Source: Thioalkalivibrio sp. ALJ16
Lineage (GTDB): Bacteria > Pseudomonadota > Gammaproteobacteria > Ectothiorhodospirales > Ectothiorhodospiraceae
Direction of reading: 5' to 3'
Assembly (NCBI RefSeq): GCF_000377345.1
Contig: NZ_KB898038.1
Location: forward strand, 124,001 to 188,000
DNA length: 64,000 nucleotides
The position numbers and the translations under genes are program-made. Every line of letters starts with the position of its first letter. Position 1 is the stretch's first letter. Shown piece after piece: positions 1 to 64,000 of the stretch. The notes beneath the pieces are model-generated. The model had not been told where the DNA came from, searched no databases, and saw only the letters and a list, made by a program, of their open reading frames with translations.

Positions 1-2
1 TC

Positions 3-887
3 GTGCTGCTGATGGTCGGCTTCGGGGTCAAGGCCGCGCTGGTGCCGCTGCACTCCTGGCTGCCCATCGCCATGGTCGCGCCGGCTCCAGTCAGCGCGCT
101 GCTGCACGCGGTGGCGGTGGTCAAGGCCGGGGCCTTCGGCATCATCCGCGTGGTCAACGATGTCTATGGCGCGGAACTGGCGATCGAGCTGGGCCTGACG
201 GCCGGGCTGCTGGTGATCGCCGCGGTCACTATCATCTATGGCTCCATTCAGGCCCTGCGCACCGACGACCTGAAGCAACGCCTGGCATTCTCCACCGTGA
301 GCCAGGTCTCCTACATCATCCTGGGCGTCGCGCTGGCCGGACCCCTGGGGGTCATCGGCGGGCTGGTGCATCTGGTACACCAGGGCATTACCAAGATCAC
401 GCTGTTCTTCTGCGCCGGCAATTTCGCCGAGACCCTGGGCATCCATCGCATCAGCGAGCTCGACGGCGTGGGCCGGCGCATGCCGCTGACCATGCTGGCG
501 TTTACCGCGGGCGCGCTGGGCATGATCGGCCTGCCACCCCTGGCGGGTTTCGTAACCAAGTGGCACCTGGGGCTGGGGGCGCTGGAGGCCGGCATGCCCT
601 GGATACTCGGGGTGCTGGTCCTGTCGAGCCTGCTGAACGCGGCCTACTTCCTGCCCCCGGTGATCCGGGGCTGGCTGGGCGAGCGCCGCGAGCCGTGGCA
701 TGAACCCCTGCAGGGCCATGCCGGCCCGACCCGCTTCGAGACCCACTGGATGCTGCTGTTCCCGGTGGTCTTCACCGCCGCGCTGGGGCTGCTGGTCGGG
801 CTGTTTGCCGGGCTGGGGCTGAGCCCGCTGGGCTGGGTCAGCCTGATCGTCCAGCGTGACTATTCGCTGCCGGGGTTCGGGCTGTGA
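3..887 (+). CDS. Proton-conducting antiporter subunit, MrpD/NuoM-like (5' truncated)
   Basis: This is the C-terminal 294 residues of a polytopic membrane protein whose frame is still open at the window edge, so the true start lies upstream. The motif GVKAALVPLHSWLP with its buried lysine, followed by AP-PVSALLHAV-VVKAGAFG, is the proton-channel core of the Nuo/Mrp antiporter family. KQRLAFSTVSQVSYI and the helix containing FCAGNF are also typical of MrpD/MnhD. It overlaps the next gene by four bases (GTGA), implying translational coupling with a second, related subunit. This pair is probably the end of an Mrp-type Na+/H+ antiporter or related ion-translocating cluster that continues to the left. 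A role as complex I subunit cannot be excluded without the upstream genes. Confidence 0.85.
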   Translation: MLLMVGFGVKAALVPLHSWLPIAMVAPAPVSALLHAVAVVKAGAFGIIRVVNDVYGAELAIELGLTAGLLVIAAVTIIYGSIQALRTDDLKQRLAFSTVSQVSYIILGVALAGPLGVIGGLVHLVHQGITKITLFFCAGNFAETLGIHRISELDGVGRRMPLTMLAFTAGALGMIGLPPLAGFVTKWHLGLGALEAGMPWILGVLVLSSLLNAAYFLPPVIRGWLGERREPWHEPLQGHAGPTRFETHWMLLFPVVFTAALGLLVGLFAGLGLSPLGWVSLIVQRDYSLPGFGL

Positions 888-2602
888 GCGGGGTCCTGTT
901 GCTGGCCGTCCCGCTCGTGCCGCTGATGCTGGCGGTGTTCATCGGCCTGCGTCCGGGGCGGGCGCGACTGAACCGTCTGGTGCCCTGGGCGGCGCTCCCC
1001 GGCCTGGCGCTGGCCGCCCTCGCCCCGCCCGGGCTGGAGGCGACCTTCTCCAGCCTGCTGATGGGTACCCACCTGGCAGTCGACCCGACCGGCCGGGCCT
1101 TCCTGGGCCTGACCGCGGGCCTGTGGCTGGCCGCCGGGCTGTTCGCACTCTCCGATCGGCGCGACGATCCGCGGCGGCATCGCTTCTATGTGTTCTGGTT
1201 GCTGGCCCTGGCCGGCAACCTGGGCCTGATCCTGGCGCAGGACGCGATCGCCTTCTACCTGTTCTTTTCCCTGATGAGCCTTTCGGCCTACGGACTGGTG
1301 ATCCATTCCGGTAAGCCGGAGGCCTGGCGGGCCGGCCGGATCTACCTGATCCTCGCGGTGATAGGTGAGGTCTTCCTGTTCGCGGGTCTGGTGCTGGCCG
1401 CCCATGCGGCGGGGCAGTCCAGCCTGGCGGCGGTGGCCGCGGCGCGCCCCGAGGGCTGGGCACAAGTCCTTCTGGTCCTGGGCCTCGGCATCAAGGCCGG
1501 CATGCTGCCACTGCATTTCTGGTTGCCGCTGGCCCACCCGGCCGCGCCGGTACCCGCGAGCGCCGTGCTGTCCGGGGCGATGATCAAGGCCGGCCTGCTC
1601 GGCTGGATGCGCCTGCTGCCAATCGACGCCGCCGGTCATGCCGCGCTGGGCGAGGCGCTGGTCCTGCTGGGCCTGGCAGCGGCCTTCCTCGGCGTCGCGG
1701 TCGGGGTCCTTCAGGTGCGGCCGAAGACGATCCTTGCCTACTCCAGCATCTCGCAGATGGGGCTGATGACCACGGGTATCGGCCTGGCCCTGCTCCTGCC
1801 CGAGGCGCGCGGCTGGCTGCTGGCAGCGGTCACGCTGTACGCCGTTCATCATGGCCTGGCCAAGGGGGCGTTGTTCCTGACCGCCGGCATGCAGCGTCAG
1901 TGGCCGGTTGCCCGCCCGGCGCGGGCCGCCTTTGCGCTGTTCACGCTGTTGCCGGCGCTGGCCCTGGCGGGCCTGCCCTTCACCAGTGGCGCGCTGGCCA
2001 AGAACGCGCTGAAGGAGCCGCTGGCGGCGGAGGCCCTGTCGGGCTGGCTGGCCCATACCGAGTGGCTGCTGACCCTCGCGGCGGCCGGCACCACGGTGCT
2101 GCTACTGCGCTTCCTGTGGCGCTGGCGGGCGGATCTCGAGACCGCGACCGACGGCCTCGACCGACCGCGCTGGTGGGCCTGGGGCGGCCTTTCGCTGATG
2201 GCACTCCTGCTCCCGCTCGCAACCTTGCTGGCCGGCCCCACGGCCCTGCCCCTGAGCGTCCATGACCTGTACGGCTCGTCCCTGCTGTGGCCGGTCATGC
2301 TGGGGCTGGGCCTCGCCCTTCTGGCCTGGCGCGGGGTCCGCGACCGCGAGACCCCGCGCGTGCCGGAGGGGGATCTGGCCGTACTGGCCGAGGCCGCCTG
2401 GGACAGCGTCCGCCGCACTCGACGCCGCCTGGCATTGCCGGGGCCCTGGCCACCCCGGATACCGGCCCGCATGCGTGCGCTGCGCCTGGGCGCGCGCCGT
2501 CGCCTGGAGGCCGCCGAGCGCATGTTGACCCGCTGGGAGACCATCGGGCTGCTGTTTTCCGCAGCGATGCTCGGGCTCTACCTGACGCTGCTCGCCGGAT
2601 AA
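884..2602 (+). CDS. Proton-conducting membrane subunit, NuoL/MrpD/HyfB-like
   Basis: The 572-residue polytopic protein starts at a GTG that overlaps the previous stop by four bases. Around residues 200-235 it has GLGIKAGMLPLHFWLP followed by PVPASAVLSG-MIKAG, the conserved lysine-bearing antiporter motif; KTILAYSSISQMG and HHGLAKGALFLTAG follow. The last ~80 residues are an arginine-rich soluble stretch ending in one more hydrophobic helix, an extension not seen in plain MrpD. It probably translocates H+ or Na+ as part of the same complex as the preceding gene. The bicarbonate-transport subunit DabB is also NuoL-like, but no DUF2309 DabA partner follows, so that reading is not supported. Confidence 0.8.
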   Translation: MSGVLLLAVPLVPLMLAVFIGLRPGRARLNRLVPWAALPGLALAALAPPGLEATFSSLLMGTHLAVDPTGRAFLGLTAGLWLAAGLFALSDRRDDPRRHRFYVFWLLALAGNLGLILAQDAIAFYLFFSLMSLSAYGLVIHSGKPEAWRAGRIYLILAVIGEVFLFAGLVLAAHAAGQSSLAAVAAARPEGWAQVLLVLGLGIKAGMLPLHFWLPLAHPAAPVPASAVLSGAMIKAGLLGWMRLLPIDAAGHAALGEALVLLGLAAAFLGVAVGVLQVRPKTILAYSSISQMGLMTTGIGLALLLPEARGWLLAAVTLYAVHHGLAKGALFLTAGMQRQWPVARPARAAFALFTLLPALALAGLPFTSGALAKNALKEPLAAEALSGWLAHTEWLLTLAAAGTTVLLLRFLWRWRADLETATDGLDRPRWWAWGGLSLMALLLPLATLLAGPTALPLSVHDLYGSSLLWPVMLGLGLALLAWRGVRDRETPRVPEGDLAVLAEAAWDSVRRTRRRLALPGPWPPRIPARMRALRLGARRRLEAAERMLTRWETIGLLFSAAMLGLYLTLLAG

Positions 2603-2627
2603 GGCCGCCCTCGAGCGAGGCACGAAA

Positions 2628-2660
2628 AAGGCCGGCCCGGGACTGCCCCGGGCCGGCCTT
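2628..2660 (-). terminator. Intrinsic terminator, alpha/beta hydrolase side
   Basis: A 14-bp perfect stem (2628-2641 with 2647-2660) is followed by five Ts in the minus direction. It lies between convergent genes. It should end the minus-strand hydrolase transcript and may also act weakly on the plus-strand antiporter transcript, where only two Ts follow. Confidence 0.85.
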
Positions 2661-2689
2661 CAGGCGCCGTTCCTATTGCGGGCTGGAGC

Positions 2690-3595
2690 TCAGTTCTGAT
2701 CGATGAAGTCCGCGGTGAAGTCGGCCACGTCGTCCGCGAAGAAGTCACGGAAGAAGTGCCCCGCGCCGTCCACGGTCATCAGGGTGATGTCACCGCTGTC
2801 CTTCACCGCCTCGACCTTCTCCGGCAGGTCCGGCACCACGTCGTCCTCGGAACCCGTGATCACCAGCGTCGGGATCTGCATCCCGCGGATCACCGTCGGG
2901 GTGTCGTTCCGGCGGGTCGGCTCGTAGTAGCCGAGGAAGGCACGCGGGGTCACGTCCAATTCCTGGCAGTGGAGGAAACGCACGTCCTCCATCAGGGTCT
3001 CTTCCTGGCCCATGCGCTGGAGTTCGCGGGCGCGATCCAGGAGCACCTGGAGCGGCACACCACTTTGTTCCTCGTACGCGCTTGCAGTCTCGTCCTCGTC
3101 AAAGGTGGACGCGGCCACCAGCACCAGGGCGCGGATGCCGTCCGGGTCATGCTCGGTCAGGTAGCGGGCCACCTGGTTGCCACCGCGCGAGTGGCCAAAC
3201 AGGGTGACCGGACCATAGCCCTCGTCCTGCAGCCATTGATGCCACAGGCTCAACTCCTGCAGATGGTCATCGACGCCGTGACGCACCGGGGCATCGCATT
3301 CGAACATCCCCTCGCGCGCGTCGATGCCGTAGCTCAGATTGACGGACAGCGTATTCAGGCCATGGTCCGCCAGCAGATCCTGCACCGCGGCCATCACCTC
3401 CATGCGCCCGTGCGCCAGGGTGCCGTGCAGCATCAGGACCACCCCGTCGGAGGGACTCGCCCCCATGCCTTCCTTCATGTGGCCGATCAGGGTTCGGTCA
3501 TCGTGTTCCAGCGTAACCTTCTCCGTCGCCATCACGTTCGAGGCCGCGACCAATCCGGCCACTGTCAGGGCAGCCGTGGCAATCCAGCGAGACAT
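2690..3595 (-). CDS. Exported alpha/beta hydrolase
   Basis: The 301-residue protein begins MSRWIATAAL with a signal peptide ending near NVMATEK. This start is chosen over an in-frame codon 51 codons upstream because AGGAGG sits 7 nt before it. The fold is alpha/beta hydrolase: the nucleophile elbow is GHSRGG, an oxyanion-type LMLHGTLAHG strand comes earlier, and a late TGSEDDVVPD strand carries the acid and precedes DGAGHFF with the catalytic histidine. It is probably a periplasmic esterase or lipase-like enzyme; the substrate is unknown. It is monocistronic, flanked by a terminator downstream and the divergent ATPase gene upstream. Confidence 0.8.
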   Translation of the reverse strand: MSRWIATAALTVAGLVAASNVMATEKVTLEHDDRTLIGHMKEGMGASPSDGVVLMLHGTLAHGRMEVMAAVQDLLADHGLNTLSVNLSYGIDAREGMFECDAPVRHGVDDHLQELSLWHQWLQDEGYGPVTLFGHSRGGNQVARYLTEHDPDGIRALVLVAASTFDEDETASAYEEQSGVPLQVLLDRARELQRMGQEETLMEDVRFLHCQELDVTPRAFLGYYEPTRRNDTPTVIRGMQIPTLVITGSEDDVVPDLPEKVEAVKDSGDITLMTVDGAGHFFRDFFADDVADFTADFIDQN

Positions 3596-3746
3596 GGGAA
3601 CCTCCTGTTGTCGAGTCGTCTGGAAATAGACTCGTTCGTGCTGGGAAAATTCCACTCCGGGTACGGGCCATGGCCTGACAGCGCGGGCGCGCCGGCGCAT
3701 GATAAGCAGGTCCGGATCCACTGGGTGATAGATCTCCGGGAGACCC

Positions 3747-6455
3747 ATGAGCGATCGCGACCCGTCACGCGACTGGCACGCCCTGAAGACCGATGAAGTG
3801 CTGCGGCGTCTGGAGACGGACGAGCACGGGCTTGCCTCGTCCGCAGCGGAACAGCGGCTTCAGGATGTCGGCCCCAACCGCCTGCCGGAGGCCGCACGCA
3901 CCGGCCCGGTCCGGCGCTTCCTGCTGCAATTCCACAATGTGCTGATCTACGTGCTGATCGCGGCAGCCATCGCTACCGCGTTCCTCGGTCACTGGCTGGA
4001 TACCGGCGTGATCCTCGGGGTGGTGTTGATCAACGCCATCATTGGCCACATCCAGGAGGGCAAGGCGGAGAAGGCCCTGGACGCGATCCGCCAGATGCTC
4101 TCGCCCCGCGCCCAGGCCCTGCGCGATGGCCAGCGGCGCAGCCTGCCGGCGGAGGCACTGGTACCGGGGGATATCGTCTACCTGCAGGCGGGCGACCGGG
4201 TACCGGCCGACCTGCGGCTGCTGGCCGCGCACAACATGCGCATCGACGAGGCCGCGCTGACCGGTGAATCGGTCGCCAGCGACAAACAGACCGAGCCGGT
4301 TGAGGGCGACTCCGACCTCGGCGATCGCCGCTCGATGGCCTATTCCGGCACGCTGGTGGCCTTTGGCCAGGGCCACGGGGTGGTAGTCGGCACCGGGGCC
4401 GATACCGAAATTGGCCGCATCTCCACCCTGATCAGCGAGATCGAGACCCTGACCACGCCGCTGCTGCGCCAGATCGCCCAGTTCGGCCGCTGGCTGTCGG
4501 TGGCCATCGGCATCCTGGCGGCGGCGACCTTCGCCTTCGGCTACTGGGTGCGCGACTACGATCTGGTGGAGACCTTCCTCGCCGCGGCCAGCCTGGCGGT
4601 GGCAGCGATCCCCGAGGGCCTGCCGGCGATCATGACCATAACCCTGGCGATCGGGGTGCAGCGCATGGCCGCGCGCCACGCGATTATCCGCCGCCTGCCG
4701 GCGGTCGAGACCCTGGGCGCGGTCACCACCATCTGTTCGGACAAGACCGGCACCCTCACCCGCAACGAGATGACGGTGAAGAGCATCATCACCCCCGAGG
4801 CGGAATACGAACTCAGCGGAGTTGGCTACGAACCGGACGGCGACATTACCCGCGACAACCAGGTGGCAGACCCGGACAACGACCCCCACCTGGCCGAGAT
4901 CCTGCGCGGCCTCCTGCTGTGCAACGACGCCGAGGTCTATCGCAAGGACGACCAGTGGACCATGGAGGGCGACCCGACCGAGGGCGCCCTGATCGTCGCG
5001 GCCATGAAGGGCGGGCTGGAACCGAAGGTGATCCGCGAGCGCTTTGTACGCGCCGACGTGATCCCCTTCGAGTCGTCCTACAAGTTCATGGCCACCCTGC
5101 ACCACACCCCTGAAGGGCATGCCACCCTCTTCCTGAAGGGCGCACCGGAGCGCGTGCTGGCCCTTTGCAGCCACCAGCGCACCCGGGACGGGGAAGAACC
5201 GCTCGACACCGAGCACTGGCAAGAGTGGATGGATGGCGTCGCCGGGCGGGGACAGCGCCTGCTAGCGCTCGCCACCCGGCGCCTGGAGGGTCAGCGCAAA
5301 GAACTGCAGTTCTCCGATATCGAGGACGGCGGCCTCACCCTGGTCGCGGTGTGCGGGATCATCGACCCGCCGCGCGAAGAGGCTATCGAAGCAGTAGCCC
5401 ACTGCCAGGAGGCCGGCATCCGGGTGAAGATGATCACCGGCGATCACGGCATCACCGCAAGGGCCATCGCCGACGAACTGGGCATCAACACCGCAGGCGG
5501 TGTCGTGGTCGGCCACGAACTGGACGACACCTCCGACGAAGACCTCAAGAAGCTCGTCCAGCGTGTTGACGTATTCGCCCGCACCACGCCGGAGCACAAG
5601 CTGCGGCTGGTGCGGGCGATTCAGAGCCACGGCGACGTGGTCGCGATGACCGGCGACGGTGTCAACGACACCCCCGCACTCAAACGCGCCGATGTCGGCG
5701 TGGCCATGGGAATGAAGGGCACCGAGGCCGCGCGCGAGGCCTCCGCAATGATCCTGGCGGACGACAACTTCGTGTCCATCGCCAATGCGGTAGAAGAGGG
5801 CCGAACGGTCTATGACAACCTGAAGAAGGCGATCATGTTCCTCCTGCCCAACAACGGAGGACTGGCCTTCACGATCGTCGCCGCGATTCTGCTGGGCCTG
5901 ACCCTGCCGCTTACACCGGTTCAGGTGCTGTGGGTCAATATGGTCAGTGCCGTCACCCTCGGCCTGGCGCTGGCCTTCGAACCCACCGAACCCGGCACCA
6001 TGCAACGTCCGCCACGCCCGCCCAACACCCCGATCCTGTCCGGTTTCCTGCTATGGCGGATCGGTTTCGTGTCCACCCTGCTGGTCGCGGGCGCCTTTGG
6101 CCATTTCCTGTGGCTGCAGCAGCAGGGGGTCGAGCTCGAATTCGCCCGCACCGTGGCCATCAACACCCTGGTCATGGGGCAGCTGTTCTTCATGCTGGCC
6201 AGCCGTTCCCTGCTGGCGCCTGCCCTCAGCCGTGCCAGCCTGGCCGCAAGCCGACCGGCCATAATCGCAATCGGGATCCTGATCGTGCTGCAGGGCCTGT
6301 TCACCTACGCCCCACCGCTGCAACTGCTGTTCGGCACCACCGCCATCGGGCCGGAGGAATGGCTGCGCATCCTCGCCTTCGGCCTGATCCTGTTCACACT
6401 GGTCGAACTCGAAAAGACACTACTGCGCCAGAGCGGTTTCAACCCCCACCAGTAG
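3747..6455 (+). CDS. P2-type cation-transporting ATPase
   Basis: The 902-residue protein has the full P-type ATPase order: N-terminal cation-ATPase domain, actuator motif TGES, phosphorylation motif CSDKTGTLT, hinge TGDGVND, and C-terminal transmembrane helices. The M4 motif AAIPEGLP and the M6 region VLWVNMVSAVTLG place it among Ca2+/Na+/H+ P2 ATPases rather than heavy-metal P1B pumps; no CPC motif or metal-binding domain is present. It is inferred to export Ca2+ or a monovalent cation from the cytoplasm. Its 3' end faces the crcB genes, and a 14-bp palindrome (6457-6470) spans the two convergent stops. Exact ion specificity cannot be read from the sequence. Confidence 0.88.
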   Translation: MSDRDPSRDWHALKTDEVLRRLETDEHGLASSAAEQRLQDVGPNRLPEAARTGPVRRFLLQFHNVLIYVLIAAAIATAFLGHWLDTGVILGVVLINAIIGHIQEGKAEKALDAIRQMLSPRAQALRDGQRRSLPAEALVPGDIVYLQAGDRVPADLRLLAAHNMRIDEAALTGESVASDKQTEPVEGDSDLGDRRSMAYSGTLVAFGQGHGVVVGTGADTEIGRISTLISEIETLTTPLLRQIAQFGRWLSVAIGILAAATFAFGYWVRDYDLVETFLAAASLAVAAIPEGLPAIMTITLAIGVQRMAARHAIIRRLPAVETLGAVTTICSDKTGTLTRNEMTVKSIITPEAEYELSGVGYEPDGDITRDNQVADPDNDPHLAEILRGLLLCNDAEVYRKDDQWTMEGDPTEGALIVAAMKGGLEPKVIRERFVRADVIPFESSYKFMATLHHTPEGHATLFLKGAPERVLALCSHQRTRDGEEPLDTEHWQEWMDGVAGRGQRLLALATRRLEGQRKELQFSDIEDGGLTLVAVCGIIDPPREEAIEAVAHCQEAGIRVKMITGDHGITARAIADELGINTAGGVVVGHELDDTSDEDLKKLVQRVDVFARTTPEHKLRLVRAIQSHGDVVAMTGDGVNDTPALKRADVGVAMGMKGTEAAREASAMILADDNFVSIANAVEEGRTVYDNLKKAIMFLLPNNGGLAFTIVAAILLGLTLPLTPVQVLWVNMVSAVTLGLALAFEPTEPGTMQRPPRPPNTPILSGFLLWRIGFVSTLLVAGAFGHFLWLQQQGVELEFARTVAINTLVMGQLFFMLASRSLLAPALSRASLAASRPAIIAIGILIVLQGLFTYAPPLQLLFGTTAIGPEEWLRILAFGLILFTLVELEKTLLRQSGFNPHQ

Positions 6456-6468
6456 GGAGTCCCGGGAC

Positions 6469-6885
6469 TCAGCCTCGTGCCGCGGCGGCGTTCCAGCGCC
6501 GCCCCATGCGGCTGCCCAGCCACACCCCCGCGATCCACAGCATCAGAGAGACAGCCACATAAAACCCGGCGCGCCCCGCGGCACCCGACTGCAACAGCAA
6601 CAGGCTCTCGAGACTGAAGACCGAGAAGGTCGTGAAACCACCGCAGACACCGGCCAGCATGAAATGACGAAACACCGGATCGGCCGGGCGGCAGCCGCCC
6701 GGCGCGCTGATCACCGCATACAGCCCGATCAGCCACGATCCGGCCACGTTCACGGCCAGCGTATCCCAGGGAAAGCCGGTGCCGGCCAGGTGCAACCCAG
6801 TCCAGGAAATGGCATAGCGCGCCATGCTGCCGAGCGCGGCCCCCAGCGCGACGAACAGCGAGAGACGCAGCGAATACCCGGTCAC
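6469..6885 (-). CDS. crcB: Fluoride channel CrcB/Fluc, second of a tandem pair
   Basis: The 138-residue protein starts at GTG, overlapping the upstream crcB stop by four bases (GTGA). It has four predicted helices with the family motifs LGSMARYAIS, TLAVNVAGSWLIG and GVCGGFTTFSVFSLES, the last being the pore phenylalanine box and TM3 break. Fluc proteins form antiparallel dual-topology dimers that expel F-. Two adjacent, diverged copies suggest an obligate heterodimer, as described for paired crcB genes in other bacteria. No fluoride riboswitch was recognised upstream. Confidence 0.9.
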   Translation of the reverse strand: MTGYSLRLSLFVALGAALGSMARYAISWTGLHLAGTGFPWDTLAVNVAGSWLIGLYAVISAPGGCRPADPVFRHFMLAGVCGGFTTFSVFSLESLLLLQSGAAGRAGFYVAVSLMLWIAGVWLGSRMGRRWNAAAARG

Positions 6886-7280
6886 GCCGCGCCCCCCGCC
6901 AGGCGGCCCAGTGCGTGCCCGATGGCCACCAGCGACAGCCCTCCGCCCAGCGTCAGCAGGACATAGACCAGCGCCGGGCGCAGCCCGTCCTGTTCGGCGA
7001 CCCCGACCACCTGCAGGCTGAACGAGGAGACCGTGGTGAAGCTGCCGAGCACGCCCACCACCAGCAGCAGCCAGAGCCAGGAGGTCCACGCCGGCCCCGA
7101 GGCCCAGCCCAGCGCCAGCCCGATCAGCAGCGCACCGGAGGCATTCACCGCCAGCGTCCCCCACGGGAAGCGGCCGCCCCCGGTGCGGTTGTCGATCCAC
7201 TGCGACAGCCAGAAGCGCGCCAGCCCCCCCAGCGCACCCCCGGCTCCCACCAGCAACAGGCCCTCCCACCACGCGATCAT
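6882..7280 (-). CDS. crcB: Fluoride channel CrcB/Fluc, first of a tandem pair
   Basis: The 132-residue four-helix protein is read from the ATG at 7280 (MIAWWEGLLL). It shows GGLARFWLSQW, TLAVNASGALLIG and GVLGSFTTVSSFSLQ, the same signatures as its partner but less canonical: Gly-Ser replaces Gly-Gly in the TM3 motif. It is translationally coupled to the second copy. A longer in-frame start exists but adds an arginine-rich segment with no homology to the family. The gene diverges from ettA across about 180 bp. Confidence 0.88.
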   Translation of the reverse strand: MIAWWEGLLLVGAGGALGGLARFWLSQWIDNRTGGGRFPWGTLAVNASGALLIGLALGWASGPAWTSWLWLLLVVGVLGSFTTVSSFSLQVVGVAEQDGLRPALVYVLLTLGGGLSLVAIGHALGRLAGGAA

Positions 7281-7462
7281 GGCCCCATTGTCAGCGCGCC
7301 CGGCGAGCCTTGTCGAGCGCACCGGCCGGCCAGCACGCACGGGCAGCCGCCCAAATCCCGCGCCATTCGGGCCTCCCCCTCGTCGGAATGGTAAAGTGCG
7401 GGCGCAGTGCGGGCCGTCAGCGGCCCGCCCCTCATTCAAACCGCTTAGGTCGCAGGAGCATC

Positions 7463-9130
<1,668 letters not shown>

Positions 9131-9140
9131 TCCACCCCTG

Positions 9141-9164
9141 AAGGCCCGGCTCCCGCCGGGCCTT
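9141..9164 (+). terminator. Terminator of ettA
   Basis: A 10-bp GC stem (9141-9150 with 9155-9164) with a TCCC loop lies 10 nt after the ettA stop. It is followed by a short T-rich stretch. Confidence 0.75.
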
Positions 9165-9188
9165 CGACTTTCTGCGCCCCGAACGAAA

Positions 9189-9218
9189 AAGGGCCGGGCG
9201 GAATCCCGCCCGGCCCTT
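9189..9218 (-). terminator. Terminator at the distal end of the carboxysome block
   Basis: A 13-bp stem (9189-9201 with 9206-9218) with a 4-nt loop is followed by five Ts in the minus direction. It is placed 29 nt beyond the stop of the iota-carbonic-anhydrase-like gene, so it marks the likely 3' end of the carboxysome block. Confidence 0.85.
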
Positions 9219-9246
9219 CCGGGGTTCTCGCTATGCCCCAGCCGGC

Positions 9247-9813
9247 CTATGCCGTCGGCATCATCGACGAGTGGTGGTGGACGATCTTCCACGCGCCGTC
9301 ACGGTTTTCGTAGACGAAGGTATAGCGGGCGGGGACCTCCTTGGTCTCGCCGCCGTCGGTCACGCGGAAGGTATAGGTGCCGGCGTCGGTCAGCTTGTTG
9401 CAGCCGAGCTTCACGTTGCGGGAGTTGATGGTGCCGAAAGGCTTCTTCTCGAGGAAGTGCTCGAAGTAGTCCTGGATCTCGGCGGGACTGGTGCGCGGCA
9501 CATTCGAGACCGTCGGCAGCAGTACGGCGTCGTCCGCGTAGAGTGCGGTTACACGGCGCGCATCACCGGTCTGCAGTGCAACATTCCAGGCATCGAACAG
9601 TTCCTCGGCCAGGCGCCGGGTAGCCGGGGCACAGACCACGCAGCTCTCGTTGGCCGGGGTGTCGATGGCGCCCAGATGCGGGTCGCCGCCGGTACCGGTG
9701 ACGGGGTGATGCTGGTCCCGGTGGGAGGCACTCAGGCTCAGGCGCGAACGCGGGGCCTCGTCGGCGTTGATGAACTGGGTGCCACTGATGCGCGGGCGGG
9801 TCTGCGTGCTCAC
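9247..9813 (-). CDS. Iota-class carbonic anhydrase-like protein (SgcJ/EcaC, CaMKII-AD fold) with CsoS2-like N-terminal tag
   Basis: The 188-residue protein starts at GTG with GGAG 7 nt upstream. Residues ~60-188 form a SnoaL-like/CaMKII-association domain: LFDAWNVALQTGDA, ALYADDAVLLPTVSN, KLGCNK, ARYTFVYE and, at 179-183, HHHSS followed by MMP. The HHHSS-xMP ending, VLLPTVSN and YTFVYE are hallmarks of the COG4337-related iota carbonic anhydrases known from diatoms, cyanobacteria and Burkholderia. No signal peptide is present. The first ~55 residues are an apparently disordered extension with ISGT at 9-12 and VTGT at 38-41, matching the [IV][TS]G shell-binding motifs of CsoS2. Location after cbbR and before the block terminator supports a role in CO2 fixation, probably inside the carboxysome (inference). 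Database labels may read 'oxidoreductase'; no such chemistry is visible. Confidence 0.75.
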   Translation of the reverse strand: MSTQTRPRISGTQFINADEAPRSRLSLSASHRDQHHPVTGTGGDPHLGAIDTPANESCVVCAPATRRLAEELFDAWNVALQTGDARRVTALYADDAVLLPTVSNVPRTSPAEIQDYFEHFLEKKPFGTINSRNVKLGCNKLTDAGTYTFRVTDGGETKEVPARYTFVYENRDGAWKIVHHHSSMMPTA

Positions 9814-9857
9814 TGCGTGTCTCCGACGACGGCCCTTCGGGGCCGGATAGATGCTGA

Positions 9858-9886
9858 ATTGTACGGCCCCGTCCGGGGCCTGTCAT
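9858..9886 (-). promoter_or_regulatory. Candidate sigma70 promoter with palindromic spacer for the iota-CA-like gene
   Basis: On the minus strand ATGACA (9881-9886) and TACAAT (9858-9863) are separated by exactly 17 bp, each one mismatch from the sigma70 consensus. The spacer contains the 16-bp palindrome GGCCCCGGACGGGGCC (9865-9880), which could be an operator or a hairpin ending the cbbR transcript. The predicted start site would leave a leader of roughly 35-40 nt. Confidence 0.55.
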
Positions 9887-9903
9887 GCGGCGCGCGGGCG
9901 GGC

Positions 9904-10926
9904 TCAGGCAGCCTGTGCCTTGAACGCGGCCAGCATGTCCTCGACCTGGGCACGCAGGCGCGCCTCGTCCTGGATTGCGAAATCGAGGAAGGTCTGGGCC
10001 ACCACCGACAGGACCTTCTTTTTCGGGTAGACGATGTGCCATTGCCGGTGGATCGGAAAGTGCTCGACATCGAGCAGCGTCACCGGGCCGCCGGCACCCT
10101 CCGCGCTGAGGGTGTGCAGCGACAGTACGGCAATGCCCAACCCCCCGATCACCGCGTGCTTGATCGCCTCGTTGGAGCCGAGCTCCATGCGCACCGGCGG
10201 GTTGATGCCCTGTTCCTCGAACAGCCGCAGGGTGGCCTCGCGGATGCCGGAGCCCGGTTCGCGCATCAGGAAGGTCTCCCCTTCCAGCTCCTTGAGCGGG
10301 ATGTTCCGGCGCCCGGCCAGGGGGTGGTCGCGATTGGCCATCACCACCAGCGGGTTCGGCGCGAACGGGTGTACTTCGACATCGGTCAGGCGTTCCGGCA
10401 CGTGACCAATGATGTAGAGATCGTCGTCATTATTGGCCAGGCGCTCCAGCACCCGGTCAAAGTTGCTGACCTCCAGTGACAGCTCGACATCCGGGTAGCG
10501 CCGCGCGAACTGGCCCAGGATGCTGGGTGCGAAATACTGTGCCGTGGTGATGACCGCCAGGCGCAACCGACCACGCTTGAGGCCGTGCATCTCCGCCAGC
10601 TTCATCTCCAGGTTGGTCAGCGCGCCCAGCATCTCGCGGCAGGTGTCATACAGCAGCAGGCCCACCTCGGTCGGGAAGGCCTTGCGGCCGACGTACTCGA
10701 ACAGCGGCAGGCCCAGCGCGGTGGTCAGTTTCTTGATCTGGATCGAGACGGTGGGCTGGGTCAGGTGCAGCTCTTCCGCCGCACGGGTAAAGCTGCCCAG
10801 ACGCACGATCGCCTCGAACACCTGCAGCTGGCGCAGCGTCGCGTGCCGGATCAGATGCGCCGGGAGCTCCGACTTCAGCATCACCTGTGGAAGGCTGCCG
10901 TCCTTGCCCGCGCCCTGGCTGCTCAC
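9904..10926 (-). CDS. cbbR: LysR-type CO2-fixation regulator CbbR
   Basis: The 340-residue protein starts at GTG with AGGAG 7 nt upstream. An N-terminal winged helix-turn-helix (TLRQLQVFEAIVRLGSFTRA then LTQPTVSIQIKKL, residues ~30-85) precedes a LysR substrate-binding domain. The sequence resembles CbbR, which senses metabolites such as RuBP or NADPH and activates cbb/cso operons. It lies 18 nt downstream of cbbO on the same strand, so it is distal in the operon it probably controls, not divergent from cbbL as is usual. That arrangement would give positive feedback if the operon is read through. Confidence 0.88.
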   Translation of the reverse strand: MSSQGAGKDGSLPQVMLKSELPAHLIRHATLRQLQVFEAIVRLGSFTRAAEELHLTQPTVSIQIKKLTTALGLPLFEYVGRKAFPTEVGLLLYDTCREMLGALTNLEMKLAEMHGLKRGRLRLAVITTAQYFAPSILGQFARRYPDVELSLEVSNFDRVLERLANNDDDLYIIGHVPERLTDVEVHPFAPNPLVVMANRDHPLAGRRNIPLKELEGETFLMREPGSGIREATLRLFEEQGINPPVRMELGSNEAIKHAVIGGLGIAVLSLHTLSAEGAGGPVTLLDVEHFPIHRQWHIVYPKKKVLSVVAQTFLDFAIQDEARLRAQVEDMLAAFKAQAA

Positions 10927-10944
10927 GTTCCGCTCCTGCGCCGG

Positions 10945-13263
10945 TTACCGGGTCAGTCCGGCATACAGCATCGGCAGCTTTTCCGGTAGCCGCTCGATCT
11001 GGTCCAGCACCATGAAGTGCTGTGCGCCGAAGATCCGCTCGACGTACTCGTCCGCATTCGGATCCAGGCTGATACAGAAGGTGTAGACCCCATTGCGCCC
11101 CACCTCCTCCACGGCCCGCTTGGCATCCTGGCGCAGGTACTGGGGGTCGCGTACGTCGGTATCCGCCGGTTCGCCATCGGTGATGATCAGCAGCAGCTTC
11201 TTCTGCGTGCCCTGCTGCTGCAGCAGGTGACCGGCGTGGCGTACCGCCGTGCCCATGCGCGTGGACAGCTGGCCCTGCATACCGGCCAGGCGCGCCTTGG
11301 CATGATCGTCGTACGGGGCATCGAAGTCCTTGAAGCGGTAGTACTCCACGTCATGGCGACCGTCGGAGGCAAAGCCGTGGATCGCGAACGGGTCCCCGAT
11401 GCGCGAAATCGCACCCCCCAGCAAAGCGGTGGCCTCGCGTGCCAGCTGCACCACGCTGGTCTCGGTTCCACGCACCATCTCGTTGGTGGATTCCGACAGA
11501 TCGAGCAGCACCAGGACCGAGAGATCGCGCACCTGACGCACGTTGCGTACGTAAATCCGTTCGTCCGGCTGGCGACGCATGCGCAGGTCGATCTGGGCAT
11601 CGACCAGGGCGTTCACGTCCAGTTCGTCACCTTCGGCCTGCTTGCGCAGGCGCTGCACGCCCTGCGGCTGCATTGCCTCGATCAGGAACTTCAGCCGCGA
11701 GATCAGCGGCTTGTGTTTCTCGTTGATCGCCTCGATCTCGGCCACGTCGCCCTTTTTGGGGCGCCGCTCCAGGAGCGTCGTCCAGTGCGGCCGTTCCAGC
11801 TGCATCTGGTAGTCCCACTCGTGGTAGTGGTAGGGCAGCGAGAGCGGTTCCTTGCCCTCCTGCTGGTTGATGCTCTCATCCTCGCCGTCGCGGAACCACT
11901 CCGTCGCCAGCACCATGATCTGCTGGGCATCGTCACCGGCGAACTCCACGTCCAGCGTATTGATCATCTGCATCGGCGTGACGTAGAAGCGCTCCTGGTT
12001 GCTGCCATGCGCCGCCAGTACCTCGAAGTCCTCTTCCTCGCGACCAAATGCCCAGAGGTAACGGTTGTCGTCCCGATACAGGATCTCCGGCGCCACCTGG
12101 CGCGGGTTCATGTAGCCCTGCTCCGGAAACTCCGGCCCCAGCCGCGCCGCCAGCTCGCCCGCCAGCCCCGGTGCCTCGAGGTCCTCGACCGCCTCGAATG
12201 CCGCCCGGGCACTGCGCACGAAGGCATGGTCGTCGCGATAGTCCGGGTCCAGAAGGGCCCGCGCGGTGCGCGCCAGGACGGCCTGCGGGCCGTCGCCATC
12301 GCTCGCACTGGCGGTATGCATCGGGGTCCAGATCTGACGCAGCCCCGGGAACGCGCGCGCCGCGAGGGCCTCCACGCGGGCATCCTCGAACAGCTCCGTC
12401 AGGATACCGGTCACCCCGCGCGGCGCCTCCTCCGGCTGCATTTCGCGGGTGTGGACCACATGCGCCGCCGCATGGGCCGCGGCCGCCCGGTACAGGTCCA
12501 GCCCGGTCAGGCCCTCCCAGTCGTCGAAGGCATCCGGCAGGAACATCGTGAACCCTTCGATGTAGGGCCGGTATCCCTCGCGCGACTCGAAGTCGCCGCT
12601 GGTCGGGCGCATGAAGAAGTCGCGCGCCCACAGGGATCGCAGATAGAGGTTGATGCGCCGCTGCACATCCACGAACAGCGTGCCGCGCCGCTCCTTCTGG
12701 AATACCGACTGCGATTCCGGCGACTGCAGCCCGAAGTAGGCGACCTGCGCCTCCAGGTCGGTCCGGTGCGCCTGCGCCCCCCAGGATGCCCAGCGCCGCA
12801 GGCCGCCAAGGGTCAGCTGAGAAAGCAGTTCGTCCAGGTGTTCCAGCATCGGCCGCACGCCGCGCGGGGCCTGACCCAGCAGATTGTCGACCAGGCGCAG
12901 GTAGCCGCCGAACAGCGTGGCATCCCCCAGTCGCCGCGCCGCGACCGGACTGGTCGAGATCAGCAGGGTGATCACCGCCGCGGAGGTCTTGGAATACATC
13001 TTGACCGCGGAGCTCACCAGGTCGGCGACCGCGTCCTCGCCCAGTTCATGGGCGAGGTCCGGCGTCTCCTGAATGAACGCGACCACCATCTCCGTCCCGC
13101 GGCCGAGGGCATGCAGACTGCGGGCCCCTTCGAGGTAGTAGCGCTTCAGGCCGGCGGCGCTGAAGGCGCGCGAGGCCTCCTGCCACGACGCCTCAAGCAC
13201 CTCGGCGGCGTGGTCTCCCAGATCCGCGAGGAGGTCCTGATAGTCCTCCAGATGAACGCTCAT
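10945..13263 (-). CDS. cbbO: RuBisCO activase subunit CbbO (von Willebrand factor A)
   Basis: The 772-residue protein has an extended alpha-helical N-terminal region and a C-terminal VWA domain (~580-772). The VWA domain carries the MIDAS motif DLSES in VLVLLDLSEST and a second acidic site near LIITDGEPAD. CbbO binds RuBisCO through the VWA MIDAS and, with the CbbQ AAA+ ring, removes inhibitory sugar phosphates from the active site. It follows cbbQ by 20 nt. Length and domain order match CbbO, and the neighbouring cbbQ and RuBisCO genes distinguish it from the related NorD. Confidence 0.93.
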   Translation of the reverse strand: MSVHLEDYQDLLADLGDHAAEVLEASWQEASRAFSAAGLKRYYLEGARSLHALGRGTEMVVAFIQETPDLAHELGEDAVADLVSSAVKMYSKTSAAVITLLISTSPVAARRLGDATLFGGYLRLVDNLLGQAPRGVRPMLEHLDELLSQLTLGGLRRWASWGAQAHRTDLEAQVAYFGLQSPESQSVFQKERRGTLFVDVQRRINLYLRSLWARDFFMRPTSGDFESREGYRPYIEGFTMFLPDAFDDWEGLTGLDLYRAAAAHAAAHVVHTREMQPEEAPRGVTGILTELFEDARVEALAARAFPGLRQIWTPMHTASASDGDGPQAVLARTARALLDPDYRDDHAFVRSARAAFEAVEDLEAPGLAGELAARLGPEFPEQGYMNPRQVAPEILYRDDNRYLWAFGREEEDFEVLAAHGSNQERFYVTPMQMINTLDVEFAGDDAQQIMVLATEWFRDGEDESINQQEGKEPLSLPYHYHEWDYQMQLERPHWTTLLERRPKKGDVAEIEAINEKHKPLISRLKFLIEAMQPQGVQRLRKQAEGDELDVNALVDAQIDLRMRRQPDERIYVRNVRQVRDLSVLVLLDLSESTNEMVRGTETSVVQLAREATALLGGAISRIGDPFAIHGFASDGRHDVEYYRFKDFDAPYDDHAKARLAGMQGQLSTRMGTAVRHAGHLLQQQGTQKKLLLIITDGEPADTDVRDPQYLRQDAKRAVEEVGRNGVYTFCISLDPNADEYVERIFGAQHFMVLDQIERLPEKLPMLYAGLTR

Positions 13264-13283
13264 GGGTGCGCCGGCGGTACGGT

Positions 13284-14087
13284 CTAGAAGAAGGTGGTGA
13301 CGGCGGAATCGAGCGCGTCGCGCATGTCCGGGTCGTCAGTGATCGGGCGCACCAGCGCCATACGGCACGCCGCCAGCGGCGCGACCTGTTTCGCGATCAG
13401 CGACGCGGCATACACCAGCATGCGGGTGGAGATGCCCTCGTCCAGGCCATGCCCCTTGAGGTTGCGCGCGCGCTCGGCGACGCTCACCAGCTTGCCCGCC
13501 ATCTCCTCGGTCACACCGCCCTCGTGGGCCACGATGCGCGCTTCCGTCTCGTGGTCCGGGTAGTTGAAGTCCAGCGCGCCGAAGCGCTGCTTGGTGGATT
13601 CCTTCAGGTCCTTCATCAGGCTCTGATAGCCGGGGTTGTAGGAGATCACCACCTGGAAATCCGGATGGGCCTCGACCATCTCCCCCTTCTTTTCCAGCGG
13701 CAGCACGCGCCGGTTGTCGGTCAGCGGGTGGATCACCACCGTGGTGTCCTGGCGCGCCTCGACGATCTCGTCCAGATAGCAGATCGCGCCGTGCCGCGCG
13801 GCCAGCGTCAGCGGACCGTCCTGCCAGCGGGTGCCATTGGCGTCGAGCAGGTAGCGACCGACCAGGTCGGATGCCGTCATGTCCTCGTTACAGGCCACCG
13901 TGATCAGCGGCTTGCCCAGCTTCCATGCCATGTGCTCGACGAAACGCGTCTTGCCGCACCCGGTCGGCCCCTTGAGCATCATCGGCATGCGCACCGAATA
14001 GGCCGCCTCGTACAGCTCGACCTCGTCCGCGGTCGGCTGGTAGTACGGCTCCTCGGTGATCATGTGATCGCGCAGTTCGTCCTGCAT
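13284..14087 (-). CDS. cbbQ: RuBisCO activase AAA+ ATPase CbbQ
   Basis: The 267-residue MoxR-type AAA+ protein has Walker A GPTGCGKT (residues ~40-47), Walker [11 protein letters not shown], sensor-1 VISYNPGYQ and a C-terminal helical lid. The ATG at 14087 has GAGGAG 7 nt upstream and gives the usual CbbQ length; a TTG five codons earlier overlaps that ribosome site and is rejected. It forms the hexameric motor of the CbbQO activase. A GC hairpin separates it from mcdB. Confidence 0.94.
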
Positions 14088-14109
14088 GATTCGACTCCTC
14101 AATCAGAAA

Positions 14110-14129
14110 GGCCGGGGCAAGCCCCGGCC
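14110..14129 (-). terminator. Hairpin between mcdB and cbbQ
   Basis: An 8-bp GGCCGGGG/CCCCGGCC stem with a CAAG loop lies 13 nt past the mcdB stop, followed by CTTTCTG in the minus direction. The U-run is short, so it is either a leaky terminator or an RNA stability element within the operon. Confidence 0.55.
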
Positions 14130-14142
14130 GTTGGCGCGGACC

Positions 14143-14514
14143 TCAGTCCGGCCAGACCCGTTCCGGATGCAGGTCGGCCGCCTTGCTCTTGGGCTTGGCC
14201 GCCTGCGTCTTGGCCGGCTTTGCCCGCGTGGTGGCGCTAGCGGTCGTCTTCGTAGTGGCCGTCTTCCTGCGTGTAGCCGGGGTGCGCTTGCGCGCCGGCG
14301 CCTTTTTCGGGGCCGCGGCCTTCTTGGTTGCAGCCGCCTTGGTTGCAGCCGCCTTGGTGCTGGGGGCCGCACGGCTGGTGCTGCTGGCCGGCTCTTGGCT
14401 GCTGTCCTTCTGCGCCTGTGGCGCCGCGGCCGCAGCCGGCTTGTCCTGCGGCTTGTCCTGCTCTTCGCGGGCGCTGCGCACGCCAGCCGCCAGCTTGTCT
14501 TGCAGATTGCTCAT
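14143..14514 (-). CDS. mcdB: Alpha-carboxysome positioning protein McdB-like
   Basis: The 123-residue, low-complexity, predicted disordered protein starts MSNLQDKLAAGVRSAREEQ. The middle is Ala/Lys/Thr/Pro-rich (KAAATKAAATKKAAAP), histone-H1-like and strongly basic. It ends HPERVWPD, with a single tryptophan two residues from the C-terminus. Alpha-type McdB proteins are small, disordered, encoded next to a ParA-type McdA, and carry an invariant C-terminal tryptophan that contacts carboxysomes; all of that is seen here. The start overlaps the mcdA stop (ATGA). Assignment rests on position and the terminal Trp, since sequence conservation in this family is poor. The high basic content is unusual and may reflect nucleoid binding. 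Confidence 0.78.
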   Translation of the reverse strand: MSNLQDKLAAGVRSAREEQDKPQDKPAAAAAPQAQKDSSQEPASSTSRAAPSTKAAATKAAATKKAAAPKKAPARKRTPATRRKTATTKTTASATTRAKPAKTQAAKPKSKAADLHPERVWPD

Positions 14515-15146
14515 TGCGACACCTCCTCGATGATGGCTTCGATCTCGGCCGCCGCCGCCTCGCCCGGTTTGCCCAGGTCGTAGACGGAGCAGCCTTCCAG
14601 CGCGGAACGCCGATAGATGGCCCGGCGGCGCAGGGACTGCTCCAGTGCCGGGATGTCGATCTCCATCAGTGCGTGCTTCATCGCGCGCGACAGCGCACTG
14701 CGGACCTCGAGCTGATTGACCACGATAAACGGCCGCAGATCCGGGTTGCGCATGCGCGCCTCTTCCAGACCGCGCCCCATGCGTACGCTGCCCCACAGGT
14801 CCACCGGTGACGGCAGCACCGGGATCAGGACCTCGTCGGAGGCGGCCAGGGCCCCGTTGACCGCGCCGCCCTCCAGGGTGGGGGGGCAATCGACCACGAT
14901 GTGTTCGTAGTCCTTGCGCAGCGCCTTGAGTTCGCGATCCAGCGGGCCCGCCACCGCGAACACCGAGGCCGCGAACGGGCGATCTTCCGGCGCCATCCGC
15001 GCCCACTGCCCGGCCGAACCCTGGGGATCGGCATCCACCACCAGCGTGCGCCCGCGTCGCGCCAGGCCGGCCGCGAGGTTCATCGTCAGGGTGGTCTTGC
15101 CGGTACCCCCTTTCTGGTTCACGACCGAGATTACCCTAGAAGCCAC
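14511..15146 (-). CDS. mcdA: Carboxysome-positioning ParA-type ATPase McdA
   Basis: The 211-residue protein starts at GTG with GGAGG upstream. The deviant Walker A KGGTGKTT lies at residues ~12-19, followed by VDADPQGSAGQW and VDCPPTLEG, as in ParA/MinD ATPases. McdA coats the nucleoid in its ATP form and is released by carboxysome-bound McdB, spacing carboxysomes by a Brownian ratchet. Location inside the cso operon and direct coupling to mcdB favour McdA over a plasmid-type ParA. Confidence 0.88.
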   Translation of the reverse strand: MASRVISVVNQKGGTGKTTLTMNLAAGLARRGRTLVVDADPQGSAGQWARMAPEDRPFAASVFAVAGPLDRELKALRKDYEHIVVDCPPTLEGGAVNGALAASDEVLIPVLPSPVDLWGSVRMGRGLEEARMRNPDLRPFIVVNQLEVRSALSRAMKHALMEIDIPALEQSLRRRAIYRRSALEGCSVYDLGKPGEAAAAEIEAIIEEVSQ

Positions 15147-15216
15147 GCCACTCCCTCCTGCGGATGGGCGCCCGCATGGCCGCCCTCGGAATCAACAACC
15201 CTGCGTCAACCTTGGG

Positions 15217-15498
15217 TCAACCCGTGGTCGTCTCGGCCAGGCGGTCGACCTCCAGCGCAAAGGCCTTGTCGGCCTCGCCGATCTGCGCGCCGTCGCGGGC
15301 ATCGATGGTGATATTCACGTAGGTGGTCCCGAAGCTGATGTTCGGGTGATAGCCGTCCTGCTCCGACAGCTCGGCCACACGATCCAGGAACTGTCGCGTA
15401 ATCCCGTAGCGTTCGAAGGTGAACTGCTTGCTCATGGATGCCGAAGTCCCCTTGCCAGGCTCCCACCCGGACGGGACTACGAGGTCGGTATCCGCCAT
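15217..15498 (-). CDS. Alpha-carboxysome RuBisCO assembly factor acRAF (PCD-like)
   Basis: The 93-residue protein has a pterin-4a-carbinolamine dehydratase fold: FERYGITRQFLDRVAELSEQDGYHPNISFGTTYVNITI. The catalytic histidine pattern of true dehydratases (HHP) is replaced by GYHPN. PCD-like proteins encoded in cso operons act as RuBisCO folding/assembly chaperones rather than pterin enzymes. It sits between the bacterioferritin-like gene and mcdA, its usual place. Confidence 0.88.
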   Translation of the reverse strand: MADTDLVVPSGWEPGKGTSASMSKQFTFERYGITRQFLDRVAELSEQDGYHPNISFGTTYVNITIDARDGAQIGEADKAFALEVDRLAETTTG

Positions 15499-15531
15499 TG
15501 CCTACTCCGTTCGTCTTGCTACGCCGGGCCG

Positions 15532-15954
15532 TCAGGCCGGCTGACCCTGGGCATCGATCTCGCGCACGTGCTCCAGTTCATCCGCGAGGATGTTCTCGAA
15601 CAGCGCGGCGTCATCGAGCGCACCGACCCGCCGGCAATAGACCGCAGCCTCGTCGTACAGACGGACCGCCTCCATCTCCAGTTCGCGGTTACGCGCCATC
15701 AGCTCGGCCATGGAACGCCCCAGGCGCACCGGTGCCAGCTGCGACCCGTTGGGTGCCACTCCGTAGTGGAACATCCGGGTCATGAAGCGATCCGCATGAT
15801 CCAGTTCCTCCTGGGCGTCGCGCCGCAGGCAGTCGCTGACATCGGTCATGCCCCACAGCGCGGTCAGCCGCGCCTGGGCCAGGTACTGCTGCACCGCCGA
15901 CAGCTCATGCGCCACCGCGCGGTTCAGGTACCCCACGATCCGTGGATCGGACAT
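15532..15954 (-). CDS. Bacterioferritin-like ferritin-fold protein of the cso operon
   Basis: The 140-residue protein starts MSDPRIVGYLNRAVAHELSA. It is an all-helical four-helix bundle with diiron-type ligands: an early Glu in AHELSAVQQY, EELDHADRF (ExxH), and late ADELEHV (ExxxH). Bacterioferritin-like genes recur in proteobacterial cso operons, but their role is unresolved; iron storage or redox control is suggested. The start lies 10 nt after csoS1B. In-frame sequence upstream of 15954 is the csoS1B shadow and is excluded. Confidence 0.85.
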   Translation of the reverse strand: MSDPRIVGYLNRAVAHELSAVQQYLAQARLTALWGMTDVSDCLRRDAQEELDHADRFMTRMFHYGVAPNGSQLAPVRLGRSMAELMARNRELEMEAVRLYDEAAVYCRRVGALDDAALFENILADELEHVREIDAQGQPA

Positions 15955-15964
15955 GGATGTCGCC

Positions 15965-16279
15965 TCAGCTGGCCGAACCGGTCGCGCTCGGGGAGGTCGG
16001 CAGAATGCCTTCCACCTCGGAGTGCACGCGCGCAATGATGTGCGCAGCCACCAGGCCGTCACCCACACGCTCGCAGGAATCCGCACCGGCACGCACAGCG
16101 GCGTTCACGGCACCGGTTTCGCCACGGACCAGCACGGTCACGTAACCACCACCGACGAACTGACGACCAATCAGGCGCACTTCGGAGGCCTTGGTCATCG
16201 CATCGGCGGCTTCAATCGCCGGCACCAGACCACGGGTCTCGATCATGCCAAGGGCCACACCAGAAATTTCGCTAGCCAT
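15965..16279 (-). CDS. csoS1B: Carboxysome shell hexamer CsoS1B
   Basis: The 104-residue single-BMC-domain protein begins MASEISGVALGMIETRGLVP and contains the invariant AADAMTKASEV and pore-lining segment RQFVGGGYVTVLVRG. It is nearly identical to the other two csoS1 products but carries about seven extra residues after VEGILP (TSPSATGSAS). That tail corresponds to the CsoS1B C-terminal extension in other proteobacteria. It is the most distal hexamer gene, downstream of an intrinsic terminator, so lower expression than csoS1A/C is expected. Confidence 0.93.
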   Translation of the reverse strand: MASEISGVALGMIETRGLVPAIEAADAMTKASEVRLIGRQFVGGGYVTVLVRGETGAVNAAVRAGADSCERVGDGLVAAHIIARVHSEVEGILPTSPSATGSAS

Positions 16280-16295
16280 CTTCTACCTCTTCTTC

Positions 16296-16330
16296 AAAAA
16301 AGCCACCGGGGCCGCAACCGGCCCGGTGGC
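16296..16330 (-). terminator. Intrinsic terminator inside the cso operon, after csoS1A
   Basis: GCCACCGGG (16302-16310) pairs perfectly with CCCGGTGGC (16322-16330), and inner GC bases can extend the stem. It is followed directly by six Ts in the minus direction. It starts 17 nt after the csoS1A stop and precedes csoS1B. It probably acts as a partial terminator, lowering expression of csoS1B and everything downstream. Confidence 0.8.
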
Positions 16331-16346
16331 GTTTCACTACCGCGAG

Positions 16347-16640
16347 TTACGGCTTTTCCGGGAGGATGTTTTCCACCTCGGAATGGACGCGAGCAATGAT
16401 GTGCGCGGCCACCAGGCCGTCGCCCACGCGCTCGCAGGAATCCGCACCGGCACGCACAGCGGCGTTCACGGCACCGGTTTCGCCACGGACCAGCACGGTC
16501 ACGTAACCACCGCCCACGAACTGACGACCAATCAGGCGCACCTCGGAAGCCTTGGTCATCGCGTCGGCGGCTTCAATCGCCGGCACCAGACCACGGGTCT
16601 CGATCATGCCGAGGGCCACACCAAAGTTTTCGCTAGCCAT
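16347..16640 (-). CDS. csoS1A: Carboxysome shell hexamer CsoS1A
   Basis: The 97-residue BMC-domain protein matches the canonical CsoS1A/C length. Sequence from GVALGMIETRG to AHIIARVHSEVENILP is the hexamer core, with the GGG pore loop. It forms the flat shell facets through which bicarbonate and RuBP pass. It differs from its neighbours only in the first and last few residues. The A/C naming follows gene order, since the two cannot be told apart by sequence. Confidence 0.94.
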   Translation of the reverse strand: MASENFGVALGMIETRGLVPAIEAADAMTKASEVRLIGRQFVGGGYVTVLVRGETGAVNAAVRAGADSCERVGDGLVAAHIIARVHSEVENILPEKP

Positions 16641-16671
16641 TACTCAACTCCTATCAAGCGTTACTGATAAA

Positions 16672-16971
16672 TTACTTTTCAACCTGCTCGGGCAGGATGC
16701 TTTCCACTTCGGAATGCACGCGCGCAATGATGTGCGCAGCCACCAGGCCGTCACCCACACGCTCGCAGGAATCCGCACCGGCACGCACAGCGGCGTTCAC
16801 GGCACCGGTTTCGCCACGGACCAGCACGGTCACGTAACCCCCGCCCACGAACTGACGACCAATCAGGCGCACTTCGGAGGCCTTGGTCATCGCATCGGCG
16901 GCTTCAATCGCCGGCACCAGACCACGGGTCTCGATCATGCCCAGCGCCACACCAAAACGTTCAGTTGCCAT
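16672..16971 (-). CDS. csoS1C: Carboxysome shell hexamer CsoS1C
   Basis: The 99-residue BMC-domain protein (MATERFGVALGMIETRG... to SEVESILPEQVEK) is the first hexamer gene after csoS4B. It is near-identical in protein and DNA to csoS1A and csoS1B, differing at the N-terminal five residues and the C-terminal tail. It is a major shell component. The DNA identity, including synonymous sites, points to recent duplication or ongoing gene conversion. Confidence 0.94.
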   Translation of the reverse strand: MATERFGVALGMIETRGLVPAIEAADAMTKASEVRLIGRQFVGGGYVTVLVRGETGAVNAAVRAGADSCERVGDGLVAAHIIARVHSEVESILPEQVEK

Positions 16972-17012
16972 TGTCTTCTCTCCTGGATTTACAGTTTTTC
17001 AAAAAATGACGC

Positions 17013-17345
17013 TCACGCCGCCTTGCGGGAACCAGCAGAGCGCTGTGCATCGGTCTGGTCTCGTCCTGCCTCGTCCTTCGACCCTTCCGTCTTCTTTCCA
17101 CCATCGTCCCAGTGGTCGATGATGCCGCCGATCGTGAGATCGGTCTGAATACTGTTGTCGTCGAGCGCGTAGCGCGCGGCCGACCCGCTGATCGTGAACA
17201 CCCAGTTGCCCGGGTGCGCGCCTACGGTGTCGACCGCGACGTTGAGCGCACCTTTCTGGTCCACCAGCACGCGCAGTGACATGCTCTTCAGCCCGTCTAC
17301 ACGACGGGTGACGACCAGTTCGTCCTGCACCTGCATGATCTCCAT
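17013..17345 (-). CDS. csoS4B: Carboxysome shell pentamer CsoS4B with C-terminal tail
   Basis: The 110-residue protein starts MEIMQVQDELVVTRRV, 4 nt after the csoS4A stop and with GGAG upstream. Residues 1-83 are a BMV/EutN-CcmL pentamer domain with AVDTVGAHPGNWVFTISGSAAR and IIDHWD. BMV pentamers cap the vertices of the icosahedral shell. The last ~27 residues (DGGKKTEGSKDEAGRDQTD...) are charged and probably disordered, and are not part of the ~81-residue CsoS4B known from Halothiobacillus. The tail could face the lumen or cytosol. Confidence 0.9.
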   Translation of the reverse strand: MEIMQVQDELVVTRRVDGLKSMSLRVLVDQKGALNVAVDTVGAHPGNWVFTISGSAARYALDDNSIQTDLTIGGIIDHWDDGGKKTEGSKDEAGRDQTDAQRSAGSRKAA

Positions 17346-17349
17346 GGAG

Positions 17350-17601
17350 CTACTGCTCCTCCCAGTAGTCGATGATCCCGACGATCGTCGCATCACTGGG
17401 GTAGGACTTGTCGCCGGCGGCCTCGCGCGCGGCCGAGCTGCCCACCACGATGACCCAGTCCCCGGGCACGCAGCCGACCGCGTCCACCGCCACCGTGCGC
17501 GGCCCGCCGGCCTTCTCCTGAACCACCAGCAACGGCCGGTGCCCCAGATCGCGGATGCGGTTGGTCGAAACCAGCGTCTTTTCAACCCTGCAGATCTTCA
17601 T
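17350..17601 (-). CDS. csoS4A: Carboxysome shell pentamer CsoS4A
   Basis: The 83-residue BMV pentamer protein has MKICRVEKTLVSTNRI, AVDAVGCVPGDWVIVVGSSAAR and IVGIIDYWEEQ, all typical of CsoS4A. It closes shell vertices together with CsoS4B. It starts 16 nt after csoSCA and is tightly spaced to csoS4B, indicating co-translation. Confidence 0.95.
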   Translation of the reverse strand: MKICRVEKTLVSTNRIRDLGHRPLLVVQEKAGGPRTVAVDAVGCVPGDWVIVVGSSAAREAAGDKSYPSDATIVGIIDYWEEQ

Positions 17602-17617
17602 TCCCGTTCCCGTGTAC

Positions 17618-19174
17618 TTACGCGGCCAGCGGCTCGAGCCGGCTGCCGCTGCGTTTGTCGCGGATCACCATGTGACAGCCAATCAGGCCTTTCTCCGCGA
17701 GGTCGCGATAGCGATCCATGATCGTGTTCCGGATCCGGCGGCAGCGTGCCTCCACCCGCTCCCGCGATCCCGGCACCTTGCGGTCGTAGCGGTAGTGGAT
17801 CACCACCGGGACCGGCAGGCCGCGTTCGACGTTCAGCTTCCGGAAAATCTTGTTCACGCCGACATCCATGCCTTTGGCGCCTTCTTCCATCGTCTCCAAG
17901 TGCGCGAAGTAGGCAAAGTTGCGTACCTGCATCTCCTCGATCTCCTGGCCGACGATGATCACGCGCTCGCGGTGGCCAACATCGGCATAATGCCCACCGT
18001 GGTACCGCGCCACGTAGTCCAGCTGCGAAATATTGTTCAGCAGCAGCCGCGAGATCAGTCGCAGCATGCCCTCGTGCGGCGCCCCGTTACCGCGACCCCA
18101 ACCCTGCTGGTGAATCGCGTCCTGGATCGCCTGGTACACCCGCAGCGAGGCCGCCTGCTCGTCCATCCCCTGGGTTTCGCGATACACCTGCGCACTGTCC
18201 ACGAAGCGGTACAGGCTCATGCGCGTATCCGCGTCCGGGATGTGGATCTTGACCGAATCCGTATCCGTATCCACGCCAATCAGCAGCGTGTCCACCGAGG
18301 CCCCACAACAGTAGGTATTCTCGATCGCCTGGCGGAACGCGCGCAGCTGGTGCAGAGCCCCGTCGGCCGCGTCCCGCTCATTGTTTCCGTGCGCCGCGCA
18401 GCCCTGATGCATCGGATCGGCGCCACTGTAGTGGTAGGCCGCGATCTTCAGGTAGCGGCTGGGCACATCCGCCGTGGTCGGCCGACCCTCTCGGAAACGC
18501 AGCAACTCACGCTTGGTCCAGTGGCGCACGTCCTCCTCGATATCGAACTGCGCACCGGCATAGCTGCGCACCCGCACCGCGAGGTCAGGCAGGCGCAGGA
18601 TAAACCGGCGCAGTCCCAGCAGGCGCCCGTCGGAACAGGGCGAGATATCCACCTCGTGGAAATCGCAGTCCAGAAAATACGCAATCGCGCTCTCCGCCTC
18701 CGCCACCAGGTCATCCCGGCCCGCCCAGTATTCGTTGACCACCTGGTCGAAGAGCTCGAAGGTCCCGTGCAAGTACAGTTCACGGGTATCGAGGTCGTTT
18801 ATCCAGGCGTCTTCCAGAGCCTTCTCGGGCAGGCGGTAGCCGAGGCGCTGTTCCACGATCGCCTGCGCCCGCCGCTCGAAGTCCATCTCGTGCTGAAGGG
18901 CATGCACCTCCTTCAGCACCGGCACCAGCTCCGCAAAGCGGTCGCGGAACCCTTGCTCGAAGGCGTGCAGCCGCTCGTTCATGGCCACATCCGCCAGCGG
19001 ATGCCCCGGCAGCAGCTCGCGCGGGTCCCCCGCACTCGTCGTGTCACCTGCGGGAACCGGGCTCACCAAGGCCGTCGGTGCCGTGGAAACCGCGGCCGAA
19101 TTGCGGGCAGCCACCGCCCGGGTCTTCGCGAACCGCGAACCCAGGGCACTGCTCTTGCGACGACCGCGCACCAT
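17618..19174 (-). CDS. csoSCA: Carboxysomal carbonic anhydrase CsoSCA (CsoS3)
   Basis: The 518-residue protein is the epsilon/beta-type carbonic anhydrase of alpha-carboxysomes, converting luminal HCO3- to CO2. Candidate zinc ligands are Cys180, His248 and Cys259, with the Asp182-Arg184 dyad in CSDGR; the 11-residue spacing between His and the second Cys matches the family. The first ~60 residues are a disordered basic/Pro-rich stretch, the region that tethers CsoSCA to RuBisCO in Halothiobacillus. The catalytic set is intact, so the iota-CA-like gene downstream is not simply compensating for a dead enzyme. Confidence 0.95.
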   Translation of the reverse strand: MVRGRRKSSALGSRFAKTRAVAARNSAAVSTAPTALVSPVPAGDTTSAGDPRELLPGHPLADVAMNERLHAFEQGFRDRFAELVPVLKEVHALQHEMDFERRAQAIVEQRLGYRLPEKALEDAWINDLDTRELYLHGTFELFDQVVNEYWAGRDDLVAEAESAIAYFLDCDFHEVDISPCSDGRLLGLRRFILRLPDLAVRVRSYAGAQFDIEEDVRHWTKRELLRFREGRPTTADVPSRYLKIAAYHYSGADPMHQGCAAHGNNERDAADGALHQLRAFRQAIENTYCCGASVDTLLIGVDTDTDSVKIHIPDADTRMSLYRFVDSAQVYRETQGMDEQAASLRVYQAIQDAIHQQGWGRGNGAPHEGMLRLISRLLLNNISQLDYVARYHGGHYADVGHRERVIIVGQEIEEMQVRNFAYFAHLETMEEGAKGMDVGVNKIFRKLNVERGLPVPVVIHYRYDRKVPGSRERVEARCRRIRNTIMDRYRDLAEKGLIGCHMVIRDKRSGSRLEPLAA

Positions 19175-19198
19175 GGCGTCCAGGACCCTCTCCCGACC

Positions 19199-22100
19199 TT
19201 AGCCGCGCGCCCCGCCGGACAGCGTCACCAGCGAACCGGCGTCACTGTTCCCGGAGGAACCGGTGATCTTGCTCGGGGGCACATCCTTGCGCTCCAGTTC
19301 CCGATTGAGATACGCGCTCCGACCTTCACCGCGCGGATTCCCCTTCTGCGTGGCGTTGCGACGGGTCGAGAAACCCTCGGTCCCGGTCACGCGGTCACCG
19401 CGCTGCCAGTCGTCCCCGGTGATGGACACGCCGTTGCTGCTGCCATTCACGGTCACCCGTTCGGCACCCACCTTCGGCTGGTCTTCCACCGGTGCGGCGG
19501 CGACCGCCGGCTCCTGGCGGCTGTAGCGGAACTCTTCCGTGCCCGACACCAGGCCCATGGCCTTGTTGATCGAGCCGGTCACGCTGCCGCTGCTGCCGTA
19601 GGCGGTACCGGTCACACGCTCGCGGCGTTCGGCCGCGGCCCGTGCCGGGGTGTTCACGCTGAAACCGCCATTCGGCATCGGACGTTCCGCGGCTCGCGGG
19701 GCGGACGGAGCCGCCACCTGCATCCCCTCGGGACGCAGCCGCGGATGCAGGCTGCCCGCCGCGCTGGAGCAGGTACGGGCGAACTCGTTGGCACCCACGT
19801 ACGGGGCACCCGAGACGTCCTGACAGGCGCCACGTTCGGTACCAGTTACGCGCTCGTCATAGCCTGGCTGGCTGCCGGACACCGGGTGGGCCGGGGTCGA
19901 GTGGCGATCCGCCACGCGGGTACCCGCCACTTCGGAATCACGCGGCTCGCAGAACTGGTCGTACTGGTCCGGGCCGATGTAGGCGGTGCCGCTGACCGGC
20001 TTGCAGGCGCCGTATTCGTCGCCGGTCACGCGGGCCGAACGACCCACTGCGGTGCCAGACACGAGCTGCTGATTCCAGGTGCGGCCGACCGTCACCTTCT
20101 CCGGCGCGGCCTGCGGACGGCTGCCGCCACAAAATGCGTCATAGTGCTCGGAGCCGGCGTATTCGGTACCGGTGATCGGCTTGCAACCGCCGTACTCGTC
20201 GCCGGTCACGCGGATGGAGCTGTCCACCTGGGTACCGGAAACCTCACGGCCACGCAGGGTGTGCATCACCCCGACCTTGGGCACGCCACCGGCACCGGGG
20301 CGCTCGCACAGGTCGCCGAAATCCGACTTGTTGTAATACGGCGTGCCCGTCAGCGTGGCGCAGGAGCCGGGTTCGTCACCCGTAACCTTGGCGCTGCGGC
20401 CGACAGCAATGCCGGTCACACTCTGGTCGTCCTGGGTGTGCGACTCCTGCACCTTGGCCGGGGCCGGTTCCGGGCGCGTTCCACAGAAGCCCTGGAACTG
20501 TTCCTGCCCGAGGTATTCGGTGCCGGTCACGGGCTTGCAGCTCCCGTATTCGTCACCGGTCACGTGCACGGAGCGCCCGACTTCGGTGCCGGTCAGTTCA
20601 CGACCGCGAAGGGTGTGCATGACGCCGACCTTGACCGGCGCTCCGCTGGGCTTTCCCGTGCTGCAGGGAACCTCGCTCGCCGCGGTGTTCAGATACTCGG
20701 TGCCGGTGATGTCGCGGCAGGAGCCGGATTCATCGCCGGTGACCTTGGGGCTGCGCCCCACGGAGGTGCCCGAGACGCCCTCGCCCTGACGGGTGACCAT
20801 CACACTGGTGCGCGCCGGGGCGCCCTGCGGACGCGTGCCGCAGAACCCCTCGTATTGCTCGCTACTGAGGTATTCGGTCCCGGTAATAGTCTCGCAGGAG
20901 CCACGCTCGTCGCCGGTCACCCGAGTGGAGCGGCCAACTTCGGTGCCGCTCACGGCCTGACCGCGAGTGGTGTGAGAGGTACCGACCTTGGGCGGATTGC
21001 CCGCCGGGCGCACCCCGCAGTAGCGCTCGTAGTGCTCGAGACCCAGATATTCGGTACCGGTGATGGCCGAGCAGCTGCCCGCCTCCGTGCCGGTCACGTT
21101 CTGGCTGCGCTCGACCTGGGTGCCGCTGACGTGGCTGCCGGCCAGCGTGGTGCCTTCCTCGACCTTGGGCGGGGCGTCGGCATCACCAGGGCGCGGGCGC
21201 CCGCACGGACGACCGGGCTCGGACGAGCCACGCCCCAGCTTGCAGAGTTCTTCGCGGCGTTGACGCGCGACTTCGCGGGTCGACATGCCCTTGCGCTTGG
21301 CCGCCTTCCAGGCGCCCTCCTGGGGCAGGGCACCGCGGGCCTGGCCACCCTTGAAGCGGCGGCGCAGGGCCTGCTTGCCGTTCTGGGCCATCGCGTCGCG
21401 CCGGGCCATGCAGATCGCACGGACCTCGGAGATCATCGGATGCGGGCCGGCGGCTTCGCCCCCGGACTCGACCTTGTCGCACAGCTGGTCAAGACCGGTG
21501 TCGACCACCGCCTGTTCAGGAGTCGCCGCGTGGACAGGCTCCTGGCCAGCTTTCTCGCCCTTGCAGCCACAGCCGCAATCCTTGCTCGCTTCAGTGGGCG
21601 CGGACTGCACCGGCTCGCGCCCCTTCAGACGGTCTTCCCGGCGCGGCTCCGGCGCCATGGCCTTCTTGCCATCGGTGGCAAGGGCCTGGCGACGCAGACG
21701 GCAGATCTCGCGGCCACTCATATGCGAGCAGTCGACTTCCACGTTCTGCGACTGGGCCAGGGCCTCGAGCTGGCGGGAGCGGTCCGCCCCCGCGCGGGCC
21801 ATGCCGCCGGAGACCCGCGCCCGGGTGTTGGTACGGCCCACGGCCTTCTTGCCCTGGCGCGCCATCTTCTGGCGGCGCTCGAGGGCGGCCTGCCGGCCGT
21901 TGGAGGCACCCGCATGCGCGCCCGGCTCGGGGCGGCGCTCGGGAGTGGTGTCGCGGGTCTCGAAGGAGACCGGCGACGACGATTCGCTGATGTGCTGCTC
22001 CGGCTCCCGCGCCTGGGGTGCCGGGGCGGGTGCCGCTTTCGCCTGGCGCGCCTGTTGCGCAGCCGCGGCGGAACGGTTGTTCCCCTTGGTTTGGCCGGTC

Positions 22101-22201
22101 GACTTCACGGCAGCCTTGCCATTACGAGACATGGCCTTGCGCCGTTCCAGGGCACGTTCACGCCCCGAGAGACCTTCAGACGCAGATGTCGGATTACTCA
22201 T
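19199..22201 (-). CDS. csoS2: Carboxysome assembly scaffold CsoS2
   Basis: The 1000-residue, intrinsically disordered protein has three regions. The N-terminal region (~1-300) repeats basic helices such as RERALERRKAMSRNGKAAV and REICRLRRQALATDGKKAM that bind RuBisCO. The middle region (~340-780) holds about eight repeats of VSGT-VGRS-VTGDE-G-C-ITGTEY with paired cysteines. The C-terminal region carries further VTG/ITG motifs (RVTGTAYGSSG, SITGDDW, KITGSSGN) that lock to the shell. It links RuBisCO to the shell during assembly. CsoS2 in some relatives is also made as a short form by -1 frameshifting; I did not locate a slippery site here. Confidence 0.96.
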   Translation of the reverse strand: MSNPTSASEGLSGRERALERRKAMSRNGKAAVKSTGQTKGNNRSAAAAQQARQAKAAPAPAPQAREPEQHISESSSPVSFETRDTTPERRPEPGAHAGASNGRQAALERRQKMARQGKKAVGRTNTRARVSGGMARAGADRSRQLEALAQSQNVEVDCSHMSGREICRLRRQALATDGKKAMAPEPRREDRLKGREPVQSAPTEASKDCGCGCKGEKAGQEPVHAATPEQAVVDTGLDQLCDKVESGGEAAGPHPMISEVRAICMARRDAMAQNGKQALRRRFKGGQARGALPQEGAWKAAKRKGMSTREVARQRREELCKLGRGSSEPGRPCGRPRPGDADAPPKVEEGTTLAGSHVSGTQVERSQNVTGTEAGSCSAITGTEYLGLEHYERYCGVRPAGNPPKVGTSHTTRGQAVSGTEVGRSTRVTGDERGSCETITGTEYLSSEQYEGFCGTRPQGAPARTSVMVTRQGEGVSGTSVGRSPKVTGDESGSCRDITGTEYLNTAASEVPCSTGKPSGAPVKVGVMHTLRGRELTGTEVGRSVHVTGDEYGSCKPVTGTEYLGQEQFQGFCGTRPEPAPAKVQESHTQDDQSVTGIAVGRSAKVTGDEPGSCATLTGTPYYNKSDFGDLCERPGAGGVPKVGVMHTLRGREVSGTQVDSSIRVTGDEYGGCKPITGTEYAGSEHYDAFCGGSRPQAAPEKVTVGRTWNQQLVSGTAVGRSARVTGDEYGACKPVSGTAYIGPDQYDQFCEPRDSEVAGTRVADRHSTPAHPVSGSQPGYDERVTGTERGACQDVSGAPYVGANEFARTCSSAAGSLHPRLRPEGMQVAAPSAPRAAERPMPNGGFSVNTPARAAAERRERVTGTAYGSSGSVTGSINKAMGLVSGTEEFRYSRQEPAVAAAPVEDQPKVGAERVTVNGSSNGVSITGDDWQRGDRVTGTEGFSTRRNATQKGNPRGEGRSAYLNRELERKDVPPSKITGSSGNSDAGSLVTLSGGARG

Positions 22202-22252
22202 GGCACTTCCTTACAGTTGGCGGCAGCAACGGTAAATAACGCTGTACTGAAC

Positions 22253-22279
22253 TGCCGGACCCGCAGCGCGGGTCCGGCA
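22253..22279 (-). terminator. Strong hairpin between cbbS and csoS2
   Basis: A perfect 12-bp stem (22253-22264 with 22268-22279) with a 3-nt loop begins 16 nt after the cbbS stop. No T-run follows in the minus direction. It is therefore more likely an mRNA 3'-end stabiliser or processing point that keeps cbbLS message in excess than a full terminator. Confidence 0.7.
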
Positions 22280-22294
22280 GGCACCGGGGTCGTC

Positions 22295-22627
22295 TTAGCG
22301 GCCGCGGTCGACCACGAAGGCCATGCCCTGGCTCTGGGCGTAGTTATCGTACGCAATAAAACGAACCATCATGCCCGGGTTGGCACGGCGGCACTGCTCG
22401 ATCTCGGACAGCACGGCCTCTACGGACTGCTCACCGAAGAACGGCAGCTTCCACATGTACCAGTAGTGGGCCATGGCGTTTTCCTTCTCGCTGTACTCGA
22501 TCGCCGGGTTCCAGCCCTGGGCGAGGCAGTATTCGATCTGCTTGCGCACCTGGTCGGCGTTCATCTCCGGCAGGTAGGAGAAGGTCTCGTACTTCTGCGA
22601 CTGCTTGAAGTTCTGGATATCAGACAT
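22295..22627 (-). CDS. cbbS: RuBisCO form I small subunit CbbS
   Basis: The 110-residue protein begins [20 protein letters not shown] and includes [16 protein letters not shown] and [15 protein letters not shown]. These are hallmark small-subunit segments that cap the L8 core and help bind CsoS2. It lies 68 nt downstream of cbbL; the gap contains a modest GCGGGTG/CACCCGC hairpin. A strong hairpin follows the gene. Confidence 0.98.
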
Positions 22628-22695
22628 GTCGGTAATCCTGTGCTCTTGTTCTTTCAGGGCGCGGGTGACCCGTCAGGCCACCCGCACTCGGGCGA

Positions 22696-24117
22696 TCACT
22701 TGTGCTGGGTGTCCAGCTTGTCGACGGTGTCGAACTCGAACTTGATCTCTTTCCACGTTTCCATGGCGATCTTCAGCTCGGGGCTGTGCTGAGCGGCCTG
22801 GGTCAGGATCTCCTTGCCTTCGCGCTCGAGATCGCGACCTTCGTTGCGCGCCTGGACACAGGCTTCCAGCGCGACACGGTTGGCCGCCGCACCCGGGGCG
22901 TTGCCCCACGGATGGCCCAGCGTACCGCCGCCGAACTGCAGCACGGAGTCGTCGCCGAAGATGGTGACCAGGGCCGGCATGTGCCAGACGTGGATACCAC
23001 CGGAGGCCACGGCGAACACGCCCGGCATGGAACCCCAGTCCTGATCGAAGAAGATGCCGCGCGAGCGGTCTTCCGGCACGAAGGATTCACGCAGCAGGTC
23101 GATCCAGCCCAGGGTCGCGGCACGGTCGCCTTCCAGCTTGCCGACCACGGTACCGGTATGCAGGTGGTCACCACCGGACAGACGCAGGATCTTGGCCAGC
23201 ACACGGAAGTGGATACCGTGCTTCGGATGGCGGTCGAGCACCGCGTGCATGGCACGGTGGATGTGCAGCAGCACGCCGTTGTCACGGCACCAGTTGGCCA
23301 GGCCCGTGTTGGCGCAGAAACCGCCGGTGATGTAGTCGTGCATGATGATCGGCGCGCCAATTTCCTTGGCGAACTCGGCACGCTTGTACATCTCTTCCGG
23401 GGTCGGCGCGGTGACGTTCAGGTAGTGACCCTTGCGCTCGCCGGTTTCGGCTTCGGCCTTTTCGGTCGCTTCCTGCACGAACTCGAAGCGGTCACGCCAG
23501 CGCATGAACGGCTGCGAGTTGATGTTCTCGTCATCCTTGGTGAAGTCGAGGCCGCCACGCAGGCACTCGTACACGGCACGGCCGTAGTTCTTCGCGGACA
23601 GACCCAGCTTCGGCTTGATGGTGCAGCCCAGCATCGGACGGCCGTACTTGTTCAGCTTGTCGCGCTCGACCTGGATACCGGACGGCGGACCACCGCAGGT
23701 CTTCACGTAGGCGATCGGGAAGCGCACGTCTTCCAGACGCAGGGCACGGATGGCCTTGAAGCCGAACACGTTGCCGACCAGGGAGGTGAACACGTTCACC
23801 ATCGAACCTTCTTCGAACAGGTCGATCGGGTAGGCGATGAACGCGTAGAAGGACTCGTCGTCACCCGGCACGTCCTCAATGGAGTACGCACGGCCCTTGT
23901 AGTAGTCCATGTCGGTCAGGAGGTCGGTCCACACCGTGGTCCAGGTACCGGTGGACGACTCGGCCGCCACAGCGGCTGCCGCTTCTTCGCGGTCAATGCC
24001 CGGCTGCGGGGTGATCTTGAAACAGGCCAGGATATCGGTATCCAGCGGCATGTATTCCGGCATCCAGTAGGTTTCGCGGTAATCCTTGACACCCGCGGAG
24101 TACTTCTTGGCGGCCAT
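22696..24117 (-). CDS. cbbL: RuBisCO form IA large subunit CbbL
   Basis: The 473-residue enzyme carboxylates RuBP with CO2. Catalytic residues are present: Lys168 and Lys170 (TIKPKLGLS), carbamylated Lys194 with metal ligands Asp196 and Glu197 ([12 protein letters not shown]), and loop 6 downstream. Length and the position ahead of cbbS-csoS2 indicate the carboxysomal form IA (IAc) lineage. The ATG has AGGAG 9 nt upstream. It heads the minus-strand carboxysome operon, with an AT-rich regulatory region before it. Confidence 0.98.
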
Positions 24118-24422
24118 GTGGCTTTCTCCTACGCGTTGGTTAATCGTGACGGTCGCCTAGATTAGGGAGGGCAATCACTAATAACAAATAAATAATCTAG
24201 ATACGACCAATAGACTATCGTTTATACAAAAGCCGGGCAGCGGGAGGGCCGCTGACCGGCAGGGGTTCGGGTTCGCATGGGCGCCACCGGACAGCAAACG
24301 ACCTGCCGCGCCAGAATGCGGATGACGATTGTAGTCCAAGACCGTAGCGCTTGCATGCCTTTTCCGTGATCGGCCCGACACGCGGGGCAGCCCGCAGCGC
24401 AGACACGGCCCCGTACGCGGTG
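24118..24422 (-). promoter_or_regulatory. cbbL upstream regulatory region
   Basis: This 305-bp gap between cbbL and the RND gene contains an unusually AT-rich block (about 24155-24235). Within it CTAGATTA (24157-24164) and TAATCTAG (24193-24200) form a perfect 8-bp inverted repeat 28 bp apart. The second arm also lies in the palindrome ATCTAGAT. Several T-N11-A patterns, the loose LysR-type motif, occur here. It is the natural site for the cso operon promoter and CbbR binding. The remainder (24240-24422) is GC-rich with no feature I can name. Confidence 0.5.
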
Positions 24423-27400
24423 TCAGGCCGTGCCGGCAGCGGCGTCGGCGCGCGCCGTGGCGCCGTGCTCGCGGGCCAGATACAGGTAGATCGCCGGAAC
24501 CACGAACAAGGTGAACAGGGTACCAATGGCCATGCCACTGGCGATCACCAGACCCATGGCGAAACGCGAGCCAGCACCGGCGCCGGTCGCCATCAGCAGC
24601 GGCACCATGGCCACCACGGTGGCGGTGGTGGTCATCAGGATCGGGCGCAGGCGCAGGCTCGCGGCCTCCTCGATGGCCTCGCGCAGGCCGCGGCCCTGAC
24701 GCTGCAGCTGGTTGGCGAACTCCACGATCAGGATGCCGTGCTTCGCAATCAGCCCGATCAGGGTCAGCAGGCCCACCTGGGTGTAGATGTTCAGTGACGT
24801 CACGCCGAGACTGATGAAGATCAGGGCGCCCGCGATCGACATCGGCACGGTGGTGAGGATGATCAGCGGGTCACGGAAGGATTCGAACTGTGCCGCCAGC
24901 ACCAGGAAGATCACGATCAGCGCGAAGAAGAAGGTGATCACCAGCTCTCCGCCCTCCGCCTTCAGCTGGCGCGACTGGCCGGCATAGTCGATGGTAACGT
25001 CGGGCGGCAGCACCTCGGCCGCGATGCCGTCGATGATGTCCAGCGCCTCGCCGAGGGTCACCCCGGGGCGCGGGACCGCAGACAGCGTCACCGCATTGAG
25101 CTGCTGGAACCGCTTCAGTGACCGCGGGGTGACCGTCTCCCCGAGGGTCACGATGCTGGACAGCGGTACCGGCTCGCCGTCGCGGGTGCGGGTGAACAGC
25201 TCTTCCAGCTGCTCGGGATTCAGGCGCTCGGTGCGCTGGATCTGGGGGATCACCCGATAGCTGCGGTTCTCCATCGCGAAACGCCCGGCAAAACCGCCGG
25301 ACAGCAGCGTCGCCAGGTCGGCGTTCAGGGTGGCCATGTCGATGCCCAGCTGCGCGGCGCGCTCGCGGTCGATGTTCAGATCCACCTGCGGCTGGTCGAA
25401 GTCGAGATCGCTGTCGATGAAGATGAAGCGCCCGGTCGCGCGCGCCCGCTCCAGGATCTCGTCGGCAAACTGGCCCAGCTCCTCGAACGGCCCGGTGGAG
25501 CCCAGCACCACGCTGACCGGCGTGCCGTCACCCGGCGTCGGGAGTTGCGGCGGCTGCACCGCAAAGACCTCCAGCGCCGGGATGCGCTCCAGGCGCGGCT
25601 GCAGATCCTGCTCCAGGATCGTCTCGGTATCGCGATCGCGCTGGTCCCAGGGGGCCAGCACGAAACCGCCCAGGGCCTGGTTGCTGGCGCCGGCAAGCCC
25701 CGGCCCGCCGCCGAAGCCGTTGACGATGAAGATGTTCTGCAGCTCCGGGATCGCGTCCAGGAAATCGTCGGTCAGCGCGGTGTTGCGTTCCAGCCAGTCC
25801 AGCCCCATGTAGGCATCGCCCTCCATGATGGAGAACGCGAACCCCTGGTCTTCCGGCGGCTCCAGCTCGGTCTGCGAGGTCACGAACAGGAAGTAGCAGG
25901 ACACCAGCACGATGGCACCGAACACCGCAATGGTGAAGCGATCGTTCAGGGCCCCGTGCAGGCGCCGGCGATAGCGCCGCTGCAGGCCATCGAAGCGCGC
26001 ATCCAGCCAGCTCTCGATGCGTCCGCGACGCTCGCTGGCCCCGTCGCGCAGGATCTTCGAGCACATCATCGGGGACAGGGTGATGGCGACGATCCCGGAG
26101 ATCACCACGGTCGCCGCCAGGGTGAAGGCAAACTCGACGAACAGGGTCCCGGTCAGCCCGCCGATGAAGCCCAGCGGCAGGAACACCGCGACCAGCGTGG
26201 TCGACATCGCCACGATCGGCCAGGCCAGCTCGCGCGCGCCCTGGATCGCTGCATCCATGCGCGACATCCCCTCCTCGATATGGCGCGAGATGTTCTCCAG
26301 CATGATGATGGCGTCATCCACCACGATACCGATCGCGAGCACCATCGCCAGCAGGGTCAGCAGGTTCAGCGAAAAGCCCATCAGCAGCATCAGCATGAAG
26401 GTGCCGACCAGCGACAACGGGACCGCCACCGCCGGGATGATCACGCTGCGCAGGGAACCGAGGAACAGGTAGATCACCACCAGCACGATGGCCAGGGCCA
26501 GGCCGATGGTGATCAGCACCTCGTCGATCGCGCTCTGGATGTAGTCGGTGGAGTCGTAGACGATCTCGCCCTCCAGCCCCGAGGGCAGGCGCGGGAGGAT
26601 GCGCGTGTCGAACACGTCGCGCACCTCGGCGATCACGTCGAGGGCGTTCGCATCCGGCGCCAGCTCGATCCCGACGAAGGTCGCCGCCTCGCCGTTGAAG
26701 CGCACCGAGGTGTCGTAGCTCTCGGAACCCAGCTCGACCTCGGCGACGTCTTCCAGACGCACCAGGTCCCCATCGGCCTCGAACAGGATCAGCTGCTCGA
26801 ATTCCTCCGGGCGCTGCAGATCGGTATCCGCGGTCAGGTCCAGCCCGACCATCGAGCCACGTGTCTGGCCCACGGCCGAGAGGACGTTGTTGCGTTCCAG
26901 GGCCTCGCGGACGTCACGCCCGGTCACGCCATAGGCGGCCATGCGGCTGGCATCCAGCCAGGCGCGCATGGCAAAGCTCTGCGCCCCGAGGATCTCCGCG
27001 CGCTGCACGCCGTTGATGGTCGCCAGTTCCGGCTGCACCTCGCGGATCAGATAGTCGGTGGTCTGGTTGTTGGTCAGGCGCTCGGAATAGAAGGACATGT
27101 ACATCGCGGCCACGTCCTGACCGACCGACAGGTCCACCACCGGGTCCTCGGCCTCGGCTGGCAGATCACTGCGGATCTTGTCCACCTGCGCCGAGATCTG
27201 GGTCAGCGCCTGGTTGGGGTCGTAGTCGAGCTCCAGATGGGCCTCGACGATACTGATGCCCGCGCGGCTGGTGGAGACCAGGTAATCGATCCCCTCGGCC
27301 TCGGCCACCTCGCGCTCCATCGGGGTGGTGATGAAGCCCTGCACCAGGTCGGCATCCGCCCCGACATACGCAGTGCTGACGGTCACCACCGCGTTCTGCA

Positions 27401-27518
27401 CCTCGGGGAACTGACGCACGTTCAGGTCGAACACCGCGCGCACCCCGAACAACAGGATGAACAGGCTCACCACCGTGGCCAGCACCGGCTTCTGGATAAA
27501 AATGTCGGTAAAGCGCAT
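24423..27518 (-). CDS. RND efflux pump inner-membrane transporter
   Basis: The 1031-residue HAE1-type RND permease begins MRFTDIFIQKPVLATVVSLF and has the expected 12 helices and two periplasmic loops. The proton-relay aspartates are present in VLAIGIVVDDAIIMLENI. It belongs to the AcrB/MexB superfamily, driving drug or lipid export with the adjacent adaptor. It follows the adaptor gene by 14 nt, in the order tetR-mfp-rnd. No outer-membrane channel gene is linked, so it presumably uses a TolC-like protein encoded elsewhere. Confidence 0.95.
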   Translation of the reverse strand: MRFTDIFIQKPVLATVVSLFILLFGVRAVFDLNVRQFPEVQNAVVTVSTAYVGADADLVQGFITTPMEREVAEAEGIDYLVSTSRAGISIVEAHLELDYDPNQALTQISAQVDKIRSDLPAEAEDPVVDLSVGQDVAAMYMSFYSERLTNNQTTDYLIREVQPELATINGVQRAEILGAQSFAMRAWLDASRMAAYGVTGRDVREALERNNVLSAVGQTRGSMVGLDLTADTDLQRPEEFEQLILFEADGDLVRLEDVAEVELGSESYDTSVRFNGEAATFVGIELAPDANALDVIAEVRDVFDTRILPRLPSGLEGEIVYDSTDYIQSAIDEVLITIGLALAIVLVVIYLFLGSLRSVIIPAVAVPLSLVGTFMLMLLMGFSLNLLTLLAMVLAIGIVVDDAIIMLENISRHIEEGMSRMDAAIQGARELAWPIVAMSTTLVAVFLPLGFIGGLTGTLFVEFAFTLAATVVISGIVAITLSPMMCSKILRDGASERRGRIESWLDARFDGLQRRYRRRLHGALNDRFTIAVFGAIVLVSCYFLFVTSQTELEPPEDQGFAFSIMEGDAYMGLDWLERNTALTDDFLDAIPELQNIFIVNGFGGGPGLAGASNQALGGFVLAPWDQRDRDTETILEQDLQPRLERIPALEVFAVQPPQLPTPGDGTPVSVVLGSTGPFEELGQFADEILERARATGRFIFIDSDLDFDQPQVDLNIDRERAAQLGIDMATLNADLATLLSGGFAGRFAMENRSYRVIPQIQRTERLNPEQLEELFTRTRDGEPVPLSSIVTLGETVTPRSLKRFQQLNAVTLSAVPRPGVTLGEALDIIDGIAAEVLPPDVTIDYAGQSRQLKAEGGELVITFFFALIVIFLVLAAQFESFRDPLIILTTVPMSIAGALIFISLGVTSLNIYTQVGLLTLIGLIAKHGILIVEFANQLQRQGRGLREAIEEAASLRLRPILMTTTATVVAMVPLLMATGAGAGSRFAMGLVIASGMAIGTLFTLFVVPAIYLYLAREHGATARADAAAGTA

Positions 27519-27532
27519 GGTCGCGGGCCTGT

Positions 27533-28642
27533 TCAGCGGTTGGCCGGGCGCGGATCACGCTCGGCATCCGGCTGCGCATCCTCGGTGATCTCCACCGGGG
27601 TATCGTTCTGCAGCTTCAGCAGGCCGCTGGCGGCCACCTGCTCGCCCGGCTCCAGGCCGTCGGTCACCCGCACCAGGTCGCCGCGGCGCTCGCCGGTCTC
27701 GATCAGGCGCTGTTCGACCCGCTTCTGGCCCTCGTCGTCCTCGTGGATCACGAACACCGACTGTCCCCACGGCGCGAAGCGCACCGCGGTCTGCGGGATC
27801 ACGACCGTCTCCTCCGCGGCGCCACGATCCAGCGTCACACGGGCGAACTGACCCGGGCGCAGGCGCCCGTCCTCGTTGTCCAGCCGCGCCTGCACCCGAA
27901 ACATGCGCGAGGCCGCGCGCACCCGCGGCTCGATCGCCGTGACCTCGCCAATGAACGGCTCGTCGAAGGCGGCGACCTCGACACTGACTTCCTGCCCCAG
28001 GGCTACATCGCCCAGACGCCGTTCCGGCAGGGTGAAGTTCACGTACAGCGGCTGCAGCGCCTCGAGCACCACGATCGGCTCGCCCGGGCCGACAAACTGC
28101 CCCACGTTCACCTGGCGAATGCCGAGCTCGCCAGCAAAGGGCGCGCGCAGGCTCTTCTGCCGGATTCGGGCCTCTTGGGCCTTGACCGCGGCGACCGCCT
28201 GCTCCGCCTCGGCGACCCGCCGCTGGAATTCCGAATCGGAGATGTCGTTGCGTTCGATCAGACCGCGCGCACGTTCCAGCTCGCGCCGCGCCAGCCGCTC
28301 GCCGGCGCGCAGGCTCTCCAGCTCGGCTTCGTCCAGCGTGGTATCGAGATCCACCAGCGAGTCGCCGGCCTCGACGCGCGCACCGTTCTCGAAATGGATC
28401 TGCCGGACCAGCCCCTGCGCCTCGAAGCTGAGGGTCGCCCCCTGCACCGCCTCGAGATCACCGATGGCGCGCAGTTGCGGGGTCCAGGCATCGGTGCCGA
28501 CCTCGACTGCGTTGATGGTGGCCACCGGCTCCGGCATCTCGTCAAAGAACTCCGCGATCTGCTGGTCCACGAAGGCCTTGAAACCAAAGATGCCGCCGAG
28601 CACGACGGCCACCGCCACCAGCATCAGGATGAAACGCTTCAT
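27533..28642 (-). CDS. RND efflux periplasmic adaptor (membrane fusion protein)
   Basis: The 369-residue protein starts MKRFILMLVAVAVVLGG at an ATG preceded by GGGAG, with an N-terminal membrane anchor. A lipoyl-like half motif (ATLSFEAQGLVRQIHFENGARVEAGDSLVDLD), a coiled-coil hairpin (~90-150) and a beta-barrel segment follow, the order of HlyD/AcrA adaptors. It bridges the RND permease and an outer-membrane channel. A longer frame upstream lacks a plausible start and overlaps a palindrome, so it is not used. Confidence 0.93.
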   Translation of the reverse strand: MKRFILMLVAVAVVLGGIFGFKAFVDQQIAEFFDEMPEPVATINAVEVGTDAWTPQLRAIGDLEAVQGATLSFEAQGLVRQIHFENGARVEAGDSLVDLDTTLDEAELESLRAGERLARRELERARGLIERNDISDSEFQRRVAEAEQAVAAVKAQEARIRQKSLRAPFAGELGIRQVNVGQFVGPGEPIVVLEALQPLYVNFTLPERRLGDVALGQEVSVEVAAFDEPFIGEVTAIEPRVRAASRMFRVQARLDNEDGRLRPGQFARVTLDRGAAEETVVIPQTAVRFAPWGQSVFVIHEDDEGQKRVEQRLIETGERRGDLVRVTDGLEPGEQVAASGLLKLQNDTPVEITEDAQPDAERDPRPANR

Positions 28643-28694
28643 CAAAATCTCCCGGGCCGGCGGGGCCATCCCCGCCAGCGTAATCAGTGAACAA

Positions 28695-28718
28695 GGGAAA
28701 CACCGATCGATGTTTCCC
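28695..28718. promoter_or_regulatory. Near-perfect palindrome between tetR and the adaptor gene
   Basis: GGGAAACA (28695-28702) and TGTTTCCC (28711-28718) flank an 8-bp core that is itself nearly symmetric, giving a 24-bp palindrome with one mismatched pair. It lies 10-33 nt past the tetR stop and 53 nt before the adaptor start. It may be an operator for an internal promoter or an RNA hairpin. Confidence 0.45.
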
Positions 28719-28727
28719 CGGAACGAT

Positions 28728-29501
28728 TCAGTCCGCCGCGGCGCCCTCGCGCTCAACGGGTCGGGTGTCGATCCCGGCCGCCGCGAGAGCGGCCCGCACC
28801 CGGGCGGTCTCCGCGCGCACCACCGCGGGCTCGTCCGGATCCAGACGCGGCTCCCAGCGCCAGCCCGTCAGCAGCGCGTGGAAATGGCGAATCAGGTGGT
28901 CATAGGGGCGATGGATGTCGTAGGCATCGAGCAGGCCCCGGGCATTGGCGAGGCTCTGCATCCCCACGTTCAGCGCCCACGGCCCCAGCCCCATCTCCTC
29001 CTCGCCCATCTCGCGGGCCGGCGGCAGATCGCCATTCGCGCGGGCCTCGGCCACCACCGCCCGCACCGCCTCGCTGATCGGTCGCGCTGCCTCCAGCAGC
29101 GCCGTGCGCCGCGCGGCGGAGACGTTCGCCCACACCACTTCGGTCACCAGGTACTGCATCAGCCGGTAGTAGTCCGGGTTGCCGGCCGCGAAATCGATAT
29201 CCGTCAGCACGATCGCCAGCATGCGCGCCCGCGTACCCAGCTCCAGCCCCGGGATCGCGTGAAAGCGGGCGGCGCGCGCGCGCGTGGAACGCGCCGCCAC
29301 GGCCGCCAGCAGGTCCTCGCGAGACTCGAAGTGCTGATACAGGGTGCCGGTGGCGTACTCGCAGTCGGCCGCCAGCTTCGACATCTGCAGCCCCAGCAGA
29401 CCGTCCTCGCGGATGCGCGCATGCGCCCGTTCGATAAACAGCGTCTCGCGCGCCTCGCGCTCGCGCCTCCTGCGATCCTCGGTACTCATGCGACGGAGCA
29501 T
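28728..29501 (-). CDS. TetR-family repressor of the RND pump
   Basis: The 257-residue protein has an N-terminal TetR HTH (IREDGLLGLQMSKLAADCEYATGTLYQHFESREDLLAAVA) and a helical ligand domain. It may start at this ATG or four codons later (MSTEDRRRR); neither has a strong ribosome site. It is the first gene of tetR-mfp-rnd, and a palindrome lies just upstream. It is therefore inferred to repress itself and the pump, being released by a pump substrate. It runs longer than typical TetR proteins because of a charged C-terminal tail (REGAAAD). Confidence 0.88.
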   Translation of the reverse strand: MLRRMSTEDRRRREREARETLFIERAHARIREDGLLGLQMSKLAADCEYATGTLYQHFESREDLLAAVAARSTRARAARFHAIPGLELGTRARMLAIVLTDIDFAAGNPDYYRLMQYLVTEVVWANVSAARRTALLEAARPISEAVRAVVAEARANGDLPPAREMGEEEMGLGPWALNVGMQSLANARGLLDAYDIHRPYDHLIRHFHALLTGWRWEPRLDPDEPAVVRAETARVRAALAAAGIDTRPVEREGAAAD

Positions 29502-29512
29502 ATCGAATCCAA

Positions 29513-29542
29513 GACAGTTTTTGAACTCGATTCAAAACTGTC
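29513..29542. promoter_or_regulatory. Operator-like palindrome upstream of tetR
   Basis: TTTTGAA (29519-29525) and TTCAAAA (29531-29537) are inverted around 5 bp. They extend outward as GACAG/CTGTC with one extra T in the left arm, for a ~30-bp palindrome ending 12 bp before the first tetR start codon. Position and symmetry fit a TetR-family operator for autoregulation. Confidence 0.7.
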
Positions 29543-29545
29543 CCG

Positions 29546-29571
29546 AAAAAAGGCCGGGGATACCCCCGGCC
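29546..29571 (-). terminator. Terminator of the DJ-1/PfpI gene
   Basis: An 8-bp GGCCGGGG/CCCCGGCC stem (29552-29559 with 29564-29571) with an ATAC loop is followed by six Ts in the minus direction. It begins 9 nt past the gene's stop and insulates the tetR operon. Confidence 0.9.
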
Positions 29572-29579
29572 GTTCGCCC

Positions 29580-30254
29580 TCACGCGCTCTCGCGCAGCAG
29601 GCGCACGATCGCGTCGGCAACGCTCCGGCTGGACTGCGGGTTTTGCCCCGTCACCAGCTTGCCATCGACCACCACGTGATCGGCCCAGTCCTCCGCGGCA
29701 TCCACCGTGCCGCCCAGTTCCTGCAGCTTGTCCTGCAGCAGGAACGGCATGGCGCGGTCCAGCTGCACGGCCTTCTCCTCGCTATTGGTGAAGGCCGCGA
29801 CCTTGCGCCCCTTCACCGCGGAGCTGCCGTCCGCCAGCATCGCCCCGACCAGGCAGGCAGGGCCGTGGCAGACCGCGCCCACCACCTTGTCGTGCTCGAG
29901 AAATTCGGCCACCAGGCGCTGCACATGCGGGTTCTCCGGCAGATCGAACATCGTGCCATGCCCGCCGGGGAAGAAGATCGCCGCGTAGGCGTCGTGATGC
30001 ATGCCGCCATCCAGCGCGATGGTGTCATCTAGGGCCTCCTGGGCCGCGACCGCCGCTGCACCCGGGTGGCTCGCCTCTAGGCTCTTGGGATCCAGCGGCA
30101 CCGGACCACCCCGGGGGCTCGCAACCTTGATCTCGAAGCCGGCCCTGCGGAAGCGGTCGTAGGGCTCCGCGAATTCGTCGAACCACACCCCGGTGGCCTG
30201 TCCCGGGGCGATCTCGCCGTGACTGGTCACGACCATCAGAATCGTCTGGCTCAT
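29580..30254 (-). CDS. DJ-1/PfpI family protein (glyoxalase III/deglycase-like)
   Basis: The 224-residue protein starts MSQTILMVVTSHGEIAPGQ with GAGGAGGT upstream. The nucleophile elbow is GAVCHGPACLVGA with the reactive cysteine, preceded by FFPGGHGTMFDLPEN. This pattern is of the class I glutamine-amidotransferase-like Hsp31/YDR533-type group, which detoxifies methylglyoxal or acts as a chaperone. The gene is monocistronic with its own terminator. The true substrate is not evident. Confidence 0.88.
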   Translation of the reverse strand: MSQTILMVVTSHGEIAPGQATGVWFDEFAEPYDRFRRAGFEIKVASPRGGPVPLDPKSLEASHPGAAAVAAQEALDDTIALDGGMHHDAYAAIFFPGGHGTMFDLPENPHVQRLVAEFLEHDKVVGAVCHGPACLVGAMLADGSSAVKGRKVAAFTNSEEKAVQLDRAMPFLLQDKLQELGGTVDAAEDWADHVVVDGKLVTGQNPQSSRSVADAIVRLLRESA

Positions 30255-30347
30255 CCCGATACCTCCTCTGCATCCATGTGTTGCATGGACTCGCAAAGCG
30301 CCATCAGGTTCCTCTGGCCGCGATCCCGGCCCACACCCGAAAACACT

Positions 30348-30370
30348 CGCCCCCGCTCGAAGCGGGGGCG
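30348..30370 (-). terminator. Terminator of the min-epimerase operon
   Basis: A 10-bp GC stem (30348-30357 with 30361-30370) lies 51 nt downstream of the epimerase stop. It is followed by GAGTGTTTTC in the minus direction. No gene is seen in 30255-30420. Confidence 0.65.
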
Positions 30371-30420
30371 AAAGGACACGCGAAAAGGACGCACTGCCGG
30401 GGCCGGACGGCCCGTTGCGG

Positions 30421-31428
30421 TTAAACGCGGTAGTAGTCGCGGTACCACTCGACGAAGCGGGCGATACCGTCCTCCACCGCCGTGGCCGGGGCATAGCCCA
30501 CGTCGTCGCGCAGGGCATCGACATCGGCGTAGGTGTCGGGCACGTCGCCCGGCTGCAGCGGCAGCAGGTTCTTCTCGGCCTTGCGCCCGAGACAGTCTTC
30601 CAGCACCTCGATGTAGCGCATCAGCTCGACCGGCTCGTGGTTGCCGATGTTGTACAGCCGATAGGGGGCAGCACTGGTTGCGGAGTCGGGCGCGGCACCG
30701 TCCCAGTCCGGGTTGCGCGGGGCGACATGGTCCAGGGTACGGATCACGCCCTCAACGATGTCGTCGATATAGGTGAAGTCGCGCCGGTGATGGCCGTAGT
30801 TGAAGACGTCGATCGGTTCGCCCGCCAGGATCTTCCGGGTAAACATGAACAGCGCCATATCCGGCCGGCCCCAGGGGCCGTACACGGTGAAGAAGCGCAG
30901 CCCGGTGACCGGCAGGTCATAGAGATGGCTGTAGGTATGCGCCATCAGTTCGTTGGCCTTCTTGCTGGCGGCATACAGCGACAACGGGTGGTCCACGTTG
31001 TCATGCACCGAGAAGGGCATGCTGGTATTGGCCCCGTACACCGAGCTGGAGCTCGCGTAGACCAGGTGCTCGACCCCGTTGTGGCGACAGCCCTCGAGGA
31101 TATTGCCAAAGCCGACCAGGTTGGTGTCCACGTAGGCCGCCGGGTTCTCCAGCGAATAGCGCACCCCGGCCTGAGCCGCCAGATTCACCACCCGCTGCGG
31201 GCGATGCTCGCGGAACACCCGCTCCATCGCGGCGCGGTCGGCGATATCCTCGCGCAGGTCGGTGTAGTTCGGGTGATCCTGGGTGCGCGCCAGGCGCGCC
31301 CGCTTCAGCGAGACGTCGTAGTAGTCGTTCAGATTATCGACGCCGATGACCTCGTCGCCGCGCTCCAGCAGGCGCAGGCTCAACGCACTGCCGATAAAAC
31401 CGGCCGCGCCGGTCACGAGCACTTTCAT
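30421..31428 (-). CDS. NAD-dependent UDP-glucuronate 4-epimerase-like protein
   Basis: The 335-residue extended SDR has the Rossmann motif [10 protein letters not shown] at the N-terminus, catalytic Tyr-Lys in [11 protein letters not shown], and [19 protein letters not shown]. This pattern is typical of UDP-glucuronate/UDP-GalA C4-epimerases that supply capsule, O-antigen or exopolysaccharide precursors. It starts 4 nt after minE, so it is translated from the min operon mRNA or an internal promoter. That is an unusual neighbourhood, as no other polysaccharide gene is nearby. Confidence 0.9.
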
Positions 31429-31432
31429 CGCG

Positions 31433-31690
31433 CTATTCCTTGTCGTCCGGCAGGGTGATGTTCAGCTCGAGGACCTCGCAGTCCCCCTCGCGGTCCACGT
31501 TCATCTGCACCGCGTCGTCGTCGACCTGCACATACTTGCGGATCACCTGGAGCAGTTCCTGCTGCATCGCCGGGAGGTAGTCGGGCCCGGAACGCGCCGC
31601 GCGCTCGCGCGCCACGATGATCTGCAGGCGTTCCTTGGCGACACTCGCGCTCTTCTGCCGCGGCTGGCGGAAGTAATCGAAGATCCCCAT
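31433..31690 (-). CDS. minE: Cell division topological specificity factor MinE
   Basis: The 85-residue protein starts [30 protein letters not shown], the membrane-binding and anti-MinCD segment. It continues into the topological specificity domain ([33 protein letters not shown]). The ATG at 31690 is preferred to a GTG two codons earlier because AAGGGG precedes it. It drives pole-to-pole oscillation of MinCD and follows minD immediately. Confidence 0.96.
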
Positions 31691-31692
31691 GA

Positions 31693-32502
31693 TCACCCCT
31701 TGAACAGGCGCCCGAAGAAGCCCTTCTTCGGTACATCGACAAAGCGCAGCGGGCGTTCCTCGCCGAGGAAGCGCGCCACCGCATCCTGGTAGGCCTGTCC
31801 GGCATCGGACTCCTCGTCCAGCACCACCGGCTGACCGGCGTTCGAGGCATTCAGCACGGCCTGCGACTCGGGGATCACGCCCAGGAGATCGATGGCCAGG
31901 ATCTCGCCCACATCCTCGATGCTGAGCATCTCGCCACGCTCCACGCGTTCCGGGGCGTAGCGGGTCAGCAGCAGCCGGCCGGGGATCGGATCACCGCCCT
32001 GCTCCACCTTGCGCGTCTTGCTCGCCAGGATGCCGAGGATGCGGTCGGAATCGCGCACCGAGGAGACCTCGGGGTTGGTCACCACGATCGCCTCGTCAGC
32101 GAAATAGGCCGCCATCAGCGCGCCGCGTTCGATCCCGGCCGGGCTGTCGCAGACGATGAAGTCAAAGTCCTCGGAGAGTTCGTTCAGCACCCGCTCCACG
32201 CCTTCCTGGCTGAGGGCGTCCTTGTCGCGGGTCTGCGAGGCCGGGAGGATGAACAGGTTGTCCACGCGCTTGTCGCGGATCAGGGCCTGCTTCAGGTTCG
32301 CATCGCCGTTGATCACATTGACAAAGTCGTACACCACGCGGCGTTCGCAGCCCATGATCAGGTCGAGGTTGCGCAGACCCACGTCAAAATCGATCACGGC
32401 GGTCTTGTGGCCGCGCAGGGCCAGCCCGGTGGCAATCGCGGCCGAGGTGGTGGTCTTGCCCACCCCGCCCTTGCCCGAGGTAATCACTACAATTCGTGCC
32501 AT
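31693..32502 (-). CDS. minD: Septum-site determining ATPase MinD
   Basis: The 269-residue protein has deviant Walker [10 protein letters not shown] at residues 10-18, Walker B-like [12 protein letters not shown] and [11 protein letters not shown], and a C-terminal amphipathic membrane-targeting helix ending FFGRLFKG. It recruits MinC to the membrane and is cycled by MinE. Position between minC and minE is canonical. Confidence 0.97.
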
Positions 32503-32596
32503 GTTGGCTGCAGCTCCTTGTCGTCTTGCAGGCGCCCGGCGATCTCGTCGTGGCGTGCGACGGGTTCCAGTCCGTTCGTGACCGCGTGGCGGCCGG

Positions 32597-33391
32597 TCAG
32601 ATCTCCGCGATCTTGAGGCTTTCGCCGTCCAGTGTCACCAGCCGGTTCTCGCCGCGCTCGGCTTCCGTGATGTCTTCCGCGATCCGGTAATGCCCGGCGA
32701 TGGACAGCAACTCGGCATCCAGTCGCCGACAGAAGATACGCGCCGTCACCAGACCGCGCACCCCGGCCAGCGCACGCCCTCTTAACGGGCCCAGCACATG
32801 GATGTGGCCATCCGCCAGCAGTTCGGCCCCGGGCGAAACCGCACCGGTCACGATCAGGTCGCCACCGCGGGCATAGATCTGCTGCCCGGAGCGCACCGGC
32901 TGATCCACGATCCGGGTGGCCGTGTGGACCGCGGCCACCGCAGTTTCCGGTGGCGCCTCGGGGGCCTTCTCCGGTGCGGGCGATTCGTCCTCCAGCGGGA
33001 CCTCGCCCACCGGCGCGCCGCTGCGCCCGCCCAGTTGCAGCACCGGCAGGGCATCGGACCGACCGGACGCGTCTTGCAGGCGCTCGGAGGCGGCGCCGGC
33101 CTGCAGGCCCACCAGCTTGAAACCCTCGGCGCGCACGCACTCGATGGCCGCCCGCAGCTCCGCCTCCGGGACTGCGGCCACCGCCTCCAGATCGAGCACG
33201 ATGGGCATCTCGCGCATCAGCTCCGGGGCCTGTTCGCGCCGCGCCGCCAGCGCCGCAGCCAGCGCCTCAGGATCGGTCTGGTACACGCGCAGCACCGACA
33301 CCAGCATCATGCGCCCTTTCAGTTCAATGGTCTGGACGGAACTCGGGGTCGCGCTCATCGGATCGGCTGGCTCGCTGGCGGTTGGTCGCAT
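32597..33391 (-). CDS. minC: Septum-site determining protein MinC
   Basis: About 264 residues. The N-terminal FtsZ-inhibiting domain (SVQTIELKGRMMLVSVLRVYQTD...) is joined by a Pro/Ala/Glu-rich linker (~130-165) to the C-terminal beta-helix domain (DQPVRSGQQIYARGGDLIVTGAVSPGAELLADGHIHVLGPLRGRALAG). MSATPSS at 33358 is an alternative start; neither start has a strong ribosome site. It blocks Z-ring formation at poles. It is separated from minD by 94 nt with nothing recognisable. Confidence 0.95.
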   Translation of the reverse strand: MRPTASEPADPMSATPSSVQTIELKGRMMLVSVLRVYQTDPEALAAALAARREQAPELMREMPIVLDLEAVAAVPEAELRAAIECVRAEGFKLVGLQAGAASERLQDASGRSDALPVLQLGGRSGAPVGEVPLEDESPAPEKAPEAPPETAVAAVHTATRIVDQPVRSGQQIYARGGDLIVTGAVSPGAELLADGHIHVLGPLRGRALAGVRGLVTARIFCRRLDAELLSIAGHYRIAEDITEAERGENRLVTLDGESLKIAEI

Positions 33392-33403
33392 CAGAAAAAG
33401 GGC

Positions 33404-33432
33404 CGCGCCCGGTGGCAGGGCCACCCGGCGCG
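33404..33432 (-). terminator. GC hairpin upstream of minC
   Basis: A 13-bp stem with one mismatch (33404-33416 with 33420-33432) is followed by GCGGCCCTTTTTC in the minus direction. It lies 76 nt past the DUF1295 gene and just ahead of minC. It likely ends the DUF1295/methyltransferase transcript. Confidence 0.7.
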
Positions 33433-33507
33433 ACGTGCGCTTTATAGCGCGGAGCGGGAAAGCGCAGCAAGGGAGCCAGCGGCAGTCGCCACGCCGGAAC
33501 GGGCGCC

Positions 33508-34281
33508 TCAGCCGCGGGGCGGTCCCGGGATCAGGGTGTTGGTGCGGCGCACGTAGTCGGCATAACCGGGGCGGGATTCGTGCAGACGCCTTTCCAGCAG
33601 CGTGACACCGGACACACGCAACAGCAGGACGATCATCAGGATAGCCGACGGCACGGCCCACCACCCGCCGGCGGCCAGCGCCAGCAGGCCGAAGCCGACC
33701 CACACCACGATCTCGCCGAAGTAGTTCGGGTGGCGGCTGTAGCGCCACAGGCCACGATCCATCACCTGGCCGCGGTTCGCGGGGTCGGCCCGGAACCGCG
33801 CCATCTGCGCATCCGCCAGCGTCTCGAAACCGAGCCCGACCAGCCACACCAGCACGGCCACCAGCGCCAGCGGCCACCACAGCCCGTCGGACAGCACGAC
33901 CGCCAGCATCGGCAGGCCGATCACCGCGACCAGCACGCCCTGAAGCCAGAAGATCGTGATCAGGCTGCGCGCGGCAAAGCCCCGCTCCGAGCGCCCGGCG
34001 CGCATCTCGGTGTAACGACCGTCCTCGCCATGCCCCCAGTTGCGCCAGGCAATGAAAATGGACAGCCGCAGCCCCCAGAACAGCACCGGCAGTACGATCC
34101 ACAGCCCGTGCAGGGGCCAGCCGGACAGCCCCCATACCACCGCGGTGAACAGTACGAATCCCAGCCCCCAGTAGCGATCCACCAGGCTGGCATCACGGCG
34201 CTGCACGCTGGCCAGCCAGACCGCGGTCATCAGCACCAGGACCGCCGCCAGGCCGATGGCAAAGATCAACCCGCCGGACAC
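33508..34281 (-). CDS. DUF1295 membrane protein (steroid 5-alpha-reductase-like)
   Basis: The 257-residue protein has about six hydrophobic helices. The diagnostic DUF1295 C-terminal motif WRYSRHPNYFGEIVVWVGFGL matches the NADPH-binding/isoprenylcysteine-methyltransferase-like fold of the 5-alpha-reductase superfamily. It lies 3 nt after a cyclopropane-synthase-like methyltransferase gene, so it probably works with it on membrane lipid acyl chains, perhaps as a reductase. The exact reaction is not known. Confidence 0.85.
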   Translation of the reverse strand: MSGGLIFAIGLAAVLVLMTAVWLASVQRRDASLVDRYWGLGFVLFTAVVWGLSGWPLHGLWIVLPVLFWGLRLSIFIAWRNWGHGEDGRYTEMRAGRSERGFAARSLITIFWLQGVLVAVIGLPMLAVVLSDGLWWPLALVAVLVWLVGLGFETLADAQMARFRADPANRGQVMDRGLWRYSRHPNYFGEIVVWVGFGLLALAAGGWWAVPSAILMIVLLLRVSGVTLLERRLHESRPGYADYVRRTNTLIPGPPRG

Positions 34282-34284
34282 CGG

Positions 34285-35322
34285 CTAGGCCTCCGGACGC
34301 CGGAACAGCACGTGCGACACGAACCACTCGTTGCCGCCGCGGTAATCGAACAGCTCCGCGCAGGCCATGTAGAACATGCGCCAGCGCTGGAACCACAGCG
34401 CGGCCTCACGCGGGCCATAGGTCTGCTCGAACAGCGGCATCAGTTCGTCGCGTGCGGCATCCTGGCGCGCCAGCCAGGCATTCAGCGTACGTGCGTAATG
34501 GCGGCCGTTGACGCGCCACTGACGCTGTACCCGCAGGTCGTCCTGAAAATGTCGGGCCAGGTCATCCGCCGGCATCAGACCGTCGCGGAAGAAGTACTGC
34601 CCCATCCAGTCGTGGGCGCCCTCGCTCTCGAAGAAATAGGCGAACTCGCGGTGGGCAAACACGTGCATGAAGAATTGCCCACCGGGGCGCAACCAGCTCG
34701 CCACGCGGCGCAGGAGTTCGGGCCAGTTGCGCATGTGCTCGAACATCTCCACGGACATCACCCGGTCGAAGCCCGCCTCGTCGGGGGCAAACGTGTTCAT
34801 GTCCGCGGTCATGATCGTCAGGTTGTCGAGTCCGCGCGCATCCCGGCGGGCCTCGATCGAGGCCCGCTGAGTGGCCGAATTCGATACCGACACGATGCGC
34901 GAGGCGGGATACTGCTCAGCCATCCACAGCGACAGCGATCCCCAGCCGCAGCCCAGTTCCAGTACCCGCTGCCCGTTCTCCAGACCCGCCCGCTCGCAGC
35001 TCAGGCGGAGCATGGCCTCCTCCGCCCCGCGCAGGTCTTCCACGCCCTCCGGCCACCAGGCACAGGAATACTTCAGCCAGGGCCCGAGGCAGCGCTCGAA
35101 ATACTCGGTGGGTACCTCGTAGTGCTGTTCGTTCGCGACATCCGTGGACAGGGCCACCGGCGCCGCCCGCATGGCCTCGATCAACGCGTAGCGCCGCTCC
35201 ATGGCCTCCTCGGCCGGCGCGCCGCTCTGACGCAGACGCTCCGCCAGCAGGCGGCGTATGCCCGCGCGCACCAGACGGTCCGGAAGCCGTCCCTGTTCCG
35301 CCCATTCGATCATCCGTTGCAT
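34285..35322 (-). CDS. SAM-dependent methyltransferase, cyclopropane-fatty-acid-synthase-like
   Basis: The 345-residue protein has ALSTDVANEQHYEVPTEYFE, then the SAM site LELGCGWGSLSLWMAEQYP and SNSATQRASIE. SVEMFEHMRNWPELL and the C-terminal MFYMACAELFDYRGGNEWFVSHVLF are typical of the CFA/SAM-methyltransferase group. A ~75-residue helical N-terminal region replaces the lipid-binding domain of classical Cfa. It may methylate or cyclopropanate unsaturated acyl chains. It is translationally adjacent to a DUF1295 gene. Confidence 0.85.
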   Translation of the reverse strand: MQRMIEWAEQGRLPDRLVRAGIRRLLAERLRQSGAPAEEAMERRYALIEAMRAAPVALSTDVANEQHYEVPTEYFERCLGPWLKYSCAWWPEGVEDLRGAEEAMLRLSCERAGLENGQRVLELGCGWGSLSLWMAEQYPASRIVSVSNSATQRASIEARRDARGLDNLTIMTADMNTFAPDEAGFDRVMSVEMFEHMRNWPELLRRVASWLRPGGQFFMHVFAHREFAYFFESEGAHDWMGQYFFRDGLMPADDLARHFQDDLRVQRQWRVNGRHYARTLNAWLARQDAARDELMPLFEQTYGPREAALWFQRWRMFYMACAELFDYRGGNEWFVSHVLFRRPEA

Positions 35323-35462
35323 GGTGCGCGATCCCTTGTTGTCGATGAGTTCCTTGACCCCGGTCCGGCGGCACGGTTCCGCCAGGCGGTCCGGAAACCT
35401 TACCGACCGGTGTCATGCAGGGCCTTATGGGTGCTAGATTGATGCATTGGGACTACTCCATC

Positions 35463-37583
35463 ATGGCCATGGCAAAACATCATCGAATCCCAGCCCGGAC
35501 GCTCCACCGCGTATGGGCGCCCTTCTCCAAAGGCGTGCAGGCTCGGCTGGAAGACTTCCTGAACGAGCTGGACGACCGCCTGATGGAGGCCTCCGAGCGC
35601 GCCATCGACTCGCAGCGCGCCGGCCGGCTTCTGACCCTGTCCCGCCAGATTCGCATGGCCAGCGACATGATTCTGCGCCACTTCCGTGACCGCCTGAACC
35701 AAGCCATCGCCCCGGAAGACCCCGATGCCGAATCCGCGTTCCTGGACGAGCTGAGTCTTATGGACGACGCCGACACCGAGCGCGAAGTGGCCCTGCGCAA
35801 GCTGGTCAAAGGGGCCCATGGCGCGATGGCTGCCGAGATCGACGCGCTGGAGACGGTCACCCGCGACTACCAGCTCGCCCTGACACCGGAGGAGGCCCCC
35901 TGGCATCCACACGCCCTCGGCGAGGCCTTCCTGGAGGCCCTGGAGGCGGAACAACTGTCACCGGAAGACAGCCTGATGCTGCTGCACTGGTTCGACCGCG
36001 ACGTGGTGCGAACCCTGCAGCCAGAGATGCAGGCGCTGCTGCAGGCATTCCGCGACGCCGGCTTCGTGGTGCCCGACACCCCGGCCCCGACCGCGCCTGT
36101 CCGCGGCCGGCAGAGCGCCGATACCGCGGCGCCACCGGTCGCGGTCGCCTCCCCCGCCACGCCCCCCGAGTCTGCGGGGCCTGCCGGGGCGGCCGGCAAC
36201 TGGACCCAGTTCGGGTACCAGGTGCCCGTGGCCGGGCAGGTCGTTGCCACCGCAGGGGCCGGCCACGGCTCGCCGGTGGAGGCGGTCACGACCATACTCA
36301 ACAGCGCATCACCGAGCACGCTCGAGCCCTTCATCATGGACCTGCTCCAGGGGCTCTTCGACATGATCCTGAAGCGGGACGACCTCAACCCCGCGCTGCG
36401 CGAACCGCTCTCCGATCTTCAGCTGCCGCTGGTGCGGATCGCGATGCGCGAAACCGACTTCTTCCGCGACCGTGGCCATCCGGCCCGACAGATGACCGGC
36501 CTGCTGCTCAACATCGCGCTGCGGGTCGACCCCGACCTGCCGCTGAACGAGGCCCGGGAACTGCCCCTCAGCCAGCTGGTATTCGAGAATGTCGAGCGGG
36601 TGCGCAACGGCGGCCTGGAGGACCGTGGCGCCTTTGACGAGGCGCTGACCCGGCTGCAGGACGACCTGGCCGCGGCCGAAGAACGCATCATCTACCAGGC
36701 CGCCGACGTGCAGGCCGAGGCCCAGCAGGAAGAGCGCGCCCTGGAGATCACCTACAGCGTGGAATCCACGGTGGAGCGCACCGTGATCTCCATGGGGCAG
36801 GACCTGCCCGACGAGGCGCGCGAGCAGCTGATGGACGCCTGGGTGCCGCTGATGACCGCCCAGAAGACCGCCGAGGCTGAAGCGGAGACCGATGCCGAGT
36901 CCGGGAGCGCCACGCCCCCTGACGCCGGTGCCGATGCACCCGCCGACACCGACGGCATGGCCCTGCTGCACGAACTCCTCGAGCTGATGCAGGAGGAACC
37001 CGACTTCCAGAAATCCGCCCCGCTGCTGGCCCGCATCCGCGCCTTCCTCGACCGTGCCCCGCTGTCGAAGGAGGAGCGCACCCGGATCAAGCAGGACCTG
37101 GTGTCCGCCCACCTGGTCGCGGCGGGCAGGCGGCGCTCCACCCCCGCCGACAGCGGTGCCGAGGCAACGAAGGCCGCGTCCGAAACCCGCACCGAGTCCG
37201 CCACAGCGCGCATGGACAAGGCCCGCGAACGGGCCAGCAGCCGTCCGCGCTCCCTGTTTGGCGATTCACCCCGGCATGCCGACGACGACCCGTCGCTGAT
37301 GCGCGATCATGACGACGAGCATGTCGAGCACGCCGACAATCTGATCTCCGGGACCTGGGTCCAGTTCACCTCGCCGGCCGGCACCAAGGTCACCCGCATG
37401 AAGCTGGTTTGGCGTGGCACCCATGCCGGTCGCCTGCTGTTCACGGATGCGGCCGGGCGCGCCCGGCGACAGCACAGCATTCAGGGCCTGGCGCATGAAT
37501 TCCGCAGCGGCCGCGCTCAGATCATCCCGGACGAATCCCTGTTCGATCACCTGATGGACCAGCGCCTCGGCCAGTCAGCCTGA
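35463..37583 (+). CDS. DUF1631 family protein with PilZ-like C-terminus
   Basis: The protein has about 706 residues from the ATG at 35463 (MAMAKHHRIP); start choice is uncertain because in-frame codons extend to 35415. It matches DUF1631, a large, mostly helical, acidic proteobacterial family. Its C-terminal ~90 residues (ISGTWVQFTSPAGTKVTRMKLVWRG...RRQHSIQGLA) resemble a PilZ-type beta-barrel. The long middle is low complexity (Ala/Glu/Asp). Function is unknown; a c-di-GMP-linked role has been suggested for the family. It is a single gene ending in a terminator-like hairpin. Confidence 0.82.
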   Translation: MAMAKHHRIPARTLHRVWAPFSKGVQARLEDFLNELDDRLMEASERAIDSQRAGRLLTLSRQIRMASDMILRHFRDRLNQAIAPEDPDAESAFLDELSLMDDADTEREVALRKLVKGAHGAMAAEIDALETVTRDYQLALTPEEAPWHPHALGEAFLEALEAEQLSPEDSLMLLHWFDRDVVRTLQPEMQALLQAFRDAGFVVPDTPAPTAPVRGRQSADTAAPPVAVASPATPPESAGPAGAAGNWTQFGYQVPVAGQVVATAGAGHGSPVEAVTTILNSASPSTLEPFIMDLLQGLFDMILKRDDLNPALREPLSDLQLPLVRIAMRETDFFRDRGHPARQMTGLLLNIALRVDPDLPLNEARELPLSQLVFENVERVRNGGLEDRGAFDEALTRLQDDLAAAEERIIYQAADVQAEAQQEERALEITYSVESTVERTVISMGQDLPDEAREQLMDAWVPLMTAQKTAEAEAETDAESGSATPPDAGADAPADTDGMALLHELLELMQEEPDFQKSAPLLARIRAFLDRAPLSKEERTRIKQDLVSAHLVAAGRRRSTPADSGAEATKAASETRTESATARMDKARERASSRPRSLFGDSPRHADDDPSLMRDHDDEHVEHADNLISGTWVQFTSPAGTKVTRMKLVWRGTHAGRLLFTDAAGRARRQHSIQGLAHEFRSGRAQIIPDESLFDHLMDQRLGQSA

Positions 37584-37630
37584 CGTTCCCGCAGACGTTT
37601 CCACCTGAATGGCGGCCCGCCACCCCCCGG

Positions 37631-37651
37631 CGCCCGGCATCTCGCCGGGCG
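37631..37651 (+). terminator. Terminator after the DUF1631 gene
   Basis: An 8-bp CGCCCGGC/GCCGGGCG stem (37631-37638 with 37644-37651) lies 47 nt after the stop. It is followed a few bases later by CCTTTTCC. Confidence 0.6.
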
Positions 37652-37714
37652 TGCGGACCTTTTCCGCTCCGCCGGGGTCCATCTTGCGTTGCCAACCCAA
37701 TCCTGGACACACCG

Positions 37715-38245
37715 ATGACACGCACACTGGCGGGCCTCTTTGCAGGCCTGGTACTGGGGGGACTCGTGACCGGATGCAGCGCGCCACAGAAGATGCCGAC
37801 GGTCGAGCAGGTCGACCTCGAACGCTACATGGGCGACTGGTACGTGATCGCGAATATCCCGACCTTTCTCGAACGCGATGCCTACAACGCCCTGGAGCAG
37901 TACGCGCTGAATGACGACGGCACCATCGCCACCACGTTCTCCTTCAACAAGGGGGGCTTCGATGGCCCGCGCCGCGAATACAACCCCACCGGTTTCGTCC
38001 GCAGCGAGAGCAATGCCGAATGGGGCATGCGTTTCCTGTGGCCGTTCAAGGCCGAGTTCCTGATCGTCTATCTGGACGAGGACTACAGCCAGACGGTCAT
38101 TGGCCGCAGCAAGCGCGACTATGTCTGGATCATGGCGCGAGAGCCGCAGATGCCCGAAGACGACTATCAGGCCATCGTCGCCTACCTGGACGAACTCGGC
38201 TACGACATCGACGCCATCCAGCGCGTGCCCCAGCGCTGGGACTGA
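37715..38245 (+). CDS. Outer-membrane lipocalin lipoprotein (Blc-like)
   Basis: The 176-residue protein starts with a lipoprotein signal and lipobox LVTGC. The lipocalin first motif GDWYVIANIPTFLER and the later YVWIMAREPQMPEDDY match bacterial lipocalin Blc. It is inferred to sit in the outer membrane and bind lysophospholipids or fatty acids. Blc is usually stress-induced. The gene stands alone, convergent with the oxoprolinase gene. Confidence 0.92.
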   Translation: MTRTLAGLFAGLVLGGLVTGCSAPQKMPTVEQVDLERYMGDWYVIANIPTFLERDAYNALEQYALNDDGTIATTFSFNKGGFDGPRREYNPTGFVRSESNAEWGMRFLWPFKAEFLIVYLDEDYSQTVIGRSKRDYVWIMAREPQMPEDDYQAIVAYLDELGYDIDAIQRVPQRWD

Positions 38246-38297
38246 CCGCCGCGGCCGGAACCCCGCGCAGCGGACGCGCAGGGATCGCGGGCCGCCT

Positions 38298-41200
38298 TCA
38301 CGCCCGGCCGTAGCCGCCGCCACCCGGCGTGTGGATCTCCACCGCATCGCCGGGGGCCACCGGGCGGCGGTCGCAGCCCGCCAGCGCCTCGCGGCGGCCG
38401 TCGGCGCGCAGGATGGCATCCTCGCCGGTCGCACCCGGCTCGCCCCCGTCGAGGCCGAACGGCGGCACCCGGCGGCGGTTGGCCAGCAGCACCACCTCCA
38501 TCGCCTGGTCGAACCCCAGACGCCGGATCACCCCGTCGCCACCGCGCTGCTGCCCGGCCCCGCCGGAGCCCCGGCGGATGCCGAAGTGCTCCACGCGCAC
38601 CGGGAACCGGCTCTCCAGCACCTCCGGGTCAGTCAGGCGCGAGTTGGTCATGTGGGTCTGCACGGCGCCGGCGCCGACGTAGTCCGGGCCGGCCCCGGCA
38701 CCCCCGGCGATGGTCTCGTAATACTGGTACTCGGCGTTGCCGAAGGTCAGGTTGTTCATCGTCCCCTGGGCCGCAGCCTGCACCCCCAGCGCCCCGAACA
38801 GGGCATCGGTGACCACCTGCGAGGTCTCGACATTGCCGGCCACCACCGCCGCCGGCGGGCGCGGGTTCAGCAGGCAGCCCTCGGGGATCGCCAGCTCCAC
38901 CGCCTCGAGACAGCCATCGTTCAGCGGGATCGCGTCCTCCAGCAGGGTGCGCAGCACATACAGCACCGCGGCGCGCACGATCGAGGCCGGCGCGTTGAAG
39001 TTGTCCGCGCGCACCGGCGAGGTCCCGTCGAAGTCGATATGCAGGCGCGCCCCGACCCGCGTCACCGCGACCCGCACCTCGGCACCATTGTCCAGCGCAT
39101 AGGCAAACCGCCCGGTCTGCAGTCGCGGGATCAGGCGCTCCACCGCCTCGCGGGCATTGTCCAGCACGTGGCGCATGTAGGCCGTGACCACCGGCTGTCC
39201 GTACTCGTCCAGCAGGCGCCCGAGCTCCTCCAGCCCCTTGCGGTTGGCGGCGACCTGCGCCTGCAGATCGGCCAGGTTCTGTTCCGGGTTGCGCGCCGGC
39301 CACGCGCCCGCAGCCAGCAGCCCGCGCAGGGCCTCGGCCGCGAACTGCCCGTCACGCAGCAGCCGGGTCGGCGGTATCAGCACGCCCTCCTCGGCCAGGG
39401 TCGCGGAGAACGCCGGCATCGAGCCCGGGGTGATGCCGCCGACATCGGCGTGATGCCCGCGCGAGGCGACAAAGAACTCCAGTGCAGCCCCCTGATCAAC
39501 CGGGTCCTCCGTGACCTGCCCGGCCGCGTCCACGAAGACCGGGGTCACCACGGTGATGTCCGGCAGGTGGGTACCGCCGTTGTAGGGGTCGTTCAGGACA
39601 TACGCATCGCCCGGGCGCAGGTCGCCGGCGAAGGCCGCCACCACCGCACGCACACTGGCCCCCATCGAACCCAGATGCACCGGCATGTGCGGCGCATTCG
39701 CGACCAGCCGGCCGTCGGCGTCGAACAGCGCGCAGGAAAAATCCAGACGTTCCTTGATGTTCACCGAGTGCGCGGTGTTGCGCAGGGTGTACCCCATCTG
39801 ATCGGCGATCGCCATGAAGCGGTTGTTGAACACCTCCAGCAATACCGGATCACGCGCCGCGCTCGCGGTCCGCCGCTCGGAGGTCGGCGCGGCGGCCTCA
39901 CGCGCCCGCTCCAGGCGCAACGTGCCGTCGGCCTCGATCTGCCCGCGCCACCCGGGCTCCAGTACCAGGGTCGCGGTGGACTCGATCACCAGCGCGGGGC
40001 CGGCCAGCTGCATGCCGGGGCGCAGCTGTTCTCGCCGATACAGGGGGCAATCGCGCAGGGTACCGGCGATGGTCATGGCGACCGTCGCGGCCTCCGGGGC
40101 CGGGCCTGCAGGGGCCGGGGCCGTCAGGGTCTGCGGGGTCGCCCCGGTCCCGGCGATCGCCTCGGCCGCGACGATCGCGACCATCAGCTCCCGGTCCGGC
40201 GGGGCAAAGCCGTACCGGTCGCGGTACGCCGCGGCAAAGGCCTGCATCACCGTATCCACGGGTCCCGCCGGCACCTCCAGCGCGGTATCCGAGCCGGCCA
40301 GACGCAGGTGCAGCCGGCGTTCCAGCCGGATCGCCTCTGGCGCGACCCCCTGCGCCTCCAGCGCCTGCCGGGCCGCCTCGGCCTCTTCTTCCAGAACCCG
40401 GTCCAGATCCTGCTCGAGCGCCGCCAGCCGTTCGCTGGCCAGCGGCCACTCCAGGCTGCACTCGCGCAGCGCACGCAGCTCGCCCAGGCCCATGCCGTAG
40501 GCCGAGAGCACCCCGCCCAGCGGGTGGAACAGGATGTGCCGCATGCCCAGCCGCTCGGCCACCCGGCAGGCGTGCTGCCCCCCGGCCCCGCCGAAACAGA
40601 CCAGGGCATAGCGCGAGACATCATGGCCGCGCTGCACCGAGATGGTCTTGATCGCCTGGGCCATGTGCTCCACCGCGATCTGCAACAGGCCCTCGGCCAG
40701 CGCCGCGGGCGTCGGGCGGTCGTCCCCGGCCGCGGCCACCGCCTGCGCCAGCTCGGCGAACTGGCGCTGCACCGGCGCCGGGTCCAGCGGACGATCGCGG
40801 TTCGGCCCGAACACGGCGGGGAAGTATTCCGGCCGCAGGCGCCCCAGCAGCAGGTTGCAGTCGGTCACCGTCAGCGGCCCGCCCTGGCCGTAGCAGGCCG
40901 GCCCCGGCCGCGCCCCGGCGGACTCCGGGCCCACCCGCAGGCGCATCCCGTCGAAGCGGCAGATCGAGCCGCCACCGGCCGCGACGGTGTGGATATCCAG
41001 CATCGGCACGCGCAGTCGCGCGCCGGCGACCTCGCTCTCCTGGCTGCGCTCCAGCGCGCCGGCGAGGTGCGCGACATCGGTAGAGGTGCCGCCCATGTCG
41101 AAGGTAATCAGGCGCTCGAAACCCAGCGGCCGCGCCGTCTCCAGCGCACCGACGATGCCGCCGGCCGGGCCCGACAGGATCGCATCGCGGCCGCGGAAAC

Positions 41201-41957
41201 GGGCCGCATCCACCAGCCCGCCATGCGACTGCATGAAGCGCAGCGGCACCGCGCCGAGCGCCCCGGCGACCTGCCGCACGTACCGGCCGAGCACCGGCGA
41301 GAGGTAGGCATCGACAACGGTGGTCTCGCCGCGTGGCACCAGCTTGATCAGCGGGCTGGCCTCGTGGCTGGCCACCACCTCTTCGAAGCCGAGCTCGCGC
41401 GCCAGCGCGGCAACCGCCTGCTCGTGGGCCGGGTAGCGATAGCCATGCAGACAGGCCACCGCCACCGCGCGCAGCCCGTCCGCGCGCGCCGCCGCCAGCC
41501 GCGGACGCAGGTCGTCCAGGTCCGGCGGCTGCAGCACCTGGCCGGCGGCATTCACGCGTTCGCGCACCGGCTCCACGCGGGCATAGACCGGAGCGGGGAG
41601 CCGGATCGCCCGGGCGAACAGCTCCGGGCGCGCCTGATGGCCGATCCGCAGCGCATCCTCCAGGCCTGCGGTGATCACCAGCAGGGTCGGCTCACCCTTG
41701 CGCTCCAGCAGGGCATTGGTGGCGACCGTGGTGCCCATGCGCACCTCGTGGATCGCGCCCGGCGGGATGGCCGCGTCCGGCCCGAGCCCGAGCAGGTCGC
41801 GGATGCCCTGGACCGCGGCATCGGCATAGGCCTCGGGATTCTCGGACAGCAGCTTGCGGGTATGCAGCCGGCCCTGCGGGTCGCGTCCGACCAGGTCGGT
41901 GAAGGTCCCGCCGCGGTCGACCCAGAAATCCCATCCTGTCAGGCTGTCGCTCCCCAT
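38298..41957 (-). CDS. Fused hydantoinase/5-oxoprolinase (HyuA-HyuB)
   Basis: The protein has about 1219 residues, read from the ATG at 41957 with GGAG upstream (an in-frame GTG four codons earlier is disfavoured). The N-terminal half is HyuA-like with actin-fold ATP motifs [11 protein letters not shown] and [13 protein letters not shown]. The C-terminal half, from about residue 690, is HyuB-like ([37 protein letters not shown]...). The single-chain order resembles eukaryotic-type ATP-dependent 5-oxoprolinase, which opens 5-oxoproline to glutamate. Substrate in bacteria can vary. It is divergent from the YdjM-like gene. Confidence 0.9.
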
Positions 41958-42053
41958 GCGTCTCCACACACGTTACGTCGAACGAACCTGACCGCCTGGC
42001 GCCGGTCACAGGCTGGAACGCTCGACATTGAAAAGAAAGGAATTCGGTCCCGT

Positions 42054-43181
42054 ATGGATCCTGTTACCCACGCCAGTCTGGGCGCGGTCGTCGGCGGGCT
42101 GGTGCTTGGCTCCCGCCTGGGCCGCAAGGCCGTGGTGCTGGGCGCCGCCGTCGCGCTGCTGCCCGACCTCGATATCCTCATAGCTTACGGTGACGACCTC
42201 TCGGATTTCATCTACCACCGCGGCTTCACGCACTCGCTGCTGGTGCATCTGCTGGTTGCCACCGGGGTCGCGGGGCTGCTGGCCCGGCTGCCGCGCACGG
42301 CGGAGATCGGCTTCGCCCGCTGGTGGTGGTTCTTCTTCCTGGTGCTGGCCACGCATGCGCTGAACGACCTGCTGACCACCTACGGCACGCAGATCCTCTG
42401 GCCCCTGCCGGTGGGCGCGTTGTCCACGGCCTCGATGTTCGTGATCGACCCGTTTTACACCCTGCCCCTGCTGATCGCCGCGATCGGCGCCCTGTTCTGG
42501 CGCTTTGCCCCGCGGCTGCTGGTGGCGGGGCTGGTGATCTCCACGGTCTACGCCGGTTCCGGCCTGGTCCTGAAGGCCTGGATCGACCACCGCATCCAGC
42601 CCGCCCTGACGGCCATGGAGCTGGACACCCAGCCCCGGCTGGTGCAGCCAACCCCGTTCAATTTGTTCCTGTGGCGGGTGACCGTGGTCCAGGACGACAC
42701 CTTCCTGGAGGCCTGGGTCGGAATCTTCGATCACCCGATCCGCCCCGACTTCGAGCGCTTCGCGCGTGGCGACCGCGAGCTGCGCCGCGCGGCCCTGGCG
42801 CTGGAGGATGGCCAGCGCCTGCAGGGCTTCTCCGGGGATTTCCTGCGTTTTCACCGCACCGCGCGCGACGACGGCCCGGATCGCCTGGTCGTCACCGACA
42901 TCCGGCTGGGCGCCCCGGGATATTTTCCGTTCGGCTTCGAGCTGGCCGAAAAGGCCAACGGCGAATGGCAGCCGATCCCGCCCCGCCGCATCGCCGAATC
43001 CACCCGTGGCGAACGGCTGGGAGCGGTACCGGCGATCCTGCGCCGCATCGTCGACCCGGGCGGCGCGCCCTGCCTGATGGACCTGGCCGAGCCCGATTAC
43101 GCCATCCAGGATCCACCGCCGCGCTGCCGCATGCCGCCGCTGCCGGAGCACTCGGAACACCCGGGGCCCGCGGTGCCGTGA
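42054..43181 (+). CDS. YdjM-like inner-membrane metal-dependent hydrolase family protein
   Basis: The 375-residue protein starts MDPVTHASLGAVVGGLVLG. It has the family's metal-ligand-like motifs THASLG, LLPDLDIL and RGFTHSLLVH, followed by several transmembrane helices and a soluble C-terminal half (~190-375) with no recognised domain. The family (PF04307 type) is widespread and poorly characterised. The gene overlaps the HNH gene by four bases (GTGA). An AAGGA ribosome site lies about 10 nt upstream. Confidence 0.85.
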   Translation: MDPVTHASLGAVVGGLVLGSRLGRKAVVLGAAVALLPDLDILIAYGDDLSDFIYHRGFTHSLLVHLLVATGVAGLLARLPRTAEIGFARWWWFFFLVLATHALNDLLTTYGTQILWPLPVGALSTASMFVIDPFYTLPLLIAAIGALFWRFAPRLLVAGLVISTVYAGSGLVLKAWIDHRIQPALTAMELDTQPRLVQPTPFNLFLWRVTVVQDDTFLEAWVGIFDHPIRPDFERFARGDRELRRAALALEDGQRLQGFSGDFLRFHRTARDDGPDRLVVTDIRLGAPGYFPFGFELAEKANGEWQPIPPRRIAESTRGERLGAVPAILRRIVDPGGAPCLMDLAEPDYAIQDPPPRCRMPPLPEHSEHPGPAVP

Positions 43182-43504
43182 GTGACCAGGCTCGCGAGAC
43201 CGGGGCACCACCGTCCGCCTGCGAGCTGTGCGCCCGCCCGATGGAGGCACTGACCCGCCACCACCTGATCCCGCGCAAACAGCATCGGCGCAAGCGGATC
43301 CGACGGCGATTCAGCCGCGCCGAGCGCGAGGGGCGCATCCTGCACGTCTGCCCGCCCTGCCACCGGCACATCCACCGCCACTTCGACGAACAGACCCTGG
43401 CCGAGCGCCTGAATACCCGCGAGGCCCTGCTGGCCGAGCCGGTGATCCGCGATTTCGTCGCGTGGATCTCGCGCCATCCACCCGGCTTCAAGCCCCGCTA
43501 CTAA
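43178..43504 (+). CDS. Small HNH-motif protein
   Basis: The 108-residue protein starts at GTG, overlapping the previous stop by four bases. It has two zinc-knuckle pairs, CELC and CPPC, around LTRHHLIPRKQHRRKR and CHRHIHRHF. That is an HNH-nuclease-like fold, with the HH of the first motif and the H of the second. Such short HNH proteins are common and mostly uncharacterised. Translational coupling to a membrane protein gives no clear function. Confidence 0.82.
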   Translation: MSDQARETGAPPSACELCARPMEALTRHHLIPRKQHRRKRIRRRFSRAEREGRILHVCPPCHRHIHRHFDEQTLAERLNTREALLAEPVIRDFVAWISRHPPGFKPRY

Positions 43505-43540
43505 AGAGACGCTATCGGGTTCGCCCCCGAACCTCCGGGA

Positions 43541-43601
43541 CCAGACATGCGAAAGGGGCCACTCGGGCCCCTTTGCTTGAATCTGGCGGAGAGGGAGGGA
43601 T
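43541..43601. repeat. 61-bp direct repeat, copy 1 (tRNA-Ser 3'-end fragment)
   Basis: This segment is identical to 43727-43787. It contains the tRNA downstream hairpin (43552-43574) and the last ~17 bases of the tRNA-Ser gene including CCA, but the identity stops in the T-arm. The copy is therefore a truncated tRNA 3' end lacking the rest of the gene. Confidence 0.9.
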
Positions 43602-43693
43602 GACTCGGCGCGCTGCGCCTCGCCCTGCGGGTCGTCGCCTGCAGCGACGTTCGGGTGCCGCTGCGCGTCACCCGTCGAACCCGGCTTTCTCAT

Positions 43694-43713
43694 GTATCGA
43701 GGGTTCGAATCCC
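43694..43713 (+). repeat. Inverted 20-nt tRNA-Ser T-arm fragment
   Basis: The 20 bases here equal, on the opposite strand, the T-arm of tRNA-Ser(GGA) at 43783-43802. They give a stray TTCGAAT T-loop in plus orientation without the rest of a tRNA. Confidence 0.85.
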
Positions 43714-43726
43714 GACACCTCTGGGG

Positions 43727-43787
43727 CCAGACATGCGAAAGGGGCCACTCGGGCCCCTTTGCTTGAATCTGGCGGAGAGGGAGGGAT
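43727..43787. repeat. 61-bp direct repeat, copy 2 (overlaps the intact tRNA-Ser)
   Basis: This is the second copy of the 61-bp repeat. It runs from the intergenic hairpin into the intact tRNA-Ser 3' end. The hairpin AAAGGGGCC/GGCCCCTTT (43738-43746 with 43752-43760) is the probable tRNA terminator. Confidence 0.9.
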
Positions 43788-43860
43788 TCGAACCCTCGAT
43801 ACGGGGTTACCGTATACACACTTTCCAGGCGTGCGCCTTCGACCGCTCGGCCACCTCTCC
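43770..43860 (-). tRNA. tRNA-Ser(GGA)
   Basis: The 91-nt class II tRNA on the minus strand has acceptor GGAGAGG pairing with CCTCTCC, discriminator G and an encoded CCA. The anticodon loop CTGGAAA gives anticodon GGA (codons UCC/UCU) inside a CACGC/GTGTG stem. A long variable arm (TATACGGTAACCCCGTA) and a T-loop TTCGAAT follow. A terminator hairpin lies 10 nt beyond the 3' end. Confidence 0.96.
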
Positions 43861-43977
43861 TTTGGCTTCGCAACCGACAAGCCGTTGCGAAGCGCGCAAG
43901 GGTAAACCAGCCGCCGACCATTCGCAACGCAAGGCACCCGGTCCGGGCAAACACGGATACATGTGTACGGGACCGGA

Positions 43978-44325
43978 TCAGTCCCCGGAGGGCTTGGTCG
44001 GACCCCGCCCGGGCAGCACGGGAAAGGCGTGCACGTTACCGGCATCGCCACCGCCGTCCCGGATGCGCGGGGTGCCGACGGCGGCCACCTCGTCGATGCG
44101 GATCAGGGCATGCATCGGCACGTGGAACCGCTCCACCCCTTCGAACTCGGTGCGCAGGCGTTCTTCGGAGGGGTCGACCACCACCTGCGAGCGCTCGCCG
44201 AACAACAGGCCCTCGACGGTCACGAAACCATAGAGGTCGTCCTGGTAGACCTCGCGAGCGTAGATCTCGTAGACCTTGCCATGATTGAGAAAACTGACGC
44301 GATAGCGGGTATTGGACGTGTTCAT
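43978..44325 (-). CDS. DUF1820 family protein
   Basis: The 115-residue protein starts MNTSNTRYRVSFLNHGKVYEIYAREVYQDDLYGFVTVEGLLF. It matches DUF1820, a small cytosolic gammaproteobacterial family of unknown function. A start three codons upstream (MKG) is possible. The last ~25 residues are Gly/Pro-rich. It diverges from the AurF-like gene. Confidence 0.82.
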   Translation of the reverse strand: MNTSNTRYRVSFLNHGKVYEIYAREVYQDDLYGFVTVEGLLFGERSQVVVDPSEERLRTEFEGVERFHVPMHALIRIDEVAAVGTPRIRDGGGDAGNVHAFPVLPGRGPTKPSGD

Positions 44326-44435
44326 ACCCTTCATCATGGGGCAGCAACCGCAGATTGCAACGGGTTGGCGTTGGTCCCGAGCGACAGAGCCGGTATGATT
44401 CCCGCGGTCATCCGCATGGGTTCGGCACGCCAACG

Positions 44436-45296
44436 ATGAATTCCTCCCAGGAGCTGCTCGATCATCTGAGCCGCAACAGCTCGCCGTACCAGGATCCGCT
44501 GACGCGGATTCGCTGGGACGCGCTGTCGTGGGAGGATTTCTGGATTCCGGAGGAGGCGATCTCGCTGTTCGGCACGCCGGAGTACACGGCGCTGAACCCC
44601 GAACAGAAACGCCGTCTGTCGCAGTACGAGTTTCTCTATTTCATCAGTGGCGCGCTGTGGCTGGAAGGTCTGTTCATGGAGCGTATCTCGCGCATATCCA
44701 TGCACTCGACCGGGCGCCTGGACCGGCTGAACTATCGCCTGCACGAGCTGCGCGAGGAGGCGGGTCACAGCCTGATGTTCATCGAGTTCATGCGCCGCAG
44801 CCAGCTGCCGTTGCCGGAACGCCGCTTCCCGAAGCCGCGTCTGGCCACCCTGGTCGGCCGCTTTGCCCCGTTCGACTCCTCCATCTTCTGGATCGCGGTG
44901 ATGATCGGCGAGGAAGTCCCGGACCGCATGAACCGCCTGATCCACCAGCGGCGTGACGAGATCAGCCCGACCGTGCACGACATCGTCACCACGCACATGA
45001 TCGACGAGGCGCGCCACATGGCCCATGCCCGCGACACGCTGGAGGGCTGCCTGGACAGTCTGCCGACCTGGCAGAAGCTGACCTATCGCCCGCTGATGCG
45101 GCGGGTGTTCCGCCAGTTCGTGCGCGCCTTCTACTATCCCACCGCGGACATCTACCAGCTGGCCGGGCTGCCCGCGGGACCGGACTACCGGCGCCTGGCG
45201 CATGACAATCCGCGCCGAGCGGCGTTCGTGGATACCTGCGTGGACCCGGCGCTGCAGATCCTCCGTGCCCAGGGACTGGTGCTGAACTGGCGCTGA
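44436..45296 (+). CDS. AurF-like diiron oxygenase family protein
   Basis: The 286-residue all-helical protein carries a diiron ligand set: HELREEAGHSLMF (ExxH), IGEEVPDRMNR, and HMIDEARHMAHA (H plus ExxxH). This pattern and length match the p-aminobenzoate N-oxygenase (AurF) family, which oxidises aryl-amines or similar substrates. No biosynthetic cluster surrounds it, so the substrate is open; it could serve general oxidative metabolism. The start is the ATG at 44436 (MNSSQELLD). Confidence 0.82.
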   Translation: MNSSQELLDHLSRNSSPYQDPLTRIRWDALSWEDFWIPEEAISLFGTPEYTALNPEQKRRLSQYEFLYFISGALWLEGLFMERISRISMHSTGRLDRLNYRLHELREEAGHSLMFIEFMRRSQLPLPERRFPKPRLATLVGRFAPFDSSIFWIAVMIGEEVPDRMNRLIHQRRDEISPTVHDIVTTHMIDEARHMAHARDTLEGCLDSLPTWQKLTYRPLMRRVFRQFVRAFYYPTADIYQLAGLPAGPDYRRLAHDNPRRAAFVDTCVDPALQILRAQGLVLNWR

Positions 45297-45338
45297 CGCA
45301 AAGGGCTGTCCGCCCGGCCAGTTGAGTATGATCGGGCC

Positions 45339-46859
45339 ATGACCCCGTTGCCCCGCCTTCGCCCCCCCAGCTCGACCTGGCGCCAGATTGAACTGGGCGT
45401 GTTCATCGTACTGCTGACAATGATCGGACTGCGGGTCTGGTTCCAGCCGCCCTCGGCCCTGCAGCAGCTCACCTTCCGCGAGGAACTGCAGGTGGTGCTG
45501 GTGGAGAATCCCCTGGGGCGCTCGGAACTGTCCGCGACCAATGGTCACGACCAGCTGGAGCTGGACCTCCTGCACGGCTTCGCCCGGGAACTGGGCACGC
45601 GCATCCAGGTGCAACGCGTGGAGACCGCCGCCGAGGCCCACCGGCGTCTGCGCGAACAGCGCGCGGACCTCGCGGCCGGCCTGCTGGTAGACCCGGGTGA
45701 CCCCGCCATCGAACGCGGGCCGGACATCCTCGGCATCCAGCAGGTGCTGGTCTTCTGGCGCGGCAACGAAGCCAACGCCGCACTGCGCAACCTGACCGAC
45801 CTGCCCGCCGGCACCCGGCTCGGCTTTACCGCCCAGTCGCCGTTGCCCGAACCGCTGCGCCAGCAGCTGGCCGCCGAGCCGGACGCGACGGGCAGTGTCG
45901 GACCGGTCGCACTTCCGGATGCGGTCACGGAGGGCGACGCCGCCCCCGCCGTGGAACTGGTCCCCATGGGGACGGCCGAATCGCTGCACCAGGCACTGGC
46001 CTCCGACGCCATCGACTACGCCCTGATGAATTCTCTGGAATTCGGGCGCCTGCGCCGCCTGTACCCCGAGCTGAGCACGGCCTACGAGTTCGAGCGCGAG
46101 GCCGCGGTATCCTGGCTGTTTCCCGCCGGCTTTGACCGCAGCCTGATCGATGCCGCGGCCGCTTATCTGCAGCGCCTGCGCGACAACCGCGACCTGGAGC
46201 TGATGGTCGACCGCTACATGGGGCACCTCGAGATCCACGATCTGGTGGATGCCCTGACCTTCAATCGGCGCGTGGAGAACCGCCTCGACCGCTTCCGCGA
46301 ACTGTTCGAGCGCATGGGCGCGCAGTACGGCCTGGACTGGCGATTCATCGCCGCAGTGGCCTACCAGGAATCGCACTGGGACCCGGATGCCATCTCGCCA
46401 ACCGGCGTGCGCGGCCTGATGATGCTGACCCAGAACACCGCGGCCGGCCTCGGCATCCAGGACCGTACCGACCCCGAGGCCAGTGTGGACGGCGGCACCC
46501 GCTACCTGCTGGAACTGCACGAGCGCCTGCCCGAGCGCATTCCGGAACCGGATCGCACCTGGATGACCCTCGCCGCCTACAACGTCGGCCTGGGTCACCT
46601 GCACGATGCCCGACGGCTGGCCGCAGCCAATGGCGACGACCCCGACCGCTGGCTCGACGTGATGCAGTGGCTGCCGCGTCTGGCCGAGGCGGAATGGTAC
46701 GAGCAGACCCGTTTTGGCTATGCCCGCGGCTGGGAGCCGGTGATCTACGTACAGAACATCCGCAGCTATTACGACAAGCTGATCCAGCGGTTCCCCGACA
46801 GCAGCGACCATCCGCCGCCGTCGCCTCGCATCTACCATCGCGTGCCGCTGTCGCTCTGA
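45339..46859 (+). CDS. mltF: Membrane-bound lytic murein transglycosylase F
   Basis: The 506-residue protein has an N-terminal signal/anchor (~20-40) and a periplasmic SBP_bac_3-like domain (~45-285). A C-terminal SLT domain follows with catalytic Glu in AVAYQESHWDPDAISPTGVRGLMMLT and LAAYNVGLGHLHDAR. It cleaves peptidoglycan glycan strands with 1,6-anhydro bond formation. Domain order and length match MltF. It lies 42 nt after the AurF-like gene on the same strand. Confidence 0.94.
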   Translation: MTPLPRLRPPSSTWRQIELGVFIVLLTMIGLRVWFQPPSALQQLTFREELQVVLVENPLGRSELSATNGHDQLELDLLHGFARELGTRIQVQRVETAAEAHRRLREQRADLAAGLLVDPGDPAIERGPDILGIQQVLVFWRGNEANAALRNLTDLPAGTRLGFTAQSPLPEPLRQQLAAEPDATGSVGPVALPDAVTEGDAAPAVELVPMGTAESLHQALASDAIDYALMNSLEFGRLRRLYPELSTAYEFEREAAVSWLFPAGFDRSLIDAAAAYLQRLRDNRDLELMVDRYMGHLEIHDLVDALTFNRRVENRLDRFRELFERMGAQYGLDWRFIAAVAYQESHWDPDAISPTGVRGLMMLTQNTAAGLGIQDRTDPEASVDGGTRYLLELHERLPERIPEPDRTWMTLAAYNVGLGHLHDARRLAAANGDDPDRWLDVMQWLPRLAEAEWYEQTRFGYARGWEPVIYVQNIRSYYDKLIQRFPDSSDHPPPSPRIYHRVPLSL

Positions 46860-46937
46860 AGCGGACGAACGGCGGCCTGGCCGTGGCGCCGGAATCCCCT
46901 ATAATCGCTAGCGGATTGCAACCCCCGGATCACGCCC

Positions 46938-48239
46938 ATGACCGCCGCCTCCCGAGCCTCCCTGCGCGCCGCCATCGGCCCCGGACTCCTGATGGCAGGG
47001 GCGGCGGTAGGGGTCTCCCATCTGGTGCAGGCCACGCGCGGGGGGGCCGAATACGGGCTGCTGCTGATCCCGATCGTGCTGCTGGCCTGCCTGTTCAAGT
47101 ACCCGTTCCTGGAATTCGGGCCGCGCTACGCGGCCGCCACCGGGCACAACCTGCTCACCGGCTATCACCGTCTGGGCAACTGGGCGCTGGGGCTCTACAT
47201 CGCGGTGACCCTCGGCACCCTGTTCATCATCCAGGCCGTAGTCACACTGACCACGGCCGGGCTGCTGGCCCTGGTGTTCGGGCTCGACCTGTCCATGGTC
47301 GTGCTTTCGGCAGCGATCCTCGCGGTCTGTATCGCGTTCCTGATGATCGAGGCCTACCGGGGCCTGGATCTGGGCATGAAGATCATCATGGCCGCGCTCA
47401 GCGTCTCCACGGTGATCGCGGTCGCCCTCGCCTTTCAGGAGGCGCCGGACTGGCAGGCCCTGTCAGGCGCGCCGGAATGGTCGAACCTCTGGACCCTCGC
47501 CGGACTCGCCTTCGTGCTGGCCCTGCTGGGCTGGATGCCCATCCCGCTGGACGTCGCCGCCTGGCATTCGATCTGGACCCAGGAACGCGCGCGCCTGACC
47601 GGGCACCACCCCAGTGTGCGCGAGGCCGTGTTCGACTTCCGCCTGGGCTATCTCGGGGCCACGGCGCTGGCGTTGGTCTTCATGCTGCTGGGGGCACTGC
47701 TGATGTACGGAACCGGGGTTGGCTTCGCGCCCGGCGCGGCCGCCTTTTCGGCGCAGCTGGTGGACCTCTATGCCCAGAGCCTGGGGGAGTGGAGCCGCTC
47801 GCTGATTGCCATCGCCGCGCTGACCACCATGTTCTCGACCACCCTGGCCGTGACCGATGCCTACCCCCGCGTGATCGTCGCGACCATCCGCACCCTGCGT
47901 GAAAACCGCCACCGCGCCCGCGACATGGAACCCGACCCGGAGAGCGAGCGCGGCCTGGAGTGGTGGGGCTACCGGATCGCCCTGGTGGTGGTCACCCTGG
48001 GCGCGCTGCTGCTGATCTGGATGGCCGGAGAGGGCTTCACCCGTTTCGTCGACATCGCGACCACCCTGTCCTTCCTCTCCGCCCCGATCCTCGCCTGGAT
48101 CACCTTTCGCGTGGTCACAAGCGCACAGATGCCGGTCGCGGCACGCCCCGGACCGGCACTGCGGGGACTGGCCTGGGCGGGCGTGGTGTTCCTGTCGAGT
48201 TTTTCCCTGATCTGGCTCGTCTGGCGCTTCGGGTTCTGA
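46938..48239 (+). CDS. Divergent Nramp-family metal ion transporter
   Basis: The 433-residue protein has about 11 helices and begins ASLRAAIGPGLLMAGAAVGVSHL. The overall pattern matches Nramp/NRAMP-related proteins. However, the TM1 DPGN metal motif is replaced by AAVGVSH, and the TM6 MPH motif reads WMPIPLD. These changes remove the Asp/Asn and His positions, so ion selectivity probably differs from Mn2+/Fe2+, or transport is altered. The gene is monocistronic; a weak CCCCAT/ATGGGG hairpin (48275-48295) follows. Confidence 0.8.
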   Translation: MTAASRASLRAAIGPGLLMAGAAVGVSHLVQATRGGAEYGLLLIPIVLLACLFKYPFLEFGPRYAAATGHNLLTGYHRLGNWALGLYIAVTLGTLFIIQAVVTLTTAGLLALVFGLDLSMVVLSAAILAVCIAFLMIEAYRGLDLGMKIIMAALSVSTVIAVALAFQEAPDWQALSGAPEWSNLWTLAGLAFVLALLGWMPIPLDVAAWHSIWTQERARLTGHHPSVREAVFDFRLGYLGATALALVFMLLGALLMYGTGVGFAPGAAAFSAQLVDLYAQSLGEWSRSLIAIAALTTMFSTTLAVTDAYPRVIVATIRTLRENRHRARDMEPDPESERGLEWWGYRIALVVVTLGALLLIWMAGEGFTRFVDIATTLSFLSAPILAWITFRVVTSAQMPVAARPGPALRGLAWAGVVFLSSFSLIWLVWRFGF

Positions 48240-48299
48240 ATCGCGTCCCGGCGCTGCGGGGATGCTCAGCGGCCCCCCATGGAGCCGGTATGGGGTAAC

Positions 48300-49214
48300 T
48301 TACTCCTTGTCGCCAGCATCACGGGCTCGGACACAGAAGCGGGCGAGAATAGCAACATCGTGACGCGCCTGCCCCGCCTCCAGGGCAGCGTCGACCGCGG
48401 CCCGAACTGGCCTTAACCCATCGGTCTCCAGACCCAGATCCCGGCTGAGCCCCCCGAGGATGCCAAGATCCTTGTGATAGAGCCCGACCTGAAAGCCGGG
48501 CTCGAAGTCTCCGTCCAGCAGGCGCTGACCGTGGACCTCCAGGATACGGGAGCCGGCAAAGCCACCCAGCAGGGCCTCCCGCACCCGGGCTGGATCCACG
48601 CCCGACTGCTCAGCCAGGGCAAAGGCCTCGCCCACCGCCACCAGGGTCTCCCCGACCACCAGTTGGTTGCAGGCCTTGGCGATCTGCCCAGCCCCGCTGG
48701 ACCCGACATGAGTGAGCGTCGAACCCACGATGTTGAAGATCGGGCGCAGCCGATCCACCGCATCCTCCGGACCACCGACCATCAGGCTGAGCGTCCCACT
48801 GCGGGCACCCGGCTCGCCGCCGGAGACCGGCGCATCCACGAACACCACCTCGCGCTCGGCCGCGGCCTGCGCGATCGCGCGCGTGCGGATAGGGTCAATG
48901 GTACTGTGATCGACCACTACCAGACCGGGCTGCGCATGGGCCAGGATGCCCCCGTCGCCCAGCATCAGTGCCTCCACGTCCGGCGTATCGGAGACATTCA
49001 GCACCAGCACGCGCACCTGGCGCACCAGCTCCTCCAGGCTCGCACAGACCCGTGCGCCGTCGCCCTCGAGGGCGCGGGCCGCGTCCCGGTTGCGCGCCCA
49101 GACCCGTAGATCGGCCCCGGCCGCGAGGAGGTTGCGGTTCATCGGGGCCCCCATGATGCCGAGGCCGATGGCGCCGATCGGCTGCAGTTCGGGGGGAATC
49201 ATCGCTGTCGACAT
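48300..49214 (-). CDS. NAD(P)-dependent beta-hydroxyacid dehydrogenase (GarR/HIBADH family)
   Basis: The 304-residue protein starts MSTAMIPPELQPIGAIGLGIMG with AGGAG upstream. The Rossmann motif GLGIMGAPMN, substrate motif DAPVSGGEPGARSGTL and catalytic Lys in GAGQIAKACNQL are all present. It fits tartronate-semialdehyde or 3-hydroxyisobutyrate dehydrogenases. The glyoxylate/tartronate branch would suit photorespiratory carbon salvage in an autotroph, but the substrate is unproven. A 386-bp intergenic region lies before the DsrE genes. Confidence 0.88.
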   Translation of the reverse strand: MSTAMIPPELQPIGAIGLGIMGAPMNRNLLAAGADLRVWARNRDAARALEGDGARVCASLEELVRQVRVLVLNVSDTPDVEALMLGDGGILAHAQPGLVVVDHSTIDPIRTRAIAQAAAEREVVFVDAPVSGGEPGARSGTLSLMVGGPEDAVDRLRPIFNIVGSTLTHVGSSGAGQIAKACNQLVVGETLVAVGEAFALAEQSGVDPARVREALLGGFAGSRILEVHGQRLLDGDFEPGFQVGLYHKDLGILGGLSRDLGLETDGLRPVRAAVDAALEAGQARHDVAILARFCVRARDAGDKE

Positions 49215-49600
49215 TGGGTGCTCCTGTAGCGGGGACGGGTCGGCAGGCACCTGGCAAGACCCGGCTGGACGGCGACCGGGAAGCAAAAACGCCCATCAAT
49301 GTACACGATCGAGCCTGGTGTGTAGCGAAACCCCGGCGGCGTGGCCGCGATGACCGCCCATCCCGGGAAGCGCTTCCGAGGCATCAAAAAGCCCATCGTA
49401 ATATTCTACTTTTATACTTTATTTCAAATACTTATCTTGCATCTGATCGGAATAATCGGGCCGGGTTCCCGTCCTCTTGATAACCGGGGCTACCAGGCAA
49501 GGATGCAACCGCCCTGTCCCGGACCGCCCCTCTCCAGGAGCACGACATGCACCCCCGGGGTGCCACCGAAAATCCACGGGAATACCGCGAGGACCCGATC
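49215..49600 (+). promoter_or_regulatory. 386-bp intergenic region, AT-rich promoter segment
   Basis: This lies between divergent genes. Bases ~49395-49445 are strikingly AT-rich (for example TTTTATACTTTATTTC) against a GC-rich background and probably hold the promoter of the first DsrE-like gene. I can assign no specific -10/-35 pair. Nothing else is recognisable. Confidence 0.4.
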
Positions 49601-50050
49601 ATGAAGAAGAGCTTCATCCTGCCGCTGGCCCTGACCTCCGCTGCCCTGTTCGCCATGCCGGGCGCCGCCCTGGCCGACGACTACTATTCCGAGCAGAAGG
49701 TCGTCTACCACGTGAACCATAATGACGAACAGCGTCAGATGGGCGCGATGCGCAACATCCAGAACCACATCAATGCCGTGGGCGCCGACCGCATGAGCAT
49801 CAAGGTCGTGATGCACGGCCCCGGGCTGAGCCTGCTGCGTCACGCCAACGACAACCAGGATCTGGCGGCCTTCATCGACCAGCTGAAGATGCAGGACGTC
49901 GCGTTCCAGATCTGCAACAACACCGTGGTCAACCAGAACATCGACCTCGCCAACGACCTCTACGACGCGGCCGAGGGCGACATCATCCCGAGCGGTGTCG
50001 CCCACCTGTCGCACCTGCAGCATCAGGGCTACACCTACGTGCGTCCGTAG
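49601..50050 (+). CDS. Exported DsrE-like protein, paralogue 1
   Basis: The 149-residue protein starts MKKSFILPLALTSAALFAMPGAALA with a clean signal peptide. The mature part VVYHVNHNDEQRQMGAMRNIQNHINAVGAD...KVVMHGPGLSLL is a DsrE/DsrF-like (TusD/YchN) fold with one conserved cysteine in QICNNT. Cytosolic DsrE proteins relay persulfide sulfur; this exported form may bind sulfur species in the periplasm. It has its own strong terminator. Confidence 0.82.
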   Translation: MKKSFILPLALTSAALFAMPGAALADDYYSEQKVVYHVNHNDEQRQMGAMRNIQNHINAVGADRMSIKVVMHGPGLSLLRHANDNQDLAAFIDQLKMQDVAFQICNNTVVNQNIDLANDLYDAAEGDIIPSGVAHLSHLQHQGYTYVRP

Positions 50051-50098
50051 CCGACTTTCGCAGTATCCCGGCGGCCGTCATCTCCCGGTCGTCGCTTC

Positions 50099-50129
50099 GG
50101 GCCCGGGCCTTCCCGGGCCCTTTTCTTTT
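50099..50129 (+). terminator. Terminator after DsrE-like paralogue 1
   Basis: GGGCCCGGG (50099-50107) and CCCGGGCCC (50112-50120) form a 9-bp stem with a CCTT loop. It is followed by TTTTCTTTT, a strong rho-independent terminator. Confidence 0.92.
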
Positions 50130-50311
50130 CCGGCGTTCGCCACCCATTCCGGGCCTCATCGAGGACGGAATAGGCGGAAGCCCGCAGCGTCTATTGAATA
50201 CCTGCCGGCCGCTTCTCCCCGGAGCCCTGGCCGCAGGATGCCAACCCCCTTGGCCCCCCGTGGCGTATCCAACCCGCCCGGGATATCGATTGTTTCAGGA
50301 GAACCTGTGCA

Positions 50312-50758
50312 ATGAATGTAACGAAATGGATCCTTACCGGCCTGTTCGCAGCGGTCCTGGCCTTCCCCGGCCTGACCGCCGCAAATGACTTTGACTATGG
50401 CACCCACAAGGTCGTCTACCACGTGAACTACAGCGATACCGGCCGCTACATGGCCGCGATGGGCAATATCCAAAACCACATCAACGCCGTGGGCGTCGAC
50501 AACATGGACGTAAAGGTCGTCATGCACGGCGACGGACTCGGCCTACTGCAAACCGCCATGACCAACGAAAACCTGCGCGGACGCATCGAGAATCTCAAGA
50601 TGCAGAACGTGGAATTCCAGGTCTGCGCGAACACCCTGCGGGGCCGCAACATCGCACTGGAGGATCTGTACGACGCCAGCGAGGACGACATCATCCCCAG
50701 CGGCGTGGCGCATATCTCCTGGCTGCAGCATCAGGGGTACACCTACAGCCGTCCGTAG
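50312..50758 (+). CDS. Exported DsrE-like protein, paralogue 2
   Basis: The 148-residue protein starts MNVTKWILTGLFAAVLAFPGLTAA and, like its upstream neighbour, has a signal peptide and a DsrE-like core. Shared features are YHVNYSDTGRYMAAMGNIQNHINAVG, the single Cys in QVCANT and the shared ending SGVAHISWLQHQGYTY. It is clearly a tandem duplicate, but diverged, with a separate promoter region (50130-50311) and terminator. Function is inferred as periplasmic sulfur or small-molecule binding. Confidence 0.82.
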   Translation: MNVTKWILTGLFAAVLAFPGLTAANDFDYGTHKVVYHVNYSDTGRYMAAMGNIQNHINAVGVDNMDVKVVMHGDGLGLLQTAMTNENLRGRIENLKMQNVEFQVCANTLRGRNIALEDLYDASEDDIIPSGVAHISWLQHQGYTYSRP

Positions 50759-50783
50759 TCCCTGCAAGGCACTAGCCACATCC

Positions 50784-50812
50784 GGCCCGGGTCACACGAT
50801 CCGGGCCTTTTT
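50784..50812 (+). terminator. Terminator after DsrE-like paralogue 2
   Basis: A 7-bp GGCCCGG/CCGGGCC stem (50784-50790 with 50801-50807) is followed by TTTTTC. Confidence 0.85.
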
Positions 50813-50861
50813 CATGAGGCGGCGCCCGGCCATTGGGACGGTGGGCGCGAACCGGTATGGT

Positions 50862-51797
50862 ATGCGCAGCCTTCCCGACCCGAGTCCCGCCGTGTCCGCG
50901 ATCCGCATCCAGCAGCTGCGCAAGACCTACGACGGCGTCCACGTCGTCGATGGCGTGGACCTGGAGATTGCCGCCGGCGAGTTCTTCGGGCTGCTCGGGC
51001 CCAACGGCGCAGGCAAGACGACGACCCTGCGCATGCTGCTGGGGATGACCCCGATCGACGGCGGGCAGGTGGAGGTACTGGGCCTGCCGATGCCGGAGGG
51101 CGAGCGCGAGGTGCGCAAGCGCCTGGGCATTGTGCCGCAGTTCGACACCCTGGATCCGGACTTCACCGTGATCGAGAACATGCGGACCTATGCCGCGTAT
51201 TTTGGTCTCTCCGGCGCAACGGTCCAGGCGCGCATTGATCTCCTGCTGGAGCAGGTCAACCTGAACGACAAGCGCGGCGCGCGCATCAATGCCCTGTCCG
51301 GCGGCATGAAGCGCCGGCTGACCCTCGCACGCGCCCTGATCAACGAACCCGAGGTCGTCGTCCTGGACGAACCGACCACCGGACTGGACCCGCAGGCGCG
51401 CCACCACCTCTGGCGCCAGCTCCGTCAGCTGCGCGCGTCCGGCGTCACGCTGGTGCTGACCACGCATTACATGGAAGAGGCCCAGGAGCTGTGCGATCGC
51501 ATTGCGATCATCGACCACGGCCGCATCATCGCCTGTGATCGACCCAGCCGCCTGATTGCCGAGCACATCGAACCCTGGGTGGTCACGGTCGGCGGGCCCG
51601 AAGCCGGCACCGCGATCGAGCAGGAGATTGGCCCGCGGGATCGCGCCCACCAGGTAGCGGATACCTGGCTGGTCTATACGGCCGAACCGGACCGGCTGCG
51701 CGAACGCCTGCGCGCCCGGGGCCTCGAACCGACCCTGCGCGAGGCGGACCTGGAAGACGTGTTCCTGAAACTCACCGGCCACGAGCTGCGCGACTGA
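50862..51797 (+). CDS. ABC exporter ATP-binding protein, NodI/DrrA type
   Basis: About 311 residues from the ATG at 50862; a GTG at 50892 (VSAIRIQQLR) may be the real start. Walker A is GPNGAGKTT, the signature LSGGMKRR, Walker B VVVLDEPTTGLDPQ and the H-loop TTHYMEEA. The C-terminal ~80 residues form the extra domain typical of NodI-like ABC-2 ATPases. It couples by TGATG overlap to the permease gene. The exported substrate is unknown; NodIJ-type pumps move lipids, oligosaccharides or polyketides. Confidence 0.9.
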   Translation: MRSLPDPSPAVSAIRIQQLRKTYDGVHVVDGVDLEIAAGEFFGLLGPNGAGKTTTLRMLLGMTPIDGGQVEVLGLPMPEGEREVRKRLGIVPQFDTLDPDFTVIENMRTYAAYFGLSGATVQARIDLLLEQVNLNDKRGARINALSGGMKRRLTLARALINEPEVVVLDEPTTGLDPQARHHLWRQLRQLRASGVTLVLTTHYMEEAQELCDRIAIIDHGRIIACDRPSRLIAEHIEPWVVTVGGPEAGTAIEQEIGPRDRAHQVADTWLVYTAEPDRLRERLRARGLEPTLREADLEDVFLKLTGHELRD

Positions 51798-52585
51798 TGT
51801 CCGACCCAACCTCGACCTGGCTCCCCCGGCCCAGCCTGCGCTTCGTCGCGGTCTGGCGCCGCAACCTGCTGGTCTGGCGCAAGCTGCTGCTGCCGTCGAT
51901 GCTCGGCAACTTCGGCGAACCGATCCTCTACCTGCTGGCCTTCGGCTACGGCTTCGGCCGCCTGGTAGGTGACCTCGACGGCATGAGCTACATGGTGTTC
52001 ATCGCCTCCGGGATCATCTGCTCCTCGGCGATGTTCACCGCCAGCTTCGAGGGCATGTATTCCGCCTACACGCGCATGGCGGAGCAGAACACCTGGCTCG
52101 GGATGCTGGCGACACCGCTGACGCTGGACGACATCGTGTTCGCCGAGGCAATCTGGGCCGCGAGCAAGGGCCTGATCAGCGCCACCACCATCCTCGTCGT
52201 CGCCGCCGTCCTGGGACTGGTGAGCGACGCCCGCGCCCTGCTCGCCCTACCGGTGATCTTCCTCGCCGCATTCACCTTCGGCGCGCTCGCCCTGGTCATC
52301 ACCGCGCTGGCGCGCAGCTACGACTTCTTCCTGTACTACTTCACGCTGGCGGTGACCCCGATGCTCCTGCTCTCCGGGGTGTTCTTCCCGCTGCAGGAGC
52401 TGCCCGACTGGGTGCAGACCCTGGCGCTGGCCCTGCCGCTGGCGCACGTGGTCGAGATCGTGCGCCCGCTGATGACCGGCAGCTGGCCGGGCAGCATCTG
52501 GCCGCACCTGGCGGTGATCGCGGGCTACGGCGCGGCCGCCATCATCCTGGCGACCGCGCTGATTCGACGCCGCCTGCTGCGCTGA
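51797..52585 (+). CDS. ABC-2 type permease, NodJ-like
   Basis: The 262-residue protein has six predicted helices and the ABC-2 motif LFPLQ-like LLLSGVFFPLQELPDWVQTLALALPLAHVVEIVRPL. The start ATG overlaps the ATPase stop by one base. It is the membrane partner of the preceding NodI-like protein. The next gene, rlmKL, begins 51 nt later and may be separately transcribed. Confidence 0.9.
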   Translation: MSDPTSTWLPRPSLRFVAVWRRNLLVWRKLLLPSMLGNFGEPILYLLAFGYGFGRLVGDLDGMSYMVFIASGIICSSAMFTASFEGMYSAYTRMAEQNTWLGMLATPLTLDDIVFAEAIWAASKGLISATTILVVAAVLGLVSDARALLALPVIFLAAFTFGALALVITALARSYDFFLYYFTLAVTPMLLLSGVFFPLQELPDWVQTLALALPLAHVVEIVRPLMTGSWPGSIWPHLAVIAGYGAAAIILATALIRRRLLR

Positions 52586-52635
52586 CCGCAACGGCGGCTG
52601 TGGCAAGATAGGCCCCCGCCCGAGGAAGACACCGC

Positions 52636-54840
52636 ATGGCCACGCCTAACAACGATCCCCGCACCCCGCAGGAATACCGCGCCACCGTCGCCCGCGGGCT
52701 CGGCCCCCTGCTGGCCGAGGAACTGGTTACCCTCGGCGCCGCCGACGTGCGCGAGGAGGGCGGCGCGGTGCACTTCTCGGCCGATCTCGAAACGCTGTAC
52801 CGCGTACTGCTGGGCAGCCGCATCGCCAGCCGTATCCTGCTGCCACTGGCGCGCTTCGAGCAGCCGGACGGGGATGGCTGCTACACCGCCGCCCGCGCGA
52901 TCGACTGGCCCGCGCTGCTGGACCCCGGTGCGACCTTCGCGGTCGAGGTCGGCGGCAAGAGCCGCCACATCCGCCATACCCACTTCGCCGGGGTACGCAT
53001 CAAGGACGCGGTGGCCGACGCCTTCCGCGAGGCAACCGGCGCCCGCCCGGACGTGGACCCGAAGCACCCGGACGTCCGCATCCTGCTGCAGCTGCAGGGT
53101 GATCACGCCCGTCTCTCCGTGGATATCGGCAACGGCGGCCTGCACCGGCGCGGCTACCGCGGAGCTGGCGGGGCCGCCCCGCTGCGCGAGAACCTCGCCG
53201 CGGCCCTGCTCGCCCGTGCCGGCTGGCCCGCACGCGTCGAGGACGACCCGGAACAGGCGCAGCTGCTGGACCCGTTCTGCGGCAGCGGCACCCTGGTGAT
53301 CGAGGCCACCCTGATCGCCACGCACACCGCTCCCGGGCTGCTGCGCCAGGACTTCCGCCCGCAGGGCTGGGCCGGGCACGACGCCGCCCTGTGGCAGCGC
53401 TGTGTGGATACGGCCCAGGCGGCGGTCCGCCCCTGGCAGGGCCCGACGCTGCTGGGGTCGGATCGCGACCCGCGCGCGGTGCAGGCCGCGCGCCAGGCGG
53501 CCCGCACAGCCGGGGTCGCCGCCTGCACCCGCTTCGAGGTCGCCGACGTGCTGACCCTCACGCCCCCCGCACCGAACGGGCTGCTGATCAGCAACCCGCC
53601 CTACGGCGAACGCATCGGCGACCAGCCCGAACTGATCAAGCTCTACAGCCTGCTGGGCGAGCACCTCAAACAGGCCTTTGGCGGCTGGCAGGTGGCCCTG
53701 CTGGTCGCGGACACCACCGACTCCCGCCGCCTCGGGCTGCGCGCCACGCGCAAGTACCGCGTACACAACGGCCCGATCGACTGCCAGCTGCTGGAGTTCG
53801 ACATCCATGCCCGCGAGGGACAGGCCGAGGCGGCACCCCCGGCACCCGAGTTCGCCAACCGCCTGCGCAAGAACCTGAAGCACCTGGATCGCTGGGCGCG
53901 GCGCCAGGGCGTGACCTGCTACCGCATCTACAGCGCGGACCTCGACGAATACCCGCTGCTGATTGACCGCTACCAGGCCACCGACGGCTCCGTGCGCCTG
54001 CACCTGCAGGAGTTCGCCGCCCCGGCATCGGTCGAACCCGCGCGCGCCGAGGCGCGCCTGCGCGGGGCGCTGGCCGCGACCCTGGAGGTCACCGGCGTCG
54101 AGCCCGCTCATCTACACTACAAGCAGCGGCGCGCCCAGAAAGGCCGCTCGCAGTACCAGCGTGCCGAGACCGCACAACCCGCCCCCTTCTGGGTCGAGGA
54201 ACACGGCTGCCGGCTGAAGGTGGAGCTGGATGCCTATCTGGACAGCGGGCTGTTCCTGGACCACCGCCCGATGCGCCGCCGCCTGCAGGAAGAATGCCGC
54301 GGACTGCGGTTGCTGAACCTGTTCTGCTACACCGCCGCGGTCAGTGCCCATGCCGCCGTGGGGGGCGCCCGCCAGACCGTCTCGGTGGACCTGTCCAATA
54401 CCTACCTCGACTGGGCCGCCGACAACCTCGCGGCCAACGGCTTCGAGGCCAGCGTGCGCGACGGGCGCAGTCGGCGCCGACCGGATACCCATGCCCTGCT
54501 GCGGGCCGACTGCATCACCTGGGTACGGGAGGCCGCGGACGACCCGGCGCTGCGCTTCGAGCGGATCTTCCTCGATCCTCCGACCTTCTCGAACTCGAAA
54601 CGCACCGAGGCGGACTTCGAGGTCCAACGCGACCATGTCGAACTGATCCGGGATGCCGCGCGCCTGCTGACCGAGGACGGCATCCTGTACTTCTCGACCA
54701 ACCGCCGCCGCTTCGAACTCGACAGCCAGGCCCTCGCGGGGCTGGAAGCCCGCGAGATCACACGCGAGACGCTGGACGAGGATTTTCGCCGCCCACCCCC
54801 GCCACACCGCTGCTGGGCCATCGCCAGGACCGCGTCCTGA
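52636..54840 (+). CDS. rlmL: Bifunctional 23S rRNA methyltransferase RlmKL
   Basis: The 734-residue fusion has an N-terminal THUMP domain and RlmL catalytic motif NPPYGER (G2445 m2G). The C-terminal RlmK half carries the SAM motif LLNLFCYTAAVSAHA and DPPTFSNSKR (G2069 m7G). Such fused RlmKL is normal in gammaproteobacteria. The start ATG follows a GAGGAAGA ribosome site. Confidence 0.95.
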   Translation: MATPNNDPRTPQEYRATVARGLGPLLAEELVTLGAADVREEGGAVHFSADLETLYRVLLGSRIASRILLPLARFEQPDGDGCYTAARAIDWPALLDPGATFAVEVGGKSRHIRHTHFAGVRIKDAVADAFREATGARPDVDPKHPDVRILLQLQGDHARLSVDIGNGGLHRRGYRGAGGAAPLRENLAAALLARAGWPARVEDDPEQAQLLDPFCGSGTLVIEATLIATHTAPGLLRQDFRPQGWAGHDAALWQRCVDTAQAAVRPWQGPTLLGSDRDPRAVQAARQAARTAGVAACTRFEVADVLTLTPPAPNGLLISNPPYGERIGDQPELIKLYSLLGEHLKQAFGGWQVALLVADTTDSRRLGLRATRKYRVHNGPIDCQLLEFDIHAREGQAEAAPPAPEFANRLRKNLKHLDRWARRQGVTCYRIYSADLDEYPLLIDRYQATDGSVRLHLQEFAAPASVEPARAEARLRGALAATLEVTGVEPAHLHYKQRRAQKGRSQYQRAETAQPAPFWVEEHGCRLKVELDAYLDSGLFLDHRPMRRRLQEECRGLRLLNLFCYTAAVSAHAAVGGARQTVSVDLSNTYLDWAADNLAANGFEASVRDGRSRRRPDTHALLRADCITWVREAADDPALRFERIFLDPPTFSNSKRTEADFEVQRDHVELIRDAARLLTEDGILYFSTNRRRFELDSQALAGLEAREITRETLDEDFRRPPPPHRCWAIARTAS

Positions 54841-54924
54841 CCCGCAAACGGCAACGCCTGCGCACGCGCGGGCAGGGCTGCCGAATCCCGGAAAACGCCC
54901 GGCAGGCAAGCCATTTTCAGGTCC

Positions 54925-54950
54925 AAAAAAAGGCGCCCGAATGGGCGCCT
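54925..54950 (-). terminator. Terminator of the sulfite dehydrogenase-cytochrome operon
   Basis: AGGCGCCC/GGGCGCCT (54931-54938 with 54943-54950) with a GAAT loop is followed by seven Ts in the minus direction. It lies 31 nt past the cytochrome stop. Confidence 0.92.
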
Positions 54951-54981
54951 GACTGGCAGTCTGCCAATACAACGATGCCGG

Positions 54982-55266
54982 CTACTCGCCGTACCCGTGG
55001 TTGGCTACCAGGTAGTCCACGATCTGTTCGCGCTGCTCGTCCGTAAGCCATGTCAGACCGTAGTCTTCCATGTCGTCCAGGACCCAGTTCCAGTCCGCTC
55101 GATTGAGGTTCTGGTTGGTCGCCACGGTCAGAGAATGGCAGGCCGCGCAGTTCTGCTCGAACAGCTGTTTCTTGGCCTGAATCTCGTCGTCGGTATCAGC
55201 AAATGCCGGGGCCGCGAACACCCCGAGAGTCATTGCCACAAGAGGCAGAAAAAAAACACGCTTCAT
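54982..55266 (-). CDS. Small exported monohaem cytochrome c (SorB-like)
   Basis: The 94-residue protein has signal peptide MKRVFFLPLVAMTLGVFAAPAFA and one haem site CAACH at 40-44. Downstream are NQNLNRADWNWVLDDMEDYG, with a possible axial Met, and YLVANHGYGE. It lies 61 nt after the molybdopterin sulfite dehydrogenase gene and is followed by a terminator. It is inferred to be its electron acceptor, by analogy with SorAB sulfite:cytochrome c oxidoreductases. Confidence 0.85.
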   Translation of the reverse strand: MKRVFFLPLVAMTLGVFAAPAFADTDDEIQAKKQLFEQNCAACHSLTVATNQNLNRADWNWVLDDMEDYGLTWLTDEQREQIVDYLVANHGYGE

Positions 55267-55327
55267 GCGCTCACCATCATTTTTGTAAAAACCCGGGGCG
55301 CAATGATGCCCCGGGTGTGCACATTTG

Positions 55328-56695
55328 TCACGCAGCAACGGTGACCGGGATGCGATGCACGACGTTGCCGTCGTACCCACGCGGGTTCCACGGCTGCACC
55401 ATCGGCTGGGTGTTGCCCTTGTCGTCCACGGCACGCGCCCAGATCTCGTAGTAGCCGCGATTCGGGAAGGACAGTTCCTTCTCGAAGTGCACCCACGCGT
55501 ACTTGTTGACCGGCGGGCCCTTGAGATCGGCCTTCTCCCAGTTCAGGCCAAAGTCGGTGGAGATCCAGACTTCCGCGACCTCGTCCTCGCCCGCCCAGGC
55601 GTGGCCGGTGACCTTGACGGTCTCGCCACGCTCCAGACCAGTGTCCTTCTTCGGACCGGTAATCACGGACTTGATCAGCCACGGACCGCCGACCTTCATG
55701 TCCTCTTCCGGCGGACGCTCGCCCGGGGCCACCGGGTACTTCGGCATGCGGTAGGAGTAGCCGGTCATGCCGCGACCGTCGTGTTCCTGATCGCGCAGGG
55801 TGATCTTGTTCAGCCACTTGTGCGAGCAGGAGCCATACCAGCCCGGCACGACCAGACGCACCGGGAAGCCGTGGGTTGCCGGGATATCCTCGCCGTTCAT
55901 GGCGAAGGCCACGATGGTGTGTTCTTCCATCGCCTTTTCCATCGGCACGCCACGCGAGAACGGGGCGCGATCGCCGAGGATCGGCTCGTAGCCGTAGTGT
56001 GCGGTGTACACCGCGCTGTCCTTCACACCGGCCCGTTCCAGGATGTCCTTCAGCGGAACGCCGGTCCATTTGGCATTGCCGATGGCACCACGGTCCCAGG
56101 GGTTGCCGCGCGGCTGCGGGTCGAAGTTCGCCCGGCCGTTACCGCCACACTCGATCGACAGCACCAGATCCTTGCTGTCCATGCTCTTCAGTTCGTCCAG
56201 GGTGATCTCGATCTCGTTGTGCACTTCACCGTCGATGGTCAGGGACCAGCCACTCGGATCCTGGTCGATCGCCTTCTGCGGGATCAGGTCGTTGTTGCGC
56301 ACGAAGTGCTTGCTGTTCGGGGTGATCTCGTCGGCCATAGCATGCGCATGGGTCTCGGCGTTCAGCGGCCGCGCATTGTGGACGAGGAGGGCATCGGAGT
56401 CCTTGCCGGCCTGCTGCCAGGCGGCTCGGGACTGGGCGTCCTCGGCGAGGGCATCGGATTCGTCAGCCCAGGCGGCCGGGATCAGCCCGCGCCCGAACAG
56501 ACCCCGCATGGCGGCATCGGTACCCGCACCAAAGCCGAACAGGGTCAGCGCCGCACCGCCCACGCCCATGTTGCCCATGAAACGACGCCGGGACACGGCC
56601 TCGTCAAAGATCTGCAGTGTTTCCGGGGTGGCCCCGGCATCTTCCGTAACGCCACGCAGCCGGTCAAAGAACTGGCCTTCTTTCTTGGATGTCAT
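55328..56695 (-). CDS. Molybdopterin sulfite dehydrogenase (SoxC/SorA family)
   Basis: The 455-residue protein starts MTSKKEGQFF. A twin-arginine motif SRRRFMGN at ~35-42, followed by a hydrophobic stretch, indicates Tat export as a folded Mo enzyme. The cofactor cysteine is probably Cys183 in LSIECGGNGR, as in SoxC and sulfite oxidases. NAKWTGVPLKDILERAG, HGFPVRLVVPGWYG and a C-terminal dimerisation domain (GHAWAGEDEVAEVWISTDFG) complete the pattern. It oxidises sulfite, or sulfane in the SoxCD context, in the periplasm. No soxD-type dihaem partner is here, only a small monohaem cytochrome, which favours a SorA-like role. Confidence 0.88.
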   Translation of the reverse strand: MTSKKEGQFFDRLRGVTEDAGATPETLQIFDEAVSRRRFMGNMGVGGAALTLFGFGAGTDAAMRGLFGRGLIPAAWADESDALAEDAQSRAAWQQAGKDSDALLVHNARPLNAETHAHAMADEITPNSKHFVRNNDLIPQKAIDQDPSGWSLTIDGEVHNEIEITLDELKSMDSKDLVLSIECGGNGRANFDPQPRGNPWDRGAIGNAKWTGVPLKDILERAGVKDSAVYTAHYGYEPILGDRAPFSRGVPMEKAMEEHTIVAFAMNGEDIPATHGFPVRLVVPGWYGSCSHKWLNKITLRDQEHDGRGMTGYSYRMPKYPVAPGERPPEEDMKVGGPWLIKSVITGPKKDTGLERGETVKVTGHAWAGEDEVAEVWISTDFGLNWEKADLKGPPVNKYAWVHFEKELSFPNRGYYEIWARAVDDKGNTQPMVQPWNPRGYDGNVVHRIPVTVAA

Positions 56696-57191
56696 ACATG
56701 CTCCTCCGTTGCACGGGTCCTGCGAATGCGATCCCCTCGACTGCCTCGCGGTCGTAAGGAATCCCAAGGCTTGTTAGACGAAGTTCAGATCCAATTCAAC
56801 GGATTCTTCAGAGTCAAAACATAAAAAACTGTGCCCTGCAGGAACCCTGTGTCCGAACTCCAATTTACCGTTTATAAGAATGTACTGACGAACCAATAGC
56901 GCGCCCAGTACCCTTTCCACCTGTTGCCCTGTCAGGCATCCTGCACAGCCGCTCAAGACGCGCTCGCGCCGGCAGCAGATGGCGCTGGCTGGTTTCAGCC
57001 ACGAGCATTTCTAGCAGGCGGGGGTAAATCCTGCAACAAAAGATTGGGTTTTTTTACAGGATCCAAAAAACATTACTCGAGGCCCATATTCGGCCTACGA
57101 CATGTGGCGTAAAATGGTCCCGCGTTGCGCCGCGCAACCTACTGAAAGTCAAGGTTCGTTAACTTTCATTAATATTTTGGGAATCTACATA
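56696..57191. promoter_or_regulatory. 496-bp divergent intergenic region
   Basis: This lies between the divergent sulfite dehydrogenase and FKBP-rhodanese genes. It is less GC-rich than the flanks, with A/T runs near 56810-56830, 57040-57075 and 57155-57190. It must hold both promoters. A short minus-strand frame at 56774-56956 has no convincing start or homology. I see no clear palindrome or hairpin. Confidence 0.35.
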
Positions 57192-58001
57192 ATGCAAAAC
57201 CGCATTTCTCTTTTCGTATATACAAAAGCACTTATGCTGACCGTCGTACTCATGGCTATCGGCCTCAGCGCAACGATGACCAGCGCGGCATCGGAGCCTG
57301 TCATCGAGATCCGCGACATCGAGGCCGGTGACGGCCCGGAAATCGTGCGCCATGACACGGCGATCCTGCATTACACCGGCTCCCTGGACGCGGACGGATC
57401 AGTGTTCGATTCCAGCCGTGAATCCGGGGCCCCGTTCGCGCTGACCATCGGCACCGGCCAGGTCATCCCGGGCTTTGAACAGGGAGTGAAAGGCATGCGC
57501 GAGGGTGGCAAGCGCGAGATCATCATCCCGCCGGAACTGGCCTACGGCGAGCGCGGCGCCGGGAACATCATTCCCTCCAACGCCACCCTGCGCTTCGAGG
57601 TCGAGATCCTGGAAGTGGAGCGCGCACCCTTCAGCGCCCTGGACAACGAGGGCCTGGCTGAAAAGGTGCGCGAAGGGGCCACCATCGTCGACATCCGCCG
57701 CCCGGACGAGTGGGCCGAGACCGGCGTGATCGAGGGCAGCCACCGCATCACGGCCTTCGACGAGAACGGCGACCTGAACCCGGAGTTCGGCCAGAAATTC
57801 ACCGATCTGGTCCAGCCCGGTGACGAGGTCATCCTGATCTGCCGCGTCGGCAACCGCACCGCGGCCCTGGCCCGGGCGCTGACCGACGGGCTGGGATACG
57901 AGAACGTCTACAACGTCACCGACGGGATCATGGCGTGGCTGGACGACGAGCGCGTGGTGCAGCACGACTGCCCGGAGACCGCCGAAACCGCGCAGTGCTA
58001 G
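57192..58001 (+). CDS. Exported FKBP-type peptidyl-prolyl isomerase fused to a rhodanese domain
   Basis: The 269-residue protein has a signal peptide (~1-33, TMTSAASEP). An FKBP domain follows (~35-143) with HYTGSLDADGSVFDSS, FALTIGTGQVIPGFEQGVKGM and IPPELAYGERG. A rhodanese domain (~148-260) has active cysteine Cys217 in ICRVGNRTAALA. The FKBP part catalyses X-Pro isomerisation; the rhodanese part may transfer sulfur or act as a thiol/persulfide binder. Fusion of the two is unusual. Divergence from sulfite dehydrogenase suggests periplasmic sulfur metabolism. The GGGAA ribosome site is weak. Confidence 0.85.
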   Translation: MQNRISLFVYTKALMLTVVLMAIGLSATMTSAASEPVIEIRDIEAGDGPEIVRHDTAILHYTGSLDADGSVFDSSRESGAPFALTIGTGQVIPGFEQGVKGMREGGKREIIIPPELAYGERGAGNIIPSNATLRFEVEILEVERAPFSALDNEGLAEKVREGATIVDIRRPDEWAETGVIEGSHRITAFDENGDLNPEFGQKFTDLVQPGDEVILICRVGNRTAALARALTDGLGYENVYNVTDGIMAWLDDERVVQHDCPETAETAQC

Positions 58002-58230
58002 CACCGACGGTCTGATTCGCGCCCGGGCCGGCCCGGGCACTCGTCGCGAGCGCGGGGGGAAGATCGAGGCGCCTGTTGCGGTCGCCCCCGCGCCGCGCGG
58101 GGATAATCAAACGCTCAAGCGCGGGAGCGGAAAAGCGCGCGGCCTGACTCGCAGCCGGCCCGCTGTCAGGCCGTCAGGCCGGCAGGCCCGGCTGGGCCCG
58201 CCGACCCATTCGGCTACCGGGAAGGCCGGC

Positions 58231-58905
58231 TCAGTCCCGTGCGTCCGGTTCGCGGTCGAAGTCGAGGCGATGACTGGTCCCCGGAGCCGGCGCTTCATCG
58301 TCAGCGGACGGACCCAGACTGAGCCCGGCATCGGAGGCGACGTCCGCGAGATCGCGGATCTGTTCCAGCGGCGGCAACTCGTCCAGCCGCGCCAGCCCCA
58401 GATCATCGAGAAAACCGCGGGTGGTCGCGTACAACGCGGGCCGCCCCGGGACTTCCTTGTGCCCCACCACGCGCACCCACTCGCGCTCCTGCAGGGTGCG
58501 CATAATCCCGGAACTCACTGCCACCCCGCGCACTGCCTCGATCTCGGCACGCGTGACGGGCTGGCGATAGGCGATGATGGCAAGCGTCTCCAGCAGGGCC
58601 CGCGACAACCGCGCCGGACGCTCCGGCTGGGCCGCCTGTACGGTCGCGGAGAAACGCGCGCGCACACGGAAGCGGTAGCCACCGGCGGAACGCACCAGCT
58701 CGATGGCGCGATCGCGGTAGCGCGCTTCCAGCCGGTCCAGCGCCCGCTCCAGCAGGGCCTGATCGACCTCGCCCAGGTCGGCACAGGCCGCCTTCAGGTC
58801 GCGTGCGGGTACCGGCTCGGCGGCCGCAAACAGCACCGCTTCCAGCGCCAGTTCGATGGCACCCAGCTGCTCCACACCCGCCTCCACCGTGCGGCCCTCG
58901 CTCAC
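58231..58905 (-). CDS. scpB: Segregation and condensation protein ScpB
   Basis: The 224-residue protein starts at a GTG overlapping the scpA stop by four bases. It has two winged-helix regions: ELALEAVLFAAAEPVPARDL, then LSRALLETLAIIAYRQPVTRAEIEAVRGV with the diagnostic AYRQP(V/I)T motif. It partners ScpA as kleisin-associated subunit of the SMC condensin. A disordered acidic tail follows. Nothing is seen in the 229 bp downstream (58002-58230). Confidence 0.94.
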   Translation of the reverse strand: MSEGRTVEAGVEQLGAIELALEAVLFAAAEPVPARDLKAACADLGEVDQALLERALDRLEARYRDRAIELVRSAGGYRFRVRARFSATVQAAQPERPARLSRALLETLAIIAYRQPVTRAEIEAVRGVAVSSGIMRTLQEREWVRVVGHKEVPGRPALYATTRGFLDDLGLARLDELPPLEQIRDLADVASDAGLSLGPSADDEAPAPGTSHRLDFDREPDARD

Positions 58906-59768
58906 GCCGGTGCCTCCCGCTCCGTGGTGTCGGCGCCGCGCCGACGCAGCTGGATGGGGCTGTACGGTTCGCTTTGCCCCCACTCGATCAGCCCCGCCTT
59001 GGTCAGCTCCAGGATCGCGAGGAACGAAACGACCACACCCTGACGCCCTTCCGCGCTCAGCAGCAGGGCCACGAAATCGACGAATTGTTCCGGGTGCAGG
59101 CGTTCGAGGATGTCCGACATGCGGCTGCGTACCGACAGCTGCTCGGTGGAGACATGATGATGAGCGGTCAGACTGGCCCGATGCATGACCGCCGCCAGCG
59201 CCTCCATCAATTCATCCAGGGTCGGTGCCGGAGGCGGCGGCCCCTCCAGGGCCTCCACACTGGCGCCGGCGGCATATACGTCGCGATCCATGCGCGGCAG
59301 TGCATCGATGCGCTCGGCGGCAGTCTTGAACTGCTCGTACTCCTGCAGCTGGCGGATCAGCGCCATGCGCGGGTCGGCGTCGTCATCCGACTCCGCCTCA
59401 CGCGGGCGCGGCAGCAGCATGCGCGACTTGATCTCCGCCAGCAGCGCGGCCATCACCAGATACTCGCCCGCAAGCTCGAGGCGCAGGGCGCGCATCACCT
59501 CGATGTAAGCCATGTACTGGCGAGTGATCTCCGCAATCGGGATCGCGAGGATGTCCAGGTTCTGGCGCCGAATCAGGTACAGCAGCAGGTCCAGCGGCCC
59601 CTCGAAGGAATCCAGAAAGACCTCCAGGGCATCCGGCGGGATGTAGAGATCAGCCGGGAGCTCCACCACCGGCTCCCCGTGCACGCGGTACAGCACGTCC
59701 CCGTCCGCACCGGTCTCCGCGGTCGTGGGCAGCGCCAGATCGCCTTCCGACTCAGCGCGCGGATCCAT
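58902..59768 (-). CDS. scpA: Segregation and condensation protein ScpA (kleisin)
   Basis: The 288-residue protein has FEGPLDLLLYLIRRQNLDILAIPIAEITRQYMAYI, the SMC-neck-binding kleisin N-terminus, then EYLVMAALLAEIKSRMLLPRP. The C-terminal winged helix is VSFLAILELTKAGLIEWGQ. It bridges SMC heads. The first ~45 residues are an acidic extension. It lies 9 nt after trpS on the same strand. Confidence 0.95.
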   Translation of the reverse strand: MDPRAESEGDLALPTTAETGADGDVLYRVHGEPVVELPADLYIPPDALEVFLDSFEGPLDLLLYLIRRQNLDILAIPIAEITRQYMAYIEVMRALRLELAGEYLVMAALLAEIKSRMLLPRPREAESDDDADPRMALIRQLQEYEQFKTAAERIDALPRMDRDVYAAGASVEALEGPPPPAPTLDELMEALAAVMHRASLTAHHHVSTEQLSVRSRMSDILERLHPEQFVDFVALLLSAEGRQGVVVSFLAILELTKAGLIEWGQSEPYSPIQLRRRGADTTEREAPA

Positions 59769-59777
59769 ACCACTGGC

Positions 59778-60998
59778 TCATCGCAGGTAGTCCAGCCCCA
59801 TCGCCCGGCGCACTTCCTCAAGCGTCTCGCGCGCCTCTTCGCGAGCCGCTTCGGAACCCTCGACGATGATGGAGCGCACCAGGTTCGGGTCCTCGGCGTA
59901 TTCCTTCGCGCGCTGCTGGATCGGCTCCAGTTCCGCCTGCACCGCCTCGATCAGCGGGCGCTTGCAGTCGATACAGCCAATCCCGGCCGTGGTGCAGCCG
60001 GCATGCAGCTCCGCGCGCTGGCTTTCGCCGGTGTAGACCTTGTGCAAGTCCCACACCGGGCACTTGGCCGGATCGCCGGGGTCGGTGCGCCGCACCCGGG
60101 CCGGATCGGTGGGCATGGTGCGGATCAGCTGTTCCACCTCGGCCGGCTCGGTGCGCAGGCTGATGGTGTTGCCATAGCTCTTGGACATCTTGCGCCCGTC
60201 CAGGCCGGGCATCTTCGAGGCCGGGGTCAGGCGAGCCTGCGGTTCCGGCAGGATGATCTTGCCGCCCCCCTCGAGGTAGCCGAACAGGCGCTCGCGGTCC
60301 CCCAGCGAGATGTTCTGCTGCGACTCGAGCATCGCCCGCGCCACCTCCAGAGCCTCGTCCTCGCCCTGCTCCTGGTAGCGCTTGCGCAGGTCGCGGTAGC
60401 GCTTGGCGGCCTTCTTGCCCATCTTGTCAGCAGCCGCCTCGGCCTTCTCGGCAAAGCCCGGCTCGCGCCCGTAGAGGTGGTTGAAGCGCCGCGCGATCTC
60501 GCGCGTGACTTCGAGATGCGACACCTGATCCTCGCCCACCGGGACCATGCCGGCGCGATAGGCCAGCACGTCCGCGCTCTGCAGTACCGGATAGCCGAGG
60601 AAGCCGTAGGTCGCCAGGTCCTTTTCGCGCAGCTGCTCCTGCTGGTCCTTGTAGGTCGGTACACGCTCCAGCCAGCCCAGCGGGGTAATCATCGACAGCA
60701 GCAGGTGCAGCTCGGCATGCTCCGGTACACGCGACTGTACGAACAGCGTCGCCGAGCCCGGGCTCACCCCTGCCGCCAGCCAGTCGATCACCATCTCGGT
60801 CACATGCTGCTGCAGGTCACCCGGGTTCTCGTAATGGGTGGTCAACGCGTGCCAGTCGGCCACGAAGAAGAAGCACTCGTAGTTGTGCTGCAGCTCGATC
60901 CAGTTTTTCAGCACACCGTGGTAGTGGCCCAGATGCAGGCGCCCGGTGGGGCGCATGCCGGAAATCACGCGCTGGTTGGTACCCTGGTTACTGCTCAC
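59778..60998 (-). CDS. trpS: Tryptophan-tRNA ligase
   Basis: The 406-residue class I synthetase starts at GTG. HIGH-type motif HLGHYHG follows ISGMRPTGRLHLGH, and the KMSKS motif is intact (GRKMSKSYGNTI). It belongs to the longer TrpS group with an insertion near residues 180-225. A cysteine cluster near the C-terminus (CTTAGIGCIDCKRPL) could bind zinc or an Fe-S centre. Co-transcription with scpAB is common in gammaproteobacteria. Confidence 0.95.
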   Translation of the reverse strand: MSSNQGTNQRVISGMRPTGRLHLGHYHGVLKNWIELQHNYECFFFVADWHALTTHYENPGDLQQHVTEMVIDWLAAGVSPGSATLFVQSRVPEHAELHLLLSMITPLGWLERVPTYKDQQEQLREKDLATYGFLGYPVLQSADVLAYRAGMVPVGEDQVSHLEVTREIARRFNHLYGREPGFAEKAEAAADKMGKKAAKRYRDLRKRYQEQGEDEALEVARAMLESQQNISLGDRERLFGYLEGGGKIILPEPQARLTPASKMPGLDGRKMSKSYGNTISLRTEPAEVEQLIRTMPTDPARVRRTDPGDPAKCPVWDLHKVYTGESQRAELHAGCTTAGIGCIDCKRPLIEAVQAELEPIQQRAKEYAEDPNLVRSIIVEGSEAAREEARETLEEVRRAMGLDYLR

Positions 60999-61052
60999 GG
61001 AATCAATCCCTTCCTGTCAGGAAACGGGCGCAGGCGCGCCCGGTCAGTGATC

Positions 61053-62420
61053 TCAGAACATACCGCCGGAGAATGCGAACAGCATTGCCAGCAGCATGGC
61101 GGTGCGGTCCACGCCGTTGATGTTCACGCGGCCATCCTTCATCTCCACCGCGGCGTGCCAGAAACCGGCCTCGCCATCGCGCCGGACCCAGCCGTCCACG
61201 GCCAGCGCATGCAACTGGGCATCGAGGTCGATATCCGGATAGGCCGCGTCGAATTCCTCCACCCATTCCAGCCCGAGCCGCAGCTCGCTGTCCAGCAACA
61301 GCGCCTCCAGCGGTCGGGTCGCAAACGCCTGCGCTGTGCCCCGCAGGCCCAACTCGGCCTCCAGTGCCAGCTGACGCACCGGCGTTTCGTTCAGCGAGGC
61401 CTTCAGCTCGATCGCCGGATGGTGCTCGATCATGCCCGCCAGTGCGTCGATCATGGCCGCGCCGATCAGGGCATTGCGCTGCTCGCCCTCGATGCCGCGC
61501 GTATCGACCGATTCCAGTTCCGCCAGCAGGGCCAGCAGGCTGGGCCGGTCCCAGCGCAGGACGCCCAGCTGCAGGTCCAGTGCCTCAAGGGTCAGGGCAT
61601 CGCCTTCGCCATCGTCCAGGCGGGCATGATCCACCTGCAGGCGCAGGCGCGAGTCCAGACGGTCATTGCTCGTCTGCTGGAACGCATCCACACGCGGGCG
61701 TTCGATCCGCAGGCGGGTGGCCGCGTCCTCCCGCAACTCCACCGCGGAGGCGGCGAGGCCCGCCTCGTAGTCCGGCAAACGCCCGAAGACGCCGTCGGCA
61801 TCGGCCTCGAACACGGTGGCGTAACGGGCATCGTGGGCCTCCCAGTCAAAGCGACCGTCCGACACCCGCAGTTGCGGCAGGTCGGCACTGACCAGGATCT
61901 GCTCGGACGACCAGGCGAAGCGTCCCTGCCCGGCCGCCAGTTCAAGCCACAGCGCCCCACCGACCGTGGCCGCATGATCGGCGACCTCGGGCACGGTCAT
62001 CAGGTCCATGCGCAGGTCGTCGAACGCAATGCGCGTGGTCACGCCGCCCCCGAGTCCGGACCGCGAATGGGCCCGGAGATCCAGCGAGCGCAGCAGGTGA
62101 TCCACCAGCGCATCACTCGGCGTGGCCAGCCCGTCCAGGTCCACGCGCGAATCGGCGCGCGCCCCGAGTACCCCGTGGCGCAGTTCGTGTACCAGCGGGA
62201 TCTCGATGCGCTCGCCGTCCTCCTCCAGCACCAGGCGGCTCCGCCCGCTCGCGCCCAGGTAGCCACGTTCGTACTCGAGCATCTCGTGGCGCAGGAGCAA
62301 CTCGCCCAGCCGCGCCTCATGGGTCTCGGCCAGCGTCCCCTGCACTTGGGTTCCGATCACCAGCGGCCAGACCGCGGCCAGGGCCAGCAGCACCACCGCA
62401 AGAATTATCCATTTACGCAC
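61053..62420 (-). CDS. DUF945 (YdgA-like) periplasmic protein
   Basis: The 455-residue protein has an N-terminal membrane anchor (MRKWIILAVVLLALAAVWPLVIG). A long beta-rich region follows with GTQVQGTLAETHEARL near the start, characteristic of DUF945/YdgA. It ends with a short hydrophobic helix (AMLLAMLFAFSGGMF). Function of the family is unknown; envelope location is inferred. Confidence 0.85.
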   Translation of the reverse strand: MRKWIILAVVLLALAAVWPLVIGTQVQGTLAETHEARLGELLLRHEMLEYERGYLGASGRSRLVLEEDGERIEIPLVHELRHGVLGARADSRVDLDGLATPSDALVDHLLRSLDLRAHSRSGLGGGVTTRIAFDDLRMDLMTVPEVADHAATVGGALWLELAAGQGRFAWSSEQILVSADLPQLRVSDGRFDWEAHDARYATVFEADADGVFGRLPDYEAGLAASAVELREDAATRLRIERPRVDAFQQTSNDRLDSRLRLQVDHARLDDGEGDALTLEALDLQLGVLRWDRPSLLALLAELESVDTRGIEGEQRNALIGAAMIDALAGMIEHHPAIELKASLNETPVRQLALEAELGLRGTAQAFATRPLEALLLDSELRLGLEWVEEFDAAYPDIDLDAQLHALAVDGWVRRDGEAGFWHAAVEMKDGRVNINGVDRTAMLLAMLFAFSGGMF

Positions 62421-62479
62421 TGCGTCTCCCTGCGGCCCTGCCGCTCTCCAGTACCGGTCGCCTGCGCCCGCGCCGCGAC

Positions 62480-63094
62480 CTATTCATCCAGGAATTCCAC
62501 GTTGCCCAGACCGTGGCGGACCACCTCCGGCGCCGCGCCGGTCAGATCCAGCACACTGGTCGCCTCCAACGTCCCCGCCCCGCCATCGACCACCAGGTCC
62601 ACGGCATGGCCCAGACGATCGTCGATCTCCCAGGGCTCGGTCAGCGGGTGCTCGTCCTCCGGCAGCTGCAGGGTCGCGGACATCAGCGGCGAACCCAGCT
62701 CCCGCAGCAGGGCCGAGACGATCGGGCTTGCTGGCACGCGCAGGCCGATCGTGCGCCGTTTCGGATGCTGCAGGCGCCGCGGTACCTCGCGCGTGGCCGG
62801 CAGGATGAAGGTATAGGGCCCGGGCGTCAGGGTCTTCATCAGACGAAACGCGGTGTTGTCCACCTTCGCGTAGACCCCCAGTTCCGAGAGGTCACGGCAC
62901 AGCAGGGTCAGGTGGTGGGTATCGTCGACCTGGCGGATGCGCCGGATACGATCCGCCCCGGTCTTGTCCCCCGGGAGGCAGGCCAGCGCATAGCAGGCAT
63001 CCGTCGGCAGCGCGATCACCGCCCCTTCCTGGAGTCGGTCCAGGACCTGACGGATCAGCCTCGGCTGGGGGTTGTCGGGGTGGATCGAAAGCAT
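62480..63094 (-). CDS. YciO/TsaC-like Sua5 family protein
   Basis: The 204-residue protein starts MLSIHPDNPQPRLIRQVLDRLQEGAVIALPTDACYAL. GDKTGADRIRRIRQ, KTLTPGPYTFILPAT and RTIGLRVPASPIVSALL are YrdC/Sua5-domain motifs. The KR-x-x-R/T and SATLQLP pattern fits the YciO branch more than TsaC, the threonylcarbamoyl-AMP synthase for tRNA t6A. A tRNA-modification role is possible but YciO function is not settled. Confidence 0.87.
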   Translation of the reverse strand: MLSIHPDNPQPRLIRQVLDRLQEGAVIALPTDACYALACLPGDKTGADRIRRIRQVDDTHHLTLLCRDLSELGVYAKVDNTAFRLMKTLTPGPYTFILPATREVPRRLQHPKRRTIGLRVPASPIVSALLRELGSPLMSATLQLPEDEHPLTEPWEIDDRLGHAVDLVVDGGAGTLEATSVLDLTGAAPEVVRHGLGNVEFLDE

Positions 63095-63247
63095 GGGCGC
63101 GGCGCAAACGGAAACGGGCCGCGCAGTGTAGCGCATCCGCCTGCCGGCCCATAAGAACACGCGGTGACGGTGGCCGCCCCGCTGCGCCGCGCGCATGTAA
63201 ATTCATCAGTGTTTCCCTACACTGCGCGAAACTCGAGGAGAACGCCG

Positions 63248-63544
63248 ATGCTGTACATGATCCAGGGCCAGGATGTACCGGAATCGCTGGACGCGCGCCT
63301 GGCCGCGCGCCCGGAACACCTCGCCCGCCTGCAGAACCTGCGCGACGACGGGCGCCTGATCCTGGCCGGCCCGTGCCCTGCCATCGACAGCGACGACCCC
63401 GGACCGGCCGGGTTCACCGGCAGCCTGATCGTTGCCGAATTCCCGTCGCTGGAGGCGGCACGCGCATGGGCGGATGCCGACCCCTACGTGGCTGCCGGGG
63501 TCTACGCCCGCGTGGATGTGCGGCCGTTCAAGCAGGTGTTTTGA
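63248..63544 (+). CDS. YciI family protein
   Basis: The 98-residue protein ([29 protein letters not shown]...) has the ferredoxin-like YciI fold with conserved His in PEHLARL and a distal Asp in ADADPY. GAGGAG lies 7 nt before the ATG. YciI-like proteins may be small hydrolases or binding modules. It overlaps the following gene (TGATG). Confidence 0.88.
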
Positions 63545-64000
63545 TGCGCGCCGCCATCCACCACCGGGGCCGGCACTGGGGCCTGGCCGCCGTTACCGCC
63601 GTGATCCTCCTGAGCGGCTGCGGCAACGGCCTTGATGCACCCGACACCGAGGACAGCATCAGCGCCGACACCCGCGACGTGGACACCGTCGCCACGGTCA
63701 ACAACGAGCCCATCACCCGGGCCGACCTGTTTACCTACTCCGGCATGGACGAGGATGCCGGCGCTGCCTCCGCAGACGGCACGCTCGAGGAACTCATCAG
63801 CCTCGAACTGCTGCGCCAGGAGGCCGAGGCCCGCGGGCTGGATCGCGACGCCGAGACCCGGCGCATCCTGCGCATGGTGGAAACCAACCTGCTGGCCTCG
63901 CGGCTGATGGAGGACATCACCGCCGAGCTGGAGATCACCGAGGCCGACCTCGAGGCAGAATACGAACGCCAGATCGAGGCCATGCGCGGCACCGAATACC
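63544..64000 (+). CDS. SurA/PrsA-like peptidyl-prolyl isomerase lipoprotein (3' truncated)
   Basis: This open frame starts at ATG overlapping the YciI stop and runs off the window (152 residues visible). It begins with a basic/hydrophobic signal ending in lipobox LLSGC (Cys ~26). It then has VATVNNEPITRADL, the N-terminal SurA/PrsA chaperone signature, and LEELISLELLRQEAEARGL and LEITEADLEAEYERQI. It is inferred to be a periplasmic parvulin-type foldase lipoprotein; the catalytic PPIase domain lies beyond the edge. Confidence 0.8.
   Translation, partial: MRAAIHHRGRHWGLAAVTAVILLSGCGNGLDAPDTEDSISADTRDVDTVATVNNEPITRADLFTYSGMDEDAGAASADGTLEELISLELLRQEAEARGLDRDAETRRILRMVETNLLASRLMEDITAELEITEADLEAEYERQIEAMRGTEY

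Follow-up and report, generated by a model that had tools for sequence, protein, structure and literature searches.

The alpha-carboxysome locus of Thioalkalivibrio sp. ALJ16 raises the question of why a second carbonic anhydrase gene adjoins a set of cso genes that already includes an intact csoSCA, and of where the second enzyme would act. In the window, by which is meant the whole stretch of 64,000 nucleotides that was analyzed, the genes lie on the minus strand in the order csoS2 (19199..22201, a scaffold rich in [IV][TS]G motifs, assigned from its sequence and by NCBIfam), csoSCA (17618..19174, the beta-type carboxysomal carbonic anhydrase), csoS4, three csoS1 genes for shell hexamers (15965..16971), bfr, acRAF, parA, cbbQ and cbbO (10945..14102, between the parA region and cbbR), a cbbR-like LysR regulator (9904..10926) and, 90 bp downstream of it, the gene for a tagged iota-type carbonic anhydrase (iCA; 9247..9813). 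Several of these names, including cbbO and cbbQ, were given by inspection, and the gene order recurs in relatives. The iCA gene encodes 188 amino acids from a GTG start preceded by GGAGA and is the sole clear copy in its genome. The reading preferred here, with a probability of about 0.62, is that iCA is a carboxysome-targeted enzyme of the iota class that works beside CsoSCA and is held in place by its N-terminal tag, most likely through docking on CsoS1. That it is a tagged second carboxysomal carbonic anhydrase is well supported by comparison of sequences; that it is a natural cargo enzyme with its own CsoS2-type [IV][ST]G docking motifs, and that carboxysomes in several genera of sulfur oxidizers would have two unrelated carbonic anhydrases, with the zinc beta-type CsoSCA bound to Rubisco and the iota-type enzyme at the shell, is proposed more tentatively.

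The preliminary description placed iCA at the end of the cso operon. The gene does adjoin the operon, but it should be regarded as a neighbor rather than clearly its last member because it follows cbbR and has its own promoter-like site, ATGACA-17-TACAAT (9858..9886, minus strand). The −10-like box of this site, in the form TA[ACT]AAT, is kept in 10 of 11 aligned sequences (the window and ten from Thioalkalivibrio), the exception being L044, and it suggests a separate promoter; the simpler view of iCA as a plain last gene of the operon was set aside on this argument, which falls short of proof. The leader between the box and the start codon (9814-9860, minus strand) contains an inverted repeat, GGCC...GGCC, in all 11 sequences. 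Elsewhere in the window, positions 6469-7439 (minus strand) apparently hold two tandem genes for CrcB-like membrane proteins, with a P-type ATPase and an ABC-F protein on either side; a CrcB-like query gave two adjacent matches in L047, and the tandem pair is otherwise recognized by inspection.

The two enzymes are of unrelated classes. CsoSCA, described at the outset as intact, is indeed full length (TIGR02701, E = 3.3e-185; solved CsoSCA structures, E to 5.7e-144), and it retains SPCSDGR, HQGCAAHG, and YCCGAS, which we take to be the sites of the zinc ligands and of the Asp/Arg pair. Residues 61–188 of iCA (9250..9633, minus strand) constitute an NTF2-like domain, assigned from Pfam, solved relatives, and a structural model: CaMKII_AD, a cone-shaped alpha+beta barrel, matches residues 71–186 (E = 2.9e-21), and AlphaFold models the folded domain with confidence. 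The closest solved structure by sequence, 3h51 (E = 5.2e-44), is also the top match in a fold search with the model (Z 22.2, 55% identity) and is called an apparent iota-CA in the accessible text of PMC8132391; the iota-CAs 7c5v and 7c5x have Z scores of 16.5 and 16.4, level with many other NTF2-like proteins, and the NCBIfam match is to TIGR02246, "SgcJ/EcaC oxidoreductase." The hallmark sequences HHHSS..MP, VLLPTVSN, and YTFVYE do not vary across 11 aligned iCA proteins. His180, His181, Ser182, and Ser183, invariant in the alignments including a set of 17 rows, represent the His-His-Ser-Ser motif of the class, which in COG4337/COG4875 enzymes is C-terminal according to the same source, and Thr101 and Tyr116, also invariant in the 17 rows, are the likely counterparts of the catalytic Thr106 and Tyr124 of all2909. 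The family search, the fold, and the alignment therefore bear out the iota-type domain of the preliminary description. By homology, the domain would interconvert CO2 and bicarbonate through an iota-type active site.

Among 72,556 plasmid records, 377 contain relatives of the enzyme domain, and enterobacteria and rhizobia account for many of them. These relatives are often annotated as SgcJ/EcaC family oxidoreductases, a name that may mask periplasmic iota-CAs. Among the 50 matches listed of these 377, the match begins at query residue 49 or beyond, and one of the 377 spans at least 80% of the iCA query.

With the COG4337/COG4875 iota-CAs (all2909, Bn86287, and 3h51), iCA has in common the fold, the HHSS motif, and a single domain as in other prokaryotic members, but it differs at the N terminus. 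A signal peptide is predicted for most bacterial COG4337 proteins, as far as the available part of PMC8132391 goes, whereas iCA has in that place a tag of about residues 5–41 (9691..9801, minus strand) that is conserved and predicted to be disordered, with ISGT at 9–12 and VTGT at 38–41, as the preliminary description located them, and R.SLSAS.R at 24–32. The absence of an evident signal peptide, likewise noted earlier, was judged by eye from the polar N terminus and from the model, in which residues 1–49 have pLDDT values below 50. The untagged relatives that were looked at have a signal-peptide-like N terminus or no clear extension (by eye), the untagged status of L088 being based on its match range.

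A protein was counted as tagged if [IV][ST]G[TS]..[ILF] occurs in the 75 residues ahead of the iCA domain. Among 34 tagged proteins with distinct enzyme domains, the first motif is present in all and a second [IV][ST]G in 32; it is missing from L094, a tandem copy, and the homolog L085 has VTQ at that position. A lone [IV][ST]G can arise by chance, but two such motifs within 45 residues are unusual, beyond chance: 24 other genes of the window, picked by hand (9,464 amino acids), contain 13 [IV][ST]G and one [IV][ST]GT, and none of their 8,408 windows of 45 residues has two motifs. The motif blocks, which are short and were picked after the alignment had been seen, have pN/pS ratios of 0.06, 0.08, and 0.00 in 13 genes of the Thioalkalivibrio type, as compared with 0.12 for the carbonic anhydrase domain and 0.35–0.41 for the stretches between and after them; over all 23 genes, the values are 0.19–0.23 for the blocks, 0.21 for the domain, and 0.73–0.76 between blocks. 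The blocks thus appear to be about as constrained as the enzyme domain, with the [IV][ST]G triplets and R.SLSAS.R as the most constrained positions. A disordered stretch that keeps only short motifs resembles a binding tag.

The motifs recall those of CsoS2, in which short [IV][ST]G(T) sequences are repeated along a disordered chain. According to the accessible text of PMC10484944, shell architecture is controlled by the [IV]TG motifs of CsoS2, which contact His79 of CsoS1A and which in CsoS2-C are spaced by about 8 residues. PMC11365436, seen in part, reports that the shell is bound less strongly and growth in air is impaired when VTG or Tyr of the middle repeats is mutated, and PMC10938918, also seen in part, that foreign cargo enters shells with CsoS2-C as an encapsulation peptide. 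Each of the three CsoS1 sequences of the window keeps the stretch GLVAAHIIARVH with the histidine that corresponds to His79 of CsoS1A. A tag with two such motifs could by analogy dock on the shell. By contrast, a profile of the tag, built from the 16 that remained of 31 when these were thinned at 85% (L053, for which an upstream frame had been matched, was left out), gave no significant match among 42 CsoS2 proteins, and the top score of 4.5 bits was the same for real and shuffled sequences. Scores of at least 2 bits were obtained for 10 of the 42 real proteins and 5 of 210 shuffled ones, an excess consistent with a short core common to the tag and CsoS2. The tag has only two motifs and is fused to an enzyme, and it lacks the Cys/Tyr pattern of the middle repeats; since its spacing also differs and the profile match is not significant, it is not classed as a CsoS2 repeat, although it may still act like one. 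A direct copy of the CsoS2 C-terminal peptide (ITGSSG...SGGARG) was considered and rejected: of 16 tags, 7 scored above at least 59 of 60 shuffles with a profile of that peptide, chiefly at ITG or VTG and the few residues that follow, and the remaining 9 scored within the range of the shuffles. The likeness to CsoS2, judged from these comparisons, is limited to the short [IV][ST]G core.

It had been suggested that a second carbonic anhydrase is recruited to the shell by a mimic of CsoS2. The unrelated second enzyme, the conserved tag with its low pN/pS, and the co-occurrence with cso genes described below agree with this; the mimicry itself is reduced to the core motif (best E value 2.3; spacing of 29 residues as opposed to about 8), and recruitment to the shell is inferred by analogy. 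Since its flexible front end bears CsoS2-like motifs, iCA probably enters the carboxysome as a supplementary enzyme. In the mechanism envisaged, the flexible first 50 or so residues would serve as a localization tag that keeps iCA inside the alpha-carboxysome, and the [IV][ST]G motifs would dock on the inner face of CsoS1 hexamers in the manner of CsoS2. The tag does not seem to be a general encapsulation signal, an idea that was tried and dropped: against its own genome the profile matched iCA alone and not CsoS2 at E values up to 10, and in seven other genomes only iCA matched below E = 0.04, with scattered short matches at 0.044–8. No tagged relatives were found on viral contigs.

An enzyme of the same kind in the same place could instead be held by Rubisco. 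CsoSCA is recruited through a disordered N-terminal peptide that binds Rubisco, for which, in the part of PMC10614612 available, no consensus exists in proteobacteria; it is thus like the iCA tag in being a disordered N-terminal extension of a carboxysomal carbonic anhydrase and unlike it in sequence, in enzyme class, and in having no conserved proteobacterial motif, whereas the iCA tag is conserved across genera. Most tags of Thioalkalivibrio and Guyparkeria begin with RPR and have further conserved arginines, as might suit such a partner, but RPR is absent from Methylonatrum and from more distant tags, the strongest constraint falls on the [IV][ST]G triplets and R.SLSAS.R, and the Rubisco motif of CsoS2, RxxxxxRRxxxxxxGK, was not found in the tag by inspection. 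Binding to Rubisco is therefore considered unlikely, though it is the best placed of the alternatives to docking on CsoS1.

Whether the tagged enzyme belongs to the carboxysome was approached through its distribution in three sets of homologs, which overlap. With the tag as query and one genome per species, 22 loci were found, all encoding iCA (14 Thioalkalivibrio, 3 Guyparkeria, Methylonatrum, and 4 MAGs); that all are tagged follows from the query, and the result says no more than that the tag is carried by iCA at these loci. Ten of them (L054-L063) were traced to genomes, all of which have CsoS2 and CsoSCA; at least three of these genomes recur in other samples, as judged from contig coordinates (G048 = G213, G053 = G044, and G054 = G041). 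An even draw across the class gave 369 genomes, of which 72 have CsoS2 (PF12288) and 18 have an iCA match, tagged in 10 and untagged in 8. Nine of the 10 genomes with tagged iCA also have CsoS2, but none of the 8 whose iCA is untagged does (Fisher p = 4e-4); counted by family, the figures are 5 of 6 and 0 of 6 (p = 0.015), it being understood that these tests treat related genomes as independent. The one tagged genome of this sample without CsoS2 is 84% complete. The tag thus tracks cso, and it does so even where the genes are unlinked.

In the window's own family, 19 of 47 genomes have an iCA match and 18 of these are tagged. Tagged iCA was found in all 18 genomes with CsoSCA at least 71% identical to that of the window, but not in any of the 19 whose CsoSCA is at most 48% identical or of the 10 that gave no CsoSCA match. 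It should be noted that such counts overstate independence because the genomes are all related, and that the co-occurrence of tag and carboxysome is confounded by shared ancestry because the tag has about one origin. As a separate observation, the CsoSCA proteins of the window's genus and family fall into two sharply distinct sets inside one nominal genus, the first at least 71% identical to the CsoSCA of the window and the second no more than 48%, which suggests replacement or transfer of the whole cso operon.

A tree of 37 of 48 sequences (a set of 41 plus 7 added, from which 11 near-identical tagged rows had been dropped) places 23 tagged rows and one untagged paralog on one side (support 89/97, under the starred 95/80 level for bootstrap). 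On this tree, the tag seems to have arisen about once. A strict single clade of tagged proteins was not recovered, the untagged copy from T. thiocyanoxidans falling inside it, although the constrained grouping is not rejected (p-AU = 0.062). This copy (L046:10714-11097; also in G039, L014/L022) lies in tandem directly after the tagged one and has a signal-peptide-like start, suggesting that the tag was exchanged for export after duplication. It is also the single instance of a cso-adjacent homolog without the motifs, an arrangement that the preliminary description had named as counter-evidence; its N terminus tempers that reading.

The same side of the tree includes both iCA copies of G109, which we presume to be Thiomicrospira from the arrangement of its locus. 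In its cso locus (L131), csoSCA is missing and a pair of iCA genes adjoins cbbR. Both have the first tag motif, and one, the L094 copy, is without a second [IV][ST]G; by tblastn, their products have 59 and 52% identity to iCA of the window, which groups with them in the tree. Of the 72 genomes with CsoS2, three have no CsoSCA match: G109 and G172, both with tagged iCA, and a third genome whose CsoS2 is truncated at the end of a contig. CsoSCA is present in 61 of 62 further CsoS2 genomes of the class and in all of the remaining eight. In G172, which is from another family (L133, L134), CsoS2 occurs without a CsoSCA match and with a tagged iCA about 80 kb from cso on the same contig; it is possibly a second lineage that relies on iCA alone.

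An iCA as the carboxysomal enzyme is already known, having been reported in 2024 for Thiomicrospira according to papers that cite the work, so that an iota-CA in alpha-carboxysomes is not new in itself (PMC12918739, PMC12628692, and PMC12646314, each available in part). PMC12628692 describes iCA in place of CsoSCA in Thiomicrospira carboxysomes, with which the accessible portions of PMC12646314 and PMC13159521 agree, and in the 2026 review PMC12918739, also seen in part, Wieschollek et al. 2024 (AEM e0107524) is the source given for the use of the iota class by several sulfur chemolithotrophs without a classical carbonic anhydrase. The window resembles this system in that an iota-class enzyme without an evident signal peptide (by eye and from the disordered model) is encoded with an alpha-carboxysome locus in a sulfur oxidizer of alkaline environments; it differs in that iCA replaces CsoSCA there, whereas an intact CsoSCA is also present here. 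The two tagged iCA genes of the csoSCA-less G109 locus, which is like that of Thiomicrospira, favor a carboxysomal location for iCA. A literature search, mostly without subscription journals and with the 2024 Thiomicrospira work known through citing papers, found no iCA beside an intact CsoSCA and no [IV][ST]G tag.

A cytosolic enzyme that has lost its signal peptide, serves pH or inorganic carbon balance outside the carboxysome, and binds something else through the tag appears improbable. COG4337-type proteins do occur in several compartments (PMC8132391, available in part). The promoter-like site suggests separate control, and the gene may sit far from cso: in two single-contig genomes, the distance from iCA to CsoS2 is about 0.73 Mb (G323) and 0.54 Mb (G416), and at 6 of the 22 tag-query loci the stretch retrieved around iCA is free of cso genes, although two of these (L056 and L062) stop at or close to the end of a contig or lie on a short one and cannot be judged. 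However, tag and CsoS2 occur together despite this lack of linkage, and a carbonic anhydrase in the cytosol would, in the theory of CO2-concentrating mechanisms, short-circuit a cell that accumulates bicarbonate. It is very improbable that the domain is an NTF2-like relative without catalytic activity that has a structural or regulatory role in the carboxysome, for although the fold is common to many non-carbonic anhydrase proteins at similar Z scores and the database family bears an oxidoreductase name, the closest solved fold is an apparent iota-CA, the HHSS motif and Thr101/Tyr116 are invariant, and the accessible text of PMC12628692 and PMC12646314 reports iCA as the carboxysomal carbonic anhydrase of Thiomicrospira, which lacks CsoSCA.

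Besides the differences from CsoS2 and the shared ancestry noted above, an observation on enzyme activity counts against the preferred reading, a tagged iCA working beside CsoSCA in the carboxysome: COG4337 enzymes hydrate CO2 without metal but, in the available part of PMC8132391, show no obvious dehydration of bicarbonate in vitro, which is the direction that a carboxysome needs. Genomes with both carbonic anhydrases would bear on whether iota-CAs dehydrate bicarbonate, an activity unseen in vitro for COG4337 proteins in that source. The entry of iota-CAs into alpha-carboxysomes lacks an explanation in the literature found, and the conserved tag of about 35 residues is a testable candidate for it and might also serve carboxysome engineering as a compact encapsulation peptide. 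In the soda-lake and halophilic sulfur oxidizers, a possibly metal-independent iCA may supplement or back up the zinc enzyme CsoSCA, and the genomes that have both offer a system in which such a back-up of the zinc-dependent enzyme by an iota-CA could be examined at high pH.
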